Source: an uncultured Lachnospiraceae bacterium (GTDB lineage: Bacteria; Bacillota; Clostridia; Lachnospirales; Lachnospiraceae). From it: DNA of 64,000 nucleotides. The stretch spans positions 1 through 64,000 of the forward strand of contig CATOJY010000007.1 of NCBI GenBank assembly GCA_951800685.1, written 5' to 3'. Numbering within the stretch: the stretch's first letter is position 1; every line of letters begins with the position of its first letter. A program made the translations under genes and the position numbers. Below are positions 1 to 64,000 of the stretch, piece after piece. Below the pieces are notes generated by a model, which made no database searches, was not told the DNA's origin, and saw only the letters and a program-made list of their open reading frames with translations.

Positions 1-90
1 CTGCTTTTATTATATTGATTTTCTTGTTTTGGTATTATTCAACAATAAGAGAAAGGAAAAAACCATTATTACAAGATATTTTTCACAAAG

Positions 91-160
91 TTCGTGTCAC
101 TAACTTGACACAAGGGGGGCTTAAGGCTATGGAGGAGCTGGCGAAACTGGAAGTGGAGCG
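91..160 (+). repeat. Direct repeat copy A (junction motif plus spmA-like start)
   Basis: This stretch matches 2569-2640 closely. Both begin with TTCGTGTYACTAWCTTGAYA and run into a sequence encoding a KAMEE(L/P)AKLE peptide. In this copy GTGTCA and TGACAC form a short inverted repeat. The two copies lie about 2.48 kb apart and bracket the AAA-ATPase gene, so they look like the edges of a duplicated or repeatedly inserted unit. Confidence 0.75.
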
Positions 161-503
161 GGGGACGCCGGGGTATGTGCAGGAAGGTGGAAATGGTAAA
201 CGAAGTTGGGAGGCAGTGGAAGGCGCTGTTGGTAAAGGCAGAGGAAGTATGACGGACGTATCGGGAGTTGCGGATGGAAGGAAGGGAAAGCGGGAACGCA
301 TCGCCAGCAACGAAATGTGCACGTTTTTGATATTGAATATTTCTTCCTTGCAGTTGATACCTGTGAATATGATTGCCTATAGACAGCAGTATGGCAGCGT
401 GAATCCGGCGGGGATCATTGGGCCGGCGATTGTGGCAACGTTTGTGAGTACGGCAGTGGCAGTGGTGTATTGTAAAGGGAAAGATAGAAGGCGGAGAGTG
501 TGA
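112..503 (+). pseudogene. 3' remnant of spore maturation protein A (spmA), copy A
   Basis: The reading frame from about 112 to the TGA at 501 encodes the C-terminal part of a SpmA-like nucleoside-recognition (Gate) membrane protein. The key segment is SNEMCTFLILNISSLQLIPV followed by NMIAYRQQYGSVNP and a final hydrophobic helix ending in VVYCKGK. In the family, KAMEELAKLE follows a conserved NAATPLG segment; here everything before it is missing and replaced by the junction motif at 91-113. Residues between KLEVERG and RIASNEMC are longer than usual and low in complexity. Only the last third of the protein survives, with no plausible start or ribosome binding site, so I call it a pseudogene. 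The family assignment is from recall of SpmA sequences. Confidence 0.65.
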
Positions 504-519
504 GGACCCTCCGCTTTTT
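491..519 (+). terminator. Intrinsic terminator after the spmA remnant
   Basis: GCGGAGAGT (491-499) pairs with ACCCTCCGC (506-514) with one G-U pair, and five T's follow. The remnant's stop codon lies in the loop. Confidence 0.7.
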
Positions 520-537
520 CATCTGGTAAATATGACA

Positions 538-566
538 TTGACGTTATTCAATGAAAAAAGTACAAT
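538..566 (+). promoter_or_regulatory. SigA-type promoter for the AAA-ATPase unit
   Basis: TTGACG at 538-543, a 17-bp spacer and TACAAT at 561-566. The next genes downstream are the small reading frames at 634 and 681 and the ATPase gene at 953, so this is the likely promoter of that unit, insulated by the terminator just upstream. Confidence 0.6.
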
Positions 567-680
567 GAAGGAAATGCAACGAAATTGAATTTTTAATTGT
601 ATTTTCGCTATGTAATTACGAGGAGGAAAATGGATGGATGTAATACATGATTTTATAATATTGCGCAAGACTTTGGGGTA

Positions 681-920
681 ATGGAAGACATGTGCAAAGA
701 TAAAAAAACCTTGGCTGTGGAGCCAATTAAAAATATGGTAATTCAAATGATGGTTGATAATATGATCAATCCTGTATTTATATCAAAAATAGCGGGACTT
801 ACACTTACTATGATTGAAGCGACGTATTATCCAAAAGATTGGAGTGCTAAATGCGAGGAAGATATCAACAAGTGCATTAATAAAAGTATCGCACAAAATG
901 ATTATTATTGTTATGTATAG
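681..920 (+). CDS. Small hypothetical protein upstream of the AAA-ATPase gene
   Basis: A 79-codon frame I do not recognise. It is preceded by a 15-codon frame (634-681) that has a good AGGAGG ribosome binding site at about 621-626. The stop of that leader frame overlaps the ATG at 681 (TAATG), so translation could be coupled; a frameshift splitting one gene of about 95 codons is equally possible. The product is polar with a short hydrophobic centre (FISKIAGLTLTMIEATYY) and no motif. Its end lies 32 bases before the ATPase start at 953. It may be a real small partner or a remnant. Confidence 0.35.
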   Translation: MEDMCKDKKTLAVEPIKNMVIQMMVDNMINPVFISKIAGLTLTMIEATYYPKDWSAKCEEDINKCINKSIAQNDYYCYV

Positions 921-952
921 AGTGGCTTTTAAATATTGGGGAGAACGCAGGT

Positions 953-2551
953 ATGGGAATATATTTAAATCCGGGAAATGAACAGTTTGCAGTTTCTGTT
1001 AATTCTGAGTTGTATGTGGATAAGACGGATTTGATAACATATACGAATAGTCGTATCGGTAAAGACAGGCCATTGATCTGCTCCAGCAGACCGAGGAGGT
1101 TTGGGAAAACAATGGCTGTAACCATGTTGTCGGCGTATTATAGTAAAGGATGCCATTCTGAGAAACTATTTATGGGACTTAACATAAGTCAAAATGAATT
1201 TTTTAAGACGCACCTGAACAAATATAATGTGATTTTTTTGGATATCCAGTGGATGTACGGAAATGCGCTTGAGGAAATGAAGAGAAATTCGACTCTTAAA
1301 GTAGTGAGTTATATTCAGGAACAGGTGATAGCTGAGTTAAGAAACGAATATTCCGAATGTGTCCAAGAGGATGATATTTCACTGCCTTCTGTATTGGCGA
1401 AAATTAATGTTAAGACAAAAGAACAGTTTATCATTATTATTGATGAGTGGGATTGCCTGTTTCGGGAGGACAAGCATAACGAGAATCTTCAAAAAGAATA
1501 TATTAATCTGCTAAGGGGGTTGTTTAAAGGCACTCCATCGGGGGCGTTTCTAAAACTTGCATATATTACTGGGATTTTGCCAATTAAAAAGTATGGCACA
1601 CAGTCGGCTCTGAATAATTTCCGAGAGCATACGATGGTTAGTCCCAGGCAGATGGCAGAATACGTTGGATTTACAGAGACAGAAGTAAGGGGCATCTGTA
1701 AAGAGCACGATATGCCATTTAAAGAGATGCAAAGATGGTATGATGGGTATTATTTTGAAAAGGTAGGGCATGTTTATAGTCCCAATTCGGTCATTGAGGC
1801 TGTAGATAGCAGGGAATTCGGAAATTATTGGTCAGGAACAGAGACTTATGAGTCTTTAATGATGTATATTGCAATGGACTTTGATGGATTAAGACAATTG
1901 ATTGTAGACATGTTGGGAGGTCAACGGTGTAGTATTGATGTGGAATCTTTTCAAAATGATATCACTTCCTTTAACTCCGCAGATGATGTGGTCACGTTAT
2001 TGATTCATATGGGATACATGGCTTATGATGGCAAGACAAAAAAAGTTTTTATTCCAAACGATGAGGTAAGGAGCGCTTTTGTACGAGCCATTAAAAATGA
2101 TGGGTGGGAAGAGGTAATCAGAGCAATTAGCGCATCGGAAACTTTGCTTAAAGCGACTTTGGCAATGGATGAACAAGCCGTGGCACGGATGATACAGGAA
2201 GTCCATATGAAAAGCTCCTCTAGTTTAATATATAACAATGAAATTTCTCTGAGCAGTGTGATTGCACTGGCATATTATAGCGCGTGCAGAGATTATACTC
2301 TTGTAAGAGAACTGCCGACAGGAAATGGGTTTGCCGATATGGTTTTTCTTCCTAAACGTACATCCTCAAATCCGGCATTGGTTCTGGAATTAAAATGGGA
2401 TAAAACTGCTGAGGGAGCGATAAGCCAGATTAAAAATAAAGGATATGTGTCAGCCCTCAAAGAGTATAAAGGAAATATTCTGCTTGTTGGAATTAATTAT
2501 GAGAAGAAAAGCAGGAAACACCAATGTAGGATAGAAAAAGTAGAATTGTAA
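953..2551 (+). CDS. AAA-ATPase-like protein with C-terminal PD-(D/E)XK nuclease-like domain (DUF1703 type)
   Basis: A 532-residue protein of the AAA-ATPase_like/DUF1703 family that is present in many copies in gut Clostridia and Bacteroidetes; its role is not established. The N-terminus MGIYLNPGNEQF is typical. The phosphate-binding loop is SRPRRFGKT at residues 45-53, and a Walker B stretch FIIIIDEWD follows near residue 165. Near the C-terminus, GFADMVFLP...VLELKW carries the D and E-x-K residues expected of a PD-(D/E)XK nuclease fold. An upstream in-frame ATG (908) exists, but the ATG at 953 has the GGGGAGA ribosome binding site and matches the family start. The gene is flanked by the 91-160 and 2569-2640 repeats, which suggests spread or duplication as a unit. 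Whether it cuts DNA is unknown. Confidence 0.85.
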   Translation: MGIYLNPGNEQFAVSVNSELYVDKTDLITYTNSRIGKDRPLICSSRPRRFGKTMAVTMLSAYYSKGCHSEKLFMGLNISQNEFFKTHLNKYNVIFLDIQWMYGNALEEMKRNSTLKVVSYIQEQVIAELRNEYSECVQEDDISLPSVLAKINVKTKEQFIIIIDEWDCLFREDKHNENLQKEYINLLRGLFKGTPSGAFLKLAYITGILPIKKYGTQSALNNFREHTMVSPRQMAEYVGFTETEVRGICKEHDMPFKEMQRWYDGYYFEKVGHVYSPNSVIEAVDSREFGNYWSGTETYESLMMYIAMDFDGLRQLIVDMLGGQRCSIDVESFQNDITSFNSADDVVTLLIHMGYMAYDGKTKKVFIPNDEVRSAFVRAIKNDGWEEVIRAISASETLLKATLAMDEQAVARMIQEVHMKSSSSLIYNNEISLSSVIALAYYSACRDYTLVRELPTGNGFADMVFLPKRTSSNPALVLELKWDKTAEGAISQIKNKGYVSALKEYKGNILLVGINYEKKSRKHQCRIEKVEL

Positions 2552-2568
2552 TTTTCGGTATCAAAAAA

Positions 2569-2640
2569 TTCGTGTTACTATCTTGATACAAAAGAACTAA
2601 AAGCAATGGAGGAGCCGGCGAAACTGGAGGAAGAGAGGGG
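2569..2640 (+). repeat. Direct repeat copy B (junction motif plus spmA-like start)
   Basis: Second copy of the sequence at 91-160, beginning 18 bases after the ATPase stop codon. Just before it, GTATCAA (2558-2565) and TTGATAC within the repeat form a 7-bp inverted repeat, so the end of the unit may be structured. Confidence 0.7.
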
Positions 2641-2757
2641 AATCCAGCGTATGCTTCATGGGAGCGCTGGAGAGGAAGAAGGTGGTATTGTGTTGCCAGG
2701 AAAACGGGCGGTATAGCGCCGGCGGTGAGCACAGGGGCGGCGGGGGTATTGTAATGT
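2606..2757 (+). pseudogene. Heavily decayed spmA 3' remnant, copy B
   Basis: After the repeat, the sequence encodes MEEPAKLEEERG, matching the MEELAKLEVERG of copy A. Further on, in a shifted frame, GGIAPAVSTGAAGVL resembles the AGIIGPAIVATFVSTAVAVV end of copy A. The middle part (the CTFLILNISS segment) is deleted and there are frameshifts and a stop. It has no coding potential. The rest of the 330-base gap before 2882 holds only the leader of the next gene. Confidence 0.5.
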
Positions 2758-2881
2758 GAAAGAGAAATGGGCAATAGGGTGTGCTGTGGACTGTATATAA
2801 AAATGGGACAAAAGATAATATACCAGCAGTTTTTGGAATGGGCAGAAATAAAGTACATAAGATGATTGGGAGAAAAACAGT

Positions 2882-4381
2882 ATGGGTTTTAAAAAGATTG
2901 CGATTGAAATATGTACGGTAGGTATATTGGCGACAGGGGTATCTGTGGCAGCTGTGCTTTATCTGGCAGATGGAAATGACCGGGAAGTATACGTGGAGCA
3001 GTCAGAGCAGTCAGAGGAGGAAGGAGAGGAAACTGAGGAATCTATAGAAAAGAAGAACGGTTCGGAGCAGGAAGGAGAGAAGCCTGGGGAGGAGATAACA
3101 GAACAGTTTAGCCAGGAAGAATTGGAAGAGAGAATAGAAACGGCATGTGGAGGAGAGGTGGAAAAATCCTCTTATGAAGATTTTGACGGTGATGGGGTCA
3201 AAGAACTGTTTGCATTAGTTATGGAGGAACAAAGAGATGGAGAATTGTTTAAGGCAGAACTTTGGTTTACGAATGGGCAAATAACATCTAAACTGAATAC
3301 ATGGCAGGATATTTACAGAGATGTCACGGTAAATGATGTAAATGCAGAAAATAAGAAGTTCTATTATTTGAATATGGTAAATGGGGAAGGAATAGATACT
3401 TCAATTTGTGCAGTTTATGGTTATGAAGATGGAGAATGCTTTGAGGCTTATGAAGGATACGGGGAATGGGGGAACAAAGATGAGGAAACTTATTATACGG
3501 ATATACAGTTTTGGCCTACAGATTGCGCAAGTTATTGTGTAGACCATAAAGTATTTTATGAAGACAGGAAATATCATTATTATGCGTCAGTCCCTATTTC
3601 CCATGCTATTTTTGAGGAATACAGCAACAGTCGGCAGGAATATGAGAAAGCGTTAAAAGAGATCGGAAAACTTAAAAATGAAAATACAGATTACAGCAAA
3701 TTACCATATATAGTGGAAACGGAAGTGCTTTATAATTCGGATAATAAGATATTGATTAACTTTCAAGCGTGGAAAAATCAGGAATTATATGATTCTTCTG
3801 GTTATTTTGGAGAAATGGGTGAGTTAAACGGTGAATTAGTATATGCTGAGTTTGCTATTGTAGGATCCGATCTGGTTTTTCATAAAGTGCAGGAAGGAAA
3901 CTGGAAAAGTGAAATGCTAGGTTTGGAGCCTTATTATTCGCCAGAATCCTTAAAGGTGCTGGAGAGAATGGAAAATGAGCCTCCGCAACTATCGGGGGAA
4001 CAGTTTGAACAGATTATTCAGGAGATTAAAACCAATTATTATGCTTATCAGGATTTACTGGCTAATGGGAAAATAGAAGAGAAAACAGAAAATGGATATA
4101 AGGCTTATTATGATAATGGTTTGCTCCGGTGTATAGAAATTAATGGGGAAGAAAACGGAGTTACATACAATAGGCTGTATTATATTATGGATAATGAATT
4201 GTATTTTGCCTTTTTCTTTACAAATAATGAGCCGTCAATAGAAAACCGTCTTTATTTTTATCAAGGAAAGATGATTCGATGGATTGATAGCGATGGGACA
4301 GTGCATGATAAGGAGTATGAAACAGATGAGTTTAAAGAACTGGAGCAGTTTGCGGGAGAAGTGGATGAGTTTATAAAATAA
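2882..4381 (+). CDS. Membrane-anchored or secreted acidic hypothetical protein
   Basis: A 499-residue protein with an N-terminal hydrophobic segment (about residues 5-27, starting MGFKKIAIE) acting as signal or anchor. It is followed by a strongly acidic Glu-rich linker (about 35-75) and a large extracytoplasmic part. Near residue 100 there is a calcium-loop-like motif DFDGDGVKELFAL, common in secreted Firmicute proteins that read out as VCBS/FG-GAP-like. The C-terminal quarter has several YYDNG/YYIMD-type strands that recall MORN-like repeats, but not convincingly. The ATG has a GGGAG site. There is no lipobox or sortase signal. I cannot name a function; it is a single gene, 84 bases before an EcsC-family gene. 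Confidence 0.7.
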   Translation: MGFKKIAIEICTVGILATGVSVAAVLYLADGNDREVYVEQSEQSEEEGEETEESIEKKNGSEQEGEKPGEEITEQFSQEELEERIETACGGEVEKSSYEDFDGDGVKELFALVMEEQRDGELFKAELWFTNGQITSKLNTWQDIYRDVTVNDVNAENKKFYYLNMVNGEGIDTSICAVYGYEDGECFEAYEGYGEWGNKDEETYYTDIQFWPTDCASYCVDHKVFYEDRKYHYYASVPISHAIFEEYSNSRQEYEKALKEIGKLKNENTDYSKLPYIVETEVLYNSDNKILINFQAWKNQELYDSSGYFGEMGELNGELVYAEFAIVGSDLVFHKVQEGNWKSEMLGLEPYYSPESLKVLERMENEPPQLSGEQFEQIIQEIKTNYYAYQDLLANGKIEEKTENGYKAYYDNGLLRCIEINGEENGVTYNRLYYIMDNELYFAFFFTNNEPSIENRLYFYQGKMIRWIDSDGTVHDKEYETDEFKELEQFAGEVDEFIK

Positions 4382-4465
4382 TACCTTTTCGGTGTTTTGG
4401 TGGTTAACTCATTTAGTTTTATGATAACAAAGATATGGGAGAAAGCTGGAAGAGGAGAGTAAAGA

Positions 4466-5275
4466 ATGGGATTATTTAGGTCGAGGATTTCTCCAGTGAG
4501 GAAGGAACTGCAAAAGATCGAACGAGAAGAACAGAAGCTGGTCGAATATGCAGAAAAACATAAAACCGCTCCAGTCTGGAAAACAGAATTAGAAAAGAAA
4601 ATTCCGCAAAAGGTTTTGTCTGGTTTGCAGAAAGCTTTTTTTAAAGCCTTTTGCCTTATTTTTGAAAAAGGGACAGCTATTATTGAGAAGACATATGACA
4701 AAGATGCTGCTGTAAAAGAGTTTCTGATTAATGACTATGCGGTAGATGTTAAGGGCAGTCGAAAAGAGATTGCAAAAATTCGTTCAGGTGCTTTTGGTAG
4801 TAATATGCTCAATACTGCAGTCACGACGATTGAAGGGGTGGGTCTTGGAGCGCTTGGAATCGGACTGCCGGATCTTGTGATTTGGATAGGGGTATTATTG
4901 CGTGGTATATACGAAACGGCACTAAACTATGGATTTGATTACGACAAGGAAGAAGAAAAGATATTTATATTGAAAATGATAGAGACATCTATGGCGTTTG
5001 GGGAGGAATGGATTATTCTGAACTCTGAAATTGATACCTATATGAGCTGTATTGCAAATGGGATTTCCAACGAGGATGAGTTAAGGCAGCAGATCGAGAA
5101 GACAGCTAATGCCCTGGCGATACAGATGCTGGGTATTAAATTTATCCAGGGACTTCCTGTTGTAGGAATACTTGGCGGTGCAGCCAATCCGATTTATTAT
5201 CAGAAGATTATGAAATATGTACAGTTGAAGTATCGCAAGCGGTACTTACTTGGAAAGAGAGAGCATATCGGGTAA
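4466..5275 (+). CDS. EcsC family protein
   Basis: A 269-residue protein matching the EcsC family (named after the third gene of the Bacillus ecs locus; molecular role unknown). It carries the family's central amphipathic/hydrophobic segment with VGLGALGIGLPDLVIWIG around residues 127-144 and a GFDYDKEEEKIFIL motif after it, then a second apolar stretch (GIKFIQGLPVVGILGGAANP) near 225-245. The start at 4466 has an AGAGGAG ribosome binding site. The stop lies 37 bases before the preferred asparaginase start. Confidence 0.8.
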   Translation: MGLFRSRISPVRKELQKIEREEQKLVEYAEKHKTAPVWKTELEKKIPQKVLSGLQKAFFKAFCLIFEKGTAIIEKTYDKDAAVKEFLINDYAVDVKGSRKEIAKIRSGAFGSNMLNTAVTTIEGVGLGALGIGLPDLVIWIGVLLRGIYETALNYGFDYDKEEEKIFILKMIETSMAFGEEWIILNSEIDTYMSCIANGISNEDELRQQIEKTANALAIQMLGIKFIQGLPVVGILGGAANPIYYQKIMKYVQLKYRKRYLLGKREHIG

Positions 5276-5312
5276 CGATATACAGCAAGGAAGAAAGGAT
5301 ATCATTTGCGGA

Positions 5313-6314
5313 ATGGAGAGAAAACGGATACTTCTTATCGGCACAGGGGGTACGATTGCTTCGGAAATGGGGGAAAATGGACTGGAACCGGAACTGACAA
5401 GCAGACAGTTGTTAAGATATGTTCCGGATATCTCCAGAATCTGTGAGGTAGATTGCATACAGCTTTTCAGTTTGGACAGTACGAATATCCGTCCGGAGCA
5501 CTGGATGCGTATTGCAGCATCGATACAGCGGCACTATGAACAATATGACGGATTTGTGGTAAGCCATGGTACGGACACGATGGCCTATACTGCGGCCGGT
5601 CTTAGTTATCTGATTCAGAACAGCATGAAACCAATCGTACTCACGGGAGCCCAGAAGCCGATCGGATATGAGACGACGGACAGTAAACAGAATCTTAGGG
5701 ATGCTTTTACAGTAGCAGCATCTGATATGGCTGGTGTGATGCTGGTCTTTAACGGTAAAATAATCATGGGAACGAGAGCTAGAAAGACTCACAGTAAAAG
5801 TTTCGAGGCCTTTTCCAGTATCAATTATCCGATCGTGGGGGTGGTGCAGGATGGCAGGCTCATCCAGTATATCAGGCCGGAGAGCAAGGCGCCTACCCAA
5901 TTTTATAAAGTTCTGGATTCTAAAGTTGCCTTATTAAAGCTGGTGCCGGGAATTGACTGCGGTGTCTTAGAGTACCTTTTGGAACGCAGCAGCGCATTAA
6001 TCATAGAGAGCTTTGGCGTAGGTGGGCTGCCAGTTTATGAAACCGGAAGTTTTTATGAGACGATAAAAAGAGGATTGGACACCGGCAAGACGGTAGTATT
6101 GACTACGCAGGTGGAGAACGAGGGAAGCGATTTATCCGTCTATCATGTAGGCAGCAGCATCAAGAAGAATCTGCCGGTCTTGGAGGCTTACGATATGACA
6201 ACGGAAGCGGTAATAGCGAAATTGATGTGGATTTTGGGGCAGACAACTGAACGGGAGGAAGTGGCGGATCTGTTTTATATGCCAGTCGCCTGTGATATTT
6301 TGTCAGCTTTCTGA
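5313..6314 (+). CDS. ansA: L-asparaginase, type I (cytoplasmic)
   Basis: Hydrolyses L-asparagine to aspartate and ammonia. The 333-residue protein has the two family signatures: GTGGTIAS at residues 10-17, with the nucleophilic Thr14, and VSHGTDTM near residue 85, which supplies the second Thr-Asp pair. VLTGAQKP and the C-terminal ETGSFYETI...TTQVENEGSD segments also fit. There is no signal peptide, so it is the cytoplasmic type. I chose the ATG at 5313 because MERKRILLIGTGGT gives the usual short N-terminus; an in-frame ATG at 5250 would overlap the EcsC gene by 26 bases. Confidence 0.92.
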   Translation: MERKRILLIGTGGTIASEMGENGLEPELTSRQLLRYVPDISRICEVDCIQLFSLDSTNIRPEHWMRIAASIQRHYEQYDGFVVSHGTDTMAYTAAGLSYLIQNSMKPIVLTGAQKPIGYETTDSKQNLRDAFTVAASDMAGVMLVFNGKIIMGTRARKTHSKSFEAFSSINYPIVGVVQDGRLIQYIRPESKAPTQFYKVLDSKVALLKLVPGIDCGVLEYLLERSSALIIESFGVGGLPVYETGSFYETIKRGLDTGKTVVLTTQVENEGSDLSVYHVGSSIKKNLPVLEAYDMTTEAVIAKLMWILGQTTEREEVADLFYMPVACDILSAF

Positions 6315-6329
6315 AGAACGGAGAAAGCA

Positions 6330-6539
6330 ATGGATATTTTAATCTGCTCCTATGAGAAGGATCCTCCACCTACGCTTGAAGGTGTGAAAGCATATTTTTC
6401 ACAGCTATTTTGGACAGAAGAGTTTGAATGCAAGGCTTTGGGAACTGCCCATGCAATAGATCAAGCAAACGGTTTCGCTTTTTTTCCCGAATTGTTTTTT
6501 GATATTTACTGGGTGCCCTTTGCATCCTTTCCAGCATAG
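6330..6539 (+). CDS. Small hypothetical protein
   Basis: A 69-codon frame starting 15 bases after the asparaginase stop with a good GGAGAAAG ribosome binding site. The product (MDILICSYEKDPPPTLEG...) has no family I recognise; its C-terminal third is aromatic and hydrophobic (FAFFPELFFDIYWVPF). It may be translated as part of the asparaginase operon, or be the truncated 5' end of a longer gene. Confidence 0.4.
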   Translation: MDILICSYEKDPPPTLEGVKAYFSQLFWTEEFECKALGTAHAIDQANGFAFFPELFFDIYWVPFASFPA

Positions 6540-6572
6540 AATAGAGCAAACCATTATAGGAATAATCTATCT

Positions 6573-7712
6573 ATGGAAATATATGTGGTAAAATCGGGGG
6601 ATACTGTAGACTCCATTGCAGAGAAATATGGGATTCCGGCAGCTTCTGTTATTTATAATAATCAACTTGTCTATCCTTATCCGCTGGCGGTTGGACAGGC
6701 GCTTCTTTTATCTTCCGGGGAGACTTCCGCACCAACCTATCCGGCCTGGGTCAATGGCTATGCTTATCCGTTCGTCCAGCAGAATGTTCTGGATGAGACG
6801 CTTCCTTATCTGTCTTCTCTTTCTGTTTTTTCCTATGGATTTACCGAAGAGGGGGATTTGGTTATGCCGACGCCAGACGACACCTTTATGATCAATGCTG
6901 CGATTAGCACGGGTGTGAGGCCGGTTCTTACTCTGACGCCTCTTGGACCTGATGGGAATTTCAATAACTTTCTAATTACTTCGGTTGTGAATAACGAGAC
7001 GGCGAAAGAAAACCTTCTGTCTAATCTGCTGGCTATGGTCCAGGCAAAGAATTTTCAGGGAGTGGACATTGATTTTGAGTATATTCGTCCTGAGGACAGG
7101 GTTCCTTTTGCTGATTTTGTAGCTGATGTCAGGAATCTTCTTGCTCCTTATGGGTATCATGTTTCGGTGGCCCTAGCGCCTAAGACCTCTGATACGCAGG
7201 CTGGGCTTCTCTATGAAGGAAAGGACTATCGGCTTTTGGGGGAAGCGGCGGACAGTGTTCTGCTTATGACGTATGAATGGGGCTACACATATGGTCCGCC
7301 TATGGCGGTGGCTCCTGTCAACAAGGTTAGGCAGGTGGTAGAGTATGCGGTCACGCGGATCGATCCATCTAAGATCGATCTTGGCATCCCGAACTATGGT
7401 TACGATTGGACACTGCCGTTTGTCCAAGGCGTTTCGCGGGCAACCACCGTCAGCAATCAGGAGGCTGTGCGGATCGCCATAGAAGCGGATGTTCCCATCC
7501 AGTTTGATGAAGTGGCCATGTCGCCCTTTTTCCAGTATGAAAAGGATGGGCAGACGCATGAGGTGTGGTTTGAGGATGTCAGAAGTTATCGGGAGAAATT
7601 CTCTCTCTTGCCAGCGTATGGCCTGCGGGGAATGGGGTACTGGCAGATTATGCGGTTCTTCCGGCCCAACTGGCTGTTGTTGGAAAATACGTTTCAGATC
7701 CAAAAACCATGA
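6573..7712 (+). CDS. LysM-GH18 spore cortex/peptidoglycan glycosidase (YaaH/SleL type)
   Basis: A 379-residue protein with one N-terminal LysM domain (residues 1-47, YVVKSGDTVDSIAEKYGI), which binds peptidoglycan, followed by a GH18 catalytic domain. The GH18 signature is FQGVDIDFEYI, with the catalytic acid Glu169 of the DxDxE motif. This arrangement is that of YaaH/SleL, N-acetylglucosaminidases that degrade spore cortex during germination. Bacillus SleL has two LysM domains; here there is one. As in that family there is no signal peptide. No strong ribosome binding site is visible before the ATG, though AGGAAT lies about 13 bases upstream. Confidence 0.85.
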   Translation: MEIYVVKSGDTVDSIAEKYGIPAASVIYNNQLVYPYPLAVGQALLLSSGETSAPTYPAWVNGYAYPFVQQNVLDETLPYLSSLSVFSYGFTEEGDLVMPTPDDTFMINAAISTGVRPVLTLTPLGPDGNFNNFLITSVVNNETAKENLLSNLLAMVQAKNFQGVDIDFEYIRPEDRVPFADFVADVRNLLAPYGYHVSVALAPKTSDTQAGLLYEGKDYRLLGEAADSVLLMTYEWGYTYGPPMAVAPVNKVRQVVEYAVTRIDPSKIDLGIPNYGYDWTLPFVQGVSRATTVSNQEAVRIAIEADVPIQFDEVAMSPFFQYEKDGQTHEVWFEDVRSYREKFSLLPAYGLRGMGYWQIMRFFRPNWLLLENTFQIQKP

Positions 7713-7750
7713 CAGTCAGCTTTCCACATTGATGCAGGAGCTGACAAAAA

Positions 7751-10700
7751 CTATTGTAAAGTAAGCAGTTCCAATAATTCTTCTTTCGTAAAGCTTCCGC
7801 TTCCAAGATCTTCCCCGGAAAGTACCTGCTCTGCCAGCGCTTTCTTCCGCGCCTGCAGTTTCATGATATTTTCTTCGATGCTATCCTTCATGATCAATTT
7901 ATAGACATTGACGACATTGGTCTGGCCGATTCGGTGGGCCCTGTCGGTGGCTTGATTCTGCACTGCGAGATTCCACCAGGGGTCGAAGTGGATGACAATG
8001 TCGGCGGCAGTCAGATTTAGGCCTGTGCCGCCTGCTTTCAGCGAGATACAGAATACCTTAGTATCATCTGTATTAAAGCGCTCAACCAGCGCAAGGCGCT
8101 GTTCTTTGGGAGTAGAGCCGGTAAGCGTGTAATAGGAGATCTGCTCCTGGCTCAATCTTTGCTGTAGATGCTCCAGCATGGAGGTAAACTGTGAGAACAG
8201 TAGTACCTTGTGGCCACCTTCCACTGCGTTTCTGATCAGATCCACACAGAGGACTGATTTGGCAGAAGGGATTTCATACTGCTCGTAGATCAGCGCAGGA
8301 TCACAGCACAACTGTCTTAACTTGGTAAGCTCAGAGAGAATCTGTATTTTACCTGTCTTAAACTCTTCTTCTGTCTGTTTGTCAAGCATCATACGGATCC
8401 TCTGGACATGGGCGTGGTAGAGCTTCTGTTGTTCTCCGTCCATGCTGGCATACATGTATTTCTCCAATTTGTCTGGCAGATCGGTGAGAACATCTTTTTT
8501 CAGTCTTCGGAGAATAAAGGGTCTCACCATTTTCTGCAGTTTACTCATGGCGGCCTGTTCCTGATTTTGTACAACGGGAATTTCAATCTCTGTCCGAAAG
8601 TGCTGGTAACCATACAAAAATCCCGGCATCAGATAGTCGAAAATACTCCAGAGTTCGCTTAGCCGGTTTTCGATTGGTGTTCCGGTAAGGGCGAAGCGGC
8701 AGCCGGACTCAATGGACTTTACCGCTTTTGCGGACTGCGTATTGTGGTTTTTGATATATTGCGCTTCGTCTATGATCTGGCAGAAGAAGGGGATACCTTC
8801 ATAAGATTCCATATCCCTTTTCAGCAGTTCATAGGAAGTGATCAGGATATCCCTGCTCTGTGCGCCGCGTATAATTTCCCGTCGTTCGGCGGCGGTGCCT
8901 GTTACCATTCTGACAGGAAGGATAGGCGCAAAGAGAGAGAACTCATTTTTCCAGTTAAAAACAAGGGAGGCAGGCGTGACGATGAGGACACGTCTGTTAT
9001 CCACTGCCTGTGCTTCCAGATATTCCGATAGCAGAAAGGCGATGGTCTGCAGCGTTTTTCCAAGGCCCATATCATCGGCCAGTATGCCGCCAAAGCCGCT
9101 TCGGTAAAGCGTCTTGAACCAGGAAAAGCCGGTGAGCTGATAAGGGCGCAAAATGGATTCCAGGCTTGCCGGTGCCTCAAAAGTATTCTCTTCTATGGCG
9201 GCCATGTTTTGGACCAGCCGTTGGAAAGTTTGGCTTCGCACAGCAGTCAGATTCTGTTTTTTTGTAAGTTCGCTATCCAGATAAAATGCTCGGTATTTGG
9301 GCAGCGTGAGCGTTTCTCTCCGCAGCTGTGCATCCGTCAGATTCAGATTTTCTTTTATCTTTAGCAGTGTTTGGAGTCCTTCGTTTTCGGTATGGAGGAA
9401 GCAGCCGTTTTTCAGACGGAAATATTTTTTCTTCTTATCATATTTTGACAGGATTTCGATTAATTGATCCTGGGACAATTGGTCAACGTTTATTGTCAGT
9501 TCCAGCAGGTTTTCCGACAAAGACACGCCGACTTCTACTTTGCTGTTGCTGATGACACGGATTTTCTTTAAAGTGTCGGAGACATATACATCTCCGATCT
9601 CCTGAAAACGGGGGATGCCAAGGGTGAGCAATTCATAGATTTTTTCTTCGTCATCGGCGATAACCATCGCGCATTCTTTTTCATCATAGGCGTTACAGTA
9701 GGAAGCGACAATGTTGCCGATTTGTATTTCCCGTACAGCGTCGCGGCCTGCGTGTTCTTCGTCCTTTTTATAGACTTCGTACTTTTTGATGCCGTAGATG
9801 GCATAAACTTTGCAGATAATGAGGTTTTTTTGAGGTGCATCCAGATAGATTTCGAAGGCGGCGGGTTCCATGCCATAATCAGCCTCGTTGAAATCGATCC
9901 GTTCACAGTGGTAATGCTTTTCCAGAAGCGGAAGCAGATCCCGGCAGAACGTGGGAAGGTCGCTTTTGTCAACATAGAAAGAGGTTCCAGACAGTACAGG
10001 AAGGCAGGCCAAAAAGTCCTGTACCGGCATCAGTTCGTCTCTGCTTTGCTGGTAGAGCAGTCCGTCTTGGAAGGTAAAGACAGTGTGGGGAGCATAAAAT
10101 TCTACGGAAGGTTCGAGCTCCACCACGATCCCATCCTTTTGGCCAAGGATGCGCATCTGACGGCTTGGTCTGCTGCCTGCCTGGCGCCAGAGTTTCTCAC
10201 CGGAAGCATTTACGTCGATCATGACAGGCTGGTCTTTTAAAATAGTTAGAAGGTCTTCGAATTCTGATCCATTAAGAGGGACCCGACGCAGCTTTGGGTA
10301 GGAGGCGGAGTAAGAATAATAGTTGTATTCAAAATAGTGTTCTTTGTTTTCCTGCACCCAGCGAAGGAGGAATTTTACAAGCTTTTGCGAAAGGGGTTCA
10401 AAAGCGCTCAGCGTGTGCACAAAGTTAAGTTTTTTTCCATAGGAATATGCGGCGTTGGCGTTTATGTTTTGCACAAACTCGAATACATCTTTGAGAACAT
10501 ATTTGGTATCGATTCCAATCTTGAACTCTACCAGAGCGTTGTTTTCGGTACATTTGAAAAGAGGATCTAACACAATCTTTTCATGAGGAACGCCTTGTAG
10601 TAAGGGGGCGGTTGCTTTGGCTCTTTGACGTTGGAGCAGATCTTTGATAACAGGCGTTGTCTGCTTAGAGGAGGCTCTGGGGAGAAAACGTCCATTTTCA

Positions 10701-11077
10701 TGCTCCAGATAATTGGAAAGGCGGCGTTTTTCGCCAGTTTGGCCCGGTTCTTCTATGTAGTCGAAGATTGCATAGTGTTCTTCCAGACGGTCCTCGCAGA
10801 CAAAGAGAACGGCGGCACAATGTTTACAGAGGCCGTCATAGCTGTAAAATGCGGGGCAGTCGCAATAACATTCGGTGATCTCTTCATAGAGGGTATCATA
10901 GGCAAGCGTTACTTTATATTTTTTTCTGCCGCTTCCCTGTACAGTGGCCTTGACATATATTTCTTCATTCCGGTCTTCAGACTGAAAAGACAGCACTTTA
11001 TTTTGGCGGAACAACTCAAGCCCCCTGTGATAAATTGTAGCGCCAGTAATCTCCTTGATAGTTTGCTTCGTTAGCAC
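7751..11077 (-). CDS. SNF2-family helicase with N-terminal SWIM zinc finger
   Basis: A 1108-residue ATP-dependent DNA translocase-like protein. A SWIM zinc finger (CYCDCPAFYSYDGLCKHC) lies near residues 66-84, a bacterial SNF2-associated region fills the middle, and the SNF2/helicase core is C-terminal, with motif I DDMGLGKTLQTIAFLL, motif II DEAQYIKN, motif III LTGTPIENRLSELWS, and motif VI TDRAHRIGQ. These proteins are large single genes in Firmicutes; their cellular role is poorly defined. I prefer the GTG at 11077, which follows an AAGAGGAC ribosome binding site by seven bases; a TTG at 11110 would add 11 residues but lies inside the hairpin at 11103-11137. Confidence 0.88.
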   Translation of the reverse strand: MLTKQTIKEITGATIYHRGLELFRQNKVLSFQSEDRNEEIYVKATVQGSGRKKYKVTLAYDTLYEEITECYCDCPAFYSYDGLCKHCAAVLFVCEDRLEEHYAIFDYIEEPGQTGEKRRLSNYLEHENGRFLPRASSKQTTPVIKDLLQRQRAKATAPLLQGVPHEKIVLDPLFKCTENNALVEFKIGIDTKYVLKDVFEFVQNINANAAYSYGKKLNFVHTLSAFEPLSQKLVKFLLRWVQENKEHYFEYNYYSYSASYPKLRRVPLNGSEFEDLLTILKDQPVMIDVNASGEKLWRQAGSRPSRQMRILGQKDGIVVELEPSVEFYAPHTVFTFQDGLLYQQSRDELMPVQDFLACLPVLSGTSFYVDKSDLPTFCRDLLPLLEKHYHCERIDFNEADYGMEPAAFEIYLDAPQKNLIICKVYAIYGIKKYEVYKKDEEHAGRDAVREIQIGNIVASYCNAYDEKECAMVIADDEEKIYELLTLGIPRFQEIGDVYVSDTLKKIRVISNSKVEVGVSLSENLLELTINVDQLSQDQLIEILSKYDKKKKYFRLKNGCFLHTENEGLQTLLKIKENLNLTDAQLRRETLTLPKYRAFYLDSELTKKQNLTAVRSQTFQRLVQNMAAIEENTFEAPASLESILRPYQLTGFSWFKTLYRSGFGGILADDMGLGKTLQTIAFLLSEYLEAQAVDNRRVLIVTPASLVFNWKNEFSLFAPILPVRMVTGTAAERREIIRGAQSRDILITSYELLKRDMESYEGIPFFCQIIDEAQYIKNHNTQSAKAVKSIESGCRFALTGTPIENRLSELWSIFDYLMPGFLYGYQHFRTEIEIPVVQNQEQAAMSKLQKMVRPFILRRLKKDVLTDLPDKLEKYMYASMDGEQQKLYHAHVQRIRMMLDKQTEEEFKTGKIQILSELTKLRQLCCDPALIYEQYEIPSAKSVLCVDLIRNAVEGGHKVLLFSQFTSMLEHLQQRLSQEQISYYTLTGSTPKEQRLALVERFNTDDTKVFCISLKAGGTGLNLTAADIVIHFDPWWNLAVQNQATDRAHRIGQTNVVNVYKLIMKDSIEENIMKLQARKKALAEQVLSGEDLGSGSFTKEELLELLTLQ

Positions 11078-11102
11078 GATATAGTCCTCTTCTTTGAAAA
11101 AC

Positions 11103-11137
11103 GGCAGCAATTATCTCAACACAGATTAATTGCTGCC
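11103..11137 (-). terminator. Perfect 11-bp hairpin in the leader of the SNF2 gene (candidate attenuator)
   Basis: GGCAGCAATTA (11103-11113) and TAATTGCTGCC (11127-11137) are exact inverted repeats with a 13-base loop. Read on the minus strand, the hairpin is followed by GTTTTTC and then by the ribosome binding site, so it has the form of a weak intrinsic terminator directly in front of the gene. It could be an attenuator, or an operator. Confidence 0.5.
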
Positions 11138-11515
11138 ATTATGTTGTAATTTCTGTAACGGTGTCATGAAAAAGCAATACGATCTAATACACGCTATGGT
11201 AACCCATCCGATAGGATATTTCGTTGACGGTATCCTGGATGGTGCGGAAATGACAGTATGGTCTGTTATTTCCGGCCCGCTCCAAAGAATTCAAAAAACG
11301 GAGAGCAGTGCTTGGATTATAGTTTAAACCTGCTGCGATATCTGCCAAACGCAAAAGCTCCTTTGAAAATAGGAAAAAATAATACCCTATTACATCTTAA
11401 GTGATATTTATTCTTACGTCAAATGATATAAGAAGCAGAAAGAAAAAAGGACCTGATTCCTAGTAAAGTTTTGATGGAAAGAGATTCTCTATGGATATTC
11501 TAAACACCATTCCAC
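11138..11515. other. Intergenic region with no supported gene
   Basis: Between the divergent SNF2 gene and the frame at 11516. A 65-codon frame at 11130-11327 has no ribosome binding site and no recognisable product. The second half is AT-rich (11375-11460). I see no clear promoter or RNA. Confidence 0.5.
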
Positions 11516-11884
11516 TTGATTGCAACAAGAAAATCAAAGTTCCTTTCTCGAAAAGGAGGATTCTTTGGTGCCAGAGATACTGCATGGATCGATCGGCACT
11601 TTACAAGAGGAAGGAAAATATCCGTTGAATTGTTCCGGCAGTTTTATCAAAAAGTGATCGGTCTCCAGATTTACGATACCTGGGTTTCAGAAATAGAGCA
11701 GGATGCCTATATGGTAATCGAGTATCAATATTATGGCGAAAATAAAAAAGATACAATTATTTTTTACAACATACAAGATAATGGGAGGGCTTGTCTGGTC
11801 CATGTAAATGGAGAGGCAATAGGATTGATTAGGAAGACCACCCTGGATGAACTGGCGGGAGCAGCAGGTGAAATCAGCCAGTAG
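11516..11884 (+). CDS. Hypothetical protein, possibly the broken C-terminus of a longer gene
   Basis: A 122-codon frame. The C-terminal 90 residues (from ISVELFRQFYQKVIGLQIY to IGLIRKTTLDEL) look like genuine protein with strand-rich composition and a distant resemblance to the ends of DUF4340 proteins. The N-terminal 30 residues look unlike protein, and an AAAGGAGGA ribosome binding site at 11553-11561 points to a GTG (11568) in another frame that stops after 29 codons. A frameshift or a 5' truncation is therefore likely. Function unknown. Confidence 0.4.
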   Translation: MIATRKSKFLSRKGGFFGARDTAWIDRHFTRGRKISVELFRQFYQKVIGLQIYDTWVSEIEQDAYMVIEYQYYGENKKDTIIFYNIQDNGRACLVHVNGEAIGLIRKTTLDELAGAAGEISQ

Positions 11885-11913
11885 TGAGAATCATACGGAA
11901 CTTATAGGACTGG

Positions 11914-11953
11914 TGCCAGAGTCAAACAAGGCAAACGATGTTTGACTCTGGCA
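11914..11953. terminator. Perfect 15-bp hairpin between convergent genes
   Basis: TGCCAGAGTCAAACA (11914-11928) and TGTTTGACTCTGGCA (11939-11953) pair exactly around a 10-base loop. It lies between the + frame ending at 11884 and the hemerythrin gene on the minus strand. The T-tract is poor on both sides (TTCTATC on the + side), so termination is inferred from position. Confidence 0.55.
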
Positions 11954-11974
11954 TTCTATCATTGGCTCGTCCAG

Positions 11975-12856
11975 TCACTCCGGTTTGATACAGAAAGCAA
12001 AATAACCGGTTCCTGTATTGAACAGCAGGCTGTAGTTGAAATGGCCCGTATAAAATGCCTGTTCGAACTGTTCGGGCGTCACCAGGTGATTGCTTTCCAA
12101 TTCATAGCGGGAAGTTAAGTGATAGTGAGTTCTCACCTGCTCCACAATGTGTAGGGATAATTGTTTGGCGGCGTTTATGACCATTTTATCTACTTTTGTC
12201 AGCGGCATATCGAGCATGGAGCTTACGGCGTGCAGCACAAGACTTTCTTCGAGAACGAGGAAGATCTGTAGAGGCGGTCCCTTTTGGGAATGATAAGTCA
12301 GTCGGTCGATGATGCTGTTGCCGAAGTTTTCTGCGCTATAATGTTCACTGACAATTTCCGGTTGTAATCGGAAGATCTCCTGTATGGTAACGGCCACGGC
12401 ATCCTCCAGAGCGGCTATGTTTTCTTCGGAAGGATCCTTTTGCCATCTATTTGCAATCTTTCCAGTGATGGCGCGGTCCTCGATCATAATGTGGGCAGTC
12501 AGCCATCCTAAGCAGATGCCAAGAAAATGGTGTATGGATTCCTGTGAGTAATCTGATTCTAAAAGATCTTTTTCCAGTGCGGGTAGTGTCTTATACCGCA
12601 TGTCGTCATGCAGGCGCTTATGCACTTTATAGCCTTTGTAGCCGATTGACTGCATATAAGCTTCTTCATCGGTAAAATGTCTTATGGCATAACTTTTCAA
12701 GTATTTGATACCCTCAGCACATGCCCACTGTCCGTGGTGTTCATCTTCGCTTACATAGATTAGTCTGCGGACGATCGAAAAGAGTTTCCGGTGTGCATTG
12801 TCGATGGAATCAACGCCGATGTTAAAATGATTGTTCCATTCTGTTTCTTTCGCCAT
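11975..12856 (-). CDS. Bacteriohemerythrin with C-terminal extension
   Basis: The first 130 residues form a hemerythrin domain, a four-helix bundle that binds O2 at a di-iron site. All seven expected ligands are visible: His22, His60, Glu64, His79, His83, His122 and Asp127 (as AHRKLF, RHFTDEE, HKRLH and HIMIED). The remaining 160 residues form a second domain with LVLEESLVLHAVSSMLDMPL, which loosely resembles CheC/CheX-type chemotaxis domains; that is inference. The ATG at 12856 has an AAAGGAG ribosome binding site; the longer frame to 12940 does not. In an anaerobe this suggests oxygen sensing or scavenging, and a redox enzyme is encoded divergently. Confidence 0.85.
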   Translation of the reverse strand: MAKETEWNNHFNIGVDSIDNAHRKLFSIVRRLIYVSEDEHHGQWACAEGIKYLKSYAIRHFTDEEAYMQSIGYKGYKVHKRLHDDMRYKTLPALEKDLLESDYSQESIHHFLGICLGWLTAHIMIEDRAITGKIANRWQKDPSEENIAALEDAVAVTIQEIFRLQPEIVSEHYSAENFGNSIIDRLTYHSQKGPPLQIFLVLEESLVLHAVSSMLDMPLTKVDKMVINAAKQLSLHIVEQVRTHYHLTSRYELESNHLVTPEQFEQAFYTGHFNYSLLFNTGTGYFAFCIKPE

Positions 12857-13039
12857 TTCTGCTCCTTTATCTGTAAGGGAAAAGATCCCTTTTTTTGATG
12901 GTTCGTGAAAGCAAGAACAATGCTTCCAGAACAGGTTCACTGTTAGTATATGTCAGAAAGTGATGGAAGGTGTCAGAGTTTGGCAGGTTTTTTTCTGTTT
13001 CATTGCAGGAACGGGTACAAAATTGTATCAAGATAAGGA

Positions 13040-13069
13040 TTGTGCGTTTTTGAGTCTGCATGGTACAAT
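13040..13069 (+). promoter_or_regulatory. Promoter of the aldo/keto reductase gene
   Basis: An extended -10 element TGGTACAAT ends at 13069, with a weak -35 (TTGTGC, about 18 bases upstream). It places the start of transcription about 45 bases before the ATG at 13122. Confidence 0.45.
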
Positions 13070-13121
13070 GAAATTAATGAATTTTAGCGTAGGGACTGTT
13101 GCGGAAAGGAGAAAAGAACGT

Positions 13122-14264
13122 ATGAAGTACAGAGAACTCGGCAAAACCGGTCTGGAGGTTAGCGAGATTGGACTGGGAGGAGAGTGGCTGGAACGCCATA
13201 ACACGGAAGAGGTCAAGGAAGTCATAGATGTCTGTGCAAAGGAAGGGATCAATATCTTGGATTGCTGGATGTCGGAACCAAATGTCCGTTCCAATATCGG
13301 GCGGGCGATCAAGGATCAGAGAGATCAGTGGATCATTCAGGGTCATATTGGTTCCACCTGGCAAAACGGGCAGTATGTCAGAACAAGAGAGTTGGAGAAA
13401 GTAAAAGAGGCTTTTGCCGATCTGCTGGAAAGGATGCAGACAGACTATATTGATCTGGGGATGATTCACTTTATAGATGACGCTGCGGAATTCGACACGG
13501 TCATAAATGGCGAATTCATGGAATATGTACGGCAGTTGAAGAAAGAAGGCACAATCCGTCATATTGGCATCAGCTCCCATAATCCGGAAGTTGCGAAGAT
13601 GGCAGCCTGCCAGGGTGAGATTGAGATGATCTTGTTCAGTGTAAATCCAGCTTTTGATATGCTGCCGCCAGTGTCTAATATAGATGATTATTTCGTGGAA
13701 AGTTATGATGAAAATCTGGGTGGAATTGCGCCGGAAAGGGAGGAATTATATAAACTTTGTGAGCAGAATGGTGTGGGAATCACCGTGATGAAAGGATATG
13801 CCGGCGGCCGGCTGTTTGATGCGCAGGCGTCACCCTTCGGAGTTGCCTTGACACCGGTGCAGTGTCTGCATTATTCTCTGACCCGGCCAGCAGTTGCATC
13901 TGTAATGGTAGGATTTGACAATCCACAGCATGTATATGAAGCTGTGGCTTATGAAACAGCATCAGAGGATGAGAAAGACTATGCCAGCGTGCTGGCATCT
14001 GCGCCGCGCCATGCATTTTCTACAGGACAGTGCACCTATTGCGGGCACTGTGCACCTTGTCCGGTAAAGATTGATATTGCGATGGTTAATAAATTATATG
14101 ATCTGGCTACGATGCAGAAGGAGGTACCAGGAACGATCCGGGCACATTATGCACAACTTGAGGCGAATGCATCAGACTGTATCGGTTGTAAAACTTGTGA
14201 GGGCAGATGTCCGTTCCATGTGCCGATTGCCGAGCGGATGCGTAAAGCGGAAGAATTACTGTGA
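13122..14264 (+). CDS. Aldo/keto reductase with C-terminal 4Fe-4S ferredoxin-like domain
   Basis: A 380-residue protein. The N-terminal aldo/keto reductase TIM barrel starts MKYRELGKTGLEVSEIGLGG. The family tetrad positions are partly altered: the usual catalytic Tyr region reads LDCWMSEPNVRSNIG, so activity toward carbonyls may differ. The C-terminus has two cysteine clusters, CTYCGHCAPCP and CIGCKTCEGRCP, expected to hold [4Fe-4S] centres. This domain pairing is common in strict anaerobes and suggests an oxidoreductase using NAD(P)H and ferredoxin-like electron transfer. The ATG at 13122 follows AAAGGAGA; an upstream in-frame ATG at 12960 has no family match. Confidence 0.85.
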   Translation: MKYRELGKTGLEVSEIGLGGEWLERHNTEEVKEVIDVCAKEGINILDCWMSEPNVRSNIGRAIKDQRDQWIIQGHIGSTWQNGQYVRTRELEKVKEAFADLLERMQTDYIDLGMIHFIDDAAEFDTVINGEFMEYVRQLKKEGTIRHIGISSHNPEVAKMAACQGEIEMILFSVNPAFDMLPPVSNIDDYFVESYDENLGGIAPEREELYKLCEQNGVGITVMKGYAGGRLFDAQASPFGVALTPVQCLHYSLTRPAVASVMVGFDNPQHVYEAVAYETASEDEKDYASVLASAPRHAFSTGQCTYCGHCAPCPVKIDIAMVNKLYDLATMQKEVPGTIRAHYAQLEANASDCIGCKTCEGRCPFHVPIAERMRKAEELL

Positions 14265-14279
14265 GGGTGAGAAATCTTC

Positions 14280-14308
14280 TTGTAAAAAATGGACCGAGAG
14301 AATATAAT
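14280..14308 (+). promoter_or_regulatory. Near-consensus promoter of the exopolysaccharide operon
   Basis: TTGTAA (14280-14285), a 17-bp spacer and a perfect TATAAT (14303-14308). The untranslated leader of about 70 bases holds a small hairpin, ATCCTGCTG with CAGCGGGAT (about 14338-14362), before an AGGAGAT ribosome binding site. Confidence 0.7.
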
Positions 14309-14381
14309 GAATTGCGTAGCCCGTGACTTCGTTAAAAATCCTGCTGCAGTCAGCGGGATATGTGGTCTGTATAGGAGATAA

Positions 14382-15119
14382 ATGGAAAATTATATCGATA
14401 TTCATTCGCATATTCTGCCGGGTGTCGACGATGGCTCGGACAGTCTGGAAATGAGCCTGGAAATGTTACATATGGCAGCAAAGGATGGTGTTTCCCAGAT
14501 CATTCTGACACCGCACAGCAAACCTTGGCATAGAAGCCGGAGCAGCGGCGAGGTGGCTGCTGGGGTTTGCTGGCTGCAGGAGAGGCTGAGAGCAGAGAAT
14601 CTGGAAATCAAATTATATCCAGGCAACGAACTATATTACCGGAGCGGCCTGGTTGAAGAGATTATGGAAGGACAGGCAGGGACGCTGGCGAATTCCCATT
14701 ATGTGCTTGTTGAATTTGAACCTTCAGCAGATTATGATTATATCAGGAACGGCATGTATACGCTGTTGTCAGGAGGATATTATCCAATTCTCGCGCATGT
14801 AGAACGCTATAAGAATTTATGCACTAAAACAGTCAGAGTGAAAGAAATGATCGAGATGGGCTGCTTTATACAGGTGAATGCTGGAAGTATTGTGGGCAGA
14901 TATGGAATAGCGGCCTCGTGTCTGACGAAGAAACTGTTGAAACAGGGATTGATTCACTTTATTGCTACAGATGCGCATGATCTGGGTAGAAGGTCTCCCT
15001 GTCTTTCAGAGTGTGCGGCGTATGTTGAGAAGAAGTATGGGAAAGAGAGCAGCCGGAGATTGTTTTTTGACAATCCGATGCGCGTGCTGGGCGATGAAGA
15101 TATCGGGACGAATACATAA
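14382..15119 (+). CDS. PHP-type tyrosine-protein phosphatase of the capsule operon (CpsB/YwqE family)
   Basis: A 245-residue metal-dependent phosphatase that dephosphorylates the cognate BY-kinase and so controls polymer length and amount. The PHP signature DIHSHILPGVDDG is at residues 6-18, with further metal ligands in LTPHSKPWH, GNELYYR, AHVERY and TDAHDLGRR. It is the first gene of the operon, followed 20 bases later by the Wzz-like gene, which is the usual order in Firmicute capsule loci. Confidence 0.92.
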   Translation: MENYIDIHSHILPGVDDGSDSLEMSLEMLHMAAKDGVSQIILTPHSKPWHRSRSSGEVAAGVCWLQERLRAENLEIKLYPGNELYYRSGLVEEIMEGQAGTLANSHYVLVEFEPSADYDYIRNGMYTLLSGGYYPILAHVERYKNLCTKTVRVKEMIEMGCFIQVNAGSIVGRYGIAASCLTKKLLKQGLIHFIATDAHDLGRRSPCLSECAAYVEKKYGKESSRRLFFDNPMRVLGDEDIGTNT

Positions 15120-15139
15120 GGGATCGGAAGAAGACTGTA

Positions 15140-15865
15140 ATGGAAAATCATAGAGAAAATGATGTGATTGAAGTAGACTTGTGGGAAATTATCAATGCGC
15201 TGCTGGGAAAGTTTTGGCTCATTCTGACAGGCGGGTTGTTGGCAGCGGCAGTCGGTTTTGCTGTCAGTGCTTTTGCTTTGACGCCAATCTATGAATCTAC
15301 GACTAAGATCTATATTCTGAACAAATCAGAAAGTGCGACGGTCACTTACAGTGATGTGCAAATGGGAACGCAGCTCACAAAGGATTATGCAGAATTGATA
15401 AATAGCCGATATGTATTAGAGGAAGTGATCGCCAAGCTCTCTCTGCCAGAGACTGAATATGAGGATTTGCTTGACCATGTCAGTGTACATACACCTGCAG
15501 ATACGCGGATTGTATCGATCACTGTGACAGATACCAGTCCCCAGCAGGCGATGAACATTGCGAACTGTATTAGAGAGGTGGCAGGGGAACATATCCAGAA
15601 TGTGATGGACATTGATGCGGTCAATGTAGTGGAAGAGGCGAATATGCCCACGGAGAAGGCAGGCCCCAGTGTGCCGAAGTGGACGCTGTTTGGAGGAATT
15701 CTTGGAATACTGTTGGTCTGTGTGGGCATTCTGGTACATTACCTGATGGATGATACGATTAAGACTTCGGAAGATGTAGAGAAATATTTGGGTTTGAGCA
15801 CACTGGCGCTGATTCCGGTGGCAGTGGATGAAAATAATGTGAAGCAGAAGACTAAGAGGAAGTAG
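15140..15865 (+). CDS. Wzz/CapA-type chain-length determinant (BY-kinase modulator)
   Basis: A 241-residue membrane protein with a first transmembrane helix at about residues 20-42, an extracellular domain with the usual YESTTKIYIL strand, and a second helix near residues 173-193 (WTLFGGILGILLVCVGILVHYL). In Firmicutes this protein is separate from the kinase; its cytoplasmic tail activates the BY-kinase and it helps set polysaccharide chain length. The kinase gene follows after two bases. Confidence 0.9.
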   Translation: MENHRENDVIEVDLWEIINALLGKFWLILTGGLLAAAVGFAVSAFALTPIYESTTKIYILNKSESATVTYSDVQMGTQLTKDYAELINSRYVLEEVIAKLSLPETEYEDLLDHVSVHTPADTRIVSITVTDTSPQQAMNIANCIREVAGEHIQNVMDIDAVNVVEEANMPTEKAGPSVPKWTLFGGILGILLVCVGILVHYLMDDTIKTSEDVEKYLGLSTLALIPVAVDENNVKQKTKRK

Positions 15866-15867
15866 AT

Positions 15868-16788
15868 ATGCAGGAAGTTACATTGCATTTGGAACAAAGA
15901 GCAGATTTTCATATAAAAGAAGCTTTTAAGACACTGCGAAGCAATGTGGAATTCTGCGGCAGTGACGTGAAGATCGTTGCCGTGACCAGCTGTACGCCTC
16001 ACGAGGGGAAGACAAGCGTTGCTATGGAGATGGCGAAGGCATTTGCTGAGGCTGGAAACAGAACGCTGCTGATTGATGCGGATATGAGAAAGTCAGTTCT
16101 GGTTGGTCGCTATAAAACAGGCGCTATCAAGTATGGATTGAGTCATTGTCTGGTGGGCAAATACAGGTATTCGGATGCCATGTGTCAGACAAATATTTCC
16201 CGTCTTTATATGGTTTTTTCAGGCCCAGTGCCGCCTAATCCAAGTGAGCTGCTGGGAAGCGATAGATTCGTAGATATGCTGAACGTGATGCGAACGGCAT
16301 TTGATTACATTATAGTAGACACGCCGCCGCTGGGGAGTGTGATCGACGCAGCTGTGGTGGCGAAGCATTGTGACGGCACGGTGTTGGTAGTGGAGAGCAA
16401 TGCAGTTAACTTCCGCTTTGTGCAGAAGGTAAAGGAACAGCTAGATAAGTCTGGAAGCCGAATTCTTGGGGTTGTATTAAACAAAGTTGATCTGAACAAA
16501 AAGGGCTATTACGGGCATTATGGCAAATACTATGGGAAATATTATGGCAAGTATGGTTATGATGTAGATACCAAGCCGGCCGGGACCCAATCTCCAAAGC
16601 AGGAAAAAACTGTGATGACAGACCATCTGGGAGGAACGGGGCTGTTGTCTGTGCTTGAAAAGACAGAGCATGCGGGAAGCTTGGAGACGTTCGGGGGATC
16701 AGAGAGGCTCAGACGCATGGAAGAAGCAGAGCGTCTGGAGAAAGCTGGAAGATCGGAAAAAAAAACGGCAGACGTAAGGCGGCTATAG
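15868..16788 (+). CDS. Capsular BY-kinase (CpsD/CapB family) with unusual C-terminal extension
   Basis: A 306-residue tyrosine autokinase of polysaccharide export. Walker A is TPHEGKTS, Walker A' is LLIDADMRKS and Walker B is YIIVDTPP. The autophosphorylated tyrosine cluster is GYYGHYGKYYGKYYGKYGY at about residues 212-230. CpsD proteins normally end at this cluster, but here about 75 more residues follow, ending in an acidic/basic segment (ERLRRMEEAERLEKAGRSE) cut off just after a run of nine A's at 16757-16765. Shifting by -1 at that run joins the protein in frame to the LCP protein that follows. The extension is thus probably the cytoplasmic N-terminus of the LCP protein. Confidence 0.9.
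   Translation: MQEVTLHLEQRADFHIKEAFKTLRSNVEFCGSDVKIVAVTSCTPHEGKTSVAMEMAKAFAEAGNRTLLIDADMRKSVLVGRYKTGAIKYGLSHCLVGKYRYSDAMCQTNISRLYMVFSGPVPPNPSELLGSDRFVDMLNVMRTAFDYIIVDTPPLGSVIDAAVVAKHCDGTVLVVESNAVNFRFVQKVKEQLDKSGSRILGVVLNKVDLNKKGYYGHYGKYYGKYYGKYGYDVDTKPAGTQSPKQEKTVMTDHLGGTGLLSVLEKTEHAGSLETFGGSERLRRMEEAERLEKAGRSEKKTADVRRL
16757..16765 (+). other. A9 homopolymer, candidate -1 frameshift or slippage site
   Basis: Nine A's near the 3' end of the kinase gene. Reading GAA AAA AAA then slipping back one base (or adding one A) continues as KKNGRRKAAIAAGIFVAFFG, which gives the LCP protein a normal positively charged cytoplasmic end and a full-length transmembrane helix. The LCP frame is open from 16659 but has no ATG, GTG or TTG before 16803. 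Confidence 0.6.
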
Positions 16789-16802
16789 CAGCAGGCATTT
16801 TT

Positions 16803-17807
16803 GTGGCATTTTTTGGACTGCTTTTGGGCGGCTTTGGGATTGTCAGGGCAATGGGTAAGAACCATCTTTATCAGAGTACAACGGCAAAGCAGCCTGTTTT
16901 GCAGTCTGTAACGGAAGAAGCCCTGACACAAAAGGAAAGTGAGGCGTGGCAGGACGGATGGGTAAAATACAAGAATACTGTCTATGCATATAATGAAGAT
17001 ATTTTAACGTTTCTGATCATGGGCATTGATAAGCAGAGCGATGCGGAGGAAGTGGCAGAAGGAACAAACGGTGGGCAGGCAGACGCTTTATTTCTGGCAG
17101 TTTTGAACCCACGGAACAGACAGATGAAAGTAATCGGTATCAACAGGAATACCATGACAGATATTGATATTTATGATGAGAATGGAACATACACTTCTAC
17201 GGTCAAAGCACAGATTGCCATACAGCATGGTTTTGGCAATGGCATGGAGGAAAGCTGTGAATATCAGAAGAAGGCAGTTGCAAACCTATTCTATCAGCTT
17301 CCTATACATGGGTACGCGGCGGTGAATATGAGTGCGATCGCGACAATCAATGATGCGGTAGGTGGTGTTGAGGTAACAGTACCGGCAGATCTTGATGGAT
17401 TCGGTGAGGAGTTCATAGAAGGAAAGCAGCTGCAGCTGCAGGGAGAGAACGCCTTTTGGTTTGTAAAGTACAGGGACACAGAGGTCTTTGGATCGGCAGA
17501 TTTGAGGCTGGAAAGGCAGAAAGAGTATCTGAACGGTCTGATCGAGGAGGCAAAACAGGCAGTACATAAAGATGTGTCTGTTGTCATAGATTTGTACCAG
17601 GCAGTTAAACCTCGGATGGTGACAGATATTTCTTTGGATGAGGCAGTCTATCTGGCGCCTATTCTGGCGGAATACGCCTTTGGGCGGGAGGACTTCTATC
17701 TAGTGCCTGGAGAGACTGTTATGGGAGAAAAGTTCGAAGAATTCTACTTGGATGAGGATGCCATGTTTGAGATGATCCTGGATATATTTTATGAAAAAGT
17801 ACAGTGA
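16803..17807 (+). CDS. LytR-CpsA-Psr (LCP) family polymer ligase
   Basis: LCP proteins transfer lipid-linked polysaccharide or teichoic acid to peptidoglycan. The 334-residue frame has the family core: FLIMGIDKQSD, GGQADALFLAVLNP, MKVIGINRNTMTDI, and later ENAFWFVKYRDTEVFGSADLRLERQ with the conserved Arg residues. The only start in this frame is GTG at 16803, with no good ribosome binding site, and it begins in the middle of the transmembrane helix. Fifteen codons upstream, in the same frame, lie the missing basic residues and first half of the helix. Either a frameshift at 16757-16765 supplies them from the kinase gene, or the A-run length is wrong in this sequence. Confidence 0.85.
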   Translation: MAFFGLLLGGFGIVRAMGKNHLYQSTTAKQPVLQSVTEEALTQKESEAWQDGWVKYKNTVYAYNEDILTFLIMGIDKQSDAEEVAEGTNGGQADALFLAVLNPRNRQMKVIGINRNTMTDIDIYDENGTYTSTVKAQIAIQHGFGNGMEESCEYQKKAVANLFYQLPIHGYAAVNMSAIATINDAVGGVEVTVPADLDGFGEEFIEGKQLQLQGENAFWFVKYRDTEVFGSADLRLERQKEYLNGLIEEAKQAVHKDVSVVIDLYQAVKPRMVTDISLDEAVYLAPILAEYAFGREDFYLVPGETVMGEKFEEFYLDEDAMFEMILDIFYEKVQ

Positions 17808-18588
17808 AATCAGGTGGAGAAAGAATTGGATAGGGAAGTTTATGGCGCTTGCTGCTGCAGCGGCACTGCTTACAGGCTGCGGGGAGAAGAATACAGAAGC
17901 TGTGAAACAAGGTGCAGGACAGCAGACAGATTTGGCTACACAGACAACAGGGTTTGCCGGAGAGAGCGCCAGGGATGCCCAAATCGATTTTAGTCTGCTG
18001 CAGGCAGATAATCCGGAGATTTTTGGGTGGCTCTACATACCAGGCACTACAATCGATGCTCCAGTATTACAGAGCGGGCAGGCAGACGATTTCTATGAAA
18101 GCCATAATGCTTACGGAGAGGCGGATGAGGGTGGTGCCATCTATATTGAACTGGCCAATCTGACAAGTATGTGTGATTTCAACACAGTTCTGCACGGTAA
18201 AACAGGAACAGAGCAGACGGGATTGTTTGCAGATTTATACCAGTTTGCTGATCCGGAGTTCTTCAAAGAACATGAGAAGGCATATTTGTATCTGGATGAC
18301 AATGTTTTGACGTATGAGATCTTTGCGGCTTACGAGAGAGAAAATACAAGTCTACTGCGCAGTTATGACTTCACCTATGTGGATGGTTGTGAGCAGTTTT
18401 TGGAGGATCTATACAGTATTCGGGATATGACAATGAACTTGCGGGAAGGATGGGAAGGCATTACGCCCTATCATTTCCTGATCACATTGACGACACAGAA
18501 AGAGGAGCAGCCTGACAGGCAGTTTGTTGTAGTCGGGATTTTGACAAAAGATGCCGCAGGGACCATTGATAGAATTGTTGCTGAATAG
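17791..18588 (+). CDS. Catalytically degenerate class B sortase-like lipoprotein
   Basis: A 265-residue protein with a lipoprotein signal (LLTGC, lipid-attached Cys30) and a sortase B fold core: FGWLYIPGTTIDAPVLQ, NTVLHGKTG and LITLTTQKEE...RQFVVVGIL. In active class B sortases the motifs read NTV(I/L)YGHN and TLSTC, with Arg in RxVVVG. Here the catalytic His position is Lys137 and the catalytic Cys position is Gln236; only Arg243 remains. It therefore should not cleave sorting signals. It overlaps the LCP gene by 17 bases and sits inside the polysaccharide operon, so a structural or polymer-binding role in export is plausible. Confidence 0.8.
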   Translation: MKKYSEIRWRKNWIGKFMALAAAAALLTGCGEKNTEAVKQGAGQQTDLATQTTGFAGESARDAQIDFSLLQADNPEIFGWLYIPGTTIDAPVLQSGQADDFYESHNAYGEADEGGAIYIELANLTSMCDFNTVLHGKTGTEQTGLFADLYQFADPEFFKEHEKAYLYLDDNVLTYEIFAAYERENTSLLRSYDFTYVDGCEQFLEDLYSIRDMTMNLREGWEGITPYHFLITLTTQKEEQPDRQFVVVGILTKDAAGTIDRIVAE

Positions 18589-18639
18589 AATTTTCTATTT
18601 AAGATACCCGGATATCCGGGAAAAAGGAGGAACTTAATC

Positions 18640-19248
18640 ATGAAAAAAATGTTAGCATTGACACTGGCGGGGACGATGGTATTATCCATGCCGGCACTGG
18701 CGGCTACAAGCCCTACAGCAGATTCCTATAGCACGGTGGCTTCGTCTTCTACGTCATCTGTTTCTGCTGTTACCGCATCTTCTGTTTCACAGAGTGTGGC
18801 GAAAGCGGCAGCAGAGGAGAATAAGACCGTCGGGGAATATATGAACAATGCTGTTACGGAAGTTCCAGGGCTGGAGAAGGTGTTTCCTCTTGGACAGGGC
18901 GGACATGTGATCATCAATGGCGTTCCCAGTAACCAGACTTTTTCTGTGTTGAAACCGACACGTGGAAACGTGGATTCTGCGAAGAAATACGCAGTATCGC
19001 TGAGTGGCACGGTCTTAAACGTGGCACAGGTCAAGGCATCGATTACTGGCTTTAACACAGCGCGGGTGAATTTCTATTTAAAAGGGATCAAATCCGGGCA
19101 AAACATTAAAGTGTATCAGTTAGTCGATGGGGAATGGGTGGAACTGAATATTGTGGAGATCAGGGAGGATCACGTAGTAGTAGACATGACGTCTCTTGGA
19201 ACACTGGCATTTATGGAAATACCAGTAGTGGAAGCAGCTGCTGAATAA
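18640..19248 (+). CDS. Secreted hypothetical protein of the polysaccharide operon
   Basis: A 202-residue protein with a clear Sec signal peptide (MKKMLALTLAGTMVLSMPAL, cleavage after ALA). A Ser/Thr/Ala-rich stretch follows (residues 24-60), then a domain of about 120 residues with GGHVIINGVPSNQTFSVLKP and a strand-rich C-terminus ending in EAAAE. I do not know the family. It has a strong AAAGGAGG ribosome binding site and lies between the sortase-like protein and the priming transferase, so a surface role related to the polymer is likely. A short inverted repeat (ACCCGGATATCCGGG, 18606-18620) lies just before its ribosome binding site. Confidence 0.75.
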   Translation: MKKMLALTLAGTMVLSMPALAATSPTADSYSTVASSSTSSVSAVTASSVSQSVAKAAAEENKTVGEYMNNAVTEVPGLEKVFPLGQGGHVIINGVPSNQTFSVLKPTRGNVDSAKKYAVSLSGTVLNVAQVKASITGFNTARVNFYLKGIKSGQNIKVYQLVDGEWVELNIVEIREDHVVVDMTSLGTLAFMEIPVVEAAAE

Positions 19249-19266
19249 TTGTCTGGATAGTATTTT

Positions 19267-20007
19267 ATGGAAAACAGGGTTTGGAGTGAAAAAATGAGCG
19301 AGGAAGTTATGCTGGCTACAAATGCAATGAAAAAACCAGTATCGCAGAGGAGAAAATTGAATTCTGACAGATACCATATGCAGGCAGTATACCAGAAGAA
19401 GAACCCTGCGTACTTGAAAATAAAGCGGGGCATGGATATTCTGTTATCCGTGGCGGCGCTGGTCTTTCTTTCACCGGTGTTTTTCATGACAGCGTTGGCT
19501 ATTAAGCTGGAGGACGGCGGTCCGGTTCTGTTTAGCCAGAGCAGAGCCGGAAAGTCTATGAAGCCATTTAAGATTTACAAATTCCGCAGCATGTGTATTG
19601 ATGCGGATGCCAGAATGCCGGAGATGATGAAAAACAACGAGCAGAGCGGCCATGCCTTTAAGATCAAAGATGATCCACGGATTACCAGAGTGGGCAGGTT
19701 TATCAGAAAATTTTCTATTGATGAACTTCCCCAGCTGATCAATATCATCAAGGGGGATATGAGCCTCGTTGGCCCAAGACCGATCCTGACCTTTCAGATG
19801 GAAGAGTGCAGTCACTATGAGAAGCAGCGTCTGGTAGTGCAGCCGGGACTGACCTGCTACTGGCAGATCAGCGGCCGGGCTAACATTGAGTGGAAAGAAT
19901 GGATTGAGATGGATCTGGATTACATAGAAGATATGAGTCTGTGGACAGATTTGAAGATCATTGTGAAGACGATTCCTGCGGTGTTTGACAGAGAGGGAGC
20001 GTATTAG
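19267..20007 (+). CDS. Priming sugar transferase (polyprenyl-phosphate hexose-1-phosphate transferase)
   Basis: A 246-residue transferase that puts the first sugar phosphate on undecaprenyl phosphate at the inner face of the membrane. It has the small, monotopic form: a hydrophobic segment at about residues 58-80 (MDILLSVAALVFLSPVFF) and the catalytic domain with YKFRSM, DDPRITRVGRFIRKFSIDEL, PQLINIIKGDMSLVGPRP and GLTCYWQISGR. The large multispanning N-terminal part of WbaP-type enzymes is absent. The sugar cannot be read from sequence. Confidence 0.92.
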   Translation: MENRVWSEKMSEEVMLATNAMKKPVSQRRKLNSDRYHMQAVYQKKNPAYLKIKRGMDILLSVAALVFLSPVFFMTALAIKLEDGGPVLFSQSRAGKSMKPFKIYKFRSMCIDADARMPEMMKNNEQSGHAFKIKDDPRITRVGRFIRKFSIDELPQLINIIKGDMSLVGPRPILTFQMEECSHYEKQRLVVQPGLTCYWQISGRANIEWKEWIEMDLDYIEDMSLWTDLKIIVKTIPAVFDREGAY

Positions 20008-20040
20008 GCCTAATATGCGCCATAACAGGAGATACAAGAT

Positions 20041-20859
20041 TTGGAAAATGCAACGGAATTTTTGCAGAAAAAAGAATTAGATATGGTGAAAGAATTTCTC
20101 AGAATATGCGAAAAACATGATCTGAGATATTTCATGGCAGGAGGCACATTCCTGGGGGCAGTCCGGCATAAGGGATTCATTCCCTGGGACGATGATGTTG
20201 ATCTGGGGATGTATCGACGGGATTACGATAGATTTTTGGAAATTGCTAAGAAGGAACTTTCCTATCCGTATAAATTACAAACTTATAGAAACTGTGAAGA
20301 TCATCATTATTATTTTTCACATATTGTGGATGTGAGATATAAAGTAAGGAGAATGGGCAGTCTGGATAAACGGGAAGAATATGTGTGGATCGATATATTT
20401 CCATATGATGGTCTGCCAAAGGGCAGGCTGAAATCTTCCGTTGTATATGCCAGGCTCCTTTTTTATAGATTTTGTTATCATATGGCGTATTTTGATAAGA
20501 TCAATATTGCGAGAAGCGATAGACCGGCATGGCAGAAAGGGATACTCCAAATTCTTAAGATTTCATATACTCTGTTAAGATTTGATAAAAATAAATGGCG
20601 TGACAAGATCGATCGTCTTCTTAAGAAGCAGGATCTTCAAAAGTGTGATAAGATAATGAGCTTTATGGGCGTAAAACTTCACAAGGAAATTTTTCCCAAA
20701 AAGGTTTATGAGGATCTGGTTGAATATCAATTTGAGGATGTTCTGATGAAGGGGCCGGTTGATTATGAGAGAGTGTTGGGGCAAATGTACGGCGATTATA
20801 GGAATCCACCGCCAATAGAGAAGCGGGTATCACATCCGATGGAAATTGTAGAATGCTAA
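20041..20859 (+). CDS. LicD family phosphotransferase 1
   Basis: A 272-residue LicD protein. The signature GGTFLGAVRHKGFIPWDDDV holds the metal-binding WDDDxD. LicD enzymes move a phosphorylated alcohol (phosphocholine, or ribitol/glycerol phosphate) from a CDP donor onto a glycan. The start is TTG at 20041, eight bases after AGGAGAT; ATG 20083 is an alternative. A second LicD and a cytidylyltransferase follow. From here to 26160 the DNA is clearly AT-richer than the first half of the operon. Confidence 0.88.
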   Translation: MENATEFLQKKELDMVKEFLRICEKHDLRYFMAGGTFLGAVRHKGFIPWDDDVDLGMYRRDYDRFLEIAKKELSYPYKLQTYRNCEDHHYYFSHIVDVRYKVRRMGSLDKREEYVWIDIFPYDGLPKGRLKSSVVYARLLFYRFCYHMAYFDKINIARSDRPAWQKGILQILKISYTLLRFDKNKWRDKIDRLLKKQDLQKCDKIMSFMGVKLHKEIFPKKVYEDLVEYQFEDVLMKGPVDYERVLGQMYGDYRNPPPIEKRVSHPMEIVEC

Positions 20860-20883
20860 GAGTAGAAAAAAGGGAGCATAGGG

Positions 20884-21729
20884 ATGTTTAGTGAGAACCC
20901 TGATATATGCAGAATACAGAAAATAGAATTGGAGATGCTCAGATATTTCGATGAAATCTGCAGGAAACATGCGTTGACTTATTATGTATGCGGAGGAACC
21001 CTGCTTGGCGCCGTCAGAGAGGGTGGATTTATCCCCTGGGATGATGACATAGATCTTATGATGCCACGTAAGGACTATGAGTGGTTATTACAGCATCGAG
21101 AAGAGATATTAAACGATAAATATTTTCTATATGATTATAGAATAGATGAGAAAGAAAATAATCCGCGAAGAATACCGGCTTTATGTGATAAAAGCATGAA
21201 GGTCAGGCTGACAAAAGGCAATAAAGAACGGGAGCAGTATATTCTGTTAGATATTTTTATTTTAGACGGAATGCCCAGAGGGAAGATCAAGAGAAATTTG
21301 CATTATCTTTTTTTCAGTGTATGGCATTTAGCCTTGCAGTTATCCTGGTATGATACGACGGTGAATCAATATAAGGTAAACAGGTCATTAGGGGGAAGAC
21401 TTGCGATCAAAATATTGAACAATATAAAGCTTCGGCCTAAATGGGATTCGCAGAAGCTTGTTCAAAAAGAGCACTGTATTCTGAAAAAATACGAGTGGAA
21501 TCACAGTGATCATGTATGCAGCCTTTTGGGGCCATGTCATAAGAAGGAGATTCTTCCGAAAGACTATTTTAAACATAGTGTGAAACTGCAATTTGAAGAT
21601 TTGTTAGTGAATGCTCCGTCTATGTACCACGAAGAATTAACACATTACTATGGGAATTATATGATTCCTCCTACAAGCAAGGAGGAAAAAGAACTGCATC
21701 ATAGAATGGAGATCATAGGGGAAAAGTAG
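20884..21729 (+). CDS. LicD family phosphotransferase 2
   Basis: A 281-residue second LicD protein, clearly related to the first but divergent. Its signature is CGGTLLGAVREGGFIPWDDD followed by IDLMMPRKDY. Two adjacent LicD genes usually mean two substitution sites on the repeat unit. The next gene starts after one base, so the three genes are likely co-translated. Confidence 0.88.
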   Translation: MFSENPDICRIQKIELEMLRYFDEICRKHALTYYVCGGTLLGAVREGGFIPWDDDIDLMMPRKDYEWLLQHREEILNDKYFLYDYRIDEKENNPRRIPALCDKSMKVRLTKGNKEREQYILLDIFILDGMPRGKIKRNLHYLFFSVWHLALQLSWYDTTVNQYKVNRSLGGRLAIKILNNIKLRPKWDSQKLVQKEHCILKKYEWNHSDHVCSLLGPCHKKEILPKDYFKHSVKLQFEDLLVNAPSMYHEELTHYYGNYMIPPTSKEEKELHHRMEIIGEK

Positions 21730-21730
21730 A

Positions 21731-22444
21731 ATGAATATAGCATTATTAACGGCTGCAGGATCGGGAAGCAGAATGCATCAGGAAATTCCAAAGCAGTTTA
21801 TCCACATAAATAATAAACCGGTGATTCTTTATACACTTGAGGCATTTCAAAAGTCTCCTTTGATCGATGAGATAATCGTAGTATCGTTGGAGAGCTGGAA
21901 AGACATGCTCTGGGCATATGCAAAGCAGTTTGGGATAACGAAATTGAAATATATTGTTAAGGGAGGAAAAACGGGACAGGATTCGATTCTGTGCGGCTTA
22001 CGGGAACTACAGAAAGTGCATGACAAAACAGATGTGGTGATGGTACATGATGGAAATCGTCCCATGATCTCACAGGAAGTGATTGCTGACAGTCTGGCTG
22101 TTTATAATCAATATGGGAGTGCGGTTGCTGCCATGCCCTGTGTGGAAGCTATTTTTGAAAGCGAGGATGGAATATCTTCCGATATCACGATTCCAAGAGA
22201 AAAATTGCTGCGGACACAAACACCGCATACGTATACGCTGGGGGAGCTGCTACAGGCTCACGAAGAGGCTGGCAAAAGAAATATCTGTAATACAACGGCT
22301 ACTTGTGTACTGATGCAGAAGCTGGGTAAAAAAATTTATTTTTCCAAAGGTTCTGAGAAAAATCTGAAATTAACAACCGTTGATGATATTGATACTTTTG
22401 TGGCGTATTTGAGTGTTCAAAACAAGACTGAGTTTAAGGAATAA
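21731..22444 (+). CDS. IspD/TarI-type cytidylyltransferase for the CDP donor
   Basis: A 237-residue enzyme of the IspD fold: the CTP-binding loop ALLTAAGSGSRM...PKQF starts at residue 4, with VHDGNRPMIS, LLRTQTPHTY and LTTVDDID farther on. Related enzymes make CDP-methylerythritol (IspD) or CDP-ribitol (TarI). The position after two LicD genes argues for a CDP-alditol or similar donor for those transferases rather than isoprenoid synthesis. No ribitol-5-phosphate reductase (TarJ) or choline uptake gene is in the operon, so the substrate is open. Confidence 0.8.
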   Translation: MNIALLTAAGSGSRMHQEIPKQFIHINNKPVILYTLEAFQKSPLIDEIIVVSLESWKDMLWAYAKQFGITKLKYIVKGGKTGQDSILCGLRELQKVHDKTDVVMVHDGNRPMISQEVIADSLAVYNQYGSAVAAMPCVEAIFESEDGISSDITIPREKLLRTQTPHTYTLGELLQAHEEAGKRNICNTTATCVLMQKLGKKIYFSKGSEKNLKLTTVDDIDTFVAYLSVQNKTEFKE

Positions 22445-22461
22445 TCTGCAGAGGTAATTTG

Positions 22462-23496
22462 ATGAAAAAGGTTGTTATTGATGGGCGGTGTATTAAAGAG
22501 GGAAAATTTGACGGCGCTCAAAGATACGCGATGGAAATACTGCGTGAACTGGATCGGCTTGTTCCTGAGGGTAAGTATGAGCTTTTGCTGAGGTCAGAGA
22601 ATAGAGATCTGGTAGATTTAAAGAATATTAAAAAGATTGGGATCAACTGCAGTCATATGAGATTCTGGAGGTGCAAGGTCCTGTTTTATTTAATAAGGCA
22701 TTGGGCATGGTATATAGATTTTGCCAACGGGCCGGCTATTTGGTACAAATCTATTATTACACAACATGACATATATGCATTTTATAATGTATGTAATAAC
22801 ACAAGAATATATCATTTAAAAAAGAAATGCGCTGCATGGATGAATGCTGTTTTGGCGGCGCATATTGTAACGGTTTCACAGTATAGTAAAGGCACGATGC
22901 TAGAAAAATTACCAGTCAGGCCAGATAAGATCAGTGTAATTTATAATGGATGGCAGCATATGTGCAATACAGAGGCTGATCCAAGCGTATTGGAAAAGAA
23001 TGGGTTGGTGGCAAAGGAGTACTATTTTTTTATTGGACGTTTGGTGAACAATAAAAATATTCAATGGATTTTTCGGGTTGCAGATCACAATTCTTCCAGT
23101 AGGTTTGTTATTTCCGGGGCGGTCAATAATGAGAAATTTGATTATTACACGGGGATAAATAATAATATTACATATACTGGATTTGTTAGCGATGCTGAGT
23201 TGACGGCATTATTTCAGAACTGCAAGGCATTTCTGTTTCCTTCTCTTATGGAGGGATTTGGTATTCCACCATTGGAGGCGTTATATCATGGTGTGCCCAT
23301 TATAATTTCAAATACATCGGCGCTTCCCGAAATATATGAGGATTGTGCACACTATATTGATCCTATGAAGTATGATTATTGCCTAGATGAATTATTAAAA
23401 GAGCCGGTCAGTTCCGCAGACAAAATCTTAGATAAATTTAGTTGGGAAAAATCGGCCAGACAGTGGTATGAATTGATTGAAAGCTATGCGGACTAA
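22462..23496 (+). CDS. Glycosyltransferase, family GT4 (group 1)
   Basis: A 344-residue GT-B glycosyltransferase. The C-terminal nucleotide-sugar half has FIGRLVNNKNIQWI, ITYTGFVSDAELTALFQNCK and the family core SLMEGFGIPPLEAL, with the conserved Glu residues. Donor and linkage cannot be predicted. It is the only classical glycosyltransferase besides the priming enzyme in this operon, so the repeat unit is short or further transferases lie elsewhere. The ATG at 22462 follows GAGGT; the preceding TTG is less likely. Confidence 0.85.
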   Translation: MKKVVIDGRCIKEGKFDGAQRYAMEILRELDRLVPEGKYELLLRSENRDLVDLKNIKKIGINCSHMRFWRCKVLFYLIRHWAWYIDFANGPAIWYKSIITQHDIYAFYNVCNNTRIYHLKKKCAAWMNAVLAAHIVTVSQYSKGTMLEKLPVRPDKISVIYNGWQHMCNTEADPSVLEKNGLVAKEYYFFIGRLVNNKNIQWIFRVADHNSSSRFVISGAVNNEKFDYYTGINNNITYTGFVSDAELTALFQNCKAFLFPSLMEGFGIPPLEALYHGVPIIISNTSALPEIYEDCAHYIDPMKYDYCLDELLKEPVSSADKILDKFSWEKSARQWYELIESYAD

Positions 23497-23505
23497 GGGG
23501 AGAAA

Positions 23506-24741
23506 ATGCATCAGATCAAAATCAATGTTTCGTATATAGGAAAATACATATTTTTGCTTATCATGCTACTTCCTTTCATTGGAATATCCAATTTCCAATA
23601 CATATCAAAATTAAGCAGATATGCGTTTTTGAATCGTTTTATCGATAAGTTATGGTATGTTAATATAGCGGTGATCCTGGTCTATGTCTTATATGTTTTT
23701 TTATGTACAAAACGGTTTTTAAGCGTACCGTGTTTCCTGATCGTATGCATTTTTTCTTATTTATTTATCAGAACATTTATAGAGGGTGTAAAATCACAAA
23801 ATGTACTTACGTTTATTATGTTTGTGCTTTATGCAGAATTATATATTTTCAAAAAGAAAGAAAATTTTCTTGTTTTCATAGATGTATTAAATACATATGT
23901 TTTTCTTAATTTTATTTTTATTCTCCGGTATGTGAATCAGGGAGGCTTAACTTACTGGTCTGTGCGTGAGCAGAAAATCTGGAAAGGCTACTATCTGCTG
24001 GGGTATGATAATCGGTTTATAGTGGTTATTTTGCCATTGATCTGTTTTACGCTGATCCTGTATCGTCAAACGGGAAATAGAAAATATCTTTTTGCACTAT
24101 TCGTTCAATTGTTATCTGAAATTTTAGTGAAATCGGCAGCAACATTCATGGCGTTAGGATGTTTTGGTATTTTTACCTTGCTACAGAATAGCAAAATATT
24201 TATAGAAATAATTTATAAACCGATCAATATTGCTTTGATCTATACGGTTTGTTTCTATGGGGTAGTAGTGGTAAAGATCCAGTATATTGTCAGTAGCGCT
24301 GTTTATTATCTATTTCATAAAGGACTTGATACGACAAGATGGAGACTTTGGAATGAAGGCCTTGAGAAGGCGGAAAAGAATCCGCTCTGGGGTTATGGAT
24401 ATGGACTTGAGACGTTTGGGAATAATTATCTGTCGCCGCATAATATGTTTCTCGAATGGATGACACAGGGAGGAGTCATAGAACTGCTAGGTTATTTTGT
24501 ATTGATTTTTATAGTTTTAAAGAAATTATATAACAATATTGATCATTATGCTGCAAAAATCATATATAATGGTATCGTTGCTTTTATGTTTGCCTACATG
24601 GCAGAGAGCTATAGTATTCATGTATCCTATTGGTCGTTTCTTCTTCTGCTGTTGATGGCGGCAAGATTAGAATATTTGATTCCGCTTTTCGGTGACAGGA
24701 CAGAGCGGTGGTCTCAGATGAGTATACAAAATGAAAATTAA
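23506..24741 (+). CDS. Wzy-like polysaccharide polymerase (O-antigen ligase/polymerase family)
   Basis: A 411-residue protein with about ten hydrophobic helices and the family's large outside loop: WRLWNEGLEKAEKNPLWGYG followed by SPHNMFLEWMTQGGVIELLG. This loop pattern (GxG...xHNxxLE) is typical of Wzy and WaaL. Its place between a glycosyltransferase and a flippase makes polymerase the best reading. The C-terminal end overlaps the flippase gene by 11 bases. Confidence 0.82.
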   Translation: MHQIKINVSYIGKYIFLLIMLLPFIGISNFQYISKLSRYAFLNRFIDKLWYVNIAVILVYVLYVFLCTKRFLSVPCFLIVCIFSYLFIRTFIEGVKSQNVLTFIMFVLYAELYIFKKKENFLVFIDVLNTYVFLNFIFILRYVNQGGLTYWSVREQKIWKGYYLLGYDNRFIVVILPLICFTLILYRQTGNRKYLFALFVQLLSEILVKSAATFMALGCFGIFTLLQNSKIFIEIIYKPINIALIYTVCFYGVVVVKIQYIVSSAVYYLFHKGLDTTRWRLWNEGLEKAEKNPLWGYGYGLETFGNNYLSPHNMFLEWMTQGGVIELLGYFVLIFIVLKKLYNNIDHYAAKIIYNGIVAFMFAYMAESYSIHVSYWSFLLLLLMAARLEYLIPLFGDRTERWSQMSIQNEN

Positions 24742-26161
24742 TATTTCAAAAAAGGATATTATTTGGAATTATGCCGGAACCCTGTTCTCGATGGGAATGG
24801 GGTATCTTTTATTGCCTTTTTTGTTACTGTATTTTGATGAGGACACGCTAGGTTTATGGTACGTATTTATGAACTTATCCAATGTGGCCAATTTATTTGT
24901 ATTTGGATTTTCGCCTTCTTTTGCAAGAAATGTGGCTTACTGTTGGAACGGGGCTGAAAAGCTGGTGGCTAAGGGAAAGTATCAAGAGACGGCGGAAGAT
25001 AGAATGCTTAATGTAGATTTATTCAGAATTGTTTTGAAGACATGCAAAACAGTTTATCTATTAATCGCAATCATTATGCTTGGCTGTTTTTTGACGGTCG
25101 GAACTTTGTATGTGAAGCATATTGCCGGGGCGATGCTGAGTGGTAAATACTACGTTTCCTGGTTTATCTTTTTGGCGGCGGTCTTTTTGAATTTGTATTT
25201 TGGGTACTACATCTCTCTTCTGAGTGGAATTGGAAAGGTAGCCGAAAAGAACAAAGCACAGGTATGTGCAAGCGTGATCAGAATATTTATGACAGCGCTG
25301 CTGCTAAGGGCTGGATGGGGGTTCTTAGGAGCCTGCGTGGCATATTTGTTGTATGGCTTTACGTTTAGAGTCATTTGTAAGTATTATTTTACGAGATCGT
25401 TACGGGAGACTGACGGAGAATTAGATTTTAATATAAAAATTAATAAAACTCAGATTAGAGACTGTCTGCTTACGATATGGCCAAATACCTGGAGGGAAGG
25501 TTTGGTAAGTGTTTCGGATTATCTATGTACGCAGGCGGGAACGATTGTGGCATCGTTCTTCCTTACCCTAGCCCAGACAGGACAGTTTTCGTTGGCGGTA
25601 CAACTGATCACAGTGATTGCGAAACTGTCGCGCTCTTTTCAGATCGCGCATATTCCTGCACTGCAGTCTGCCTACATATCAAATGATAGGGGGAGAGGAA
25701 GAGAAATCCATGCAATGTGTATCTTCGTATATTGTACGGTATTCTGGATAGGGTTTGCTGCGCTATTGACAGTCGGTTTGCCGATTATTCAACTGATAAA
25801 ACCGGATATCGCGCTTGATAAAATGGTCTTATCCGGTGTTGCTGTGTCACAATTTTTAATTGTTTTTAGGAATTGTTATGCCTCTTATTTATCGACTACG
25901 AACCAGATAGAATATTGGCGAGGTTTTATTGTCTCTGGGTGTATTTCCGTGTTCGGCAGCGCCCTGTTGTTACATTTCATGGATATAGGAGTATGGGCGA
26001 TTATCATAGCGGCGATACTGTCCGAGCTAGCCTATAATACGTGGAGGTGGCCGGTTGAAGTGCACCGGTTGCTGGAACTTAGCATACAAGATTTGATTCG
26101 CCTTGGATATAAGAATTTGCTGGCAACGATGAGAAAAAGAAATAGAAGCCGTGTTGAGTGA
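24731..26161 (+). CDS. Wzx-like polysaccharide flippase (MATE/MVF superfamily)
   Basis: A 476-residue protein with about 12-14 transmembrane helices that should move the lipid-linked repeat unit to the outer face. The N-terminus DIIWNYAGTLFSMGMGYLLL and the following LGLWYVFMNLSNVANLFVFG are typical of the family. It ends the operon; the stop is followed by an inverted repeat that overlaps the promoter of the next gene. Confidence 0.85.
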   Translation: MKINISKKDIIWNYAGTLFSMGMGYLLLPFLLLYFDEDTLGLWYVFMNLSNVANLFVFGFSPSFARNVAYCWNGAEKLVAKGKYQETAEDRMLNVDLFRIVLKTCKTVYLLIAIIMLGCFLTVGTLYVKHIAGAMLSGKYYVSWFIFLAAVFLNLYFGYYISLLSGIGKVAEKNKAQVCASVIRIFMTALLLRAGWGFLGACVAYLLYGFTFRVICKYYFTRSLRETDGELDFNIKINKTQIRDCLLTIWPNTWREGLVSVSDYLCTQAGTIVASFFLTLAQTGQFSLAVQLITVIAKLSRSFQIAHIPALQSAYISNDRGRGREIHAMCIFVYCTVFWIGFAALLTVGLPIIQLIKPDIALDKMVLSGVAVSQFLIVFRNCYASYLSTTNQIEYWRGFIVSGCISVFGSALLLHFMDIGVWAIIIAAILSELAYNTWRWPVEVHRLLELSIQDLIRLGYKNLLATMRKRNRSRVE

Positions 26162-26179
26162 TTAAGAAAAAGATATTTT

Positions 26180-26219
26180 CATACTTTATATGGTTTGACT
26201 TTGTAAAGTATGCTATACT
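26180..26219 (+). promoter_or_regulatory. Extended -10 promoter with overlapping inverted repeat before the S1 gene
   Basis: TGCTATACT (-10 at 26214-26219) is an extended -10 element. CATACTTTA (26180-26188) and TAAAGTATG (26204-26212) are a perfect 9-bp inverted repeat that ends in the -10, so it could be an operator or the end of the preceding transcript. Confidence 0.45.
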
Positions 26220-26309
26220 CATGAAAGCAAAAGGTATTTGGGACTGTTTATGGTCGGCAGAAGCAAGATCTTAAAATGGAAATAGGAAATGTGGGAGGTA
26301 AAAGAAGTC

Positions 26310-27215
26310 ATGGAAGAAACAATGAAAGACTATGAAAAAGAACTGGAGGCATCTTTCCGTAAGATTCAGGAAGGTGATGTGATCAAGGGGACTGTGATCG
26401 GCGTCAATGAGGAAGAGGTGACGCTGGATCTTAAGTATTACACACAGGGGATCATCAAAGCAGGAGATATGAGCAATGATCCTGGATTTTCTGTGTTGAG
26501 CGATGTACACGAGGGTGACGTGATCGAGGCGTCTGTCGTGAAGATGGATGACGGACAGGGAAATATTCTTCTTTCCCGTAAAGAGGCGAATGCGGTACTC
26601 GCGTGGGATATACTGGAAGGCTATCAGGAAGAGAAGAAGAATCTTACTGTTAAGGTAACCGAAGTGGTAAATGCAGGAGTGGTCGCTTATCTGGAAGGGA
26701 TCAGAGGATTTATACCAGCGTCCCAGCTTGCGCTTTCCTATGTAGAGAAATTCGACGAATATCAGGGAAAGACGTTGGAAGTGAGAGTCATAACGGTTGA
26801 CCGGGAGAAAGAAAAGCTGGTACTTTCCGCGAAGGAAATCTTACGGGAGAAGGCGAAGGAAGAGCATGACCATAAAGTAGCGATGATCGTTCCCGGCACA
26901 GTATTGGAAGGCATCGTGGAAAGTCTGCAGCCCTACGGAGCTTTCATTGACCTCAAGGACGGCTTGAGCGGACTGGTGCATATCTCCCAGATCAGCCAGA
27001 GGAGGATCAAGAAACCATCCGAAGTGCTTAAGGTAGGAGACAAGGTCAAAGTAAAGGTCCTGAATACAAATGATGGTAAGATTTCGCTGAGTATGAAGGC
27101 GCTGGAAGAAATGCAGGTGGAAGAAGTAGAAAAGATCGATGTGAAGCAGTATGGAAGCAGTGAAAGTCTGGGAACGAGTCTGGGAGATCTGTTTGCGAAG
27201 CTGAACATTAATTAG
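26310..27215 (+). CDS. S1 RNA-binding domain protein (ribosomal protein S1 homologue)
   Basis: A 301-residue protein with three clear S1 (OB-fold) domains: about residues 15-85 (GDVIKGTVIGVNEEEVTLDL), 100-170 (NLTVKVTEVVNAGVVAYLEG) and 190-260 (GTVLEGIVESLQPYGAFIDL...GLSGLVHISQIS). It corresponds to the short S1-like proteins of Clostridia (RpsA/YpfD type) that bind mRNA or the ribosome. The ATG at 26310 follows GGGAGG; an ATG at 26289 lies before that site and is unlikely. Confidence 0.88.
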   Translation: MEETMKDYEKELEASFRKIQEGDVIKGTVIGVNEEEVTLDLKYYTQGIIKAGDMSNDPGFSVLSDVHEGDVIEASVVKMDDGQGNILLSRKEANAVLAWDILEGYQEEKKNLTVKVTEVVNAGVVAYLEGIRGFIPASQLALSYVEKFDEYQGKTLEVRVITVDREKEKLVLSAKEILREKAKEEHDHKVAMIVPGTVLEGIVESLQPYGAFIDLKDGLSGLVHISQISQRRIKKPSEVLKVGDKVKVKVLNTNDGKISLSMKALEEMQVEEVEKIDVKQYGSSESLGTSLGDLFAKLNIN

Positions 27216-27222
27216 GACGAAC

Positions 27223-27254
27223 AAGGGGAATGAACAGTGTCATTCCCCTTTGTT
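27223..27254. terminator. Bidirectional terminator between the S1 gene and pyrG
   Basis: AAGGGGAATGA (27223-27233) pairs exactly with TCATTCCCCTT (27240-27250), followed by TGTTGT on the + strand. The two genes converge here. A GAACAAGG/CCTTTGTT continuation lengthens the stem imperfectly. Confidence 0.7.
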
Positions 27255-27268
27255 GTATGTTTCAGTTC

Positions 27269-28876
27269 CTAGTTATTCTTATTGACCAGCGCAGCTTCTA
27301 CGAATCCCTTAAACAGCGGATGCGGCCTGTTGGGTCTGGATTTTAACTCTGGATGCGCCTGAGTGGCAAGGAAGAAGGGATGCTCCGGCAGTTCACACAT
27401 TTCTACAATGCGTCCGTCTGGAGATAAACCTGACAGCTTCATGCCCTTTTCCGTAAGCACGGCACGGTAATCGTTGTTGACTTCGTAGCGGTGACGATGT
27501 CTTTCATGGATGGTCTCTTCTTCGTAAAGAGTATATGCTTTGGAAGTCTTGTCCAGCACGCAGGGATAAGAACCCAAACGTAATGTGCCGCCGATATCTT
27601 CCACACCATTCTGGTCTGGCATCAATGCAATGACTGGATGAGTGGTGGAAGGATTCAGTTCTATACTGTGTGCATCATTATAGGCAAGTACATTTCTTGC
27701 AAATTCCACGATTGCCAGCTGCATGCCGAGGCAGAGACCAAGGAATGGAATCTGGTTGACTCTGGCGTAAGTGATGGCGTAAATTTTGCCGTCAATGCCT
27801 CTGTCGCCAAAGCCGCCCGGCACCAGCACGCCGTTTACGCCCGTTAAGAGCTCATCCACGTTTTCGGCGGTGACGGTCTCAGAATCTACCCAGCGGATAT
27901 TGACGATACAGTGATTGGAGATACCTCCGTGTTTCAACGCCTCGACTACGCTGATGTAGGCGTCATGGAGCTGCGTATACTTGCCGACAAGAGCTATGGT
28001 CACTTCGTCAGTAGGGCATCTGAGAGATTCTACCATGGCGGTCCAGTCCGTCAGATCGGGGGCTGGACATTCCAATTTGAGGCATTCACAAGCCACCTGA
28101 GCCAGATGTTCCTTTTCCATGGCAAGAGGCGCTTCGTATAAATGCTCTACATCGAGATTCTGCAGTACCCGGTTGCTGGGGACGTTACAGAACAGCGCAA
28201 TCTTATCCTTTAATCCCTGATCCAGCGGGTGCTCGCTGCGGCATACGATAATATCCGGCTGGATACCCATGCCCTGCAATTCTTTGACACTGGCCTGGGT
28301 GGGTTTGGTTTTCATCTCCTGGGAAGCACTCAGATAGGGGATCAAGGTTACATGAATCAGGATCGCATTGTCACGGCCAACTTCATGCTGAAATTGACGA
28401 ATAGATTCCAGGAAAGGCTGGCTTTCAATATCACCCACTGTCCCGCCAACTTCAATAATGGCGATCCGGGTCTCTTCATCGGTAAAATTGCGATAGAAAC
28501 GACTCTTGATTTCGTTTGTAATATGAGGAATCACCTGTACTGTCCCGCCGCCGTAATCGCCGCGCCGCTCTTTTTGGAGAACTGACCAGTATACCTTACC
28601 GGTAGTTACATTGGAGTTTTTGCCCAGATTCTCATCGATGAAACGTTCATAATGTCCCAAATCCAAGTCGGTTTCCGTGCCGTCCTCTGTGACAAACACT
28701 TCACCGTGCTGGATCGGATTCATCGTACCTGGATCAATATTGATATAGGGATCGAATTTCTGCATCGTGACTTTATAGCCCCGCGCTTTCAATAATCTTC
28801 CCAAAGAAGCAGCCGTGATGCCCTTGCCAAGACCGGAGACAACACCGCCTGTTACGAATACATATTTTACTGCCAT
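27269..28876 (-). CDS. pyrG: CTP synthase
   Basis: Makes CTP from UTP, ATP and glutamine. With the start at 28876 the protein is [20 protein letters not shown]... and 535 residues, the usual length. The synthetase domain has the phosphate loop [10 protein letters not shown] and [20 protein letters not shown]; the C-terminal class I glutamine amidotransferase domain has PGGFGDRG, the nucleophile in LGLCLGMQ, and the HPE triad part in [12 protein letters not shown]. An ATG four codons upstream is possible; the longer frame to 28963 is not. A TATAAT-like -10 lies at 28955-28960 on the minus strand. Confidence 0.95.
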
Positions 28877-28963
28877 TCTTTTATCCATGCCTTTCTGTAA
28901 CTCTGTAAACTGTTCCCTGTATGTCTTACTTCCGTAAAAAAACAATATAAAAATATTATACAA

Positions 28964-29682
28964 TGGAAGGAAAGGAAAAATCTACTGATAAGTTAAAATT
29001 TTGTGAAATTCTTCTTTTCTATGGGACAGTTCAGATGCCTTCACTATTACGTGTATTCTGTCCTGCAACCCTAAAGGTCTCTCAGTGGGCAGTCAAATAT
29101 ACAAAATAACGGCAATTTTCAGCCTTATGTCGTGCGTTAAGGAGGTTTGTGACATTGACAGTTTGAGAAGAGATATAGTATCATAATAAAAGTATAGTCT
29201 GATCCACAGATTATGTCTGTGAATTCACAACCAGGACAGCAGTTTGTCAAGGACTGTGACATAAGGCAGCATCTTTACAAGTCTGAAATTTAAAATAGCA
29301 GTTGCCGCAGGGGCGTTTGGTCTCGGCTACTGATCCTGCGTTTCCAATTTTCCTCAAAAAGAGAATATAAAGTGTGGGAGAGATCTTCGGATAGACAGCG
29401 GCTATAAGTATATAAAGTGATTCCATGGGAATGCTATTGCGGATAGAGCGGGGTGGGAACACGATTGGGGGAAATCGTATTCACCCTATTGAGTATAAGC
29501 GCCAGTGCCGATGTGTATGTATGACAGAAGATGGTGGAAAAGGACACTTCGTGAGGGTTGAAGATCTGAATGGAGATGGCTGTCTTGTTATGCGGATTGT
29601 TCATTTCACGTATCGGTCAGGAGTTGATGGGCTGGAGATCTGCTATGAGAAATAATGGGCCGGAATCAGAAAGAGAAGATAT
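28964..29682. other. Long intergenic region, promoter-like sequence but no supported gene
   Basis: A 76-codon frame at 29425-29655 (MGMLLRIERGGNT...) has no ribosome binding site and no family. A promoter-like TTGACA (29155-29160), 18-bp spacer, TATCAT (29179-29184) points right; a transcript from it would run about 490 bases before the kinase gene. The region from 29000 to 29150 has no visible structure. Confidence 0.45.
29155..29184 (+). promoter_or_regulatory. Candidate promoter upstream of the APH-like gene
   Basis: A perfect -35 hexamer TTGACA with an 18-bp spacer to TATCAT. No other gene with a good start lies between it and 29683. Confidence 0.4.
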
Positions 29683-30498
29683 ATGAGGAAGCGTGAAAGA
29701 ATATTCCTGCCAGAGAAGATACGTTGTCTGACGGCGGGGAAGTCTTATCGGCAAGATGAGATTGGCATGTCGGGATCCTGTGTGCTTATTTATGAGGATA
29801 GAGTTTTGAAGATTCAGCAGCACAATGCAGAAGCCGAAAACGAATACCGGATGATGCAGTATCTGCAGGGCAGGCTTCCGGTGCCCGCTGTCTATGCATA
29901 TGAAGTAGCAGAAGGCCGGTCGTATCTGTTGATGAGCAGGTGTAACGGCCAGATGGCATGCAGCGAAGAATATGACAAGAATACGAGGCTTCTGAGTCAG
30001 CTTCTGGCGGACAGTTTGAAAAGGCTGTGGAGTGTCGATATTTCTGACTGTGCTTTGGACCAGCGTTTGTCATATAAACTTGCACAGGCAGCTTACCGTG
30101 TGGAGAATGGACTGGTAGATGTGGATCATGTGGAGCCTGATACTTTTGGAAAGGAAGGATTTCGTGATCCGGAAGCCTTGCTACAATGGTTGTATGATAA
30201 TGCGCCGCAGGAGGAACCTGTCTTATCCCATGGGGACCTGTGCCCGCCCAACATATTTGGTGTGCATAATAAGGTGAGCGGCTATATTGATCTTGGCAGA
30301 GCTGGCATAGCCGACAAGTGGTGTGATATTGCGCTCTGTTACCGCAGTCTGCCCCAGAATGATACCGGAAAGAATAGCAGCAAATGCGATGGACAGATTT
30401 GCGGGCAACGTGACGGAAGCATGTTTTTCAGGGAATTAGGCCTGCAGCACGATTGGCAGAAGATACGATATTATATTTTGCTGGATGAATTGTTTTAA
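29683..30498 (+). CDS. APH(3')-like aminoglycoside phosphotransferase
   Basis: A 271-residue kinase of the APH(3') family, which phosphorylates the 3'-hydroxyl of kanamycin/neomycin-type drugs. The ATP lysine is in VLKIQ (Lys43) with Glu54 partner. The catalytic loop is SHGDLCPPNIF (His183, Asp185, Asn190), and the Mg-binding loop is GYIDLGRAGIADKWCDIAL (Asp203). The C-terminus DWQKIRYYILLDELF is almost the ending known from APH(3')-III. Loop 165-180 and the segment after CYRSL (PQNDTGKNSSK...) differ, the latter longer than in APH(3')-III. Resistance or only relatedness cannot be told from sequence. No mobile element is adjacent. Confidence 0.82.
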   Translation: MRKRERIFLPEKIRCLTAGKSYRQDEIGMSGSCVLIYEDRVLKIQQHNAEAENEYRMMQYLQGRLPVPAVYAYEVAEGRSYLLMSRCNGQMACSEEYDKNTRLLSQLLADSLKRLWSVDISDCALDQRLSYKLAQAAYRVENGLVDVDHVEPDTFGKEGFRDPEALLQWLYDNAPQEEPVLSHGDLCPPNIFGVHNKVSGYIDLGRAGIADKWCDIALCYRSLPQNDTGKNSSKCDGQICGQRDGSMFFRELGLQHDWQKIRYYILLDELF

Positions 30499-30605
30499 AG
30501 GAACTATTTTTGACCAGGAACTTTTCCAGCGATAAATCTTGCTAAAATAGGAAATAAACTTTATAATTCTTTAATACTTGTGTCCGTAAATTCATAATTC
30601 TCTTA

Positions 30606-30634
30606 TTGATTTATAATTGCGGCTTTTTTATAAT
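30606..30634 (+). promoter_or_regulatory. Promoter of ftsH with long leader
   Basis: TTGATT (30606-30611), 17-bp spacer, TATAAT (30629-30634). A second good promoter, TTGCTA-17-TATAAT, lies at 30539-30567. From the nearer one the untranslated leader would be about 320 bases and would contain the inverted repeat and 37-bp repeats below. Confidence 0.65.
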
Positions 30635-30658
30635 GTACATGATGGCAATGAGCAGTGC

Positions 30659-30715
30659 GAAAATGCAATCCAGCAAAAGGACTGTTTACAGGCCATTTTG
30701 CAGGACTGCATTTTC
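30659..30715 (+). repeat. Imperfect 20-bp inverted repeat in the ftsH leader
   Basis: GAAAATGCAATCCAGCAAAA (30659-30678) and, 3', TTTTGCAGGACTGCATTTTC (30696-30715) pair over nearly their whole length with few mismatches, around a loop of about 17 bases. A small GGGCGAAGCCC hairpin follows at 30718-30728. Confidence 0.6.
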
Positions 30716-30742
30716 ATAGGGCGAAGCCCGTGAGCGAGAAGA

Positions 30743-30927
30743 AGCGAAGCGGAGTCAAGCGAGCAATGCGGAGGGCAGAAGCGAAGCGGAGTCGAGCAAG
30801 CAGTGCGGAGAGCAAGAGCGAAGCGAAAGTGCACGAGCAATGCGGAGAGCAAAAGCGAAGCGAGAATGAGCGAGCAAAGCGGAGAGCAAGAGCGAAGCGA
30901 AAATGAGCAAGCAGTGCGGGGAGCAGG
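30743..30927 (+). repeat. Five contiguous copies of a 37-bp repeat upstream of ftsH
   Basis: Units start at 30743, 30780, 30817, 30854 and 30891. Each begins AGCGAAGCG and has GAGCAATGCGG-like sequence from position 20, then GAGCA before the next unit. A partial unit precedes (30720-30742). There are no spacers, so it is not a CRISPR array, and 37 is not a multiple of three, so it does not encode a protein repeat. It is strongly G/A-rich on the + strand. Confidence 0.85.
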
Positions 30928-30961
30928 AGCGTTGTGCAAAAATAGAAAGTGAGGATTCCTC

Positions 30962-33322
30962 ATGGATGATAATTTAAATCAATATGATGGTGGCCGAGGC
31001 CCCAATGGACCCGGCGGCCCAGGGAATAATGGGGGCCCGAATGGGCCTGGTGGATCCGGTGGGCCCGGAGGCAGTGGCGGTGATCCCCGGAAGCAGAGTC
31101 TGATCATGCTGGCGGTGGCGGCAGTCGTCACCCTTTTATGTATCAGCGTATTTATGAAGATGATGACTGGCGCGACCAATCAGGAGATTTCCTATAATGC
31201 TTTTATCGAAATGATCGAGAAAGAACAGATTGAGAGCGTTACGGTGGAATCTGACCGGGTAGTTATTTATCCGAAGCATGCAGAATCAAAGTCTCCTTTT
31301 TCATATGGATACAGTCTGGGGACAATGACTTATTTTACGGGTAAGATGGAGGATGATGACACCCTTACAAAGCGTCTTCTGGAGAAGAACATCGAGATCA
31401 AGAAGCCGATCTCTGACAGTTCCAGTATTATTATGACGGTACTGCTTTATTATGTTCTTCCAATCCTGCTGATGTGGGGGCTGATGAGCCTGTTGTTTCG
31501 GCGGATGGGCGGTAAGGGCGGCCCTATGGGAGTAGGTAAGAGTACAGCCAAAGCTTATGTACAGAAAGAAACAGGCATTACCTTTAAAGATGTGGCTGGA
31601 GAGGATGAAGCTAAGGAATCTCTCGTGGAAGTGGTAGATTTCCTGCATAATCCTGGAAAATATGCGAAGATCGGCGCAAGGCTGCCGAAAGGCGCATTAT
31701 TAGTAGGACCGCCTGGTACGGGTAAAACACTGCTGGCTAAGGCAGTGGCGGGGGAGGCACATGTGCCCTTTTTCTCGCTTTCAGGTTCGGATTTCATAGA
31801 ATTATATGTAGGGGTAGGCGCATCCCGTGTGCGTGACTTGTTTAAAGAAGCCGAGAAAAATGCTCCCTGTATTGTTTTCATTGACGAGATCGATGCCATT
31901 GGCCGCAGCAGAGATTCCAAGTATGGCGGTGGTAATGAGGAGAGGGAGCAGACGTTGAACCAGCTGCTATCCGAGATGGACGGTTTTGACGGCAAGAAGG
32001 GGATCATTATTCTGGCGGCTACCAACAGGCCGGAGATTCTGGATAAGGCGCTTCTGCGTCCTGGCCGTTTCGACCGGAGGATTATCGTAGATAAACCGGA
32101 TCTGAAGGGTCGTGTTGAAATTTTGAAAGTGCATGCCAAGGATGTGCGGATGGACGAAACCGTGGATTTGAATGAGATCGCTTTGGCTACATCTGGAGCG
32201 GTGGGCTCCGACCTGGCAAACATGATCAATGAGGCAGCGATTAACGCCGTTAAGACAGGCAGAGAGTATGTCAATCAGAAGGATTTGTTTGATGCGGTAG
32301 AACAGGTGCTTGTCGGCAAGGAGAAGAAAGACCGCATCATGAGCAAAGAGGAGCGCAAAATCGTCTCCTATCATGAGGTGGGGCATGCGCTGGTTAGTGC
32401 ATTGCAGAAGAATTCAGAGCCGGTGCAGAAGATTACCATTGTGCCTAGAACCATGGGGGCGTTAGGTTATGTCATGCACGTGCCGGAGGAAGAGAAATAT
32501 TTAAATACAGAGGCAGAACTGAGAGAGCGTCTGGTAGGACTTTTGGGCGGCCGTGCGGCGGAGGAGATTGTTTTTGACACAGTTACCACAGGAGCGGCTA
32601 ACGATATTGAGCAGGCTACAAGCATTGCTCGGAATATGATCACTCGTTTCGGTATGAGCAAGAAATTTGGGCTGATGGGGCTGGCTACAGTGGAAAGCCA
32701 GTATCTGGACGGGAGAGCTTCCCTGACTTGTTCCGATGTGACAGCGGCGGATATTGATACGGAAGTCATGAAGATATTGCGCGACAGCTATAAGCAGGCC
32801 AAAAAACTGCTGAAAGAAAACAGAGAGATCATGGACAAATTGGCAGCGCACTTGATTGAGAAAGAGACGATCACCGGCAAGGAATTTATGAAAATTTACC
32901 GGAAAGAAAAGGGAATTCCAGAACCGGAAGAGAATAAAGAGGCAAGCGGTTCAGGCCAAAAAGTGACGCCTTCTGGACAGAATACTGTACCAGAGCCGCC
33001 GCAGAATGTTGGAACACAGAATCAGCAGCCGGTACAAGGCCAGTCAGCGTGGGAGCAGAATCCCTATCAGAAGGCACCACAGAGCCAACAGCCGTTTACC
33101 GGGAATCCGCTGCAGGAGCAGCCAGTGCGGCATCAGGATCCTTCACAGAGACAGGAAGGCCCAGGACAGGGTCCGGTACAGGGGCCACCGATATCCGGGC
33201 AGGTTCCTCCGCAGGAACAGTCGGTGCCAGAGCAGCCATGGAGACCGCCGTATCAGCCGCCTCCAGAGAATCGGGGCGTATTTTCCCAGGCGCCTGAGCC
33301 AAAAGATGATCCTAAACACTGA
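30962..33322 (+). CDS. ftsH: ATP-dependent zinc metalloprotease FtsH with long Pro/Gln-rich tail
   Basis: Membrane-bound AAA+ protease for quality control of membrane and regulatory proteins. The 786-residue protein has an unusual Gly/Pro-rich N-terminal 40 residues, transmembrane helices at about 48-68 and 155-180, the AAA module with Walker A GPPGTGKT (249-256), Walker B IVFIDEIDAIG and SRH region, and the zinc protease site HEVGH (about 473). FtsH proteins are normally about 600-650 residues; here about 140 extra residues after roughly 645 are rich in Pro, Gln, Gly and Ser. An AGTGAGGA ribosome binding site precedes the ATG. Confidence 0.95.
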   Translation: MDDNLNQYDGGRGPNGPGGPGNNGGPNGPGGSGGPGGSGGDPRKQSLIMLAVAAVVTLLCISVFMKMMTGATNQEISYNAFIEMIEKEQIESVTVESDRVVIYPKHAESKSPFSYGYSLGTMTYFTGKMEDDDTLTKRLLEKNIEIKKPISDSSSIIMTVLLYYVLPILLMWGLMSLLFRRMGGKGGPMGVGKSTAKAYVQKETGITFKDVAGEDEAKESLVEVVDFLHNPGKYAKIGARLPKGALLVGPPGTGKTLLAKAVAGEAHVPFFSLSGSDFIELYVGVGASRVRDLFKEAEKNAPCIVFIDEIDAIGRSRDSKYGGGNEEREQTLNQLLSEMDGFDGKKGIIILAATNRPEILDKALLRPGRFDRRIIVDKPDLKGRVEILKVHAKDVRMDETVDLNEIALATSGAVGSDLANMINEAAINAVKTGREYVNQKDLFDAVEQVLVGKEKKDRIMSKEERKIVSYHEVGHALVSALQKNSEPVQKITIVPRTMGALGYVMHVPEEEKYLNTEAELRERLVGLLGGRAAEEIVFDTVTTGAANDIEQATSIARNMITRFGMSKKFGLMGLATVESQYLDGRASLTCSDVTAADIDTEVMKILRDSYKQAKKLLKENREIMDKLAAHLIEKETITGKEFMKIYRKEKGIPEPEENKEASGSGQKVTPSGQNTVPEPPQNVGTQNQQPVQGQSAWEQNPYQKAPQSQQPFTGNPLQEQPVRHQDPSQRQEGPGQGPVQGPPISGQVPPQEQSVPEQPWRPPYQPPPENRGVFSQAPEPKDDPKH

Positions 33323-33335
33323 ATCAGGGAATAAG

Positions 33336-33376
33336 AGGCAAAGTCATATTTGAAGCTGACTTTGCCTTGATTTTTC
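33336..33376 (+). terminator. Intrinsic terminator of ftsH
   Basis: AGGCAAAGTCA (33336-33346) pairs exactly with TGACTTTGCCT (33357-33367), followed by TGATTTTTCTCTT. Confidence 0.88.
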
Positions 33377-33415
33377 TCTTGTAGAATATTTGAAGAATCG
33401 TAAGGAAATCATGCC

Positions 33416-35287
33416 ATGTTTAATTTCGAAGAAGAGTTAAAAAAACTTCCGAATTCTCCTGGTGTCTATCTTATGCACGACGCAGGGGATACCATCATAT
33501 ATGTTGGTAAGGCAGTCAATCTTCATAATAGAGTACGTTCTTATTTCCGCAAGATTGTGGGAAGAGGGCCGCAGATCGACAAGATGGTGGCGCAGATTGC
33601 ACGTTTTGAATATATTGTGACGGATTCTGAGCTGGAAGCGCTGGTGCTGGAGAATAATCTGATCAAGGAATACAGTCCGAAATATAACACGATGCTCAAG
33701 GATGATAAGACTTATCCTTATATCAAAGTGACTATGGGGGAAGAATACCCACGGGTCCTTTTTTCCAGGGAAATGAAGAAAGACCGTTCCAAATATTTTG
33801 GCCCCTATACGAGTGCGGCATCGGTGAAAGATACGATCGACCTGATGAACAAACTATATCAGTTAAAGACCTGTAATCGAAAGCTGCCGCGGGACATCGG
33901 ACTGGAACGTCCGTGTCTGAACTACCACATTAAGCAGTGTCAAGCCCCCTGTCAGGGATATATCAGCAAAGAAGAATACCGGACGCATATTGACCAGGCA
34001 TTAGATTTCCTGAATGGCAACTATAAACCTCTCCTGAAAGATTTAGAAGAAAAAATGACAAATGCGTCAGAAAATTTGGATTTTGAGGAGGCAATCCATT
34101 ATCGGGATCTGTATAACAGTGTTAAAAGTGTGGCGCAGAAGCAGAAGATCACAGACAGTGCTGGGGAGGATAAGGATATACTGGCACTGGCCAAGGACGA
34201 GGCGGACGCTGTGGTGCAGGTCTTTTTCGTGCGGGATGGCAAGTTGATTGGCAGGGAACATTTTTATATGACGCATGTGGAAGGGTATGGTACAGCACAG
34301 ATTCTTTTGGATTTCGTGAAGCAGTTTTATGCCGGAACACCTTACATACCAAAGGAGCTAATGCTTCAGGAGGAAATCGCGGATGTCGAGATTCTGGAGA
34401 AATGGCTGAGCAGCCGTAAGGGGAGCCGTGTTTATATCCGCGTACCGAAAAAAGGGGCCAAAGAAAAGCTGGTGGAACTGGCGGCTCAGAACGCGCATCT
34501 TATCTTGAGTCAGGATAAGGAACGCATTAAGAGAGAAGAGGGAAGAACGATTGGGGCAGTGAAAGAGATCGCAGCGCTGCTTGATTTAGAGCATGTGAGC
34601 CGGATGGAAGCGTTTGATATTTCGAATATCAGTGGATTTGCGAATGTGGGATCTATGGTTGTTTTTGAGAGAGGCAAGGCGAAGCGCAGCGACTACCGTA
34701 AATTCCGTATTCAGTCTGTATCCGGGCCAGATGATTATGCCTGTATGAAAGAAGTACTGACTAGACGGTTTATCCATGGCATGGAGGAAAAGGAAGAGTT
34801 AAACCGTAAGGAGATCAATCATGAATTTGGCAGTTTTACGAAATTTCCGGACCTTCTTCTGATGGATGGCGGTAGAGGACAGGTTAATATTGCACTGCAG
34901 GTACTGGAAGAGCTGCATTTGGATATTCCTGTGTGTGGTATGGTGAAAGACGACAATCACAGGACTAGAGGACTGTATTACCATAATGTGGAAATTCCAA
35001 TTGATACGCATTCCGAGGGATTCAAGCTGATCACGAGAATTCAGGATGAGGCGCACCGGTTTGCCATAGAGTATCATCGGTCCCTGCGTTCTAAAGCACA
35101 GGTGAAATCTGTGCTGGATGAGATTCCCGGTGTAGGGCCGGCGAGACGTAAGGCCTTGATGCGTCATTTTGGTTCGATCAAGGAAGTGAAGGAAGCCACA
35201 GTGGAACAGCTTTGCCAGGTGCCTGAGATACCAGAGCATATCGGCAGACAGATTTATGATTTTTTCCGGGTGGAACCGGAGGAATAG
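33416..35287 (+). CDS. uvrC: Excinuclease ABC subunit C
   Basis: Makes the two incisions in UvrABC nucleotide excision repair. The 623-residue protein has the GIY-YIG nuclease domain ([20 protein letters not shown], residues about 14-33), the Cys cluster [13 protein letters not shown], the UVR motif ([19 protein letters not shown], about 205-225) which binds UvrB, the RNase H-like second nuclease domain ([21 protein letters not shown]) and C-terminal helix-hairpin-helix motifs ([19 protein letters not shown]). Length and order are normal. Confidence 0.96.
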
Positions 35288-35328
35288 AGCATAGTACAAA
35301 CACCACTAACCAAATAGGAGGGGAAAGC

Positions 35329-37374
35329 ATGAAACAATATTTAACATCCTGTCAGCATTTTCTACATGGGGCAGATTATAATCCTGATCAGTGGCTCCAA
35401 TATCCTGAAGTGTTGGAAGAGGATATTCAATTCATGAAGAAGGCGCATTGTAATGTCATGTCGGTAGGTATTTTTTCCTGGTCTTTTCTGGAGCCGGAGG
35501 AGGGGTTATATTCTTTTACCTTTTTAGACCAGGTGATTGACCGGCTTACCGCCAATGGGATCTACATTGTGCTGGCGACGCCGAGTGGAGCGCGTCCGCG
35601 CTGGTTGGCGGAAAAGTATCCGGAGGTACTGCGGGTTGGCGCAGACGGCCATAAGCAGCAATACAGCATGCGGCATAATCATTGCTTTACTTCTCCGGTT
35701 TATAGAGAAAAAGTGAGAAATATCAACAGAAGAATTGCTGAACGCTATAAGGATCAGAAAAATATAATCCTTTGGCACATCTCTAATGAATATGGCGGAG
35801 AATGTCATTGTGAACTATGCCAGCAGGCATTCAGGGACTGGCTGAGGGGGAAATATTGCGACGATCTGTGTAAGCTGAATGAAGCATGGTGGACGGGGTT
35901 CTGGAGCCATACGGTCACGGATTGGCAGCAGATTCATTCCCCCAACCAGACAGGGGAGTCTAATGATGTGCTGCCAGGACTTTTTCTTGATTGGAAAGAA
36001 TTTGTCACCTACCAGACAACCTCCTTTATGCGGGAAGAGATTGCAGCGGTCAGGGAATTTACACCGGATATTCCGGTGACGACGAATTTCATGGGTCCTT
36101 ATCAGCATCTGGACTATAATTATATGAGAAATTATGTGGATGTTATTTCCTGGGATTGCTATCCAAGTTGGCACAGTGAAAGGGGTGATGTGGTTGAAGC
36201 ACAGTCTACTGCATTTGCCCATGATCTGCACCGTGGGTTTAGACATCAGCCGTTTTTACTGATGGAAAGTACGCCCAGCAATACGAACTGGTTAGAGATC
36301 TGCAAGCTGAAAAGGCCAGGAATGCATAAGTTATCCTCAATCCAGGCAATCGCGCATGGAAGCGATAGTGTACAGTATTTCCAGTGGAGAAAGGGCCGGG
36401 GCGGCATGGAAAAGTTCCATGGAGCAGTGATCGACCATAACGGAAAGGCTGAAGGGCGTGTATTTGAGGATGTAAGGGAAGTTGGTATCTTGCTGGAGAA
36501 AATTGACGAGATTGCCGGCAGCCATACGAATGCACAGGTGGCGGTGGTCTATGATTACAGGAACCGGTGGGCGATTGAGGATGCGGCAGGTTTCCAGAAT
36601 CTGGACAAGAAGTATAAGCGGACTTGCATCAACCATTATAAAGAGTTCTGGAAACGCGGCGTCAATGTTGATGTGATCAATCTTGACAACGATTTGTCAT
36701 CCTATGAGATCCTGGTAATCCCCATGCTGTATTCCATATCAGAAAAGCAGATCGGGAAGATCGAGGCGTATGTGGCGGCTGGAGGAACGGTAATAGCAAC
36801 CTATATTACCGGCTACGTAAACGAAACGGATCTATGCTATCGAGGGGGCTTTCCAGGCGGTGCGCTAAAAGATGTCTTTGGGTTAACTGCAGATGAGATT
36901 GATTCTCTGAATCCCAGCGATAGGAATGCAGTCAGTTTCCAGGGCAGACAGTATGAGGTAGTAGATTATTGCGAACTGATTACGCCGGTAACGGCGCAGC
37001 CGTTGGCCTTCTACTGCGAGGATTTCTACAAAGGAAAGGCGGCTGTTTTGAGAAACCAATATAAGCAAGGAAAAGCATATTATATTGGATGCCGGGACAG
37101 TGGGGAATTCCTGGATGCTTTTTATGATGACGTGATCAAGGATTCCGCCATCAGACACTATGAGCTGCCTTATGGAGTCACGATTCACACCAGGGAATCG
37201 GAGGAGTATGAGTACCTTTTTGTCGAAAATTATACGACAAAAAGTGTGGAAGTACATATTGAAGAAGCTGTCCGTGATCTGGAGAATAATGAGGAGCTGT
37301 CAGGAAATACCAATGTCACCATAGAGGGATACGGGGTCAGGATCTTTGCCAGATTGCTTAGGCAAGGGATATGA
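35329..37374 (+). CDS. Beta-galactosidase, family GH42
   Basis: Releases terminal beta-galactose from oligosaccharides. The 681-residue protein shows the GH42 N-terminus GADYNPDQW, the acid/base Glu154 in HISNEYGGECHC and the nucleophile Glu313 in LLMESTPSNTNW. The cysteines in CHCELC (near 158-163) and an earlier Cys form the zinc site typical of thermophile and bifidobacterial GH42 enzymes. No signal peptide, so the substrate must be imported. A strong AGGAGGGG site precedes the ATG. The next gene follows closely and may be co-transcribed. Confidence 0.94.
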   Translation: MKQYLTSCQHFLHGADYNPDQWLQYPEVLEEDIQFMKKAHCNVMSVGIFSWSFLEPEEGLYSFTFLDQVIDRLTANGIYIVLATPSGARPRWLAEKYPEVLRVGADGHKQQYSMRHNHCFTSPVYREKVRNINRRIAERYKDQKNIILWHISNEYGGECHCELCQQAFRDWLRGKYCDDLCKLNEAWWTGFWSHTVTDWQQIHSPNQTGESNDVLPGLFLDWKEFVTYQTTSFMREEIAAVREFTPDIPVTTNFMGPYQHLDYNYMRNYVDVISWDCYPSWHSERGDVVEAQSTAFAHDLHRGFRHQPFLLMESTPSNTNWLEICKLKRPGMHKLSSIQAIAHGSDSVQYFQWRKGRGGMEKFHGAVIDHNGKAEGRVFEDVREVGILLEKIDEIAGSHTNAQVAVVYDYRNRWAIEDAAGFQNLDKKYKRTCINHYKEFWKRGVNVDVINLDNDLSSYEILVIPMLYSISEKQIGKIEAYVAAGGTVIATYITGYVNETDLCYRGGFPGGALKDVFGLTADEIDSLNPSDRNAVSFQGRQYEVVDYCELITPVTAQPLAFYCEDFYKGKAAVLRNQYKQGKAYYIGCRDSGEFLDAFYDDVIKDSAIRHYELPYGVTIHTRESEEYEYLFVENYTTKSVEVHIEEAVRDLENNEELSGNTNVTIEGYGVRIFARLLRQGI

Positions 37375-37432
37375 CAAAGCGCTAGGGTGCCTGCCGTTTG
37401 GAGAACAGGAGTTGGATTTTAAGGAGACTAGG

Positions 37433-38440
37433 ATGTCGATCTTTGCAAAGATAGAGAGAAAGTATAAGTGGAAATTAAAAGAAACCCCTGTTCGCCTGCA
37501 TGGCGGTTTTATGCATAAGATGTATCGGTTGGAAACAGAACAAGGAAGTTATGCGCTTAAGTTGTTGAATGGGTTTGTCATGCAGAGAGAAACTGCCATG
37601 GACAATTATGCCAGAGCAGAACAGTTAGAACGGCTCTTAGAGCAGAGTAATATTCCGATTCTTCCAGCCCTGTCCTTTGATGGAAGAAAAATGCAGGAAA
37701 TAGACGGTGAATATTTCTATCTGTTCAACTATTATGCTGGACGCTCTCTGAAAGGAAGGGCAATAACAGAATACCATTGTACAGAAATGGGAAAGACACT
37801 TGCCAAAATCCATAAGATAGACAGAAGGATCGCAGACGAAAGTTTGGATGAGATGTCCATAGATTGGCGTTTTTATCTTTCTGAGTTGAAAAAGGTAAAT
37901 ATGCGGCTGTATGAAATGCTGGAAGCCAGTTACCCATTGCTTGTAGAAAGTCAGAAGAATGGAAATTATGCCAGAAAAAATCTGCCGAAGATTCTAGCAG
38001 TCTGCCACAATGATATGGATTGCAAAAATGTTCTTTGGAACGGAGATGACTACCGCGTTATTGATCTGGAATGTCTTTCTTATAACAATCCGTTTATGGA
38101 ATTGTTCGAATTGGCTTTGTGCTGGTCGGGATACGAGGAATGTCAGATAGATTTTCACCTGTTTCACGCTTTTCTGCGGGGATATACAGGCAATGGAGGG
38201 GAATTGCCTACAGATTGGGAAACGCTTTATGATTGCAACAATGGCAGACTGGAATGGCTGGAATATAATATGAAACGGGTTTTGGGCATTGACTGTGGCG
38301 CCGATGAGAAGAAAATCGGAAGCAGACAGGTTGAAGAGACCATTCTGCATATTACCTATTATGCCAAAATGAAGGAACAAATACTTGACTGCTGCAAGGA
38401 ATTTTCAAGACATATTTTATCTGTGCCCTTTTGCATGTAG
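37433..38440 (+). CDS. Small-molecule kinase of the APH/choline kinase superfamily
   Basis: A 335-residue protein with the kinase-like fold: an N-terminal lobe with YALKLLNG lysine, the catalytic loop VCHNDMDCKNVLW (HxDxxxxN, with Asn in place of Gly) and the metal loop YRVIDLECL. The substrate is not identifiable; relatives act on sugars, choline, thiamine or homoserine, and some are spore-coat proteins of the CotS type. It follows the beta-galactosidase by 58 bases with an AAGGAG site, so a role in sugar use is possible. The longer frame from 37346 overlaps the previous gene. Confidence 0.75.
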   Translation: MSIFAKIERKYKWKLKETPVRLHGGFMHKMYRLETEQGSYALKLLNGFVMQRETAMDNYARAEQLERLLEQSNIPILPALSFDGRKMQEIDGEYFYLFNYYAGRSLKGRAITEYHCTEMGKTLAKIHKIDRRIADESLDEMSIDWRFYLSELKKVNMRLYEMLEASYPLLVESQKNGNYARKNLPKILAVCHNDMDCKNVLWNGDDYRVIDLECLSYNNPFMELFELALCWSGYEECQIDFHLFHAFLRGYTGNGGELPTDWETLYDCNNGRLEWLEYNMKRVLGIDCGADEKKIGSRQVEETILHITYYAKMKEQILDCCKEFSRHILSVPFCM

Positions 38441-38443
38441 AAA

Positions 38444-38472
38444 TTGATATCAACTTTTATGTATGCTACAAT
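38444..38472 (+). promoter_or_regulatory. Promoter of hprK
   Basis: TTGATA (38444-38449), 17-bp spacer, TACAAT (38467-38472), about 67 bases before the ATG. Confidence 0.65.
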
Positions 38473-38538
38473 AAGACATAAAGTCCAAAGAGATCTAAAG
38501 ATTAACATAGCACAATGTGGGGCGGTAAGGAGAGGGTT

Positions 38539-39474
38539 ATGGCAAGTATTAGTTTGACGAAAGTAATCGAGAAATTTAAATGGGAGAATCTTACGCCGGA
38601 GATTGATATTTCCAGGATCAGTGTGATACAGCCGGATATTAATAGACCGGCGCTGCAGATTGCGGGGTATTTTGAGCATTTCGAGACAACGAGATTGCAG
38701 ATTGTAGGATTTGTGGAATATTCTTATATGAATGGACTGGATGAGGACCGGCAGAAAGAGATCTTCGAGAAATTACTCAATAATCCGATTCCGGGAATCG
38801 TGTTCTGCCGGGAATTACAGCCAAATCCATTGTTCCGGGAGATCGCAGTTAAATACGGCGTGCCGATTCTGATGAGTAAGAAAGCTACATCAGCCTGTAT
38901 GGCGGAAGTCATCAGATGGCTTAATGTAAAGCTTGCGCCCTGTATCTCTGTCCATGGGGTTCTCGTAGATGTGTACGGGGAAGGGGTGCTGATCACGGGT
39001 GAAAGCGGCATCGGTAAATCAGAAGCAGCGCTGGAATTGATTAAGAGAGGACATCGTCTTGTTACAGATGATGTGGTGGAAATACGCAGGGTCAGTGAAG
39101 ACACTCTGGTAGGCAGCGCACCGGATATTACGAAACACTTTATTGAGTTGAGAGGAATCGGTATTGTGGATGTAAAATCCCTGTTTGGAGCGTCGAGTGT
39201 CCGTGATACGCAGAACATAGACCTTGTGATCCGTTTGGAAGACTGGGATAAAGATAAGGAGTACGATCGTCTTGGATTGGAGGAAGAATATACAGAATAT
39301 CTAGGCAATAAAGTGGTCTGCCATAACATTCCAATTCGGCCAGGGCGCAATCTGGCGATTATCTGTGAATCAGCGGCGGTGAACCATCGTCAGAAGAAGA
39401 TGGGATATAATGCGGCGCAGGAGTTGTATAAACGGGTGCAGAAATCACTTGCAGGTAAACGGGAAGATGATTGA
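38539..39474 (+). CDS. hprK: HPr kinase/phosphorylase
   Basis: Phosphorylates HPr and Crh on Ser46 when fructose-1,6-bisphosphate is high, and reverses this with phosphate; it is the sensor of carbon catabolite repression in Firmicutes. The 311-residue protein has the P-loop GESGIGKS (154-161), the conserved His139 in SVHGVLVDVYG and the C-terminal signature IDLVIRLEDWDKDKEYDRLG. The ATG at 38539 follows AAGGAGAGG. The window also encodes a Crh-like target about 4.3 kb downstream. Confidence 0.95.
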   Translation: MASISLTKVIEKFKWENLTPEIDISRISVIQPDINRPALQIAGYFEHFETTRLQIVGFVEYSYMNGLDEDRQKEIFEKLLNNPIPGIVFCRELQPNPLFREIAVKYGVPILMSKKATSACMAEVIRWLNVKLAPCISVHGVLVDVYGEGVLITGESGIGKSEAALELIKRGHRLVTDDVVEIRRVSEDTLVGSAPDITKHFIELRGIGIVDVKSLFGASSVRDTQNIDLVIRLEDWDKDKEYDRLGLEEEYTEYLGNKVVCHNIPIRPGRNLAIICESAAVNHRQKKMGYNAAQELYKRVQKSLAGKREDD

Positions 39475-39586
39475 ACATAAAATTACATTTTACATCTGGA
39501 CTAACGCGGGGTGTTAGAAGTATCATATAAAATAGCAATAGTGAGAGAAGAAAATAAAAATAGCAAAGAGAAAGGGGAGCAATTAT

Positions 39587-40525
39587 ATGGCAAACTATGT
39601 ATTTGGAGTGGATGTAGGTGGAACAACCGTGAAACTGGGATTGTTTGATATCAGTGGAAATCTGGAAGACAAGTGGGAGATTCCGACCAGGACAGAAAAT
39701 GGCGGGGTAAATATTCTACCGGATATTGCTGCCAGCGTGCAGGCGAAAATGGCAGAGCGGTCGATCTCCAAAGAAGATGTGGCAGGTGTTGGTATTGGTG
39801 CACCTGGACCAGTCGATGGAGAGGGGATCATCCATAGGGCCGTGAATCTGGGATGGTCAGAGATGAATCTGAAGAAAGAGCTGACGAAGCTTCTTGACGG
39901 GATGCTTGTAGAGGGCGGGAACGATGCCAATGTAGCAGCTCTGGGTGAGATGTGGAAAGGTGGCGGCAAAGGGCATAAGGATTTGGTGGCAGTTACATTG
40001 GGAACTGGTGTCGGTGGCGGCATCATCGTCAATGGTAAGGTAGTGACTGGATTTAACGGATCTGGTGGCGAGATCGGCCATATTCATGTGGAGGATCAGG
40101 AGACGACAGCATGTAATTGTGGAAATTATGGCTGTCTTGAGCAATACGCCTCGGCTACGGGTGTTACCAGACTGGCGGAGCAGAAGCTGAAAAGCAGTGA
40201 TAAGGACAGTGTTTTAAGGCAGGGAGAAGTGTCAGCAAAAGCAGTGTTTGACGCAGTTAAAGCTGGAGATGAACTTGCAATAGAAGTAGCTGGACAATTC
40301 GGAGAATATCTGGGCAAAGCGCTTGCAGTGATTGCCGGTGTTGTCAATCCTGAAGTTTTCGTAATTGGCGGCGGGGTTTCAAAAGCTGGAGAAGTGTTGT
40401 TTGACTATATCCGTCCGCCATATGAAAAGACGGTATTCCATGGTTCTAAAGAAACGAAGTTTGTACTTGCAACACTTGGAAACGATGCTGGTATTTATGG
40501 GGCAGCGAAGCTTGTATTGGCATAG
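39587..40525 (+). CDS. ROK-family glucokinase
   Basis: Phosphorylates glucose to glucose-6-phosphate. The 312-residue protein has the ATP motif FGVDVGGTTVKLGLFD at the N-terminus, the substrate motif EGGNDANVAALGE, VTLGTGVGGGIIVNG and the ROK zinc motif GHIHVEDQETTACNCGNYGCLE. It has no DNA-binding N-terminal domain, so it is the enzyme and not a ROK repressor. AAAGGGGAG precedes the ATG. It lies 112 bases after hprK, probably with its own leader, which holds a small CTAAC/GTTAG hairpin at about 39502-39520. Confidence 0.92.
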   Translation: MANYVFGVDVGGTTVKLGLFDISGNLEDKWEIPTRTENGGVNILPDIAASVQAKMAERSISKEDVAGVGIGAPGPVDGEGIIHRAVNLGWSEMNLKKELTKLLDGMLVEGGNDANVAALGEMWKGGGKGHKDLVAVTLGTGVGGGIIVNGKVVTGFNGSGGEIGHIHVEDQETTACNCGNYGCLEQYASATGVTRLAEQKLKSSDKDSVLRQGEVSAKAVFDAVKAGDELAIEVAGQFGEYLGKALAVIAGVVNPEVFVIGGGVSKAGEVLFDYIRPPYEKTVFHGSKETKFVLATLGNDAGIYGAAKLVLA

Positions 40526-40592
40526 AGATAACTGTGTACATGTAGGGGAATCGTTACGTATAAATACATAATTTGTGTTAGAACTGATTATT

Positions 40593-40630
40593 CTATGGTA
40601 AATGACAGATTTATCTGTCATTTACCATAG
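40593..40630. repeat. Perfect 18-bp inverted repeat between the glucokinase and murB genes
   Basis: CTATGGTAAATGACAGAT (40593-40610) and its exact reverse complement (40613-40630) are separated by two bases. There is no T-tract on either side, so it is not a standard terminator. The rest of the 303-base gap (40526-40828) has no gene or clear promoter. Confidence 0.75.
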
Positions 40631-40828
40631 GCCGGTGTCCGTGCATTCCAGAAACAATTTGTGGTATTCGGCGCTGTGGTGGAATATAGATAAGTAAGAG
40701 GCAGTTACCGGCAGTGTGCTTTGAGGGTAATAGTATGAAGGTAAGACGAGTGCAGGGCTGCGGATTCATAACAGGGAAGCCGAAGGCTGAGCTATTATGC
40801 AGATTTAGGGAATGGACGGAATGAAAAA

Positions 40829-41740
40829 TTGAGCGCATCAAAGTATGACCATATGAAAACAGTGATTCCGAAAGAGCGCATCTTGTTTCACGAACCGATG
40901 AGCAGACATACTACCTTCCGCGTGGGCGGAGAGGCGGAGTATCTGATCATGGTTGAGCAGGAAGAGGAACTAACCAGTTTAATCCACTATTTGAACCAGA
41001 TAGAAGAGGAATATTTTATTCTAGGAAACGGGAGTAATCTTCTGGTAGGGGATAAGGGATACCGGGGTGTTGTGCTTAAACTTGCAGGCCCTATGGAAGA
41101 GATCAGGGTAGAAGATACCGTGATCAGGGCAAAGGCTGGTGCACTGCTTTCCAGGGTGGCAGCGTCAGCCAGAGAAGCAGGTTTATGCGGCATGGAGTTT
41201 GCCGCCGGCATTCCAGGTAGTATTGGCGGCGGCGTTGTGATGAATGCCGGCGCATACGGCGGTGAGATGAAACAGATTGTCAGAAGTGTTCGTGTCTTAG
41301 ACCAAGAAGGACACATCTTAATTCTGGATAATGAAACGATGGCGTTTGGATATCGTACCAGCGCGATTAAGAACAGGGCGATTGTAGTGTTGGAAGTGAC
41401 GTTACAACTTGCGGAGGGGAAGCCGGAAGAGGTTGGCGCTAAAATGGAAGAGTTGGCAGGATTGCGCAGGAGTAAGCAGCCGCTCGAATTCCCAAGCGCT
41501 GGCAGTACTTTCAAGCGTCCAGAAGGGCATTATGCAGGGAAACTGATCATGGAAGCTGGCATGAGAGGCTATAGAATTGGTGGGGCACAGGTTTCGGATA
41601 AACACTGTGGTTTTATTGTGAATACGGGAAATGCTACGGCAGCAGATATCAGGGAATTGATCGAGGAAGTGCAGGAGAGGGTGCAGGAGAGATTTCATGT
41701 TTCCCTGGAGCCGGAGATTATCTTTTTGGGGGATTTCTAG
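40829..41740 (+). CDS. murB: UDP-N-acetylenolpyruvoylglucosamine reductase
   Basis: The FAD enzyme that makes UDP-N-acetylmuramate in peptidoglycan synthesis. The 303-residue protein has the FAD-binding GNGSNLLVGDKGYRG and GMEFAAGIPGSIGGGVVMNAGAYGGEM, the catalytic Ser in AGSTFKRP (type II MurB) and the C-terminal EPEI Glu. The start is uncertain: TTG at 40829 with a weak GGACGGAATG site, or ATG at 40853 with none. It leads the murB-rapZ-whiA-HPr group. Confidence 0.93.
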   Translation: MSASKYDHMKTVIPKERILFHEPMSRHTTFRVGGEAEYLIMVEQEEELTSLIHYLNQIEEEYFILGNGSNLLVGDKGYRGVVLKLAGPMEEIRVEDTVIRAKAGALLSRVAASAREAGLCGMEFAAGIPGSIGGGVVMNAGAYGGEMKQIVRSVRVLDQEGHILILDNETMAFGYRTSAIKNRAIVVLEVTLQLAEGKPEEVGAKMEELAGLRRSKQPLEFPSAGSTFKRPEGHYAGKLIMEAGMRGYRIGGAQVSDKHCGFIVNTGNATAADIRELIEEVQERVQERFHVSLEPEIIFLGDF

Positions 41741-41767
41741 GGTATTGACATTACGGGAGATAACATT

Positions 41768-42631
41768 ATGAGGTTTGTGGTAGTGACCGGCATGAGCGGC
41801 TCCGGCAAGAGAACGGCTATGAAAATGCTGGAAGATGTGGGGTTTTATTGCGTGGATAATCTGCCGGTGCCGCTGATCGAGAAATTTGTAGAGTTGATTG
41901 CTATGCCAAACAGTGAGACGACTAAGGTTGCGCTAGGGTTGGATGTGCGTGCTGACCAGCCTTTTGGTGATGCGCAGCGTACTTTGGACAAGCTGTTGGA
42001 AAACGGATATTTGTTTGAAATACTGTTTATGGAGGCAAGTGACCGGGTTTTACTTAAGAGATATAAGGAGTCAAGGCGCATGCATCCGCTTTCTCCAGAG
42101 GGCCGGGTAGAAGAAGGGGTGCATAAAGAGCGGGAGATCCTGCGGAATATTAAAAAAAAGGCTGATTATGTGATTGATACTTCTAATCTTCTGACACGAG
42201 AGCTTAAGGAGGAGATCGATCATATTTTTGTGCGCAATGAAGAATATAATTCACTGATGGTCAGCGTGCTGTCTTTTGGCTTTAAGAATGGAATACCGGC
42301 GGATGCGGATCTGGTGTTTGATGTTAGATTTCTGCCGAATCCGTTCTATATTGACGAGCTTAAGCATAAGACTGGTAATGATCAGGAAGTACAAGACTAT
42401 GTAATGAGTTTTTTGGAAGCTTCAGAATTCCTGGAAAAGCTCAAGGAGATGTTGGACTTTTTGATTCCTAATTACATCAAAGAGGGAAAACATCAGCTGG
42501 TGATCGGGATTGGCTGCACGGGTGGCAAGCACAGGAGTGTGACATTGGCGAATGAGTTGTATGCGGGTTTAAAGGAACGTGGCAATTATGGAGTGAAGCT
42601 TTATCATAGAGATATTGGACAGGGAGTGTAG
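41768..42631 (+). CDS. rapZ: RapZ-family nucleotide-binding protein (YvcJ)
   Basis: P-loop protein; in E. coli RapZ directs RNase E to the GlmZ RNA, in Bacillus YvcJ affects competence and binds nucleotides. The 287-residue protein starts MRFVVVTGMSGSGKRTAMKM and has FYCVDNLPVPLI, DVRADQPF and the C-terminal domain with IGIGCTGGKHRSVTLANEL. The Walker A reads GMSGSGKR; the family has Ser or Thr after the Lys, here Arg15 followed by Thr16. whiA follows after three bases; the yvcK gene that sits between them in Bacillus is missing here. Confidence 0.93.
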   Translation: MRFVVVTGMSGSGKRTAMKMLEDVGFYCVDNLPVPLIEKFVELIAMPNSETTKVALGLDVRADQPFGDAQRTLDKLLENGYLFEILFMEASDRVLLKRYKESRRMHPLSPEGRVEEGVHKEREILRNIKKKADYVIDTSNLLTRELKEEIDHIFVRNEEYNSLMVSVLSFGFKNGIPADADLVFDVRFLPNPFYIDELKHKTGNDQEVQDYVMSFLEASEFLEKLKEMLDFLIPNYIKEGKHQLVIGIGCTGGKHRSVTLANELYAGLKERGNYGVKLYHRDIGQGV

Positions 42632-42634
42632 GGG

Positions 42635-43537
42635 ATGTCTTTTTCCGGGACGGTGAAAGAGGAACTGGCGGCTCATGTGGATGCGCCAAGGCACTGCCAG
42701 CTGGCAGAATTGGCGGCATTGCTTCATTTTTGTGGAAGTACCTGTGAAGCAGAGGGGAAGTCCCACCTGAGCCTTGAGACAGAAAATGAAGCAGTTATCA
42801 GAAAATGCTTTACATTATTAGAAAAAACCTTTAAGATAAATAAGGTTGAGGTGCAGGGCAGGGAAAGAAGACTGCTGGATGACAGTACAGAGGGCAAAGT
42901 GATACAGGCATTGCATCTTAATCCGGAAGAAATTGTGCTGCAGGCACCGGTCAATTCTCTGTTGATTAAGAACTCCTGCTGTGCAAGGGCTTTTTTGCGG
43001 GGGGCTTTTTTGAGCATTGGCTCGATGAGTGATCCAGAGAAAAGTTATCATCTTGAGTTTGTGTGTAGTGAAAGACAGCAGGCAGGACAGTTACAGGACA
43101 TTATTCAGGAATTTCAGATAGAGGCTAAGAGCATCAGGCGTAAGAAGTATTATGTGATCTATTTGAAAGAAGGTGCAGCGATCGTCGATCTTCTTAATGT
43201 CATGGGGGCGCATGTGTCTCTGATGAATTTTGAGAATCTTAGGATCGTGAAAGAGATGCGCAATTCTGTTAACAGGCGGGTGAATTGTGAAACCGCGAAT
43301 ATTTCCAAGACGGTTACTGCGGCATCAAAACAGATTGAAGATATCATATTGATTAGAGATAAATATGGATTTGAGAATTTGCCGGATAATTTGCGGCAGA
43401 TGGCAGAGGTAAGGCTGGAATACCCGGATGCGGCGTTGAAGGAGTTGGGAGGATATCTGGATCCGACCGTAGGTAAATCGGGTGTTAATCATAGATTACG
43501 CAGATTAAGCGAAATCGCCGAAAGAATCAGGTTGTAA
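42635..43537 (+). CDS. whiA: DNA-binding protein WhiA
   Basis: A 300-residue protein with a LAGLIDADG-like N-terminal fold (SFSGTVKEELA, LRGAFLSIGSMSDPEKSYHLEF) and a C-terminal helix-turn-helix (LEYPDAALKELGGYLDPTVG followed by SGVNHRLRRLSEIAERIR). In Firmicutes it is linked to cell division and chromosome segregation, in actinomycetes to sporulation. It follows rapZ directly and precedes the Crh-like gene by 14 bases, the conserved order. Confidence 0.95.
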   Translation: MSFSGTVKEELAAHVDAPRHCQLAELAALLHFCGSTCEAEGKSHLSLETENEAVIRKCFTLLEKTFKINKVEVQGRERRLLDDSTEGKVIQALHLNPEEIVLQAPVNSLLIKNSCCARAFLRGAFLSIGSMSDPEKSYHLEFVCSERQQAGQLQDIIQEFQIEAKSIRRKKYYVIYLKEGAAIVDLLNVMGAHVSLMNFENLRIVKEMRNSVNRRVNCETANISKTVTAASKQIEDIILIRDKYGFENLPDNLRQMAEVRLEYPDAALKELGGYLDPTVGKSGVNHRLRRLSEIAERIRL

Positions 43538-43551
43538 AGGAGGAAAAACAT

Positions 43552-43806
43552 ATGATTCAAAAATCTATCCAGATTAAGCTGGAAGAAGGCTTAGCAGCCA
43601 GACCGGTCGCAATGCTTGTTCAAGTGGCGAGTCAGTTTGAGAGTACAGTATATATCAACTCAGACGACAGAAAGGTCAATGCGAAAAGTATTATGGGCAT
43701 GATGAGTCTTGGACTTGCCAGCGGTGAAGAAGTGACTGTTGTTGCGGATGGAAATGATGAAGATACCGCGGTTGTGGAAATTGAGAAATTTTTGAGCGGT
43801 AACTAG
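43552..43806 (+). CDS. Crh-like HPr protein: Ser46 present, His15 replaced by Ala
   Basis: An 84-residue HPr-fold protein. In HPr, His15 (GLHARP) takes phosphate from enzyme I; here it is Ala15 (EEGLAARPVAM). The regulatory Ser46 is intact (NAKSIMGMMSLGL). This is the pattern of Crh, which has Gln15 and works only in catabolite repression with CcpA after Ser46 phosphorylation by HprK. Its place after whiA is that of crh in Bacillus. It is therefore unlikely to carry sugar phosphate, and the PTS HPr must be elsewhere. A strong AAAGGAGG site precedes the ATG. Confidence 0.9.
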   Translation: MIQKSIQIKLEEGLAARPVAMLVQVASQFESTVYINSDDRKVNAKSIMGMMSLGLASGEEVTVVADGNDEDTAVVEIEKFLSGN

Positions 43807-43852
43807 GCAGACCGGTTGCGTACATGGCATTTAGATAAGGCAGAATTGTAAG

Positions 43853-43882
43853 GGGACTTCTGTAGAAAGAAGTCTCTTTTTT
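43853..43882 (+). terminator. Intrinsic terminator of the murB-rapZ-whiA-HPr group
   Basis: GGGACTTCT (43853-43861) pairs with AGAAGTCTC (43868-43876) with one G-U pair, followed by six T's. Confidence 0.85.
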
Positions 43883-43974
43883 ACGTTTTTTTAATTTTAT
43901 CATAATTGAAATTTGTCTTGACTTTGATTAGAATAAATAATAGAGGGTTATGTATAAAGAATGGAGGCGGTCAT

Positions 43975-44880
43975 ATGGGGCAGAAAATGCTTTTTGTATA
44001 TAATCCGAGAGCTGGTAAGGCACAGATTCGCAGCAATCTGCTGGATATCATAGATATCTTTACGAAAGCAGGTTATGAAGTTACCGCATATCCTACGCAG
44101 GCAACAGGAGATGCGATCAAGGCTGTGAAGGAGCGTCACGACGGATATGATATTGTGGCGTGCTGCGGTGGTGACGGTACGCTGGATGAAGTCGTAAATG
44201 GAATGATGCAGTGTGAAGAGAAGCTTCCAGTTGGTTATATACCGGCAGGCAGCACGAATGATTTTGCAAGTAGTCTAAAGATTCCGAAAAACATGATCAA
44301 GGCGGCAGATGTGGTCGTAAACGGAATAAACTACGCGTGTGATATTGGCAGGTTTAACCAGGAGAGTTTTATTTATGTAGCAGCATTTGGTCTGTTTACA
44401 GATGTCTCCTATGGGACGAAGCAGGATATTAAGAATGTGCTGGGACATGCGGCCTATCTGTTGGAGGGAGTGAAGAGGCTGCCCTCGGTGCGGGCCTATC
44501 CGCTAAGGATCATGTGTAATGAGGATGTGATCGAGGGAGAGTTTCTTTATGGAATGGTCACCAATTCTCATTCTGTCGGCGGGTTCAGGGGGATAACCGG
44601 ACAGGATATCCTTTTAAACGACGGATTATTCGAAGTGACATTGATCCGCAGGCCGTCTAATCCGTTGGAGCTTAATAATATTATTCTGGCACTTGTTGAT
44701 AAGCGTGTGAAGTCGGAATACATTCACACTTATAAGACGTCGGAACTGATTGTGGAGAGTGAACAGCCCCTCTCCTGGGCACTGGACGGCGAATTTGGAG
44801 GGGAACATTATAAGACAGTGATCTCCAATGAGCAGCAGGCGCTTGAGATCAAGGTCCCGAAGGAACAGCTTGTGGAGTAA
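43975..44880 (+). CDS. Diacylglycerol/lipid kinase family protein (DagK/YegS)
   Basis: A 301-residue soluble lipid kinase that phosphorylates diacylglycerol or a related lipid so it can return to phospholipid synthesis. Motifs: FVYNPRAGKAQIR at the N-terminus, the nucleotide loop CCGGDGTLDEVVNGM near residue 60, PAGSTNDFASSL, and the C-terminal LNDGLFEVTLIR and WALDGEFGG. The ATG at 43975 follows GGAGGCGG; a longer frame from 43906 has no such site. Confidence 0.9.
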   Translation: MGQKMLFVYNPRAGKAQIRSNLLDIIDIFTKAGYEVTAYPTQATGDAIKAVKERHDGYDIVACCGGDGTLDEVVNGMMQCEEKLPVGYIPAGSTNDFASSLKIPKNMIKAADVVVNGINYACDIGRFNQESFIYVAAFGLFTDVSYGTKQDIKNVLGHAAYLLEGVKRLPSVRAYPLRIMCNEDVIEGEFLYGMVTNSHSVGGFRGITGQDILLNDGLFEVTLIRRPSNPLELNNIILALVDKRVKSEYIHTYKTSELIVESEQPLSWALDGEFGGEHYKTVISNEQQALEIKVPKEQLVE

Positions 44881-44910
44881 TATTTCTGGATATATTTTCA
44901 TAGATTATAT

Positions 44911-44939
44911 TTGCGTCAGGACAGGCTTTGCGGTATAAT
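44911..44939 (+). promoter_or_regulatory. Promoter of the aldolase gene
   Basis: TTGCGT (44911-44916), 17-bp spacer, TATAAT (44934-44939), about 70 bases before the ATG at 45009. Confidence 0.65.
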
Positions 44940-45008
44940 AAATACAGTAGTTTAGCCGGTTTGCTATCCGGTTGAAATAACAAAATAATAAGAAAGGTGG
45001 TAAGAACA

Positions 45009-45977
45009 ATGCCATTAGTTACAACAAAGGAAATGTTTCAGAAGGCATACAATGGCGGTTATGCAGTTGGTGCGTTCAATGTTAACAACATGGAGATCGT
45101 TCAGGGCATCACAGAGGCAGCCGGAGAGCTGAACAGCCCTGTTATCCTGCAGGTTTCTAAAGGAGCACGTGCTTATGCGAACCATACGTATCTGGTTAAG
45201 TTAGTAGAGGCAGCAGCTCTGGAGAATCCTCAGATTCCGATCGCACTGCACTTAGACCACGGCGACAGTTTCGAACTGTGCAAATCCTGTATCGACGGCG
45301 GATTTACTTCTGTTATGATCGATGCATCTTCCAAATCTTTCGAAGATAATATTGCTTTAACAAAGCAGGTTGTAGAGTATGCTCATGATAAGGGAGTCGT
45401 AGTTGAGGCTGAGCTCGGTACTCTGGCAGGTGTTGAAGATGAAGTTGTTGTAGAGGCTGGTAAAGAGTCCTATACTCGTCCGGAGGAAGTTGAGGAGTTT
45501 GTTTCCAGAACAGGATGTGACTCTCTTGCGATCGCGATCGGTACTTCCCATGGTGCCTATAAGTTTACGGCAGCGCAGTGTACAAGAAATGCTGACGGTA
45601 TTCTTGTTCCGCCGCCGCTTCGTTTTGATGTATTAGAAGAGTGCATTAAGCGTCTTCCTGGATTCCCGATCGTTCTTCACGGTTCTTCTTCTGTTCCTCA
45701 GGAATTCGTTAAGATGGTTAACCAGTATGGTGGTGACATGCCTGACGCAGTGGGTATTCCGGAAGAGCAGCTCCGTAAGGCTGCAGAACTTGCTGTATGT
45801 AAGATCAATATCGACTCTGATATCCGTCTTGCTATGACAGGTAATATCCGCAAATACTTCGCAGAGCATCCGGATCACTTTGATCCTCGTCAGTATCTGA
45901 AACCGGCTCGCCAGGCCGTTAAGGATATGGTTGCTCATAAGATTGTTAACGTTCTTGGATCTGATGGCAAAGCATAA
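45009..45977 (+). CDS. fba: Class II fructose-1,6-bisphosphate aldolase
   Basis: Zinc enzyme of glycolysis and gluconeogenesis. The 322-residue protein has the class II pattern: VGAFNVNNMEIVQG, the zinc site in IPIALHLDHGDSFE (His-x-Asp-His), VVEAELGTLAGVEDEV, GTSHGAYK and VLHGSSSVPQEF. Codon use is the most biased in the window (many CGT, CTT and TTC codons), as expected for a very highly expressed gene. It has a GAAAGGTGG ribosome binding site, its own promoter and a strong terminator. Confidence 0.95.
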   Translation: MPLVTTKEMFQKAYNGGYAVGAFNVNNMEIVQGITEAAGELNSPVILQVSKGARAYANHTYLVKLVEAAALENPQIPIALHLDHGDSFELCKSCIDGGFTSVMIDASSKSFEDNIALTKQVVEYAHDKGVVVEAELGTLAGVEDEVVVEAGKESYTRPEEVEEFVSRTGCDSLAIAIGTSHGAYKFTAAQCTRNADGILVPPPLRFDVLEECIKRLPGFPIVLHGSSSVPQEFVKMVNQYGGDMPDAVGIPEEQLRKAAELAVCKINIDSDIRLAMTGNIRKYFAEHPDHFDPRQYLKPARQAVKDMVAHKIVNVLGSDGKA

Positions 45978-46030
45978 GAGAGAATGGTAATAAAATTCCA
46001 GCAAGAAAAGTTTCGTTTTGTATAAAATTG

Positions 46031-46075
46031 ACCCCCATCGTTAGATTTTGGTCTAACTTTGGGGGTTCGTTTTTA
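46031..46075 (+). terminator. Strong terminator between fba and the AGCS symporter gene
   Basis: ACCCCCATCGTTAGA (46031-46045) pairs with TCTAACTTTGGGGGT (46052-46066) with a small internal mismatch, followed by TCGTTTTTA. The end of the convergent symporter gene reaches into the T-tract. Confidence 0.88.
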
Positions 46076-47566
46076 TTGAGCGTGTTCTTCATTGATCTCT
46101 GGAAAGACGGAGAGAATGGGCTTTACGTCCTGCTTGCGGATCACACGGTCAACATAGTTCCTGGTGATCTTCATGACAAGCGGTGACAGGCACAGGACAC
46201 CGATCAGGTTAGGCATGGCCATTAGACCGTTGAAAGTGTCGGAAAGATCCCAGGCAAGGCTCAGGTTCATAGTTGCACCAACAAAAATGATCATAACAAA
46301 TACGATTTTGTAAATAATGGTAGATTTCGTGCCAAATAAGTATTCCCATGCTTTAGAACCGTAATGGCTCCATCCAAGAACTGTGGAAAAGGCAAACAGC
46401 AGGATGGAAAGTGCGATAAACATAGGGCCGAAAGAACCAAATACAGTAGCAAATGCTTCTCCAACCAGAGCGGAACCGGAGGCAGTGCTAAGTACAGCGC
46501 CCGTTTCTAAGTCGATCAGGCCAGAAGAAAGTACGGAAAAGGCTGTCAACGTGCAGACAACCATGGTGTCGGCAAACACTTCAAAGATTCCCCACATACC
46601 CTGGCGAACAGGTTCTTTTACGTTAGAATTGGAGTGAACCATAACAGAGGAACCGAGACCAGCCTCATTGGAAAATACGCCCCGTTTCATACCCCAGGTC
46701 AATGCAAGCTTGACACCGGAACCTACGATGCCGCCTCCGACGGCCTTCAGGCCGAATGCGCCCTTAAAAATTGCGCCAAAAATCGCTTCAAACTGTCCGA
46801 TGTTCATAAAGAAAATAACAAGTGCGCCAAGTATGTATGCAATGGCCATAAAAGGAACCAGTTTTTCTGTGACAGACGCAATTCTCTTGAGACCGCCTAC
46901 GATTACCAATGCTGCGAGAATCATGAGGGCAATCCCTGTAGCCGTAGTGGGGACGGAAAAAGCAGCTTCCATATTAGCGGCAATGGAATTTACCTGGCTC
47001 ATATTGCCGATTCCGAAAGAAGCCAATAGACAGAATACAGAAAACAGCACCGCCAGCGCTGCGCCGATCTGCTTACAACCTTTGTAGGAGCCAAGTCCGT
47101 CTTTCAGGTAATACATAGCGCCGCCGCACCATTCGCCCCTGGAATTTTTACGACGATAATAGATGCCAAGTACATTTTCAGAATAGTTGGTCATCATACC
47201 GAAGAAAGCTACAATCCACATCCAGAAGATTGCGCCAGGGCCGCCGGCAATCAGAGCACTGGCAACACCAACAATATTACCTGTGCCGATTGTGGCAGCC
47301 AGAGCGGTACACAGAGACTGGAATTGGGAAATGGATTTGTCTTCCTTATCCGTATGCTTTGTGATGTGCCGATCACTGAAAATACCACCAATGGTATTCT
47401 TAAACCAGTGTCCAATGTGGGATAACTGGAAAAATCTGGTTAATATTGTCATTAGGATACCTGTTCCCACGAGCAGGATCAGCATGGGAATGCCCCATAC
47501 GAAATTGTTGACGGCACTGTTAATGCTTGTAACAGAATCCACGAGGCCTGCAAAAAATTCTTTCAA
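46073..47566 (-). CDS. Sodium:alanine/glycine symporter (AGCS family)
   Basis: A 497-residue transporter with about ten or eleven helices that imports alanine or glycine with Na+. Family signatures: NFVWGIPMLILLVGTG at the N-terminus, TGNIVGVASALIAGGPGAIF, GVFSNEAGLGSSVMVH and GWSHYGSKAWEYLFG. The best start is TTG at 47566, six bases after AAGGAGGAG; upstream ATGs in frame (for example 47608) lie before that site. A promoter is visible at 47655-47683. Confidence 0.92.
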   Translation of the reverse strand: MKEFFAGLVDSVTSINSAVNNFVWGIPMLILLVGTGILMTILTRFFQLSHIGHWFKNTIGGIFSDRHITKHTDKEDKSISQFQSLCTALAATIGTGNIVGVASALIAGGPGAIFWMWIVAFFGMMTNYSENVLGIYYRRKNSRGEWCGGAMYYLKDGLGSYKGCKQIGAALAVLFSVFCLLASFGIGNMSQVNSIAANMEAAFSVPTTATGIALMILAALVIVGGLKRIASVTEKLVPFMAIAYILGALVIFFMNIGQFEAIFGAIFKGAFGLKAVGGGIVGSGVKLALTWGMKRGVFSNEAGLGSSVMVHSNSNVKEPVRQGMWGIFEVFADTMVVCTLTAFSVLSSGLIDLETGAVLSTASGSALVGEAFATVFGSFGPMFIALSILLFAFSTVLGWSHYGSKAWEYLFGTKSTIIYKIVFVMIIFVGATMNLSLAWDLSDTFNGLMAMPNLIGVLCLSPLVMKITRNYVDRVIRKQDVKPILSVFPEINEEHAQ

Positions 47567-47654
47567 AATATTCTCCTCCTTCTCTGCTTCCGTAAAAGGC
47601 GTAGACATGATAGACATGCTTATGCTGATTTTTCGGAAAGATTTCACTTTTCCA

Positions 47655-47683
47655 GTATACCATAGCAAAGTGTGAGTGGCAAG
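47655..47683 (-). promoter_or_regulatory. Promoter of the AGCS symporter gene
   Basis: On the minus strand: TTGCCA (47683-47678), 17-bp spacer, extended -10 TGGTATACT (hexamer 47660-47655). Confidence 0.7.
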
Positions 47684-47718
47684 GGAAATTGTATACACGG
47701 ATATCTGGATGCAACAGC

Positions 47719-47795
47719 GTTCATGAATTGTTCATATTTAATTTAAAAAAATTTCATGCTGATAACATCCTTTAGACATTTCTCCTGCGTATACT
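47719..47795 (+). promoter_or_regulatory. Direct-repeat operator and -10 of non-coding unit 1
   Basis: GTTCAT at 47719 and 47730 (11-bp period) and TTTCAT at 47752 lie about three helical turns before TATACT (47790-47795). Phased direct repeats with a weak -35 suggest activation by an OmpR/PhoB-type response regulator. The same layout recurs 231 bases downstream. Confidence 0.5.
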
Positions 47796-47801
47796 TAAAC
47801 C

Positions 47802-47918
47802 ATAAGATAACAACACAGCAAAACAAAATGACAACATCAAGTTTACTGATTAACTAAAACTTTTTCATAATAATGCCAAGTAGAGTTGCTCTACTTGGCA
47901 TCCTCCCTTTTCTGGGGG
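47802..47918 (+). ncRNA. Candidate small regulatory RNA, unit 1
   Basis: Predicted transcript from about 47802. It contains two blocks shared with unit 2 (47796-47817 and 47835-47873), then an 11-bp perfect hairpin: GCCAAGTAGAG (47875-47885), loop TTG, CTCTACTTGGC (47889-47899). Directly after it comes ATCCTCCCTTTTCTGGGG, whose TCCTCCC is complementary to Shine-Dalgarno sequences. No open frame of note. The T-tract is only four bases, so the 3' end is uncertain. Confidence 0.5.
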
Positions 47919-47949
47919 AAATTAGATAACAATCCGGCCAATATTGTCT

Positions 47950-48026
47950 GTTCACGAATTGTTCAAAAATGCTTTAAAAAAATTTCACGCAGGTAACATT
48001 CTTTGGACATTTCTCCTGCGTATACT
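47950..48026 (+). promoter_or_regulatory. Direct-repeat operator and -10 of non-coding unit 2
   Basis: GTTCAC (47950), GTTCAA (47961) and TTTCAC (47983), then TTGGAC (48003-48008) and TATACT (48021-48026). Spacing matches unit 1 to within a base; the region around TATACT is identical in both. Confidence 0.5.
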
Positions 48027-48032
48027 TAAACC

Positions 48033-48158
48033 ATAAGATAACAACACGGCAATACAAGATAGAATAAAACGACCACATCAAGTTTGCTGATTAACTAAAA
48101 CTTTTTCATAATAAGCCAGGCAGAGATTACTCTGTCTGGCATCCTCCCTTTTCTGGGG
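48033..48158 (+). ncRNA. Candidate small regulatory RNA, unit 2
   Basis: Second copy of the unit. Its hairpin is GCCAGGCAGAG (48115-48125), loop ATTA, CTCTGTCTGGC (48130-48140). Compared with unit 1, one A-U pair became G-C, one U-A became C-G and one G-C became G-U, so pairing is kept while sequence changes. The same ATCCTCCCTTTTCTGGGG follows. It ends about 120 bases before the carboxypeptidase start, so a leader role for that gene is the main alternative. Confidence 0.5.
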
Positions 48159-48278
48159 TCGATTTTCATTTCTGTGTTGAAGGTAATATTTGAATATATA
48201 CTTAGAATTTTGTGCAGAGAAAGTTATGTTTATAGGAGCTTTTTCACGGACAAGTTTTTGATTTTATATGAGGCAGTC

Positions 48279-49433
48279 ATGGAACCATACTTTGAAGAAC
48301 AAGATACAGTTGAGGAGAAAGAATATTTTGCCCGCTGCGAGAGAAGGAGACGTATGCGGCTTGAAAGACAGAGACGCCAGAGAAGAAGGCGTATGGTGAA
48401 GCGGTTTCTTGGTCTTGGCGCGCTTGCTGCTGCATTGATTACGGTTGTTGTAATTAGGATAGCCAGCAGGAGACCATCAACAGAAGACATCTTACCGCAG
48501 ATCCAGGAAGTGCAGGCGCCTGAGGAGACTGTTGGATCAGAAATGGCAGATATAACAGTAGAAGAGAGCGTGGAAGATGAGAAAAATCTATCCGAAACGG
48601 AAAAAGAGTCATATTACTTCACGACAGCATCGGATCTCATGGATATTTACAGTGAGGACGTAATTAGTACGCATGCGATCCTGGTCAATGAGAGTACAGA
48701 TACGGTTGTCGCTTCGAAGGGAGCGAAGGAGAAGATCTATCCAGCGTCCATGACAAAAGTGTTGACGGTGTTGGTAGCGGCAGAAGAACTCACGGAGGAG
48801 GATCTGGATGACACTTTTACTATGACGTTAGAAATCACGGATTATGCTTATGTGAATGACTGCAGTTCTGTGGGATTTTTAGATGGAGAAAAGGTAACGG
48901 TGCGAGATCTTTTCTACGGAACTGTATTGCCTTCCGGAGGTGACGCCGCATTGGGTCTTGCGACCTATATAGCGGGTTCGCAGGAAGCGTTTGTGGAGAA
49001 GATGAATGCGAAGTTAGAAGAACTGGGGCTGGGAGACAGTGCACATTTTACTAATTGTATAGGTCTTTTTGATGAAAATCATTATTGTACTGTTTATGAT
49101 ATGGCTGTAATCATGAAAGCGGCCATACAGAATGAGCTGTGCAGGGAAGTATTATCTGCACATACTTATACGACAAAGGCTACTGCCGAACATCCGGAGG
49201 GAATTACCATTTCCAACTGGTTCCTGCGTAAAATTGAGGATAAGGATACGGGTGGCGAAGTGCTGTGCGCTAAGACGGGATATGTAGCCCAATCCAAAAA
49301 CTGTGCGGTAAGTTATGGCACCTCTGTGAATGGAACCCCTTATATCTGTGTGACTGCAGGATCGACCAGCGGTTGGAGGTGTATTTACGATCATGTGGAA
49401 ATCTATAACAGATATGTGCCGGCAGAAGGATGA
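48279..49433 (+). CDS. D-alanyl-D-alanine carboxypeptidase (peptidase S11), membrane-anchored
   Basis: Trims the terminal D-Ala of peptidoglycan side chains. The 384-residue protein has an Arg-rich cytoplasmic N-terminus (residues 20-40), a transmembrane anchor at about 42-60, an acidic linker and an S11 domain. Catalytic motifs: Ser157-x-x-Lys160 in PASMTKVL and Lys332-Thr-Gly in AKTG. The second motif, SxN in most members, reads Ser219-Gly-Gly221 (LPSGGDAA). Most S11 enzymes are anchored at the C-terminus; this one is anchored at the N-terminus. The ATG at 48279 follows GAGG; the longer frame from 48174 has no site. Confidence 0.88.
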   Translation: MEPYFEEQDTVEEKEYFARCERRRRMRLERQRRQRRRRMVKRFLGLGALAAALITVVVIRIASRRPSTEDILPQIQEVQAPEETVGSEMADITVEESVEDEKNLSETEKESYYFTTASDLMDIYSEDVISTHAILVNESTDTVVASKGAKEKIYPASMTKVLTVLVAAEELTEEDLDDTFTMTLEITDYAYVNDCSSVGFLDGEKVTVRDLFYGTVLPSGGDAALGLATYIAGSQEAFVEKMNAKLEELGLGDSAHFTNCIGLFDENHYCTVYDMAVIMKAAIQNELCREVLSAHTYTTKATAEHPEGITISNWFLRKIEDKDTGGEVLCAKTGYVAQSKNCAVSYGTSVNGTPYICVTAGSTSGWRCIYDHVEIYNRYVPAEG

Positions 49434-49502
49434 GTAGTTCTGCCAGCACAGGATGAATCGGCGGCTGGCAGAGCCTTGTCTTTGGGACGGGTTTATTTGT
49501 GT

Positions 49503-49901
49503 TCAGTATGTTCGTGAGAGCCATTCCAGATCGGGGAAGAGCAGATGCGCGGCAAAACCTATGGCTAGCATGACCATCAGGACTATTGCTGCATAGCAGA
49601 TAATTTTCCACCATTTTGTGACCGTATCTTTTAAATTCTGAATATCAGAAAAAATGGAAGCCACCTTCTCATCAGTCAGATTTTTATCTCTTACATCTTG
49701 TACATCAATGTCTTTTACCAATTCATCCAGAGACATACCGAAATAGTCGCTGATCATGACCAATCTTTGGAAATCCGGATAGGATTGTCCTGCTTCCCAT
49801 TTGGAAATGGTCTGGCGTGAAACTTGTAATTCCATGCCCAGCTCTTCCTGTGACAATCCCAGCTTCTTTCTCATGGCCAAAAGTTTTTCGTTAAATTTCA
49901 T
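49503..49901 (-). CDS. XRE-family regulator with C-terminal transmembrane helix
   Basis: A 132-residue protein: an HTH domain (residues 5-58, LGLSQEELGMELQVSRQTISKW, shown here in part) and, after a charged linker, a hydrophobic helix (about 100-122, ICYAAIVLMVMLAIGFAAHL). This layout is common in Firmicutes and suggests a membrane-held transcription factor. The ATG at 49901 follows GAGGAGG. It converges on the carboxypeptidase gene and is divergent from the TetR gene. Confidence 0.88.
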   Translation of the reverse strand: MKFNEKLLAMRKKLGLSQEELGMELQVSRQTISKWEAGQSYPDFQRLVMISDYFGMSLDELVKDIDVQDVRDKNLTDEKVASIFSDIQNLKDTVTKWWKIICYAAIVLMVMLAIGFAAHLLFPDLEWLSRTY

Positions 49902-50131
49902 GTTAGAAACCTCCTCGTAAATGCGCGGTGCAGTTGGTGATATTGTATGTTCCATAATTAAGCCGTCAGCCTGGCGGCTGTATGGTATAAGCATATATAT
50001 TTTTGGAATAATTAGCAACCAACTAATGTTGGCAATCTGACAACGCAGACAGGCATACCGTTTTGTATGCTGTTGTGGATGACCTTTAGGAGAGGAAGAG
50101 TAACGATAGTTTAATAACATAAAAATTTCGC

Positions 50132-50160
50132 TTGACATTTTCTGATACAAGCAATATTAT
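50132..50160 (+). promoter_or_regulatory. Promoter of the TetR-family gene
   Basis: Perfect TTGACA (50132-50137), 17-bp spacer, TATTAT (50155-50160). Confidence 0.75.
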
Positions 50161-50194
50161 ATCTATGACTGAAATGATATTTTGAGTCATAGAT
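50161..50194 (+). promoter_or_regulatory. Likely TetR-family operator
   Basis: ATCTATGACT (50161-50170) and AGTCATAGAT (50185-50194) are a perfect 10-bp inverted repeat covering the transcription start region just before the regulator gene. Position and symmetry fit an autoregulatory operator. Confidence 0.65.
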
Positions 50195-50206
50195 GGGGGA
50201 GAATAC

Positions 50207-50785
50207 ATGGGAAGAAGTTTTACAGAACGAGAGAAGGAAACTATCAGACAGAGTTTGCAGGATGCCTGTAAACAGAACTGGACACGGTATGGCTATAAGA
50301 AGACAAGTATAGAGGAGCTTTGCCGGCAGGTGGGTATTTCGAAGGGAGCATTTTACCTTTTTTTTGAATCAAAGGAAGCCTTGTTTTGTGAAGTGCTGTG
50401 CCAGGTTCAGAAACAGATCTGTGACGGGGCGGCGAGGATCATTGCGAAATACCAGGATAAACGTGGTGTGGCGGAAGCGTTAAAATATATCTACCGGGAA
50501 TATGATAAGTATAACTTTTTATATAATGCGGACAGCATGGATCACACAATTCTGCTACATAAACTTTCTGAGGACCAGACCCAGCGGCTTAAAGAATCTG
50601 AGCGCATGAGCCAGCAGATTTTTTACGATGCACCATGGTTAAAGTTTAGGATCGAGAAGGACAAAGCAATGGCGGTTATCTATGCTCTAATCATGAATTT
50701 GAAGAATAAGGAAATTCTTCCGTATGATCACACGGAAACCTTTGATTTTATGGTCGATCATTTGATCGGCAGCCTGTATGAATGA
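50207..50785 (+). CDS. TetR/AcrR-family transcriptional regulator
   Basis: A 192-residue regulator. The HTH is at about residues 22-50 (KKTSIEELCRQVGISKGAFY LFFESKEALF in two parts), and the remaining helices form the ligand domain. A perfect inverted repeat overlaps its promoter, so it probably represses itself. The DUF4180 gene downstream is a common neighbour of TetR regulators and may be a target. Confidence 0.9.
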   Translation: MGRSFTEREKETIRQSLQDACKQNWTRYGYKKTSIEELCRQVGISKGAFYLFFESKEALFCEVLCQVQKQICDGAARIIAKYQDKRGVAEALKYIYREYDKYNFLYNADSMDHTILLHKLSEDQTQRLKESERMSQQIFYDAPWLKFRIEKDKAMAVIYALIMNLKNKEILPYDHTETFDFMVDHLIGSLYE

Positions 50786-50855
50786 TCTTATATAAGACTG
50801 TATAAAAGACAAACAGTGCAGTGAACGAAAATATCATGACGGTAGAGTTGAAAAG

Positions 50856-50879
50856 CCGGATCTGTAGGCATAGATCCGG
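50856..50879 (+). promoter_or_regulatory. 8-bp hairpin between the TetR and DUF4180 genes
   Basis: CCGGATCT (50856-50863) and AGATCCGG (50872-50879) pair exactly, ending nine bases before the AAAGGAGG ribosome binding site of the next gene. It could be a leader element or operator; no T-tract follows. Confidence 0.4.
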
Positions 50880-50906
50880 ATGTTAGGAAAGGAGGATGGT
50901 TACAAG

Positions 50907-51269
50907 ATGAGAACAGAAATCATAAGAAAAAATAATGCAAATGTAGCAGTAATCTACAGTGATGAACTGCTGATTACAGATGTGCAGTCGGCCTTAGACT
51001 TAATCATGACGGTACAATACGAATCGGGCTGCACCAACATCGCAGTCAACAAGGAAGCAGTGATCGAGGATTTCTTTGTTTTGAGCACTCGTCTGGCGGG
51101 AGAGATCCTGCAGAAATTCATCAATTACGGCGTGCGGTTTGCGGTCTACGGTGACTTTTCGGGGTATACGAGTAAGCCCTTGAAGGATTTCATGTATGAG
51201 AGTAACAGAGGAAAGGATTTCTATTTTCAGCCTGATGTCACGCAAGCGGTGGAGCATCTTGCGGGTTGA
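50907..51269 (+). CDS. DUF4180 domain protein
   Basis: A 120-residue protein matching DUF4180 through nearly its whole length: ITDVQSALDLIMTVQYESGC, NIAVNKEAVIEDFFVLSTRL, AGEILQKFINYGVRFAVYGD and GKDFYFQPD near the end. The function of the family is unknown; the fold resembles STAS-like small domains, which is inference. The ATG at 50907 follows AAAGGAGGAT by ten bases. Confidence 0.85.
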   Translation: MRTEIIRKNNANVAVIYSDELLITDVQSALDLIMTVQYESGCTNIAVNKEAVIEDFFVLSTRLAGEILQKFINYGVRFAVYGDFSGYTSKPLKDFMYESNRGKDFYFQPDVTQAVEHLAG

Positions 51270-51355
51270 AAAGAGCCGGCCTTTAATGGAGCCGGATTCG
51301 TGTGAAATGTCTTAAATATTTTGAAAAGAAGCAACAGACTGCCTGAATAGACCGA

Positions 51356-51389
51356 CAGCAGCGAAACCGCGTAAACGGATTCGCTGCTG
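51356..51389. terminator. Hairpin between convergent DUF4180 and cyclophilin genes
   Basis: CAGCAGCGAA (51356-51365) and TTCGCTGCTG (51380-51389) pair exactly. T-tracts are weak on both sides, so termination is inferred from position. Confidence 0.45.
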
Positions 51390-51396
51390 CGCGTAT

Positions 51397-51921
51397 TTAC
51401 TGGAGTTTCTCCGGTTCTGAATATTCTACGCCGAATGTATCAACCGTAACGGTCTTCATTATCTGGTCTTCTAATGGTCTGTCGGAATAATCGGTAGCGG
51501 TCTCGGCGATCTTATCCACCACATCCATACCCTCAATCACTTTGCCGAAAGCGGCATATGCACCGTCTAAGTGCGGGCTTGTCTTATGCATGAGGAAAAA
51601 TTGGCTTCCTGCCGAGTCTGGGTGCATACTTCTGGCCATGGAAAGGACACCGGGGGTGTGCTTTAAGTCATTGGGGAATCCGTTCTGTGCGAATTCACCG
51701 CGGATGGAATAACCGGGGCCGCCCATGCCGTTGCCTTCCGGATCGCCGCCCTGGATCATAAAGCCTTTGATAACTCTGTGGAAAATCAGACCGTCATAGA
51801 AATTCTTCTGGATCAGGCTGATAAAGTTGTTGACGGAAGTTGGGGCGATCTCCGGGTAAAGTTCGGCCTTAATGACGTCGCCGCTTTCCATCGTAAAAGT
51901 TACAATTGGATTCTGTGCCAT
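51397..51921 (-). CDS. Cyclophilin-type peptidyl-prolyl cis-trans isomerase
   Basis: A 174-residue cytoplasmic cyclophilin. The core motifs are FHRVIKGFMIQGGDPEGNG (active-site Arg, Phe and Gln), GVLSMARSMHPDSAGSQFFL and HLDGAYAAFGKVIEGMDVVD. No signal peptide. A promoter is visible at 52015-52043 on the minus strand. Confidence 0.93.
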   Translation of the reverse strand: MAQNPIVTFTMESGDVIKAELYPEIAPTSVNNFISLIQKNFYDGLIFHRVIKGFMIQGGDPEGNGMGGPGYSIRGEFAQNGFPNDLKHTPGVLSMARSMHPDSAGSQFFLMHKTSPHLDGAYAAFGKVIEGMDVVDKIAETATDYSDRPLEDQIMKTVTVDTFGVEYSEPEKLQ

Positions 51922-52014
51922 ATGTTTGAGTCCCTTCGTAACAGTTCAGCTTTTGGCGTCCCTGCTACATCCTTTCTGAAAATATTTGTTTTCGTTTGTA
52001 TATTTTTCCTATTT

Positions 52015-52043
52015 ATTATAGTATTATATATAAGAAAATACAA
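52015..52043 (-). promoter_or_regulatory. Promoter of the cyclophilin gene
   Basis: On the minus strand: TTGTAT (52043-52038), 17-bp spacer, TATAAT (52020-52015). Confidence 0.65.
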
Positions 52044-52382
52044 ATTAAAAACTTAAGAGATACAGACAAAATGACAGTTTTGCAGGTTTGCACAGCAGCT
52101 GTGTGGACCGTGCCAAAGTATAGTGGTTTAAAGGATCTGCACAATGCAATGCAGTTTTGTGGCTGGACAGATGTAACAGTGTAACCAGAGGTAAAGCTGT
52201 TATCAGACACGAAGATATGCAAAGAACATGATTTTGATGGGACCCGCTGACCTATGGTGCACCGCAGGATGGAAGTTGACTGTAAAGAATAAGACATAAA
52301 TGAGCCATCGCGATGCGAATAAAAATGGCCGGATGAATGTGACAGGGAAGGGAACTGTTACCCAAGACGAGCGGGGTGGGTT
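52044..52382. other. Intergenic region without a supported feature
   Basis: No open frame with a ribosome binding site; a 62-codon frame at 51996-52184 has no family and no site. A weak ACCC/GGGT hairpin (52359-52379) lies directly before the GNAT gene and includes its only purine-rich ribosome binding sequence. Confidence 0.45.
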
Positions 52383-53327
52383 ATGCTGAGAAAAGTGGTT
52401 TTTGCATTGAGAGATAGGACGGAAAACCGATTACAGATATCGTTGCACAATCTGATCCAGGATTTGAAACAGCATGGAATAGAAGCGACGTGTGCTGTTT
52501 GTCTGGAAGATAAGCGGTTCAGGGAGCAGTGTGGGACAGGATGCGGCACAGATTATCTGACGGAGAAGCAGGGCAGTATCTGTGCTGTGGGCCAGGTTGA
52601 GACCGATACATTGTACATTACAGATTCTTCTGTGCAGTACAGGATTTGGCGGCAGCAGGGGAAATACGTCCTGCCTTACAGACACCAGTGGAACCAGGAG
52701 GAAATCTTTACTGGTGCGGAATATATGATAGAACGGTTAGAGGAAGTGGACTATGAGGTTGTCGATATGGCTTACCGCCGTCTGGCCGGGATTCCCTGGG
52801 AGATCTTAAAGACAGAGCGCTGTATTGTGCGTGAGACAGTAGTGGAAGATGTGGACAGCCTGTATGATATATATGAGGAACCAGCGATTACGGAATACAT
52901 GGAAGATTTGTATGCAGATCGGGATGAGGAGATTGCATATATTAGGGATTACCGCAGACGGATGTATGGATTCTATGGATATGGTATATGGACAGTCCAG
53001 TCCAGGCAGGGGGGTCAGGTAATCGGTAGGGCAGGAATCAGCTGGCGGGAGGAATTCGACGTACCTGAATTGGGGTTTGTGATAGGAGTACCGTGGCAGC
53101 GACAGGGATATGCCTATGAGGTATGCAGTGCGATTCTGCAGTATGCGTGGAAGGAAATCGGTTTTCAACAGATACAGGCGCTTGTTATGGAACACAATGA
53201 GAAGTCGGCAGCGCTGTGCCGGAAGCTGGGATTTGAGGAAGAGGGAATTACGGTGCTGGAGGATGTACGCTACATACTATATAAATTACAGCTGAGCCGT
53301 GGCGGCAGCATAGGAGCGATTGTTTAA
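52383..53327 (+). CDS. GNAT-family acetyltransferase with N-terminal extra domain
   Basis: A 314-residue protein. The C-terminal half (from about residue 141, TERCIVRETVVEDVDSLYDI) is a GNAT domain of the RimJ/RimL kind, with the acetyl-CoA motif VIGVPWQRQGYAYEVCSAIL and EHNEKSAALCRKLGFEEEG. The first 140 residues form a separate domain with LYITDSSVQYRIWRQQGKYV that I cannot place; it recalls the haloacid dehalogenase-like N-domain seen in some clostridial GNAT fusions, but no catalytic Asp motif is evident. The substrate is unknown. Confidence 0.82.
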   Translation: MLRKVVFALRDRTENRLQISLHNLIQDLKQHGIEATCAVCLEDKRFREQCGTGCGTDYLTEKQGSICAVGQVETDTLYITDSSVQYRIWRQQGKYVLPYRHQWNQEEIFTGAEYMIERLEEVDYEVVDMAYRRLAGIPWEILKTERCIVRETVVEDVDSLYDIYEEPAITEYMEDLYADRDEEIAYIRDYRRRMYGFYGYGIWTVQSRQGGQVIGRAGISWREEFDVPELGFVIGVPWQRQGYAYEVCSAILQYAWKEIGFQQIQALVMEHNEKSAALCRKLGFEEEGITVLEDVRYILYKLQLSRGGSIGAIV

Positions 53328-53384
53328 AATTCAGTCCAGTTCGTGCTGCCACGAACTGGACTGTGACATGTAGGAGGCGACTTT

Positions 53385-54443
53385 ATGAGTATCTCGGTGG
53401 TAATACAACAGATGATTATTATATTCATTTTGATCATGCTGGGGATGCTTTTGTACAAGAGAGAAATGTTGTCTGAAATGACTTCAAGGCAGTTTTCCGG
53501 ATTGATCGTCAATCTGACAAATCCGGCATTATTGATTTGCAGCGCATTGCGGGAGGGTCCCAAAGTGTCATTGCAGGAACTAGGTAAGGCGTTGACGGTG
53601 GACATGATCATTTATTTGCTCCTGATTGCTGTCAGTTTCCTGATTCCTTGTCTTCTCCGGGTGCCGCAACATTATCGCTATTCTTATCAGATGCTAACGA
53701 TCTTTGGCAATGTAGGATTTATCGGAATTCCACTCGCGTCGGCTGTGCTTGGAACAGAATCTCTGATCTTCGTGTCCATTTATAATCTGCTCTATAATGT
53801 GTTGATGTATACGTTTGGAATTTCAATTCTCCAGCGGGCATCTGTACGGCAGGCGGTTGGACAGCGGGGCGAAATATTGTGCGAGGATGCTTGTGACTTG
53901 CAGCAGGCAGAAGATGGCTGTGGGATGGAAGAACAGAATCTGGAGGATAGAAAGAGGCCGGGAGTATGGCGGAAGAATGGTGAAAAGGCAAAGAATGCCC
54001 ACTGGAAAAAGCTGGTCAACGTGGGAACGATCTCGGCGGCGGCTACAATCTTCCTCTATCTGAGTGATGTTAAGACGCCGCCGATTCTTTCTGATACCCT
54101 TACTTATATTGGGCAGACGACCACGTTTCTGTCCATGCTTGTATTGGGCGTTTCTGTAGCGCAGATGACGCTGAAAGATATTTTTTCCCACCCCAAATTG
54201 TATGGGTTCGTTCTCCTGCGGCAGATTATGCTGCCAGTCGGATGTGTTCTGCTTCTGCGGCCTTTTCTGGAAAGCCAGCTGCTGCTTAGCACAACAGCAT
54301 TAATGCTTGCTGTTCCTGCTGGAAATATGCCGCTCATGCTCTCAAAACAATTGCACGTAGAGACAGATACGATCTCCCAGGGAATCATTCTGACGACAGT
54401 ACTTGGTTTGGTCACGATCCCGGTGGTGAGTCTGTTCTTATAA
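53385..54443 (+). CDS. AEC (auxin efflux carrier) family transporter
   Basis: A 352-residue membrane transporter with about ten helices, likely exporting or importing organic acids. Family motifs: LTNPALLICSAL, FGNVGFIGIPLASAVLGTE and VPAGNMPLMLSKQL. The central cytoplasmic loop, residues about 151-208, is long, Cys- and Glu-rich (GEILCEDACDLQQAEDGCGM), and unlike the short loop of most members. Convergent with pyk. Confidence 0.85.
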   Translation: MSISVVIQQMIIIFILIMLGMLLYKREMLSEMTSRQFSGLIVNLTNPALLICSALREGPKVSLQELGKALTVDMIIYLLLIAVSFLIPCLLRVPQHYRYSYQMLTIFGNVGFIGIPLASAVLGTESLIFVSIYNLLYNVLMYTFGISILQRASVRQAVGQRGEILCEDACDLQQAEDGCGMEEQNLEDRKRPGVWRKNGEKAKNAHWKKLVNVGTISAAATIFLYLSDVKTPPILSDTLTYIGQTTTFLSMLVLGVSVAQMTLKDIFSHPKLYGFVLLRQIMLPVGCVLLLRPFLESQLLLSTTALMLAVPAGNMPLMLSKQLHVETDTISQGIILTTVLGLVTIPVVSLFL

Positions 54444-54517
54444 TTGCGCATTCTATGTCGGTGGGACAAACAGCTTCTATTGTGATGCTGCATACTTACT
54501 ATAGAAACAGCGCGGAT

Positions 54518-55933
54518 TTAAACGATTTGCACCTTCATCATGTTTGTGGTGCCGGATACACCGATCGGCACACCGGAAGTAATGACGGTTAAATCGCCAG
54601 CTTCCAGAAGATTCATCTTGACGGCAGCCTGAATTGCTTTGTCAAAGAGATGGAAAACTTCTTTCTCTTCTTTGATCACAAGCGGGGTGACACCCCAGGC
54701 AAGGGAAAGCTGACGGCATACTTTCTCGGTAGTGGCGCAGCTGATAATGTCGCTTTCGGGCCTGTATTGGGAGAGCATCCTTGCCGATTTGCCGGACTTG
54801 GTGACTGTCACAATGGCCTTGGCATTTAGATCCAGTGCAGTAGTACAGCTGGCATGGCAAATAGCATTGGTCACATCGGCATCAGTCTGTCGTTTACTCT
54901 GGTAGAAACGTTTGCGGTAGTCTACATCCTGCTCCGTCCGCTCAGCGATCCGTACCATAGTCTTGACAGCCTCTACTGGATAGGCGCCTGCAGCGGTTTC
55001 GCCCGAAAGCATAACAGCGCTGGTACCATCATACACAGCGTTGGCTACATCGGTAGTCTCAGCTCTGGTGGGACGGGGATTTTTGATCATGGATTCTAAC
55101 ATCTGGGTTGCAGTAATCACGTGCTTTCCGGTCTGGTATACTTTTTTGATGATTTTCTTCTGAATGACAGGCACTTCTTCATAAGGAATCTCTACACCCA
55201 TGTCCCCGCGGGCAACCATGATTCCGTCAGATACTTCAATGATCTCATCGATATTGGTGACCCCTTGCTTATTTTCTATTTTGGAGATGATTTTAATATC
55301 GGTTCCTCCGTTTTTCTCAAGAAGTCTGCGAAGCTGCAGAATGTCTTCTTTTTTCTGGACAAAAGAGGCGGCGATGAAATCTACACCTTGATTGATACCA
55401 AAAAGGATATCCTCGCGGTCTTTTTCACTGATATAGGGCATAGAAAGATCTACGTCGGGCACATTAACGCCCTTATGATTGGAGACGGTGCCTCCATTGA
55501 TTACGCGGCAGACGACATTTTTCCGGTCAACCTGTTCCACACGCATTTCGATCAGACCATCGTCAATCAGAACACGCATGCCAATTTCCAGATCTTCATA
55601 GAGACGATCGTAAGTTACGCTTACTTTGTCTTTCGTACCGTCTACTTCGTCTGTAGTCAGCGTAAAAAGCTGCCCTTCTTCCAGAACGGCTTTCCCTTCT
55701 TTGAAATTTTTGACACGTACTTCGGGGCCTTTGGTATCCAGCAGGATAGCGACTGGCATGCCAACTTCCTGGCGCAGTTTTTTGACCAGATCCATTCTTT
55801 TTTGGTGATCTTCATAAGTTCCATGGGAGAAGTTGCATCTGGCAACATTCATGCCTGCCAGCATCATCTGCCGCAAGACATCCTCGTTGTCTGTAGATGG
55901 TCCCAGGGTACATACAATTTTTGTTTTTCTCAT
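54518..55933 (-). CDS. pyk: Pyruvate kinase
   Basis: Makes pyruvate and ATP from phosphoenolpyruvate. The 471-residue protein has the substrate and ADP residues in RKTKIVCTLGPSTD, ARCNFSHGTYEDH, LLDTKGPEVRV, the catalytic Lys in IKIISKIENKQG and the family signature MVARGDMGVEI. It ends after the usual C domain with no extra PEP-utiliser domain. A strong AAGGAGG site precedes the ATG. An ACGATAG/CTATCGT inverted repeat and a 10-bp direct repeat lie in its leader and promoter. Confidence 0.95.
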   Translation of the reverse strand: MRKTKIVCTLGPSTDNEDVLRQMMLAGMNVARCNFSHGTYEDHQKRMDLVKKLRQEVGMPVAILLDTKGPEVRVKNFKEGKAVLEEGQLFTLTTDEVDGTKDKVSVTYDRLYEDLEIGMRVLIDDGLIEMRVEQVDRKNVVCRVINGGTVSNHKGVNVPDVDLSMPYISEKDREDILFGINQGVDFIAASFVQKKEDILQLRRLLEKNGGTDIKIISKIENKQGVTNIDEIIEVSDGIMVARGDMGVEIPYEEVPVIQKKIIKKVYQTGKHVITATQMLESMIKNPRPTRAETTDVANAVYDGTSAVMLSGETAAGAYPVEAVKTMVRIAERTEQDVDYRKRFYQSKRQTDADVTNAICHASCTTALDLNAKAIVTVTKSGKSARMLSQYRPESDIISCATTEKVCRQLSLAWGVTPLVIKEEKEVFHLFDKAIQAAVKMNLLEAGDLTVITSGVPIGVSGTTNMMKVQIV

Positions 55934-55972
55934 AGATGCCTCCTTGTTAAAACGATAGGCCTGAGAGTCTAT

Positions 55973-56002
55973 CGTACTGTTTGGTTATAATCCGTACTGT
56001 TT
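55973..56002. promoter_or_regulatory. 10-bp direct repeat in the pyk upstream region
   Basis: CGTACTGTTT occurs at 55973-55982 and 55993-56002, a 20-bp period, with a TATAAT-like sequence between them (55986-55991; TATAAC on the pyk strand). This is the layout of a regulator-binding site over a promoter. The rest of the gap to 56246 has no gene. Confidence 0.5.
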
Positions 56003-56246
56003 TTATTTTGGACGAAAATGAAAGGATTAAACCCGACTTCATTTTATCATATTCAAAAGGAAGGTGGTAGGACAGTATGCAATTTTATTGTTTTTTGCCA
56101 TGAGAAATGCTACTATATAGATCAATATCGAACATAAGTCAATGTGGAATTTGTAGCCAAATCAATACGACGGAAAAGCGTAGACGATTATAAAGCGGCT
56201 TGAGAGAGGACTGCCAGACAGCATGTGGTCAGAAAGGAAGAATGAT

Positions 56247-59200
56247 ATGAGGAAAAGAATCTTAATTGGTCTGCTTACTTTGGGAATGCTCTTTCAATCT
56301 GTTTCGGTGCCGGCATTAACCGGTACTGTCTATGCAGCAGAACGGTCAGAAGAAAGCGAAGAGCTAGAAGGCGAAATCAGAGAAGAGCAGGATGCCGACT
56401 TGGAGGATAAAGAACAGACATCCCCAGGAGCGGAAGACGGTGAAGAGAGCGGCAGTGGGGAAGCAGACGACGGACAGGGAGAAGCTGACGAGGGAAACGG
56501 GAAAGATGATGTAGAAAAGCCGGATCCAGAGGAGAATGCCGACCCGGAGCCAGAAGAAACAGACGATGTTGATCCGAATCCAGAAGAGGAAGACACATCC
56601 GATGAGGAGGATCCGCAAGAAGAGATAGAGGAAGATACTGACCAAGTATCTGGGAATGATGTTGGAGAGGAGAATATTCTGGCAGAGGTGCTGGGTACGG
56701 ATGCAGAAATCAAGACCATTACTTCTGCGCTGGATTTGGAGAATCTGACGGCAGAATATACTGCGCTGGATGGAACGAAAATCAGTTCAAAGGCAGAGGG
56801 AAAGCCAAAGCTTCTGATTTTTTATAGGGATGGATGTCTTAACTGCATCAACACAATATCAGGAGTAAGCAGCAGAATTGATGATTTTTCAGGAGTGGAT
56901 CTCTACGCCATTGAAGCGCAACAGGCGGCGAAAGAGACCGTTGCAGCGTTTCAAAAAACATATGGATGTGATGAAATAATTTTTTCCTACGATACGGGCT
57001 GGGGGAATAACAACAGCCTGTGGGATTATGTGAACAGAGCGGGTCTTAGCAGCGATCAAATTATAACGCCAGTAATGATGTATATTGATGCGGGAAACCG
57101 TCTGCAGTATGCAAGTACATCTTATGTCTCAGCAGATACTGTGTTGTCTAACCTGAAAAAGTATTGCGATTATAGGAAGCGGTATACAATTACATATGTT
57201 TTGTCTGGAGGAAGAAATGATTCGGCAAATCCAGATTTCTATTCACCGGGAACAGAAAAGATCGTGCTGCAAAATGCCGTCAGGGACGGACAAAAATTCG
57301 AAGGATGGTATCAGGATCCAGACTATTCTGTCAGAGTGACGGAGATTACCAGCGAAATGGCGAAGGACATAACACTCTATGCGAAATGGAGTCCATTAAC
57401 TTCTGCAGGTGTAGAGGAGATCGTGTCGGCTGTTTCTGCGGGAAATGTTATCATGGGATTTTCGGGCAGTTACTACACAGAGAGTGCGGAGAAAATCTTA
57501 AATCGTCTGAATGCCATAAGATTGGAAGCATGCAGACAGGGTGTATTAAATCCAAGTACAGGGGAACCGCTGACAGAAGCTGACTATGTACCGCTCTACT
57601 GGTCCGCTGCCCTGGAAGCGATTGCCAGGCAGCGGGCGGCTGAGGCTGCTGTAGAGCAGGCGCATACAAGACCGAATGGACAGAGCTGCTTCTCGGTAAA
57701 GACGCTTGGCAAAGAACAGTCCTGGGGAGAAAATCTGGCCTGGAATAGTGACGGACTGATGAAGGGGATTGAGCAGTGGTACGCAGAGAAGAATGATTGG
57801 GTGAAACAGAATGGAAAAGAAACTGGTCATTATGAGAGTATTATCAATCCCGGCAACCGATGTGTGGGTTTATCAGCATTCCGGCTTTCCAGTGGGGGAT
57901 TGTATGCTGTGGCGCAGGAATTCAGTAATAAAGATACTTTGAATGCTTATAAGAATGCAGAACAAGGAAACTGTGTACAGTATATGGAGGTGTCAGGAAG
58001 TAAAATAACGGGTCTGGAATTTGATAAAGCACTGACAGTTTTTATAAAAGAGGGTGAGAGTTATCAGGTTCCGCTGCTTGTGAGTGTGAAATATGCTGAT
58101 TATAGCGGAAGGGTGAAGAGTTTTAGCGGACCATATCGGGAGGGAGGAACGTGGAGTTCTTCTGAGGAGACGGTAGCCGCAGTGGATAGTACAGGCATGA
58201 TCAATGCCAAGGCGCAGGGTACGGCTAAGATCAGTGTGACTGCTGGAAGCAAATCAGCAGCTTTTGACCTTACGGTTTATGACAAAAATGGAAGTCCGAT
58301 CCGGGTAAAGCCGCCAACGGTCACTACGTATAAGATTGGTCAAAAGTTGAATATTGCAGGCGGTAAAGTATCATATCCTGTAGGTGGAAAAATTCAGACG
58401 AAAGTACTGGCAGCAAATATGTTGAGTGGTTTTGATTCGTCAAAGCCGGGAATTTGTAGTGTGACCGTAACTTGTGAAGGTTATACGGCAAGTTTTGATA
58501 CGCTGATCGTAGAGGAACCAAAACTGCAAGCTTCTTATGGGCAGAAGCTGAGTGATATTCCTCTTCCGGAGAATGACTATGGTACCTACTCTTGGACTGA
58601 CGCGGGACAGATTATGGACCGGATAGGAGTGCGCACCTTTAATGCGGAATATATACCGAACGAAGGAGAGAAATTCCAGGAGCTGACCTTGCAGATGCAG
58701 GTAACAACGAAAAAAGCGTTGGGGGAGGATGCGCAGCTCTCGTTTAGAAGGAATAGCTTTGCTTATAACGGAGCAGAACAACAGCCAGGTGTGACCATAA
58801 TAATTCCGGGTTCTGCGTCCTTGGGGACTGGGGATCTTGTGCTCATCGAAGGGACAGACTATACTCTGTCCTATGAAAATAATATAAACGCCGGTATGGC
58901 CACGCTCATTGTAGAAGGGATAGGCTATTATACCGGCAGTTTGAGGAAGAATTTTGTAATTACACCGGCGCAGGTGCTGATCAAAGCCAAAGATAAGACA
59001 ATCCTGCTGGGCGATACGATTCCGGCGGTGGATGAGTATGAATACCAGGTAAGCGGACTGGCGGCAGGAGATTCCTTGCAGACAGCGCCTGTTTTGACTA
59101 GTGATATAACTAGAACGGATGTGACGGGCCGGTATGTTATTGTACCAAACGGTGCTGATGCGGGAATGAATTATAAGATTTCCTATGAAAACGGCAGTTT

Positions 59201-61418
59201 GACGGTGGCAAGGGAGGGCGCTTTCTGCACGGTAACTTTTGATGTGCAGGGGCATGGTACAGCTCCCAAGGAGCAGATAGGGATTAAGGTTGGAGATACG
59301 GCAGAGAAGCCGGCTGATCCGTCAGCAGAAGGGTATCGGTTTGATGGCTGGTATCGCGACATAGCGTGCACTAAGGCGTGGAATTTTGATGCCGACATTA
59401 TACAAAGTGATGTGGTACTGTATGCGAAATGGCTTTGTGAAGGCACAGGGAGTGATTTTGCAGTTCAAGAGATAGCAGAGGTGTATTATACAGGAAAAGC
59501 ATACAAACCAACGGTAAGTGTGTATGACGGGGAGATGCTGCTGAGATCAGGCAGAGATTATCAGGTCAAATATTATAATAATATCAATGCCAGCAATGTG
59601 CAGAAGCAGGGTAATGGTACGGGTAATTCTTTCCGTTCGGAACTTCCCTATGTGGAGATTATCGGCAAAGGAAATTATACGGACACAGTGAAGGCAAACT
59701 TTAATATTCTGCCAGCTGTGATTGGAAATGGCGGCACAACACCTTCTGCGGGCGTTACGCTCAAGGTTTCTGACCAGCTTGCGGTAGTGAATAGAGTGCA
59801 GAAGCCCTTTAGTTCTGTCAGGTCAGCGAAGGCAATGAAACAGGGCGTGGATTATACAATAGAACTGACTGTGTTGAATGCCCGTGACAGATCCGGCAGA
59901 AGTCTGGCGGAAGGTTTGGTTCTGGAGAACGCGGCAGTCCCTGCTGGAGCGGAAGGAGAATTTTTGCTGACAGTGAAGGGTATGGGGAATTATACGGGAA
60001 GTATCTGTAAAACAATTTATGTGGCAGATAAGACATACCTCATGAAGAATGCAAAGATCACGTTGGGTAAGAACCTGAAAAATAAGGAATTTACCGGTGA
60101 AGCTGTGAGGTTGAATCCTTCTGAGACTGATTCAGCTGATACTTTTACAGTAAAATGCGGGAAGACGACGCTGAAATATCAAAGAGACTATGAAGTGAGC
60201 TATCGCAATAACGACAAAGTTGGCAAAGCAGAACTGGTTGTTACAGGCATTGGTAGGTATGCCGGAGAGAAAGCGGTAACTTTTAATATTAAGGGAAAAG
60301 CTTTTTCGGCGAAGATGGTCAAGATTGATGGTGTGGAGAATCTGAATTATACTGGAAGGGCGTTGACGCAGAATGGGGTAGTTTTAACCTATGCCCAAGG
60401 TACCAATGCTGAGAGAGAGTTAAAGTATGGGACTGACTATACAATCAGCTATACTAAGAATATCAATAAAGGCACGGCTACAATGATCTTCAGCGGAAAT
60501 CCGGCGGCAGGTTATAGCGGCAGCATTAGGAAGACCTTTAAGATCGGTGCCGCAGATATTACGCAGACAACACAGGCCTCTGGAATGCAGAATATCGAAG
60601 TAGAATACAGTAAAGCCGGCACGAAACCGACGGAGGAGATCGTGTTGACGAACAGGGAAGGATTTAGGCTTGTAAATGGCAAAGATTACACGCTGTCCTA
60701 TAAAAATAATAGAGCGGTAGCGGACAAGACAGACCAAAAGCCACCTACAATTATTGTAAAAGGACGAGGAAATTATGCGGGGCAGTTGACGATTGGCTAT
60801 ACGATCACTCGTGGTGATCTGGAGGGAGATGCTATTCAAATTAAGACATCGGCAATGGCTTACCAGAATAAAAAGGCGGCAACTTATGCGTATAAACCGG
60901 CTGTGAAACTCATGGATGGTAAGAGTGCTCTGCGCGCCGGTACGGATTATGAGATCGCTTATGTAAATAATACACAAGCGGAGATAGAACGGTATCTGCA
61001 ATATGAGCAGGGGCTTGCGATGAAAGGACAGAGAGAGAATCCAGAAGATACGCAAGAACCTCCAGCGCCCAGGGCAGTCATCACGGAAAAAGTGGGCAGT
61101 AATTATGCGATCGAGAAGCCGATTTCGATTCTGCTGCCAATTTACCAAAACAAATTGACGAAAGCGAATCTGATTGTAGAGATCGAAGAAACCGAGAAGG
61201 GTTATACAGGTAAACAGGTTACACCGACGGTAACAGTGTACTATAAGGTTGGAGATGATGCTGTTCTGATGACAGAGGGGGAAGACTATCTGGTGTCTTA
61301 CGGAACGAATATTGCGTCGGGAAAGAACAGGGGAAGCGTTATCATCAGCGGCATAGCACCATATTATGGTGGTGCTGTGACTGTGCAATTCAATATTGAA
61401 AGAAAGCCGATTTTTTAG
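56247..61418 (+). CDS. Very large multidomain exoprotein with thioredoxin-like, CAP and Ig-like/MBG repeats
   Basis: A 1723-residue secreted protein. Order: signal peptide (MRKRILIGLLTLGMLFQSVS, ending near AAERSE); a strongly acidic region to about 140; a thioredoxin-like domain (about 150-310) with a CxxC, Cys197-Leu-Asn-Cys200, in LLIFYRDGCLNC; a Listeria-Bacteroides (InlB B-type) repeat at about 313-385 ending ITLYAKW; a CAP/SCP domain at about 415-560 (EQAHTRPNG, SWGENLAW, HYESIINPGNRCVG); a BIG2-type Ig domain (SSSEETVAAVDSTGMINAKA); several MBG-like repeats marked by DYTLSYENNIN-type motifs; and a second InlB repeat near 1015-1085. No LPxTG or other anchor is seen. The ATG at 56247 follows AAAGGAAG; an ATG eight codons upstream is possible. 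Confidence 0.85.
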   Translation: MRKRILIGLLTLGMLFQSVSVPALTGTVYAAERSEESEELEGEIREEQDADLEDKEQTSPGAEDGEESGSGEADDGQGEADEGNGKDDVEKPDPEENADPEPEETDDVDPNPEEEDTSDEEDPQEEIEEDTDQVSGNDVGEENILAEVLGTDAEIKTITSALDLENLTAEYTALDGTKISSKAEGKPKLLIFYRDGCLNCINTISGVSSRIDDFSGVDLYAIEAQQAAKETVAAFQKTYGCDEIIFSYDTGWGNNNSLWDYVNRAGLSSDQIITPVMMYIDAGNRLQYASTSYVSADTVLSNLKKYCDYRKRYTITYVLSGGRNDSANPDFYSPGTEKIVLQNAVRDGQKFEGWYQDPDYSVRVTEITSEMAKDITLYAKWSPLTSAGVEEIVSAVSAGNVIMGFSGSYYTESAEKILNRLNAIRLEACRQGVLNPSTGEPLTEADYVPLYWSAALEAIARQRAAEAAVEQAHTRPNGQSCFSVKTLGKEQSWGENLAWNSDGLMKGIEQWYAEKNDWVKQNGKETGHYESIINPGNRCVGLSAFRLSSGGLYAVAQEFSNKDTLNAYKNAEQGNCVQYMEVSGSKITGLEFDKALTVFIKEGESYQVPLLVSVKYADYSGRVKSFSGPYREGGTWSSSEETVAAVDSTGMINAKAQGTAKISVTAGSKSAAFDLTVYDKNGSPIRVKPPTVTTYKIGQKLNIAGGKVSYPVGGKIQTKVLAANMLSGFDSSKPGICSVTVTCEGYTASFDTLIVEEPKLQASYGQKLSDIPLPENDYGTYSWTDAGQIMDRIGVRTFNAEYIPNEGEKFQELTLQMQVTTKKALGEDAQLSFRRNSFAYNGAEQQPGVTIIIPGSASLGTGDLVLIEGTDYTLSYENNINAGMATLIVEGIGYYTGSLRKNFVITPAQVLIKAKDKTILLGDTIPAVDEYEYQVSGLAAGDSLQTAPVLTSDITRTDVTGRYVIVPNGADAGMNYKISYENGSLTVAREGAFCTVTFDVQGHGTAPKEQIGIKVGDTAEKPADPSAEGYRFDGWYRDIACTKAWNFDADIIQSDVVLYAKWLCEGTGSDFAVQEIAEVYYTGKAYKPTVSVYDGEMLLRSGRDYQVKYYNNINASNVQKQGNGTGNSFRSELPYVEIIGKGNYTDTVKANFNILPAVIGNGGTTPSAGVTLKVSDQLAVVNRVQKPFSSVRSAKAMKQGVDYTIELTVLNARDRSGRSLAEGLVLENAAVPAGAEGEFLLTVKGMGNYTGSICKTIYVADKTYLMKNAKITLGKNLKNKEFTGEAVRLNPSETDSADTFTVKCGKTTLKYQRDYEVSYRNNDKVGKAELVVTGIGRYAGEKAVTFNIKGKAFSAKMVKIDGVENLNYTGRALTQNGVVLTYAQGTNAERELKYGTDYTISYTKNINKGTATMIFSGNPAAGYSGSIRKTFKIGAADITQTTQASGMQNIEVEYSKAGTKPTEEIVLTNREGFRLVNGKDYTLSYKNNRAVADKTDQKPPTIIVKGRGNYAGQLTIGYTITRGDLEGDAIQIKTSAMAYQNKKAATYAYKPAVKLMDGKSALRAGTDYEIAYVNNTQAEIERYLQYEQGLAMKGQRENPEDTQEPPAPRAVITEKVGSNYAIEKPISILLPIYQNKLTKANLIVEIEETEKGYTGKQVTPTVTVYYKVGDDAVLMTEGEDYLVSYGTNIASGKNRGSVIISGIAPYYGGAVTVQFNIERKPIF

Positions 61419-61491
61419 CGGGAGAATTGACTATTTGCGATTGCCATTTGCACAGAGGGACGCTGTGCCAGAAGACGTAAAAATAATACGC

Positions 61492-61520
61492 TTCCATAAA
61501 GGAAACGATACTGTTATAAT
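61492..61520 (+). promoter_or_regulatory. Promoter of the alpha-galactosidase gene
   Basis: Extended -10 TGTTATAAT (hexamer 61515-61520) with a weak -35 (TTCCAT, 61492-61497, 17-bp spacer). Confidence 0.55.
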
Positions 61521-61614
61521 AAAAAACAAAGTTCTGTCTTACATAGAGGGCGGTACAAAAACGATAAGATAAGAGGACAGAAAAAGTCTTAAGAAAGAAG
61601 GAGTGGAAAATTTC

Positions 61615-63828
61615 ATGCAGATCAATTATAACGAGAAGAACAGGGTATTTAAAATAGATACAGAGCATACCAGCTACTGTATCGGGATTGTAGATGAAGA
61701 GAACTTTATCGGACATATTTATTATGGAAGAAAGTTGACAGAAGACAATCTGGTGTACCTGCTGCGGACGATGGAGGCGCCTTTTGTGCCATCGCAGAAC
61801 AATAGAGAAAGACTCTCTTTTCTGGACACATTTCCGATGGAGTATACAGGTCATGGCTTGGGAGACTATCGGGAAGGGACGTTGATGGTCAGGACCATGG
61901 GCGGGCATACGGGAGTATCTTTGTCGTATGTGTCACACAGGATTTATGATGGTAAGGAGCCTCTTACCGGGCTGCCTGCGACGTTCGGACAGCAGGAGAC
62001 ATGTAAGACGCTGGAGATCACCTGTGAGGATCGGGTGCTGAACCTGCAGGTTATTTTATCTTACAGTATTTTTGCAGGCAGCGACGCTATAGCAAGAAGC
62101 GTGAAGGTCGTGAACCAGGCCGCAGAGGCGGTTTATCTGACGAAAGTGCTGTCGGCTTGTATTGACATGGACAACGAAGATTATGAGATGATTACACTGC
62201 ATGGATCCTGGGCAAGAGAGCGCACCATACAGACACGTTCGGTCATGAAGGGAAAGCAGGGAGTTTCTTCTGTCAGAGGAGAGTCCAGCCATCAGGAACA
62301 TCCTTTTATGGCATGGAAAAGTAAGAACACTACTGAGGAAAACGGGGATATTTACGCGATGCATTTCGTGTACTCCGGCAATTTTATGGCGCAGGTCGAG
62401 GTGAGCCAATTTGGCAGTATGAGGGCGTTGATGGGGATTCATCCGCAGGATTTCTGCTGGAAACTGGAGCCGGGTGACTCTTTTCAGGCGCCGGAGGTTA
62501 TCTGTGTATATTCGGCCGAAGGCATTGGTGGCATGACGAGGACATTCCATGATCTGTACCGCAGTCATCTGATCAGAGGTGAGTACCGGAATAAAAAGCG
62601 TCCAATCCTGATCAATAACTGGGAGGCAACGTATTTTGATTTTGATACAGAAAAACTGCTCGCTATCGCCAAAGAAGCTTCTCGCCGTGGGATTGAGATG
62701 CTAGTCATGGATGATGGCTGGTTTGGGTACAGAAACGATGATAATACAAGCCTGGGAGACTGGCAGGTGAACGAGGATAAGCTGAAAGGCGGCTTGAAGT
62801 ATCTGGTAGATGAAGTCAATAAGCTTGGGATGAAATTCGGAATCTGGCTTGAGCCGGAGATGGTCTCGCCGGACTCTGATCTTTACCGTGCACATCCGGA
62901 TTGGGCATTCGCAATTCCCGGAAGGAAAGGCAGTCTTGCCAGAAACCAGTATGTGCTGGATTTGACCAGACAGGAAGTTAGAGACCATATTTATAATATG
63001 ATCGCTTCTGTCCTTCGCAGCGCTAATATCGAATATGTAAAATGGGATATGAACAGACAGCTCTCGGATATGGGAAGCTATGGACTGCCGGCGGATAGGC
63101 AGGGAGAATTGTTTCACAGACAGGTGCTTGCAGTTTATGAGTTGCAGGATAGGATGACAAAGGAGTTTCCACATCTGCTGTTAGAAAACTGTTCCGGCGG
63201 TGGGGCAAGATTTGATCCGGGTATGTTGTATTATGGCCCGCAGATCTGGTGTTCTGATGATACAGATGCGGTAGAGCGCCTTTCTATTCAGGCAGGTACA
63301 GCTATGATCTACCCACTGTCAACGATGGGAGCTCACGTCTCTGATTGTCCGAACCATACGCTTGGAAGAACGACACCGTTTGAGACAAGGGGTTATGTGG
63401 CGCTGGCAGGAACCTTTGGGTATGAGCTGGATGTCACTAAAATTACAGAAGAGGAGCAGAATATGATCCCGGATCAGGTGGCAATGTACCACAAATATAA
63501 TGATCTGGTACGGGAGGGAGACTATTATAGAATTGCTCATTATGCAGAAAATCACTACTATGACTGTTATGAAGTGGTGGCGAAAGATAAGAGTGAAGCG
63601 CTTGTCACTTATATCCAGGTGCTGAACAGACCAAGTTTCCACAGCAGACGCATTCGGATTCCGGGACTTGACAAGAATGCATCCTATGTGATTGAGAATG
63701 CACAGGAGTGGCCGGAGATTGTGCAGGTAGAGTATCATGGAGATACGCTGCAGTATGCAGGGATTAACATTCCACCGCTCAAAGGCGATTTCCAGGGAAG
63801 ACTGTTGCATCTGGTGAAAAAACAGTAA
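61615..63828 (+). CDS. Alpha-galactosidase, family GH36
   Basis: Removes alpha-galactose from raffinose, stachyose or galactomannan pieces. The 737-residue protein has the GH36 subgroup I length and motifs: MDDGWFGYRNDDNTSLGDW, the nucleophile Asp478 in VKWDMNR, CSGGGARFDPGML and the acid/base Asp548 in WCSDDTDA. These two positions carry the same numbers as in the characterised Geobacillus AgaA, as I recall it. No signal peptide, so it is intracellular. The ATG at 61615 lies 12 bases after GGAG; a GTG at 61603 overlaps that site. Confidence 0.95.
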   Translation: MQINYNEKNRVFKIDTEHTSYCIGIVDEENFIGHIYYGRKLTEDNLVYLLRTMEAPFVPSQNNRERLSFLDTFPMEYTGHGLGDYREGTLMVRTMGGHTGVSLSYVSHRIYDGKEPLTGLPATFGQQETCKTLEITCEDRVLNLQVILSYSIFAGSDAIARSVKVVNQAAEAVYLTKVLSACIDMDNEDYEMITLHGSWARERTIQTRSVMKGKQGVSSVRGESSHQEHPFMAWKSKNTTEENGDIYAMHFVYSGNFMAQVEVSQFGSMRALMGIHPQDFCWKLEPGDSFQAPEVICVYSAEGIGGMTRTFHDLYRSHLIRGEYRNKKRPILINNWEATYFDFDTEKLLAIAKEASRRGIEMLVMDDGWFGYRNDDNTSLGDWQVNEDKLKGGLKYLVDEVNKLGMKFGIWLEPEMVSPDSDLYRAHPDWAFAIPGRKGSLARNQYVLDLTRQEVRDHIYNMIASVLRSANIEYVKWDMNRQLSDMGSYGLPADRQGELFHRQVLAVYELQDRMTKEFPHLLLENCSGGGARFDPGMLYYGPQIWCSDDTDAVERLSIQAGTAMIYPLSTMGAHVSDCPNHTLGRTTPFETRGYVALAGTFGYELDVTKITEEEQNMIPDQVAMYHKYNDLVREGDYYRIAHYAENHYYDCYEVVAKDKSEALVTYIQVLNRPSFHSRRIRIPGLDKNASYVIENAQEWPEIVQVEYHGDTLQYAGINIPPLKGDFQGRLLHLVKKQ

Positions 63829-63904
63829 GAAAATAACAGCTAGGGCAGCACATATAGTGGACTGGCCAGACCAGAGAGTGGAGGCTGGAAGAAATCATAA
63901 GATG

Positions 63905-63937
63905 ACACACAGGTTGCGGACAAAACGGCCTGTGTGT
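63905..63937 (+). terminator. Terminator-like hairpin after the alpha-galactosidase gene
   Basis: ACACACAGG (63905-63913) pairs exactly with CCTGTGTGT (63929-63937), followed by TATTATAT. Confidence 0.6.
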
Positions 63938-63984
63938 TATTATATGAAGAAAAACAAACGGCATGAAAGGCAGGATAAGAGAAT

Positions 63985-64000
63985 ATGATTGTACAGAAGT
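63985..64000 (+). CDS. Start of a gene cut by the window end
   Basis: An ATG (MIVQK...) at 63985 follows AGGATAAGAG. Only five codons are inside the window, so the product cannot be named. Confidence 0.4.

Follow-up and report, generated by a model that had tools for sequence, protein, structure and literature searches.

The csRNAs of streptococci carry an unpaired anti-Shine-Dalgarno (anti-SD) sequence and an unpaired sequence antisense to the start codon (anti-AUG), act at translation starts, and have CiaR boxes of the form TTTAAG-N5-TTTAAG (PMC3091779, PMC4507080, PMC4211561). Their repression of comC and other targets has been published (PMC4507080), and CiaRH is described as reported in streptococci only (PMC3091779). 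Lachnospiraceae are one of the main groups of gut bacteria, and among the open-access matches listed none described a family of base-pairing sRNAs driven by a regulator in this group.

The locus analysed here lies in a 64,000-nucleotide stretch of DNA from an uncultured Lachnospiraceae bacterium; the whole stretch is called the window. It contains two tandem copies of one predicted RNA gene, unit 1 (47719-47918) and unit 2 (47950-48159). Judging by the sequences, the units probably encode regulator-activated sibling sRNAs that repress translation of mRNAs starting with Met-Lys-Lys (MKK) codons, rather than a leader of the gene downstream. What is observed is conservation, covariation of the hairpin, phasing of the promoter repeats, a further RNA type with the same layout and complementarity to translation starts; we infer that the units are transcribed under a response regulator and that the RNAs pair with, and repress, the proposed targets.

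Two predicted tandem RNA genes

A preliminary description of this DNA reported two units 231 bp apart sharing phased repeats, a TATACT block, conserved blocks and a hairpin followed by TCCTCCC. All of this can be read directly in the sequence. The observation was confirmed and reaches further than first seen, to six exact 11-bp repeats, the identity of CUUUUUCAUAAU as an anti-start-codon sequence, a second RNA type and a csRNA-like core. The 231-bp offset (47720 vs 47951) separates copies that are 84% identical. The blocks around TATACT and TTAACTAAAACTTTTTCATAATAA are the same in both, and in both TCCTCCC directly follows the 11-bp hairpin. No ORF of at least 50 aa in the window's ORF list overlaps the units. 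RNAs of this kind are called type A. The features are:

47720..47779, + strand: unit 1 promoter repeats, six at exactly 11-bp spacing (47720, 47731, 47742, 47753, 47764, 47775); sequence, 11-bp periodicity of family loci
47790..47795, + strand: unit 1 -10 box TATACT; sequence, alignment conservation; transcript start predicted at about 47802
47802..47918, + strand: unit 1 type-A sRNA, predicted, as are both its ends
47860..47872, + strand: unit 1 anti-start-codon segment CUUUUUCAUAAUA, unpaired, antisense to UAUUAUGAAAAAG; CTTTTTCATAAT conservation, 19/21 match to the csRNA consensus
47873..47901, + strand: unit 1 covarying hairpin; fold, covariation
47900..47907, + strand: unit 1 anti-SD AUCCUCCC; CATCCTCCC conservation
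47951..48010, + strand: unit 2 promoter repeats, six at 11-bp spacing (47951, 47962, 47973, 47984, 47995, 48006); sequence, periodicity of family loci
48021..48026, + strand: unit 2 -10 box TATACT; sequence; transcript start predicted at about 48033
48033..48159, + strand: unit 2 type-A sRNA, predicted, as are both its ends
48101..48113, + strand: unit 2 anti-start-codon segment CUUUUUCAUAAUA; conservation, match to the csRNA consensus
48115..48140, + strand: unit 2 covarying hairpin; fold, covariation
48141..48148, + strand: unit 2 anti-SD AUCCUCCC; seed conservation

Hairpin structure and the 3' end

The stem arms are GCCAAGTAGAG/CTCTACTTGGC in unit 1 and GCCAGGCAGAG/CTCTGTCTGGC in unit 2. 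Pairing is kept in all three differences between them (A-U to G-C, G-C to G-U, U-A to C-G), as had been described. Two sequences are thin evidence for the selection on RNA structure that was claimed on this basis, yet an alignment of 60 sequences backs the covariation. In this alignment the type-A helix consists of 10 pairs, 7 of which change on both sides with pairing kept while 3 are invariant, and 97.6% of its cells are paired. Double-change cells number 89 against 31 +/- 6 in shuffles, and none of 500 shuffles reaches 89. Related sequences can beat shuffles in such a test; sliding the stem arms, a control which keeps the relatedness, lowers pairing to 23-45%. Each unit is also more stably folded than its shuffles (0/200 as good for either; z -4.67 for unit 1 and -4.33 for unit 2).

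The 60 rows were excised with a pattern demanding CTT..CATA and GCATCCTCCC, so row invariance at these positions is partly by choice. A partial copy at L046, and L048, a near-copy of L047, were left out of the 62 units. Among all 62 BLAST-chosen type-A units, CTTTTTCATAAT is present in 58 and CATCCTCCC in 61; in these unselected counts L013 lacks both seeds and L038 lacks the full CATAAT.

In single-sequence folds the anti-SD and anti-AUG stretches are unpaired in both units, with part of CCUCCC pairing weakly with the following GGGG. A second, weak CCC..GGG stem also appears in single-sequence folds and is absent from the consensus. CCC-N4-7-GGG occurs in 51/61 type-A units and a T tract in 47/61, while in unit 1 GGGGG is not followed by a T tract. 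The type-A terminator and 3' end are uncertain because stem and tract occur jointly in just 40/61.

Distribution of type A

Searching Lachnospiraceae genomes with a covariance model, a check suggested in the preliminary description, recovered a predicted RNA family: the 60-sequence model detected type A in 171/397 family genomes at E<=0.001, and in 135/319 of the good-quality ones. A search with unit 1 gave matches in 74/77 genus genomes at E<=0.1; 70 of these reach E<=2.3e-25, the other four being short and at chance level. With unit 2, 114/397 family genomes matched at E<=0.01, some over short stretches alone. All of 13 weaker family matches that were read keep an anti-AUG-like stretch, the hairpin and a C-rich stretch, with letters changed in some. 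Tandem type-A pairs are also present in G446, G457, G469 and G456 (with one G456 copy cut by a contig end). The window's own genome has two type-A copies and one copy of the second type.

Among 391 class genomes the model matched 11, ten of them inside Lachnospiraceae. The match outside the family, in G657, is a terminator-like repeat and a false positive. At this locus (L318, G657:C15:1596-1674 and 3437-3515) a terminator-like element occurs twice in near-identical form, with 1.8 kb between the copies; it has no relation to the RNA family. Matches in three viral contigs were likewise rejected, being the antisense of a phage gene start without the hairpin. Neither the window nor nine related loci gave an Rfam match at threshold. 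A human-microbiome screen lists 3161 intergenic candidates, which may include type A (PMC8040213).

Phased promoter repeats

In both units six TTCAT-like repeats in 11-bp phase reach the -35 region and are followed by TATACT. Direct repeats of 11 bp are typical of OmpR-family response regulators. TTCAT-like words also cluster at 11-bp spacing in 25 less-redundant type-A promoters. The period was then counted at loci that the RNA models had ranked, as their scores take no account of the promoter. Four of four TTCA-like units at period 11 were found at 21/27 type-A loci and at 25/29 usable loci of the second type, type B (L377 has no upstream sequence and is outside the 29). At ten control spacings (6-10 and 12-16) the count was 0, and once 1. 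The test is not fully independent, since 9/27 of the A genomes gave model rows found by whole-unit BLAST and the type-B model was built from loci found mostly via the repeats.

A tblastn search with five regulators as queries detected no response-regulator gene in 158 sequences, mostly with 1.5-kb flanks; the same queries gave 35 matches on seven control loci holding regulators. Control by Pho was considered and rejected, as the boxes of pstS promoters of related genomes differ from the TTCAT repeats. The latter are in none of six pstS upstream regions of these genomes, which have TTTACA-type boxes in L128, L130, L131 and L132 and TTAACA-type boxes in L133, with L129 unclear; in the window's own genome no pstS was found. 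One locus with a type-A-like RNA (L323, G037:C76) has upstream repeats TTTACA/TTACA, nearer to the pstS boxes. At the end of contig G000:C3 (L127) there is a pstA-like gene, with TTTTACA-type repeats before the following Na/Pi-cotransporter-like gene.

A search of 26 genus genomes for four repeats with one mismatch detected 87 sites, against 33 for the reversed control. On reading, 28 of the 87 are type-A promoters, 8 belong to type B, and the 51 others are mostly unexplained. Phased repeats were also seen beside other genes, those of L172-L174, L306 and L307 being named by eye. In L172-L174, TTCA-type repeats lie just upstream of a divergent GntR-like regulator gene, and in L172 and L173 an ABC-transporter lipoprotein gene with an MKKKLA start is on their other side. 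In L306 and L307, from two genomes, phased TTCA repeats and TATACT precede an operon led by a VTC-like (polyphosphate polymerase) gene. Close to other response-regulator loci (L179-L181, L182, L183) there are 11-bp repeats of a distinct form, TTCACA or TTCAACA.

A predicted second RNA, type B

The repeat search exposed the second RNA, to which eight recurring non-A sites lead. Its layout is AGAUAAAUUUUUUCAUAAUAGCC, hairpin, GGCACUCCUCAUUU. The copy in the window's genome lies outside the window:

G000:C5:95030-95096 (L164, L356): type B RNA, same kind of promoter

A type-B model of nine sequences found the RNA in 93/338 family genomes. In 32 aligned rows, 7/11 pairs of the helix change on both sides; the rows comprise 29/30 model loci (L361 was excluded by the excision pattern) and 3 of the 9 earlier loci. 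At model-ranked loci the seeds are kept in 27/27 cases for type A and in 29 and 30 of 30 for type B. The two types tend to occur together: of 336 of the 338 genomes that were assigned, 74 have both, 69 A only, 19 B only and 174 neither, an odds ratio of 9.8, which is far above chance when genomes are counted without kinship correction.

The csRNA-like core

The preliminary description likened the units to csRNAs in layout. The likeness extends past it: CUAAACUUUUUUCAUAAUAAU of unit 1 is identical to the csRNA consensus CUAAAACUUUUUCAUAAUAAU at 19/21 positions, and the core of unit 2 and that of type B each match at 18/21. The maximum was 16 for 300 shuffles and 15 for 299/300 random windows; the sole random window at 19 starts at 47804, inside unit 1. 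In a low-threshold Rfam scan of a 701-base region, the csRNA family RF02379 was the best plus-strand match and had the two highest bit scores, 23.8 and 23.0 on the two units, with the gathering score of 57 not reached. The corresponding E-values are 1.1 and 1.5 over 4227 families, or about 3e-4 for csRNA alone, the family having been named beforehand by the reader of the sequence. The RF02379 match alone proves little, given that rli40 reaches an E-value of 0.024 on the minus strand, lower than that of csRNA. Searches over the full length of eight other loci, where the search space was larger, yielded no csRNA match at E<=5.

It is unlikely that types A and B are true homologues of the streptococcal csRNAs, whether vertical or transferred. 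The 19/21 core identity and the best plus-strand rank of RF02379 are what homology would predict. However, 23.8 bits is well short of 57, an E-value of 1.1 over the whole library is exceeded in strength by rli40, the eight other loci gave no csRNA match, and among the 391 class genomes the sole match outside the family is false. The stems and the promoter box differ as well. We lean towards a convergent origin of the csRNA-like core, since it is short and AU-rich and is dictated by its target.

Complementarity to translation starts

The unpaired stretch before the hairpin (A: ACUUUUUCAUAAU; B: AAUUUUUUCAUAAUA) is complementary to AUGAAAAA starts, and 3' of the covarying hairpin there is an anti-SD sequence (AUCCUCCC in A, ACUCCUC in B). 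Read as antisense, the 5' stretch gives a start codon followed by K-K (A AUGAAAAAG, B AUGAAAAAA, with AUU before it) and the 3' stretch a Shine-Dalgarno sequence (A GGGAGGAU, B GAGGAGU). In both types the anti-AUG and anti-SD stand in the order needed for one mRNA, with the hairpin bulging between them.

GGAGGN{2,14}ATGAAAAA occurs 50 times in the window's genome (one place is listed twice) against 4 in the reversed control, an excess expected of real start sites. Of 27 genes read at such starts, 6 are lipoprotein- or exported-like and 7 membrane-like (by eye), only about half in all, so that the putative target class of this genome is mixed. The tighter pattern GGAGGATN{0,4}TTATGAAAAAG is found in 61/299 genomes, on assorted genes. 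By eye, 30 loci with it from across the family comprise 18 lipoprotein-like, 3 other exported-like, 4 membrane-like and 3 cytosolic products and 2 that are not genes. It is present in 30/124 genomes with type A and in 31/175 without (odds ratio 1.5, p 0.19). In an illustrative cofolding comparison, the gain of 29 preselected MKK starts averaged -9.4 kcal/mol and that of 46 further starts in the window -6.3; the difference is in part circular, since MKK and GGAGG were the criteria for picking the set, one gene is in both sets, and some ordinary starts reach -14. The top cofolds are an ACT-domain-like gene for A (-20.0 kcal/mol) and two lipoproteins for B (-21.1 and -18.4). Predicted target starts include those of an ACT-domain gene at G000:C23:39702, an SBP_bac_3 gene at G000:C5:69826 and a lipoprotein gene of L217.

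No single conserved target mRNA was found among the exact-pattern matches (61/299 genomes, assorted genes). A lipoprotein of the SBP_bac_3 family (Pfam) was tried for this role: its genus start regions have GGAGG in 30/30, TT before ATG in 28 and ATGAAAAA in 22. It was rejected, as the full TTATGAAAAAG is present in just 9/30. The neighbouring gene for an AGCS-like symporter has an MKK start in 0/35 start regions, with cofold gains of -4.4 to -17.8 kcal/mol; these were computed with the unit 1 RNA and not with each genome's own RNA. It was not counted as a conserved target, though in view of a few strong cofold values it may still be a target. Since the tight pattern lies on assorted genes and is not clearly tied to type A, many targets would be expected, each weakly conserved.

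This lack of one conserved target would also fit a regulatory RNA that works through a protein bound to its conserved U-rich stretch and hairpin instead of through mRNA starts, and conservation of an unpaired stretch would equally suit a protein site. Such a role is improbable: A (ACUUUUUCAU/CCUCCC) and B (AUUUUUUCAU/CUCCUC) place anti-AUG and anti-SD in one-mRNA order with different letters, as csRNAs do.

The alternative offered in the preliminary description, that the tandem units act in cis as a leader or attenuator for the D,D-carboxypeptidase gene that follows, is very improbable and was rejected because a position before one gene is not conserved: a same-strand ORF (48174-49433) does start shortly after unit 2 and carboxypeptidase-like genes are downstream in 6 clustered unit entries, but the AGCS-like gene is downstream on the same strand in 26 other loci, whereas here, as in L042 and L044, it is upstream and on the opposite strand, and other relatives have cyclophilin-, glutamine-synthetase- and aldolase-like neighbours (by eye) in differing orientations. 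In the window the AGCS-like symporter gene occupies 46073-47698 on the minus strand.

Proposed mechanism and significance

The main reading first given for the units (a repeat-controlled promoter, a short structured RNA, an exposed anti-SD, several copies) survived the tests made. On the trans-acting reading preferred here, the region would hold two tandem genes for sibling sRNAs, each about 115-130 nt long. An OmpR-family response regulator would bind the 11-bp-phased TTCAT-type repeats up to the -35 region and activate transcription from the -10 box TATACT. The predicted sRNA has an unpaired 5' part ending in ACUUUUUCAUAAU, then the hairpin, then AUCCUCCC. Both unpaired parts would bind the start region of a single mRNA, 5'-(G)GGAGGAU...AUUAUGAAAAAG-3': the anti-SD would base-pair with its Shine-Dalgarno sequence, CUUUUUCAUAAU would cover the start codon together with codons 2-4 (M-K-K), and the hairpin would keep the two half-sites side by side. 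The ribosome would thus be held off, and fewer MKK-start proteins, many of them probably lipoproteins, membrane or exported proteins, would be made when the two-component system is on. Type B would act in the same way with different seeds, from the same type of promoter elsewhere in the same genome.

A broader proposal is tentative. In a circuit that may be widespread in Lachnospiraceae, both sRNA types would be driven by a single response regulator and would cover the SD and start codon of the whole class of MKK-start mRNAs, lowering the synthesis of lipoproteins and other envelope proteins wholesale. Streptococci would have reached or inherited nearly the same 21-nt core under another regulator. 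The circuit would be a Gram-positive counterpart of the enterobacterial envelope-stress sRNAs, with a split seed bridged by a hairpin. If the trans-acting reading is right, the promoter box, the two seeds and the target rule give a defined start for studying post-transcriptional control in Lachnospiraceae, and one could then test for convergence of unrelated regulators of Bacilli and Clostridia on a single anti-MKK-start RNA core.

Comparison with known sRNAs

RoxS, a C-rich sRNA of Bacilli, follows a UCCC anti-SD logic, and Rfam searches gave no match of the units to it, RsaE or FsrA. The same logic as in type A is described for RsaE and FsrA, likewise C-rich sRNAs of Bacilli (PMC4132741). 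LhrC1-5 of Listeria (RF00616), which depend on LisRK, are likewise multicopy sRNAs in which UCCC pairs with the SD (PMC4132741). They differ from type A in that their UCCC sites are in two loops and a linker, with no anti-AUG core in that description (PMC4132741), and type A scores 18.4 bits against the RF00616 gathering score of 110.

The csRNAs (RF02379) are closer. Shared with types A and B are an 11-bp direct-repeat promoter, several sibling copies (two csRNAs are in tandem in S. pneumoniae), and an unpaired anti-SD and anti-AUG with a near-identical 21-nt core. Three things differ: the type A/B box is TTCAT-type whereas that of csRNAs is TTTAAG-N5-TTTAAG, at the same 11-bp spacing; the type-A anti-AUG and anti-SD flank one hairpin whereas those of csRNAs lie between two stem-loops; and type A scores below the Rfam gathering score. 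The Lachnospiraceae RNAs would therefore appear to work like csRNAs, yet they fail three defining features of that family.
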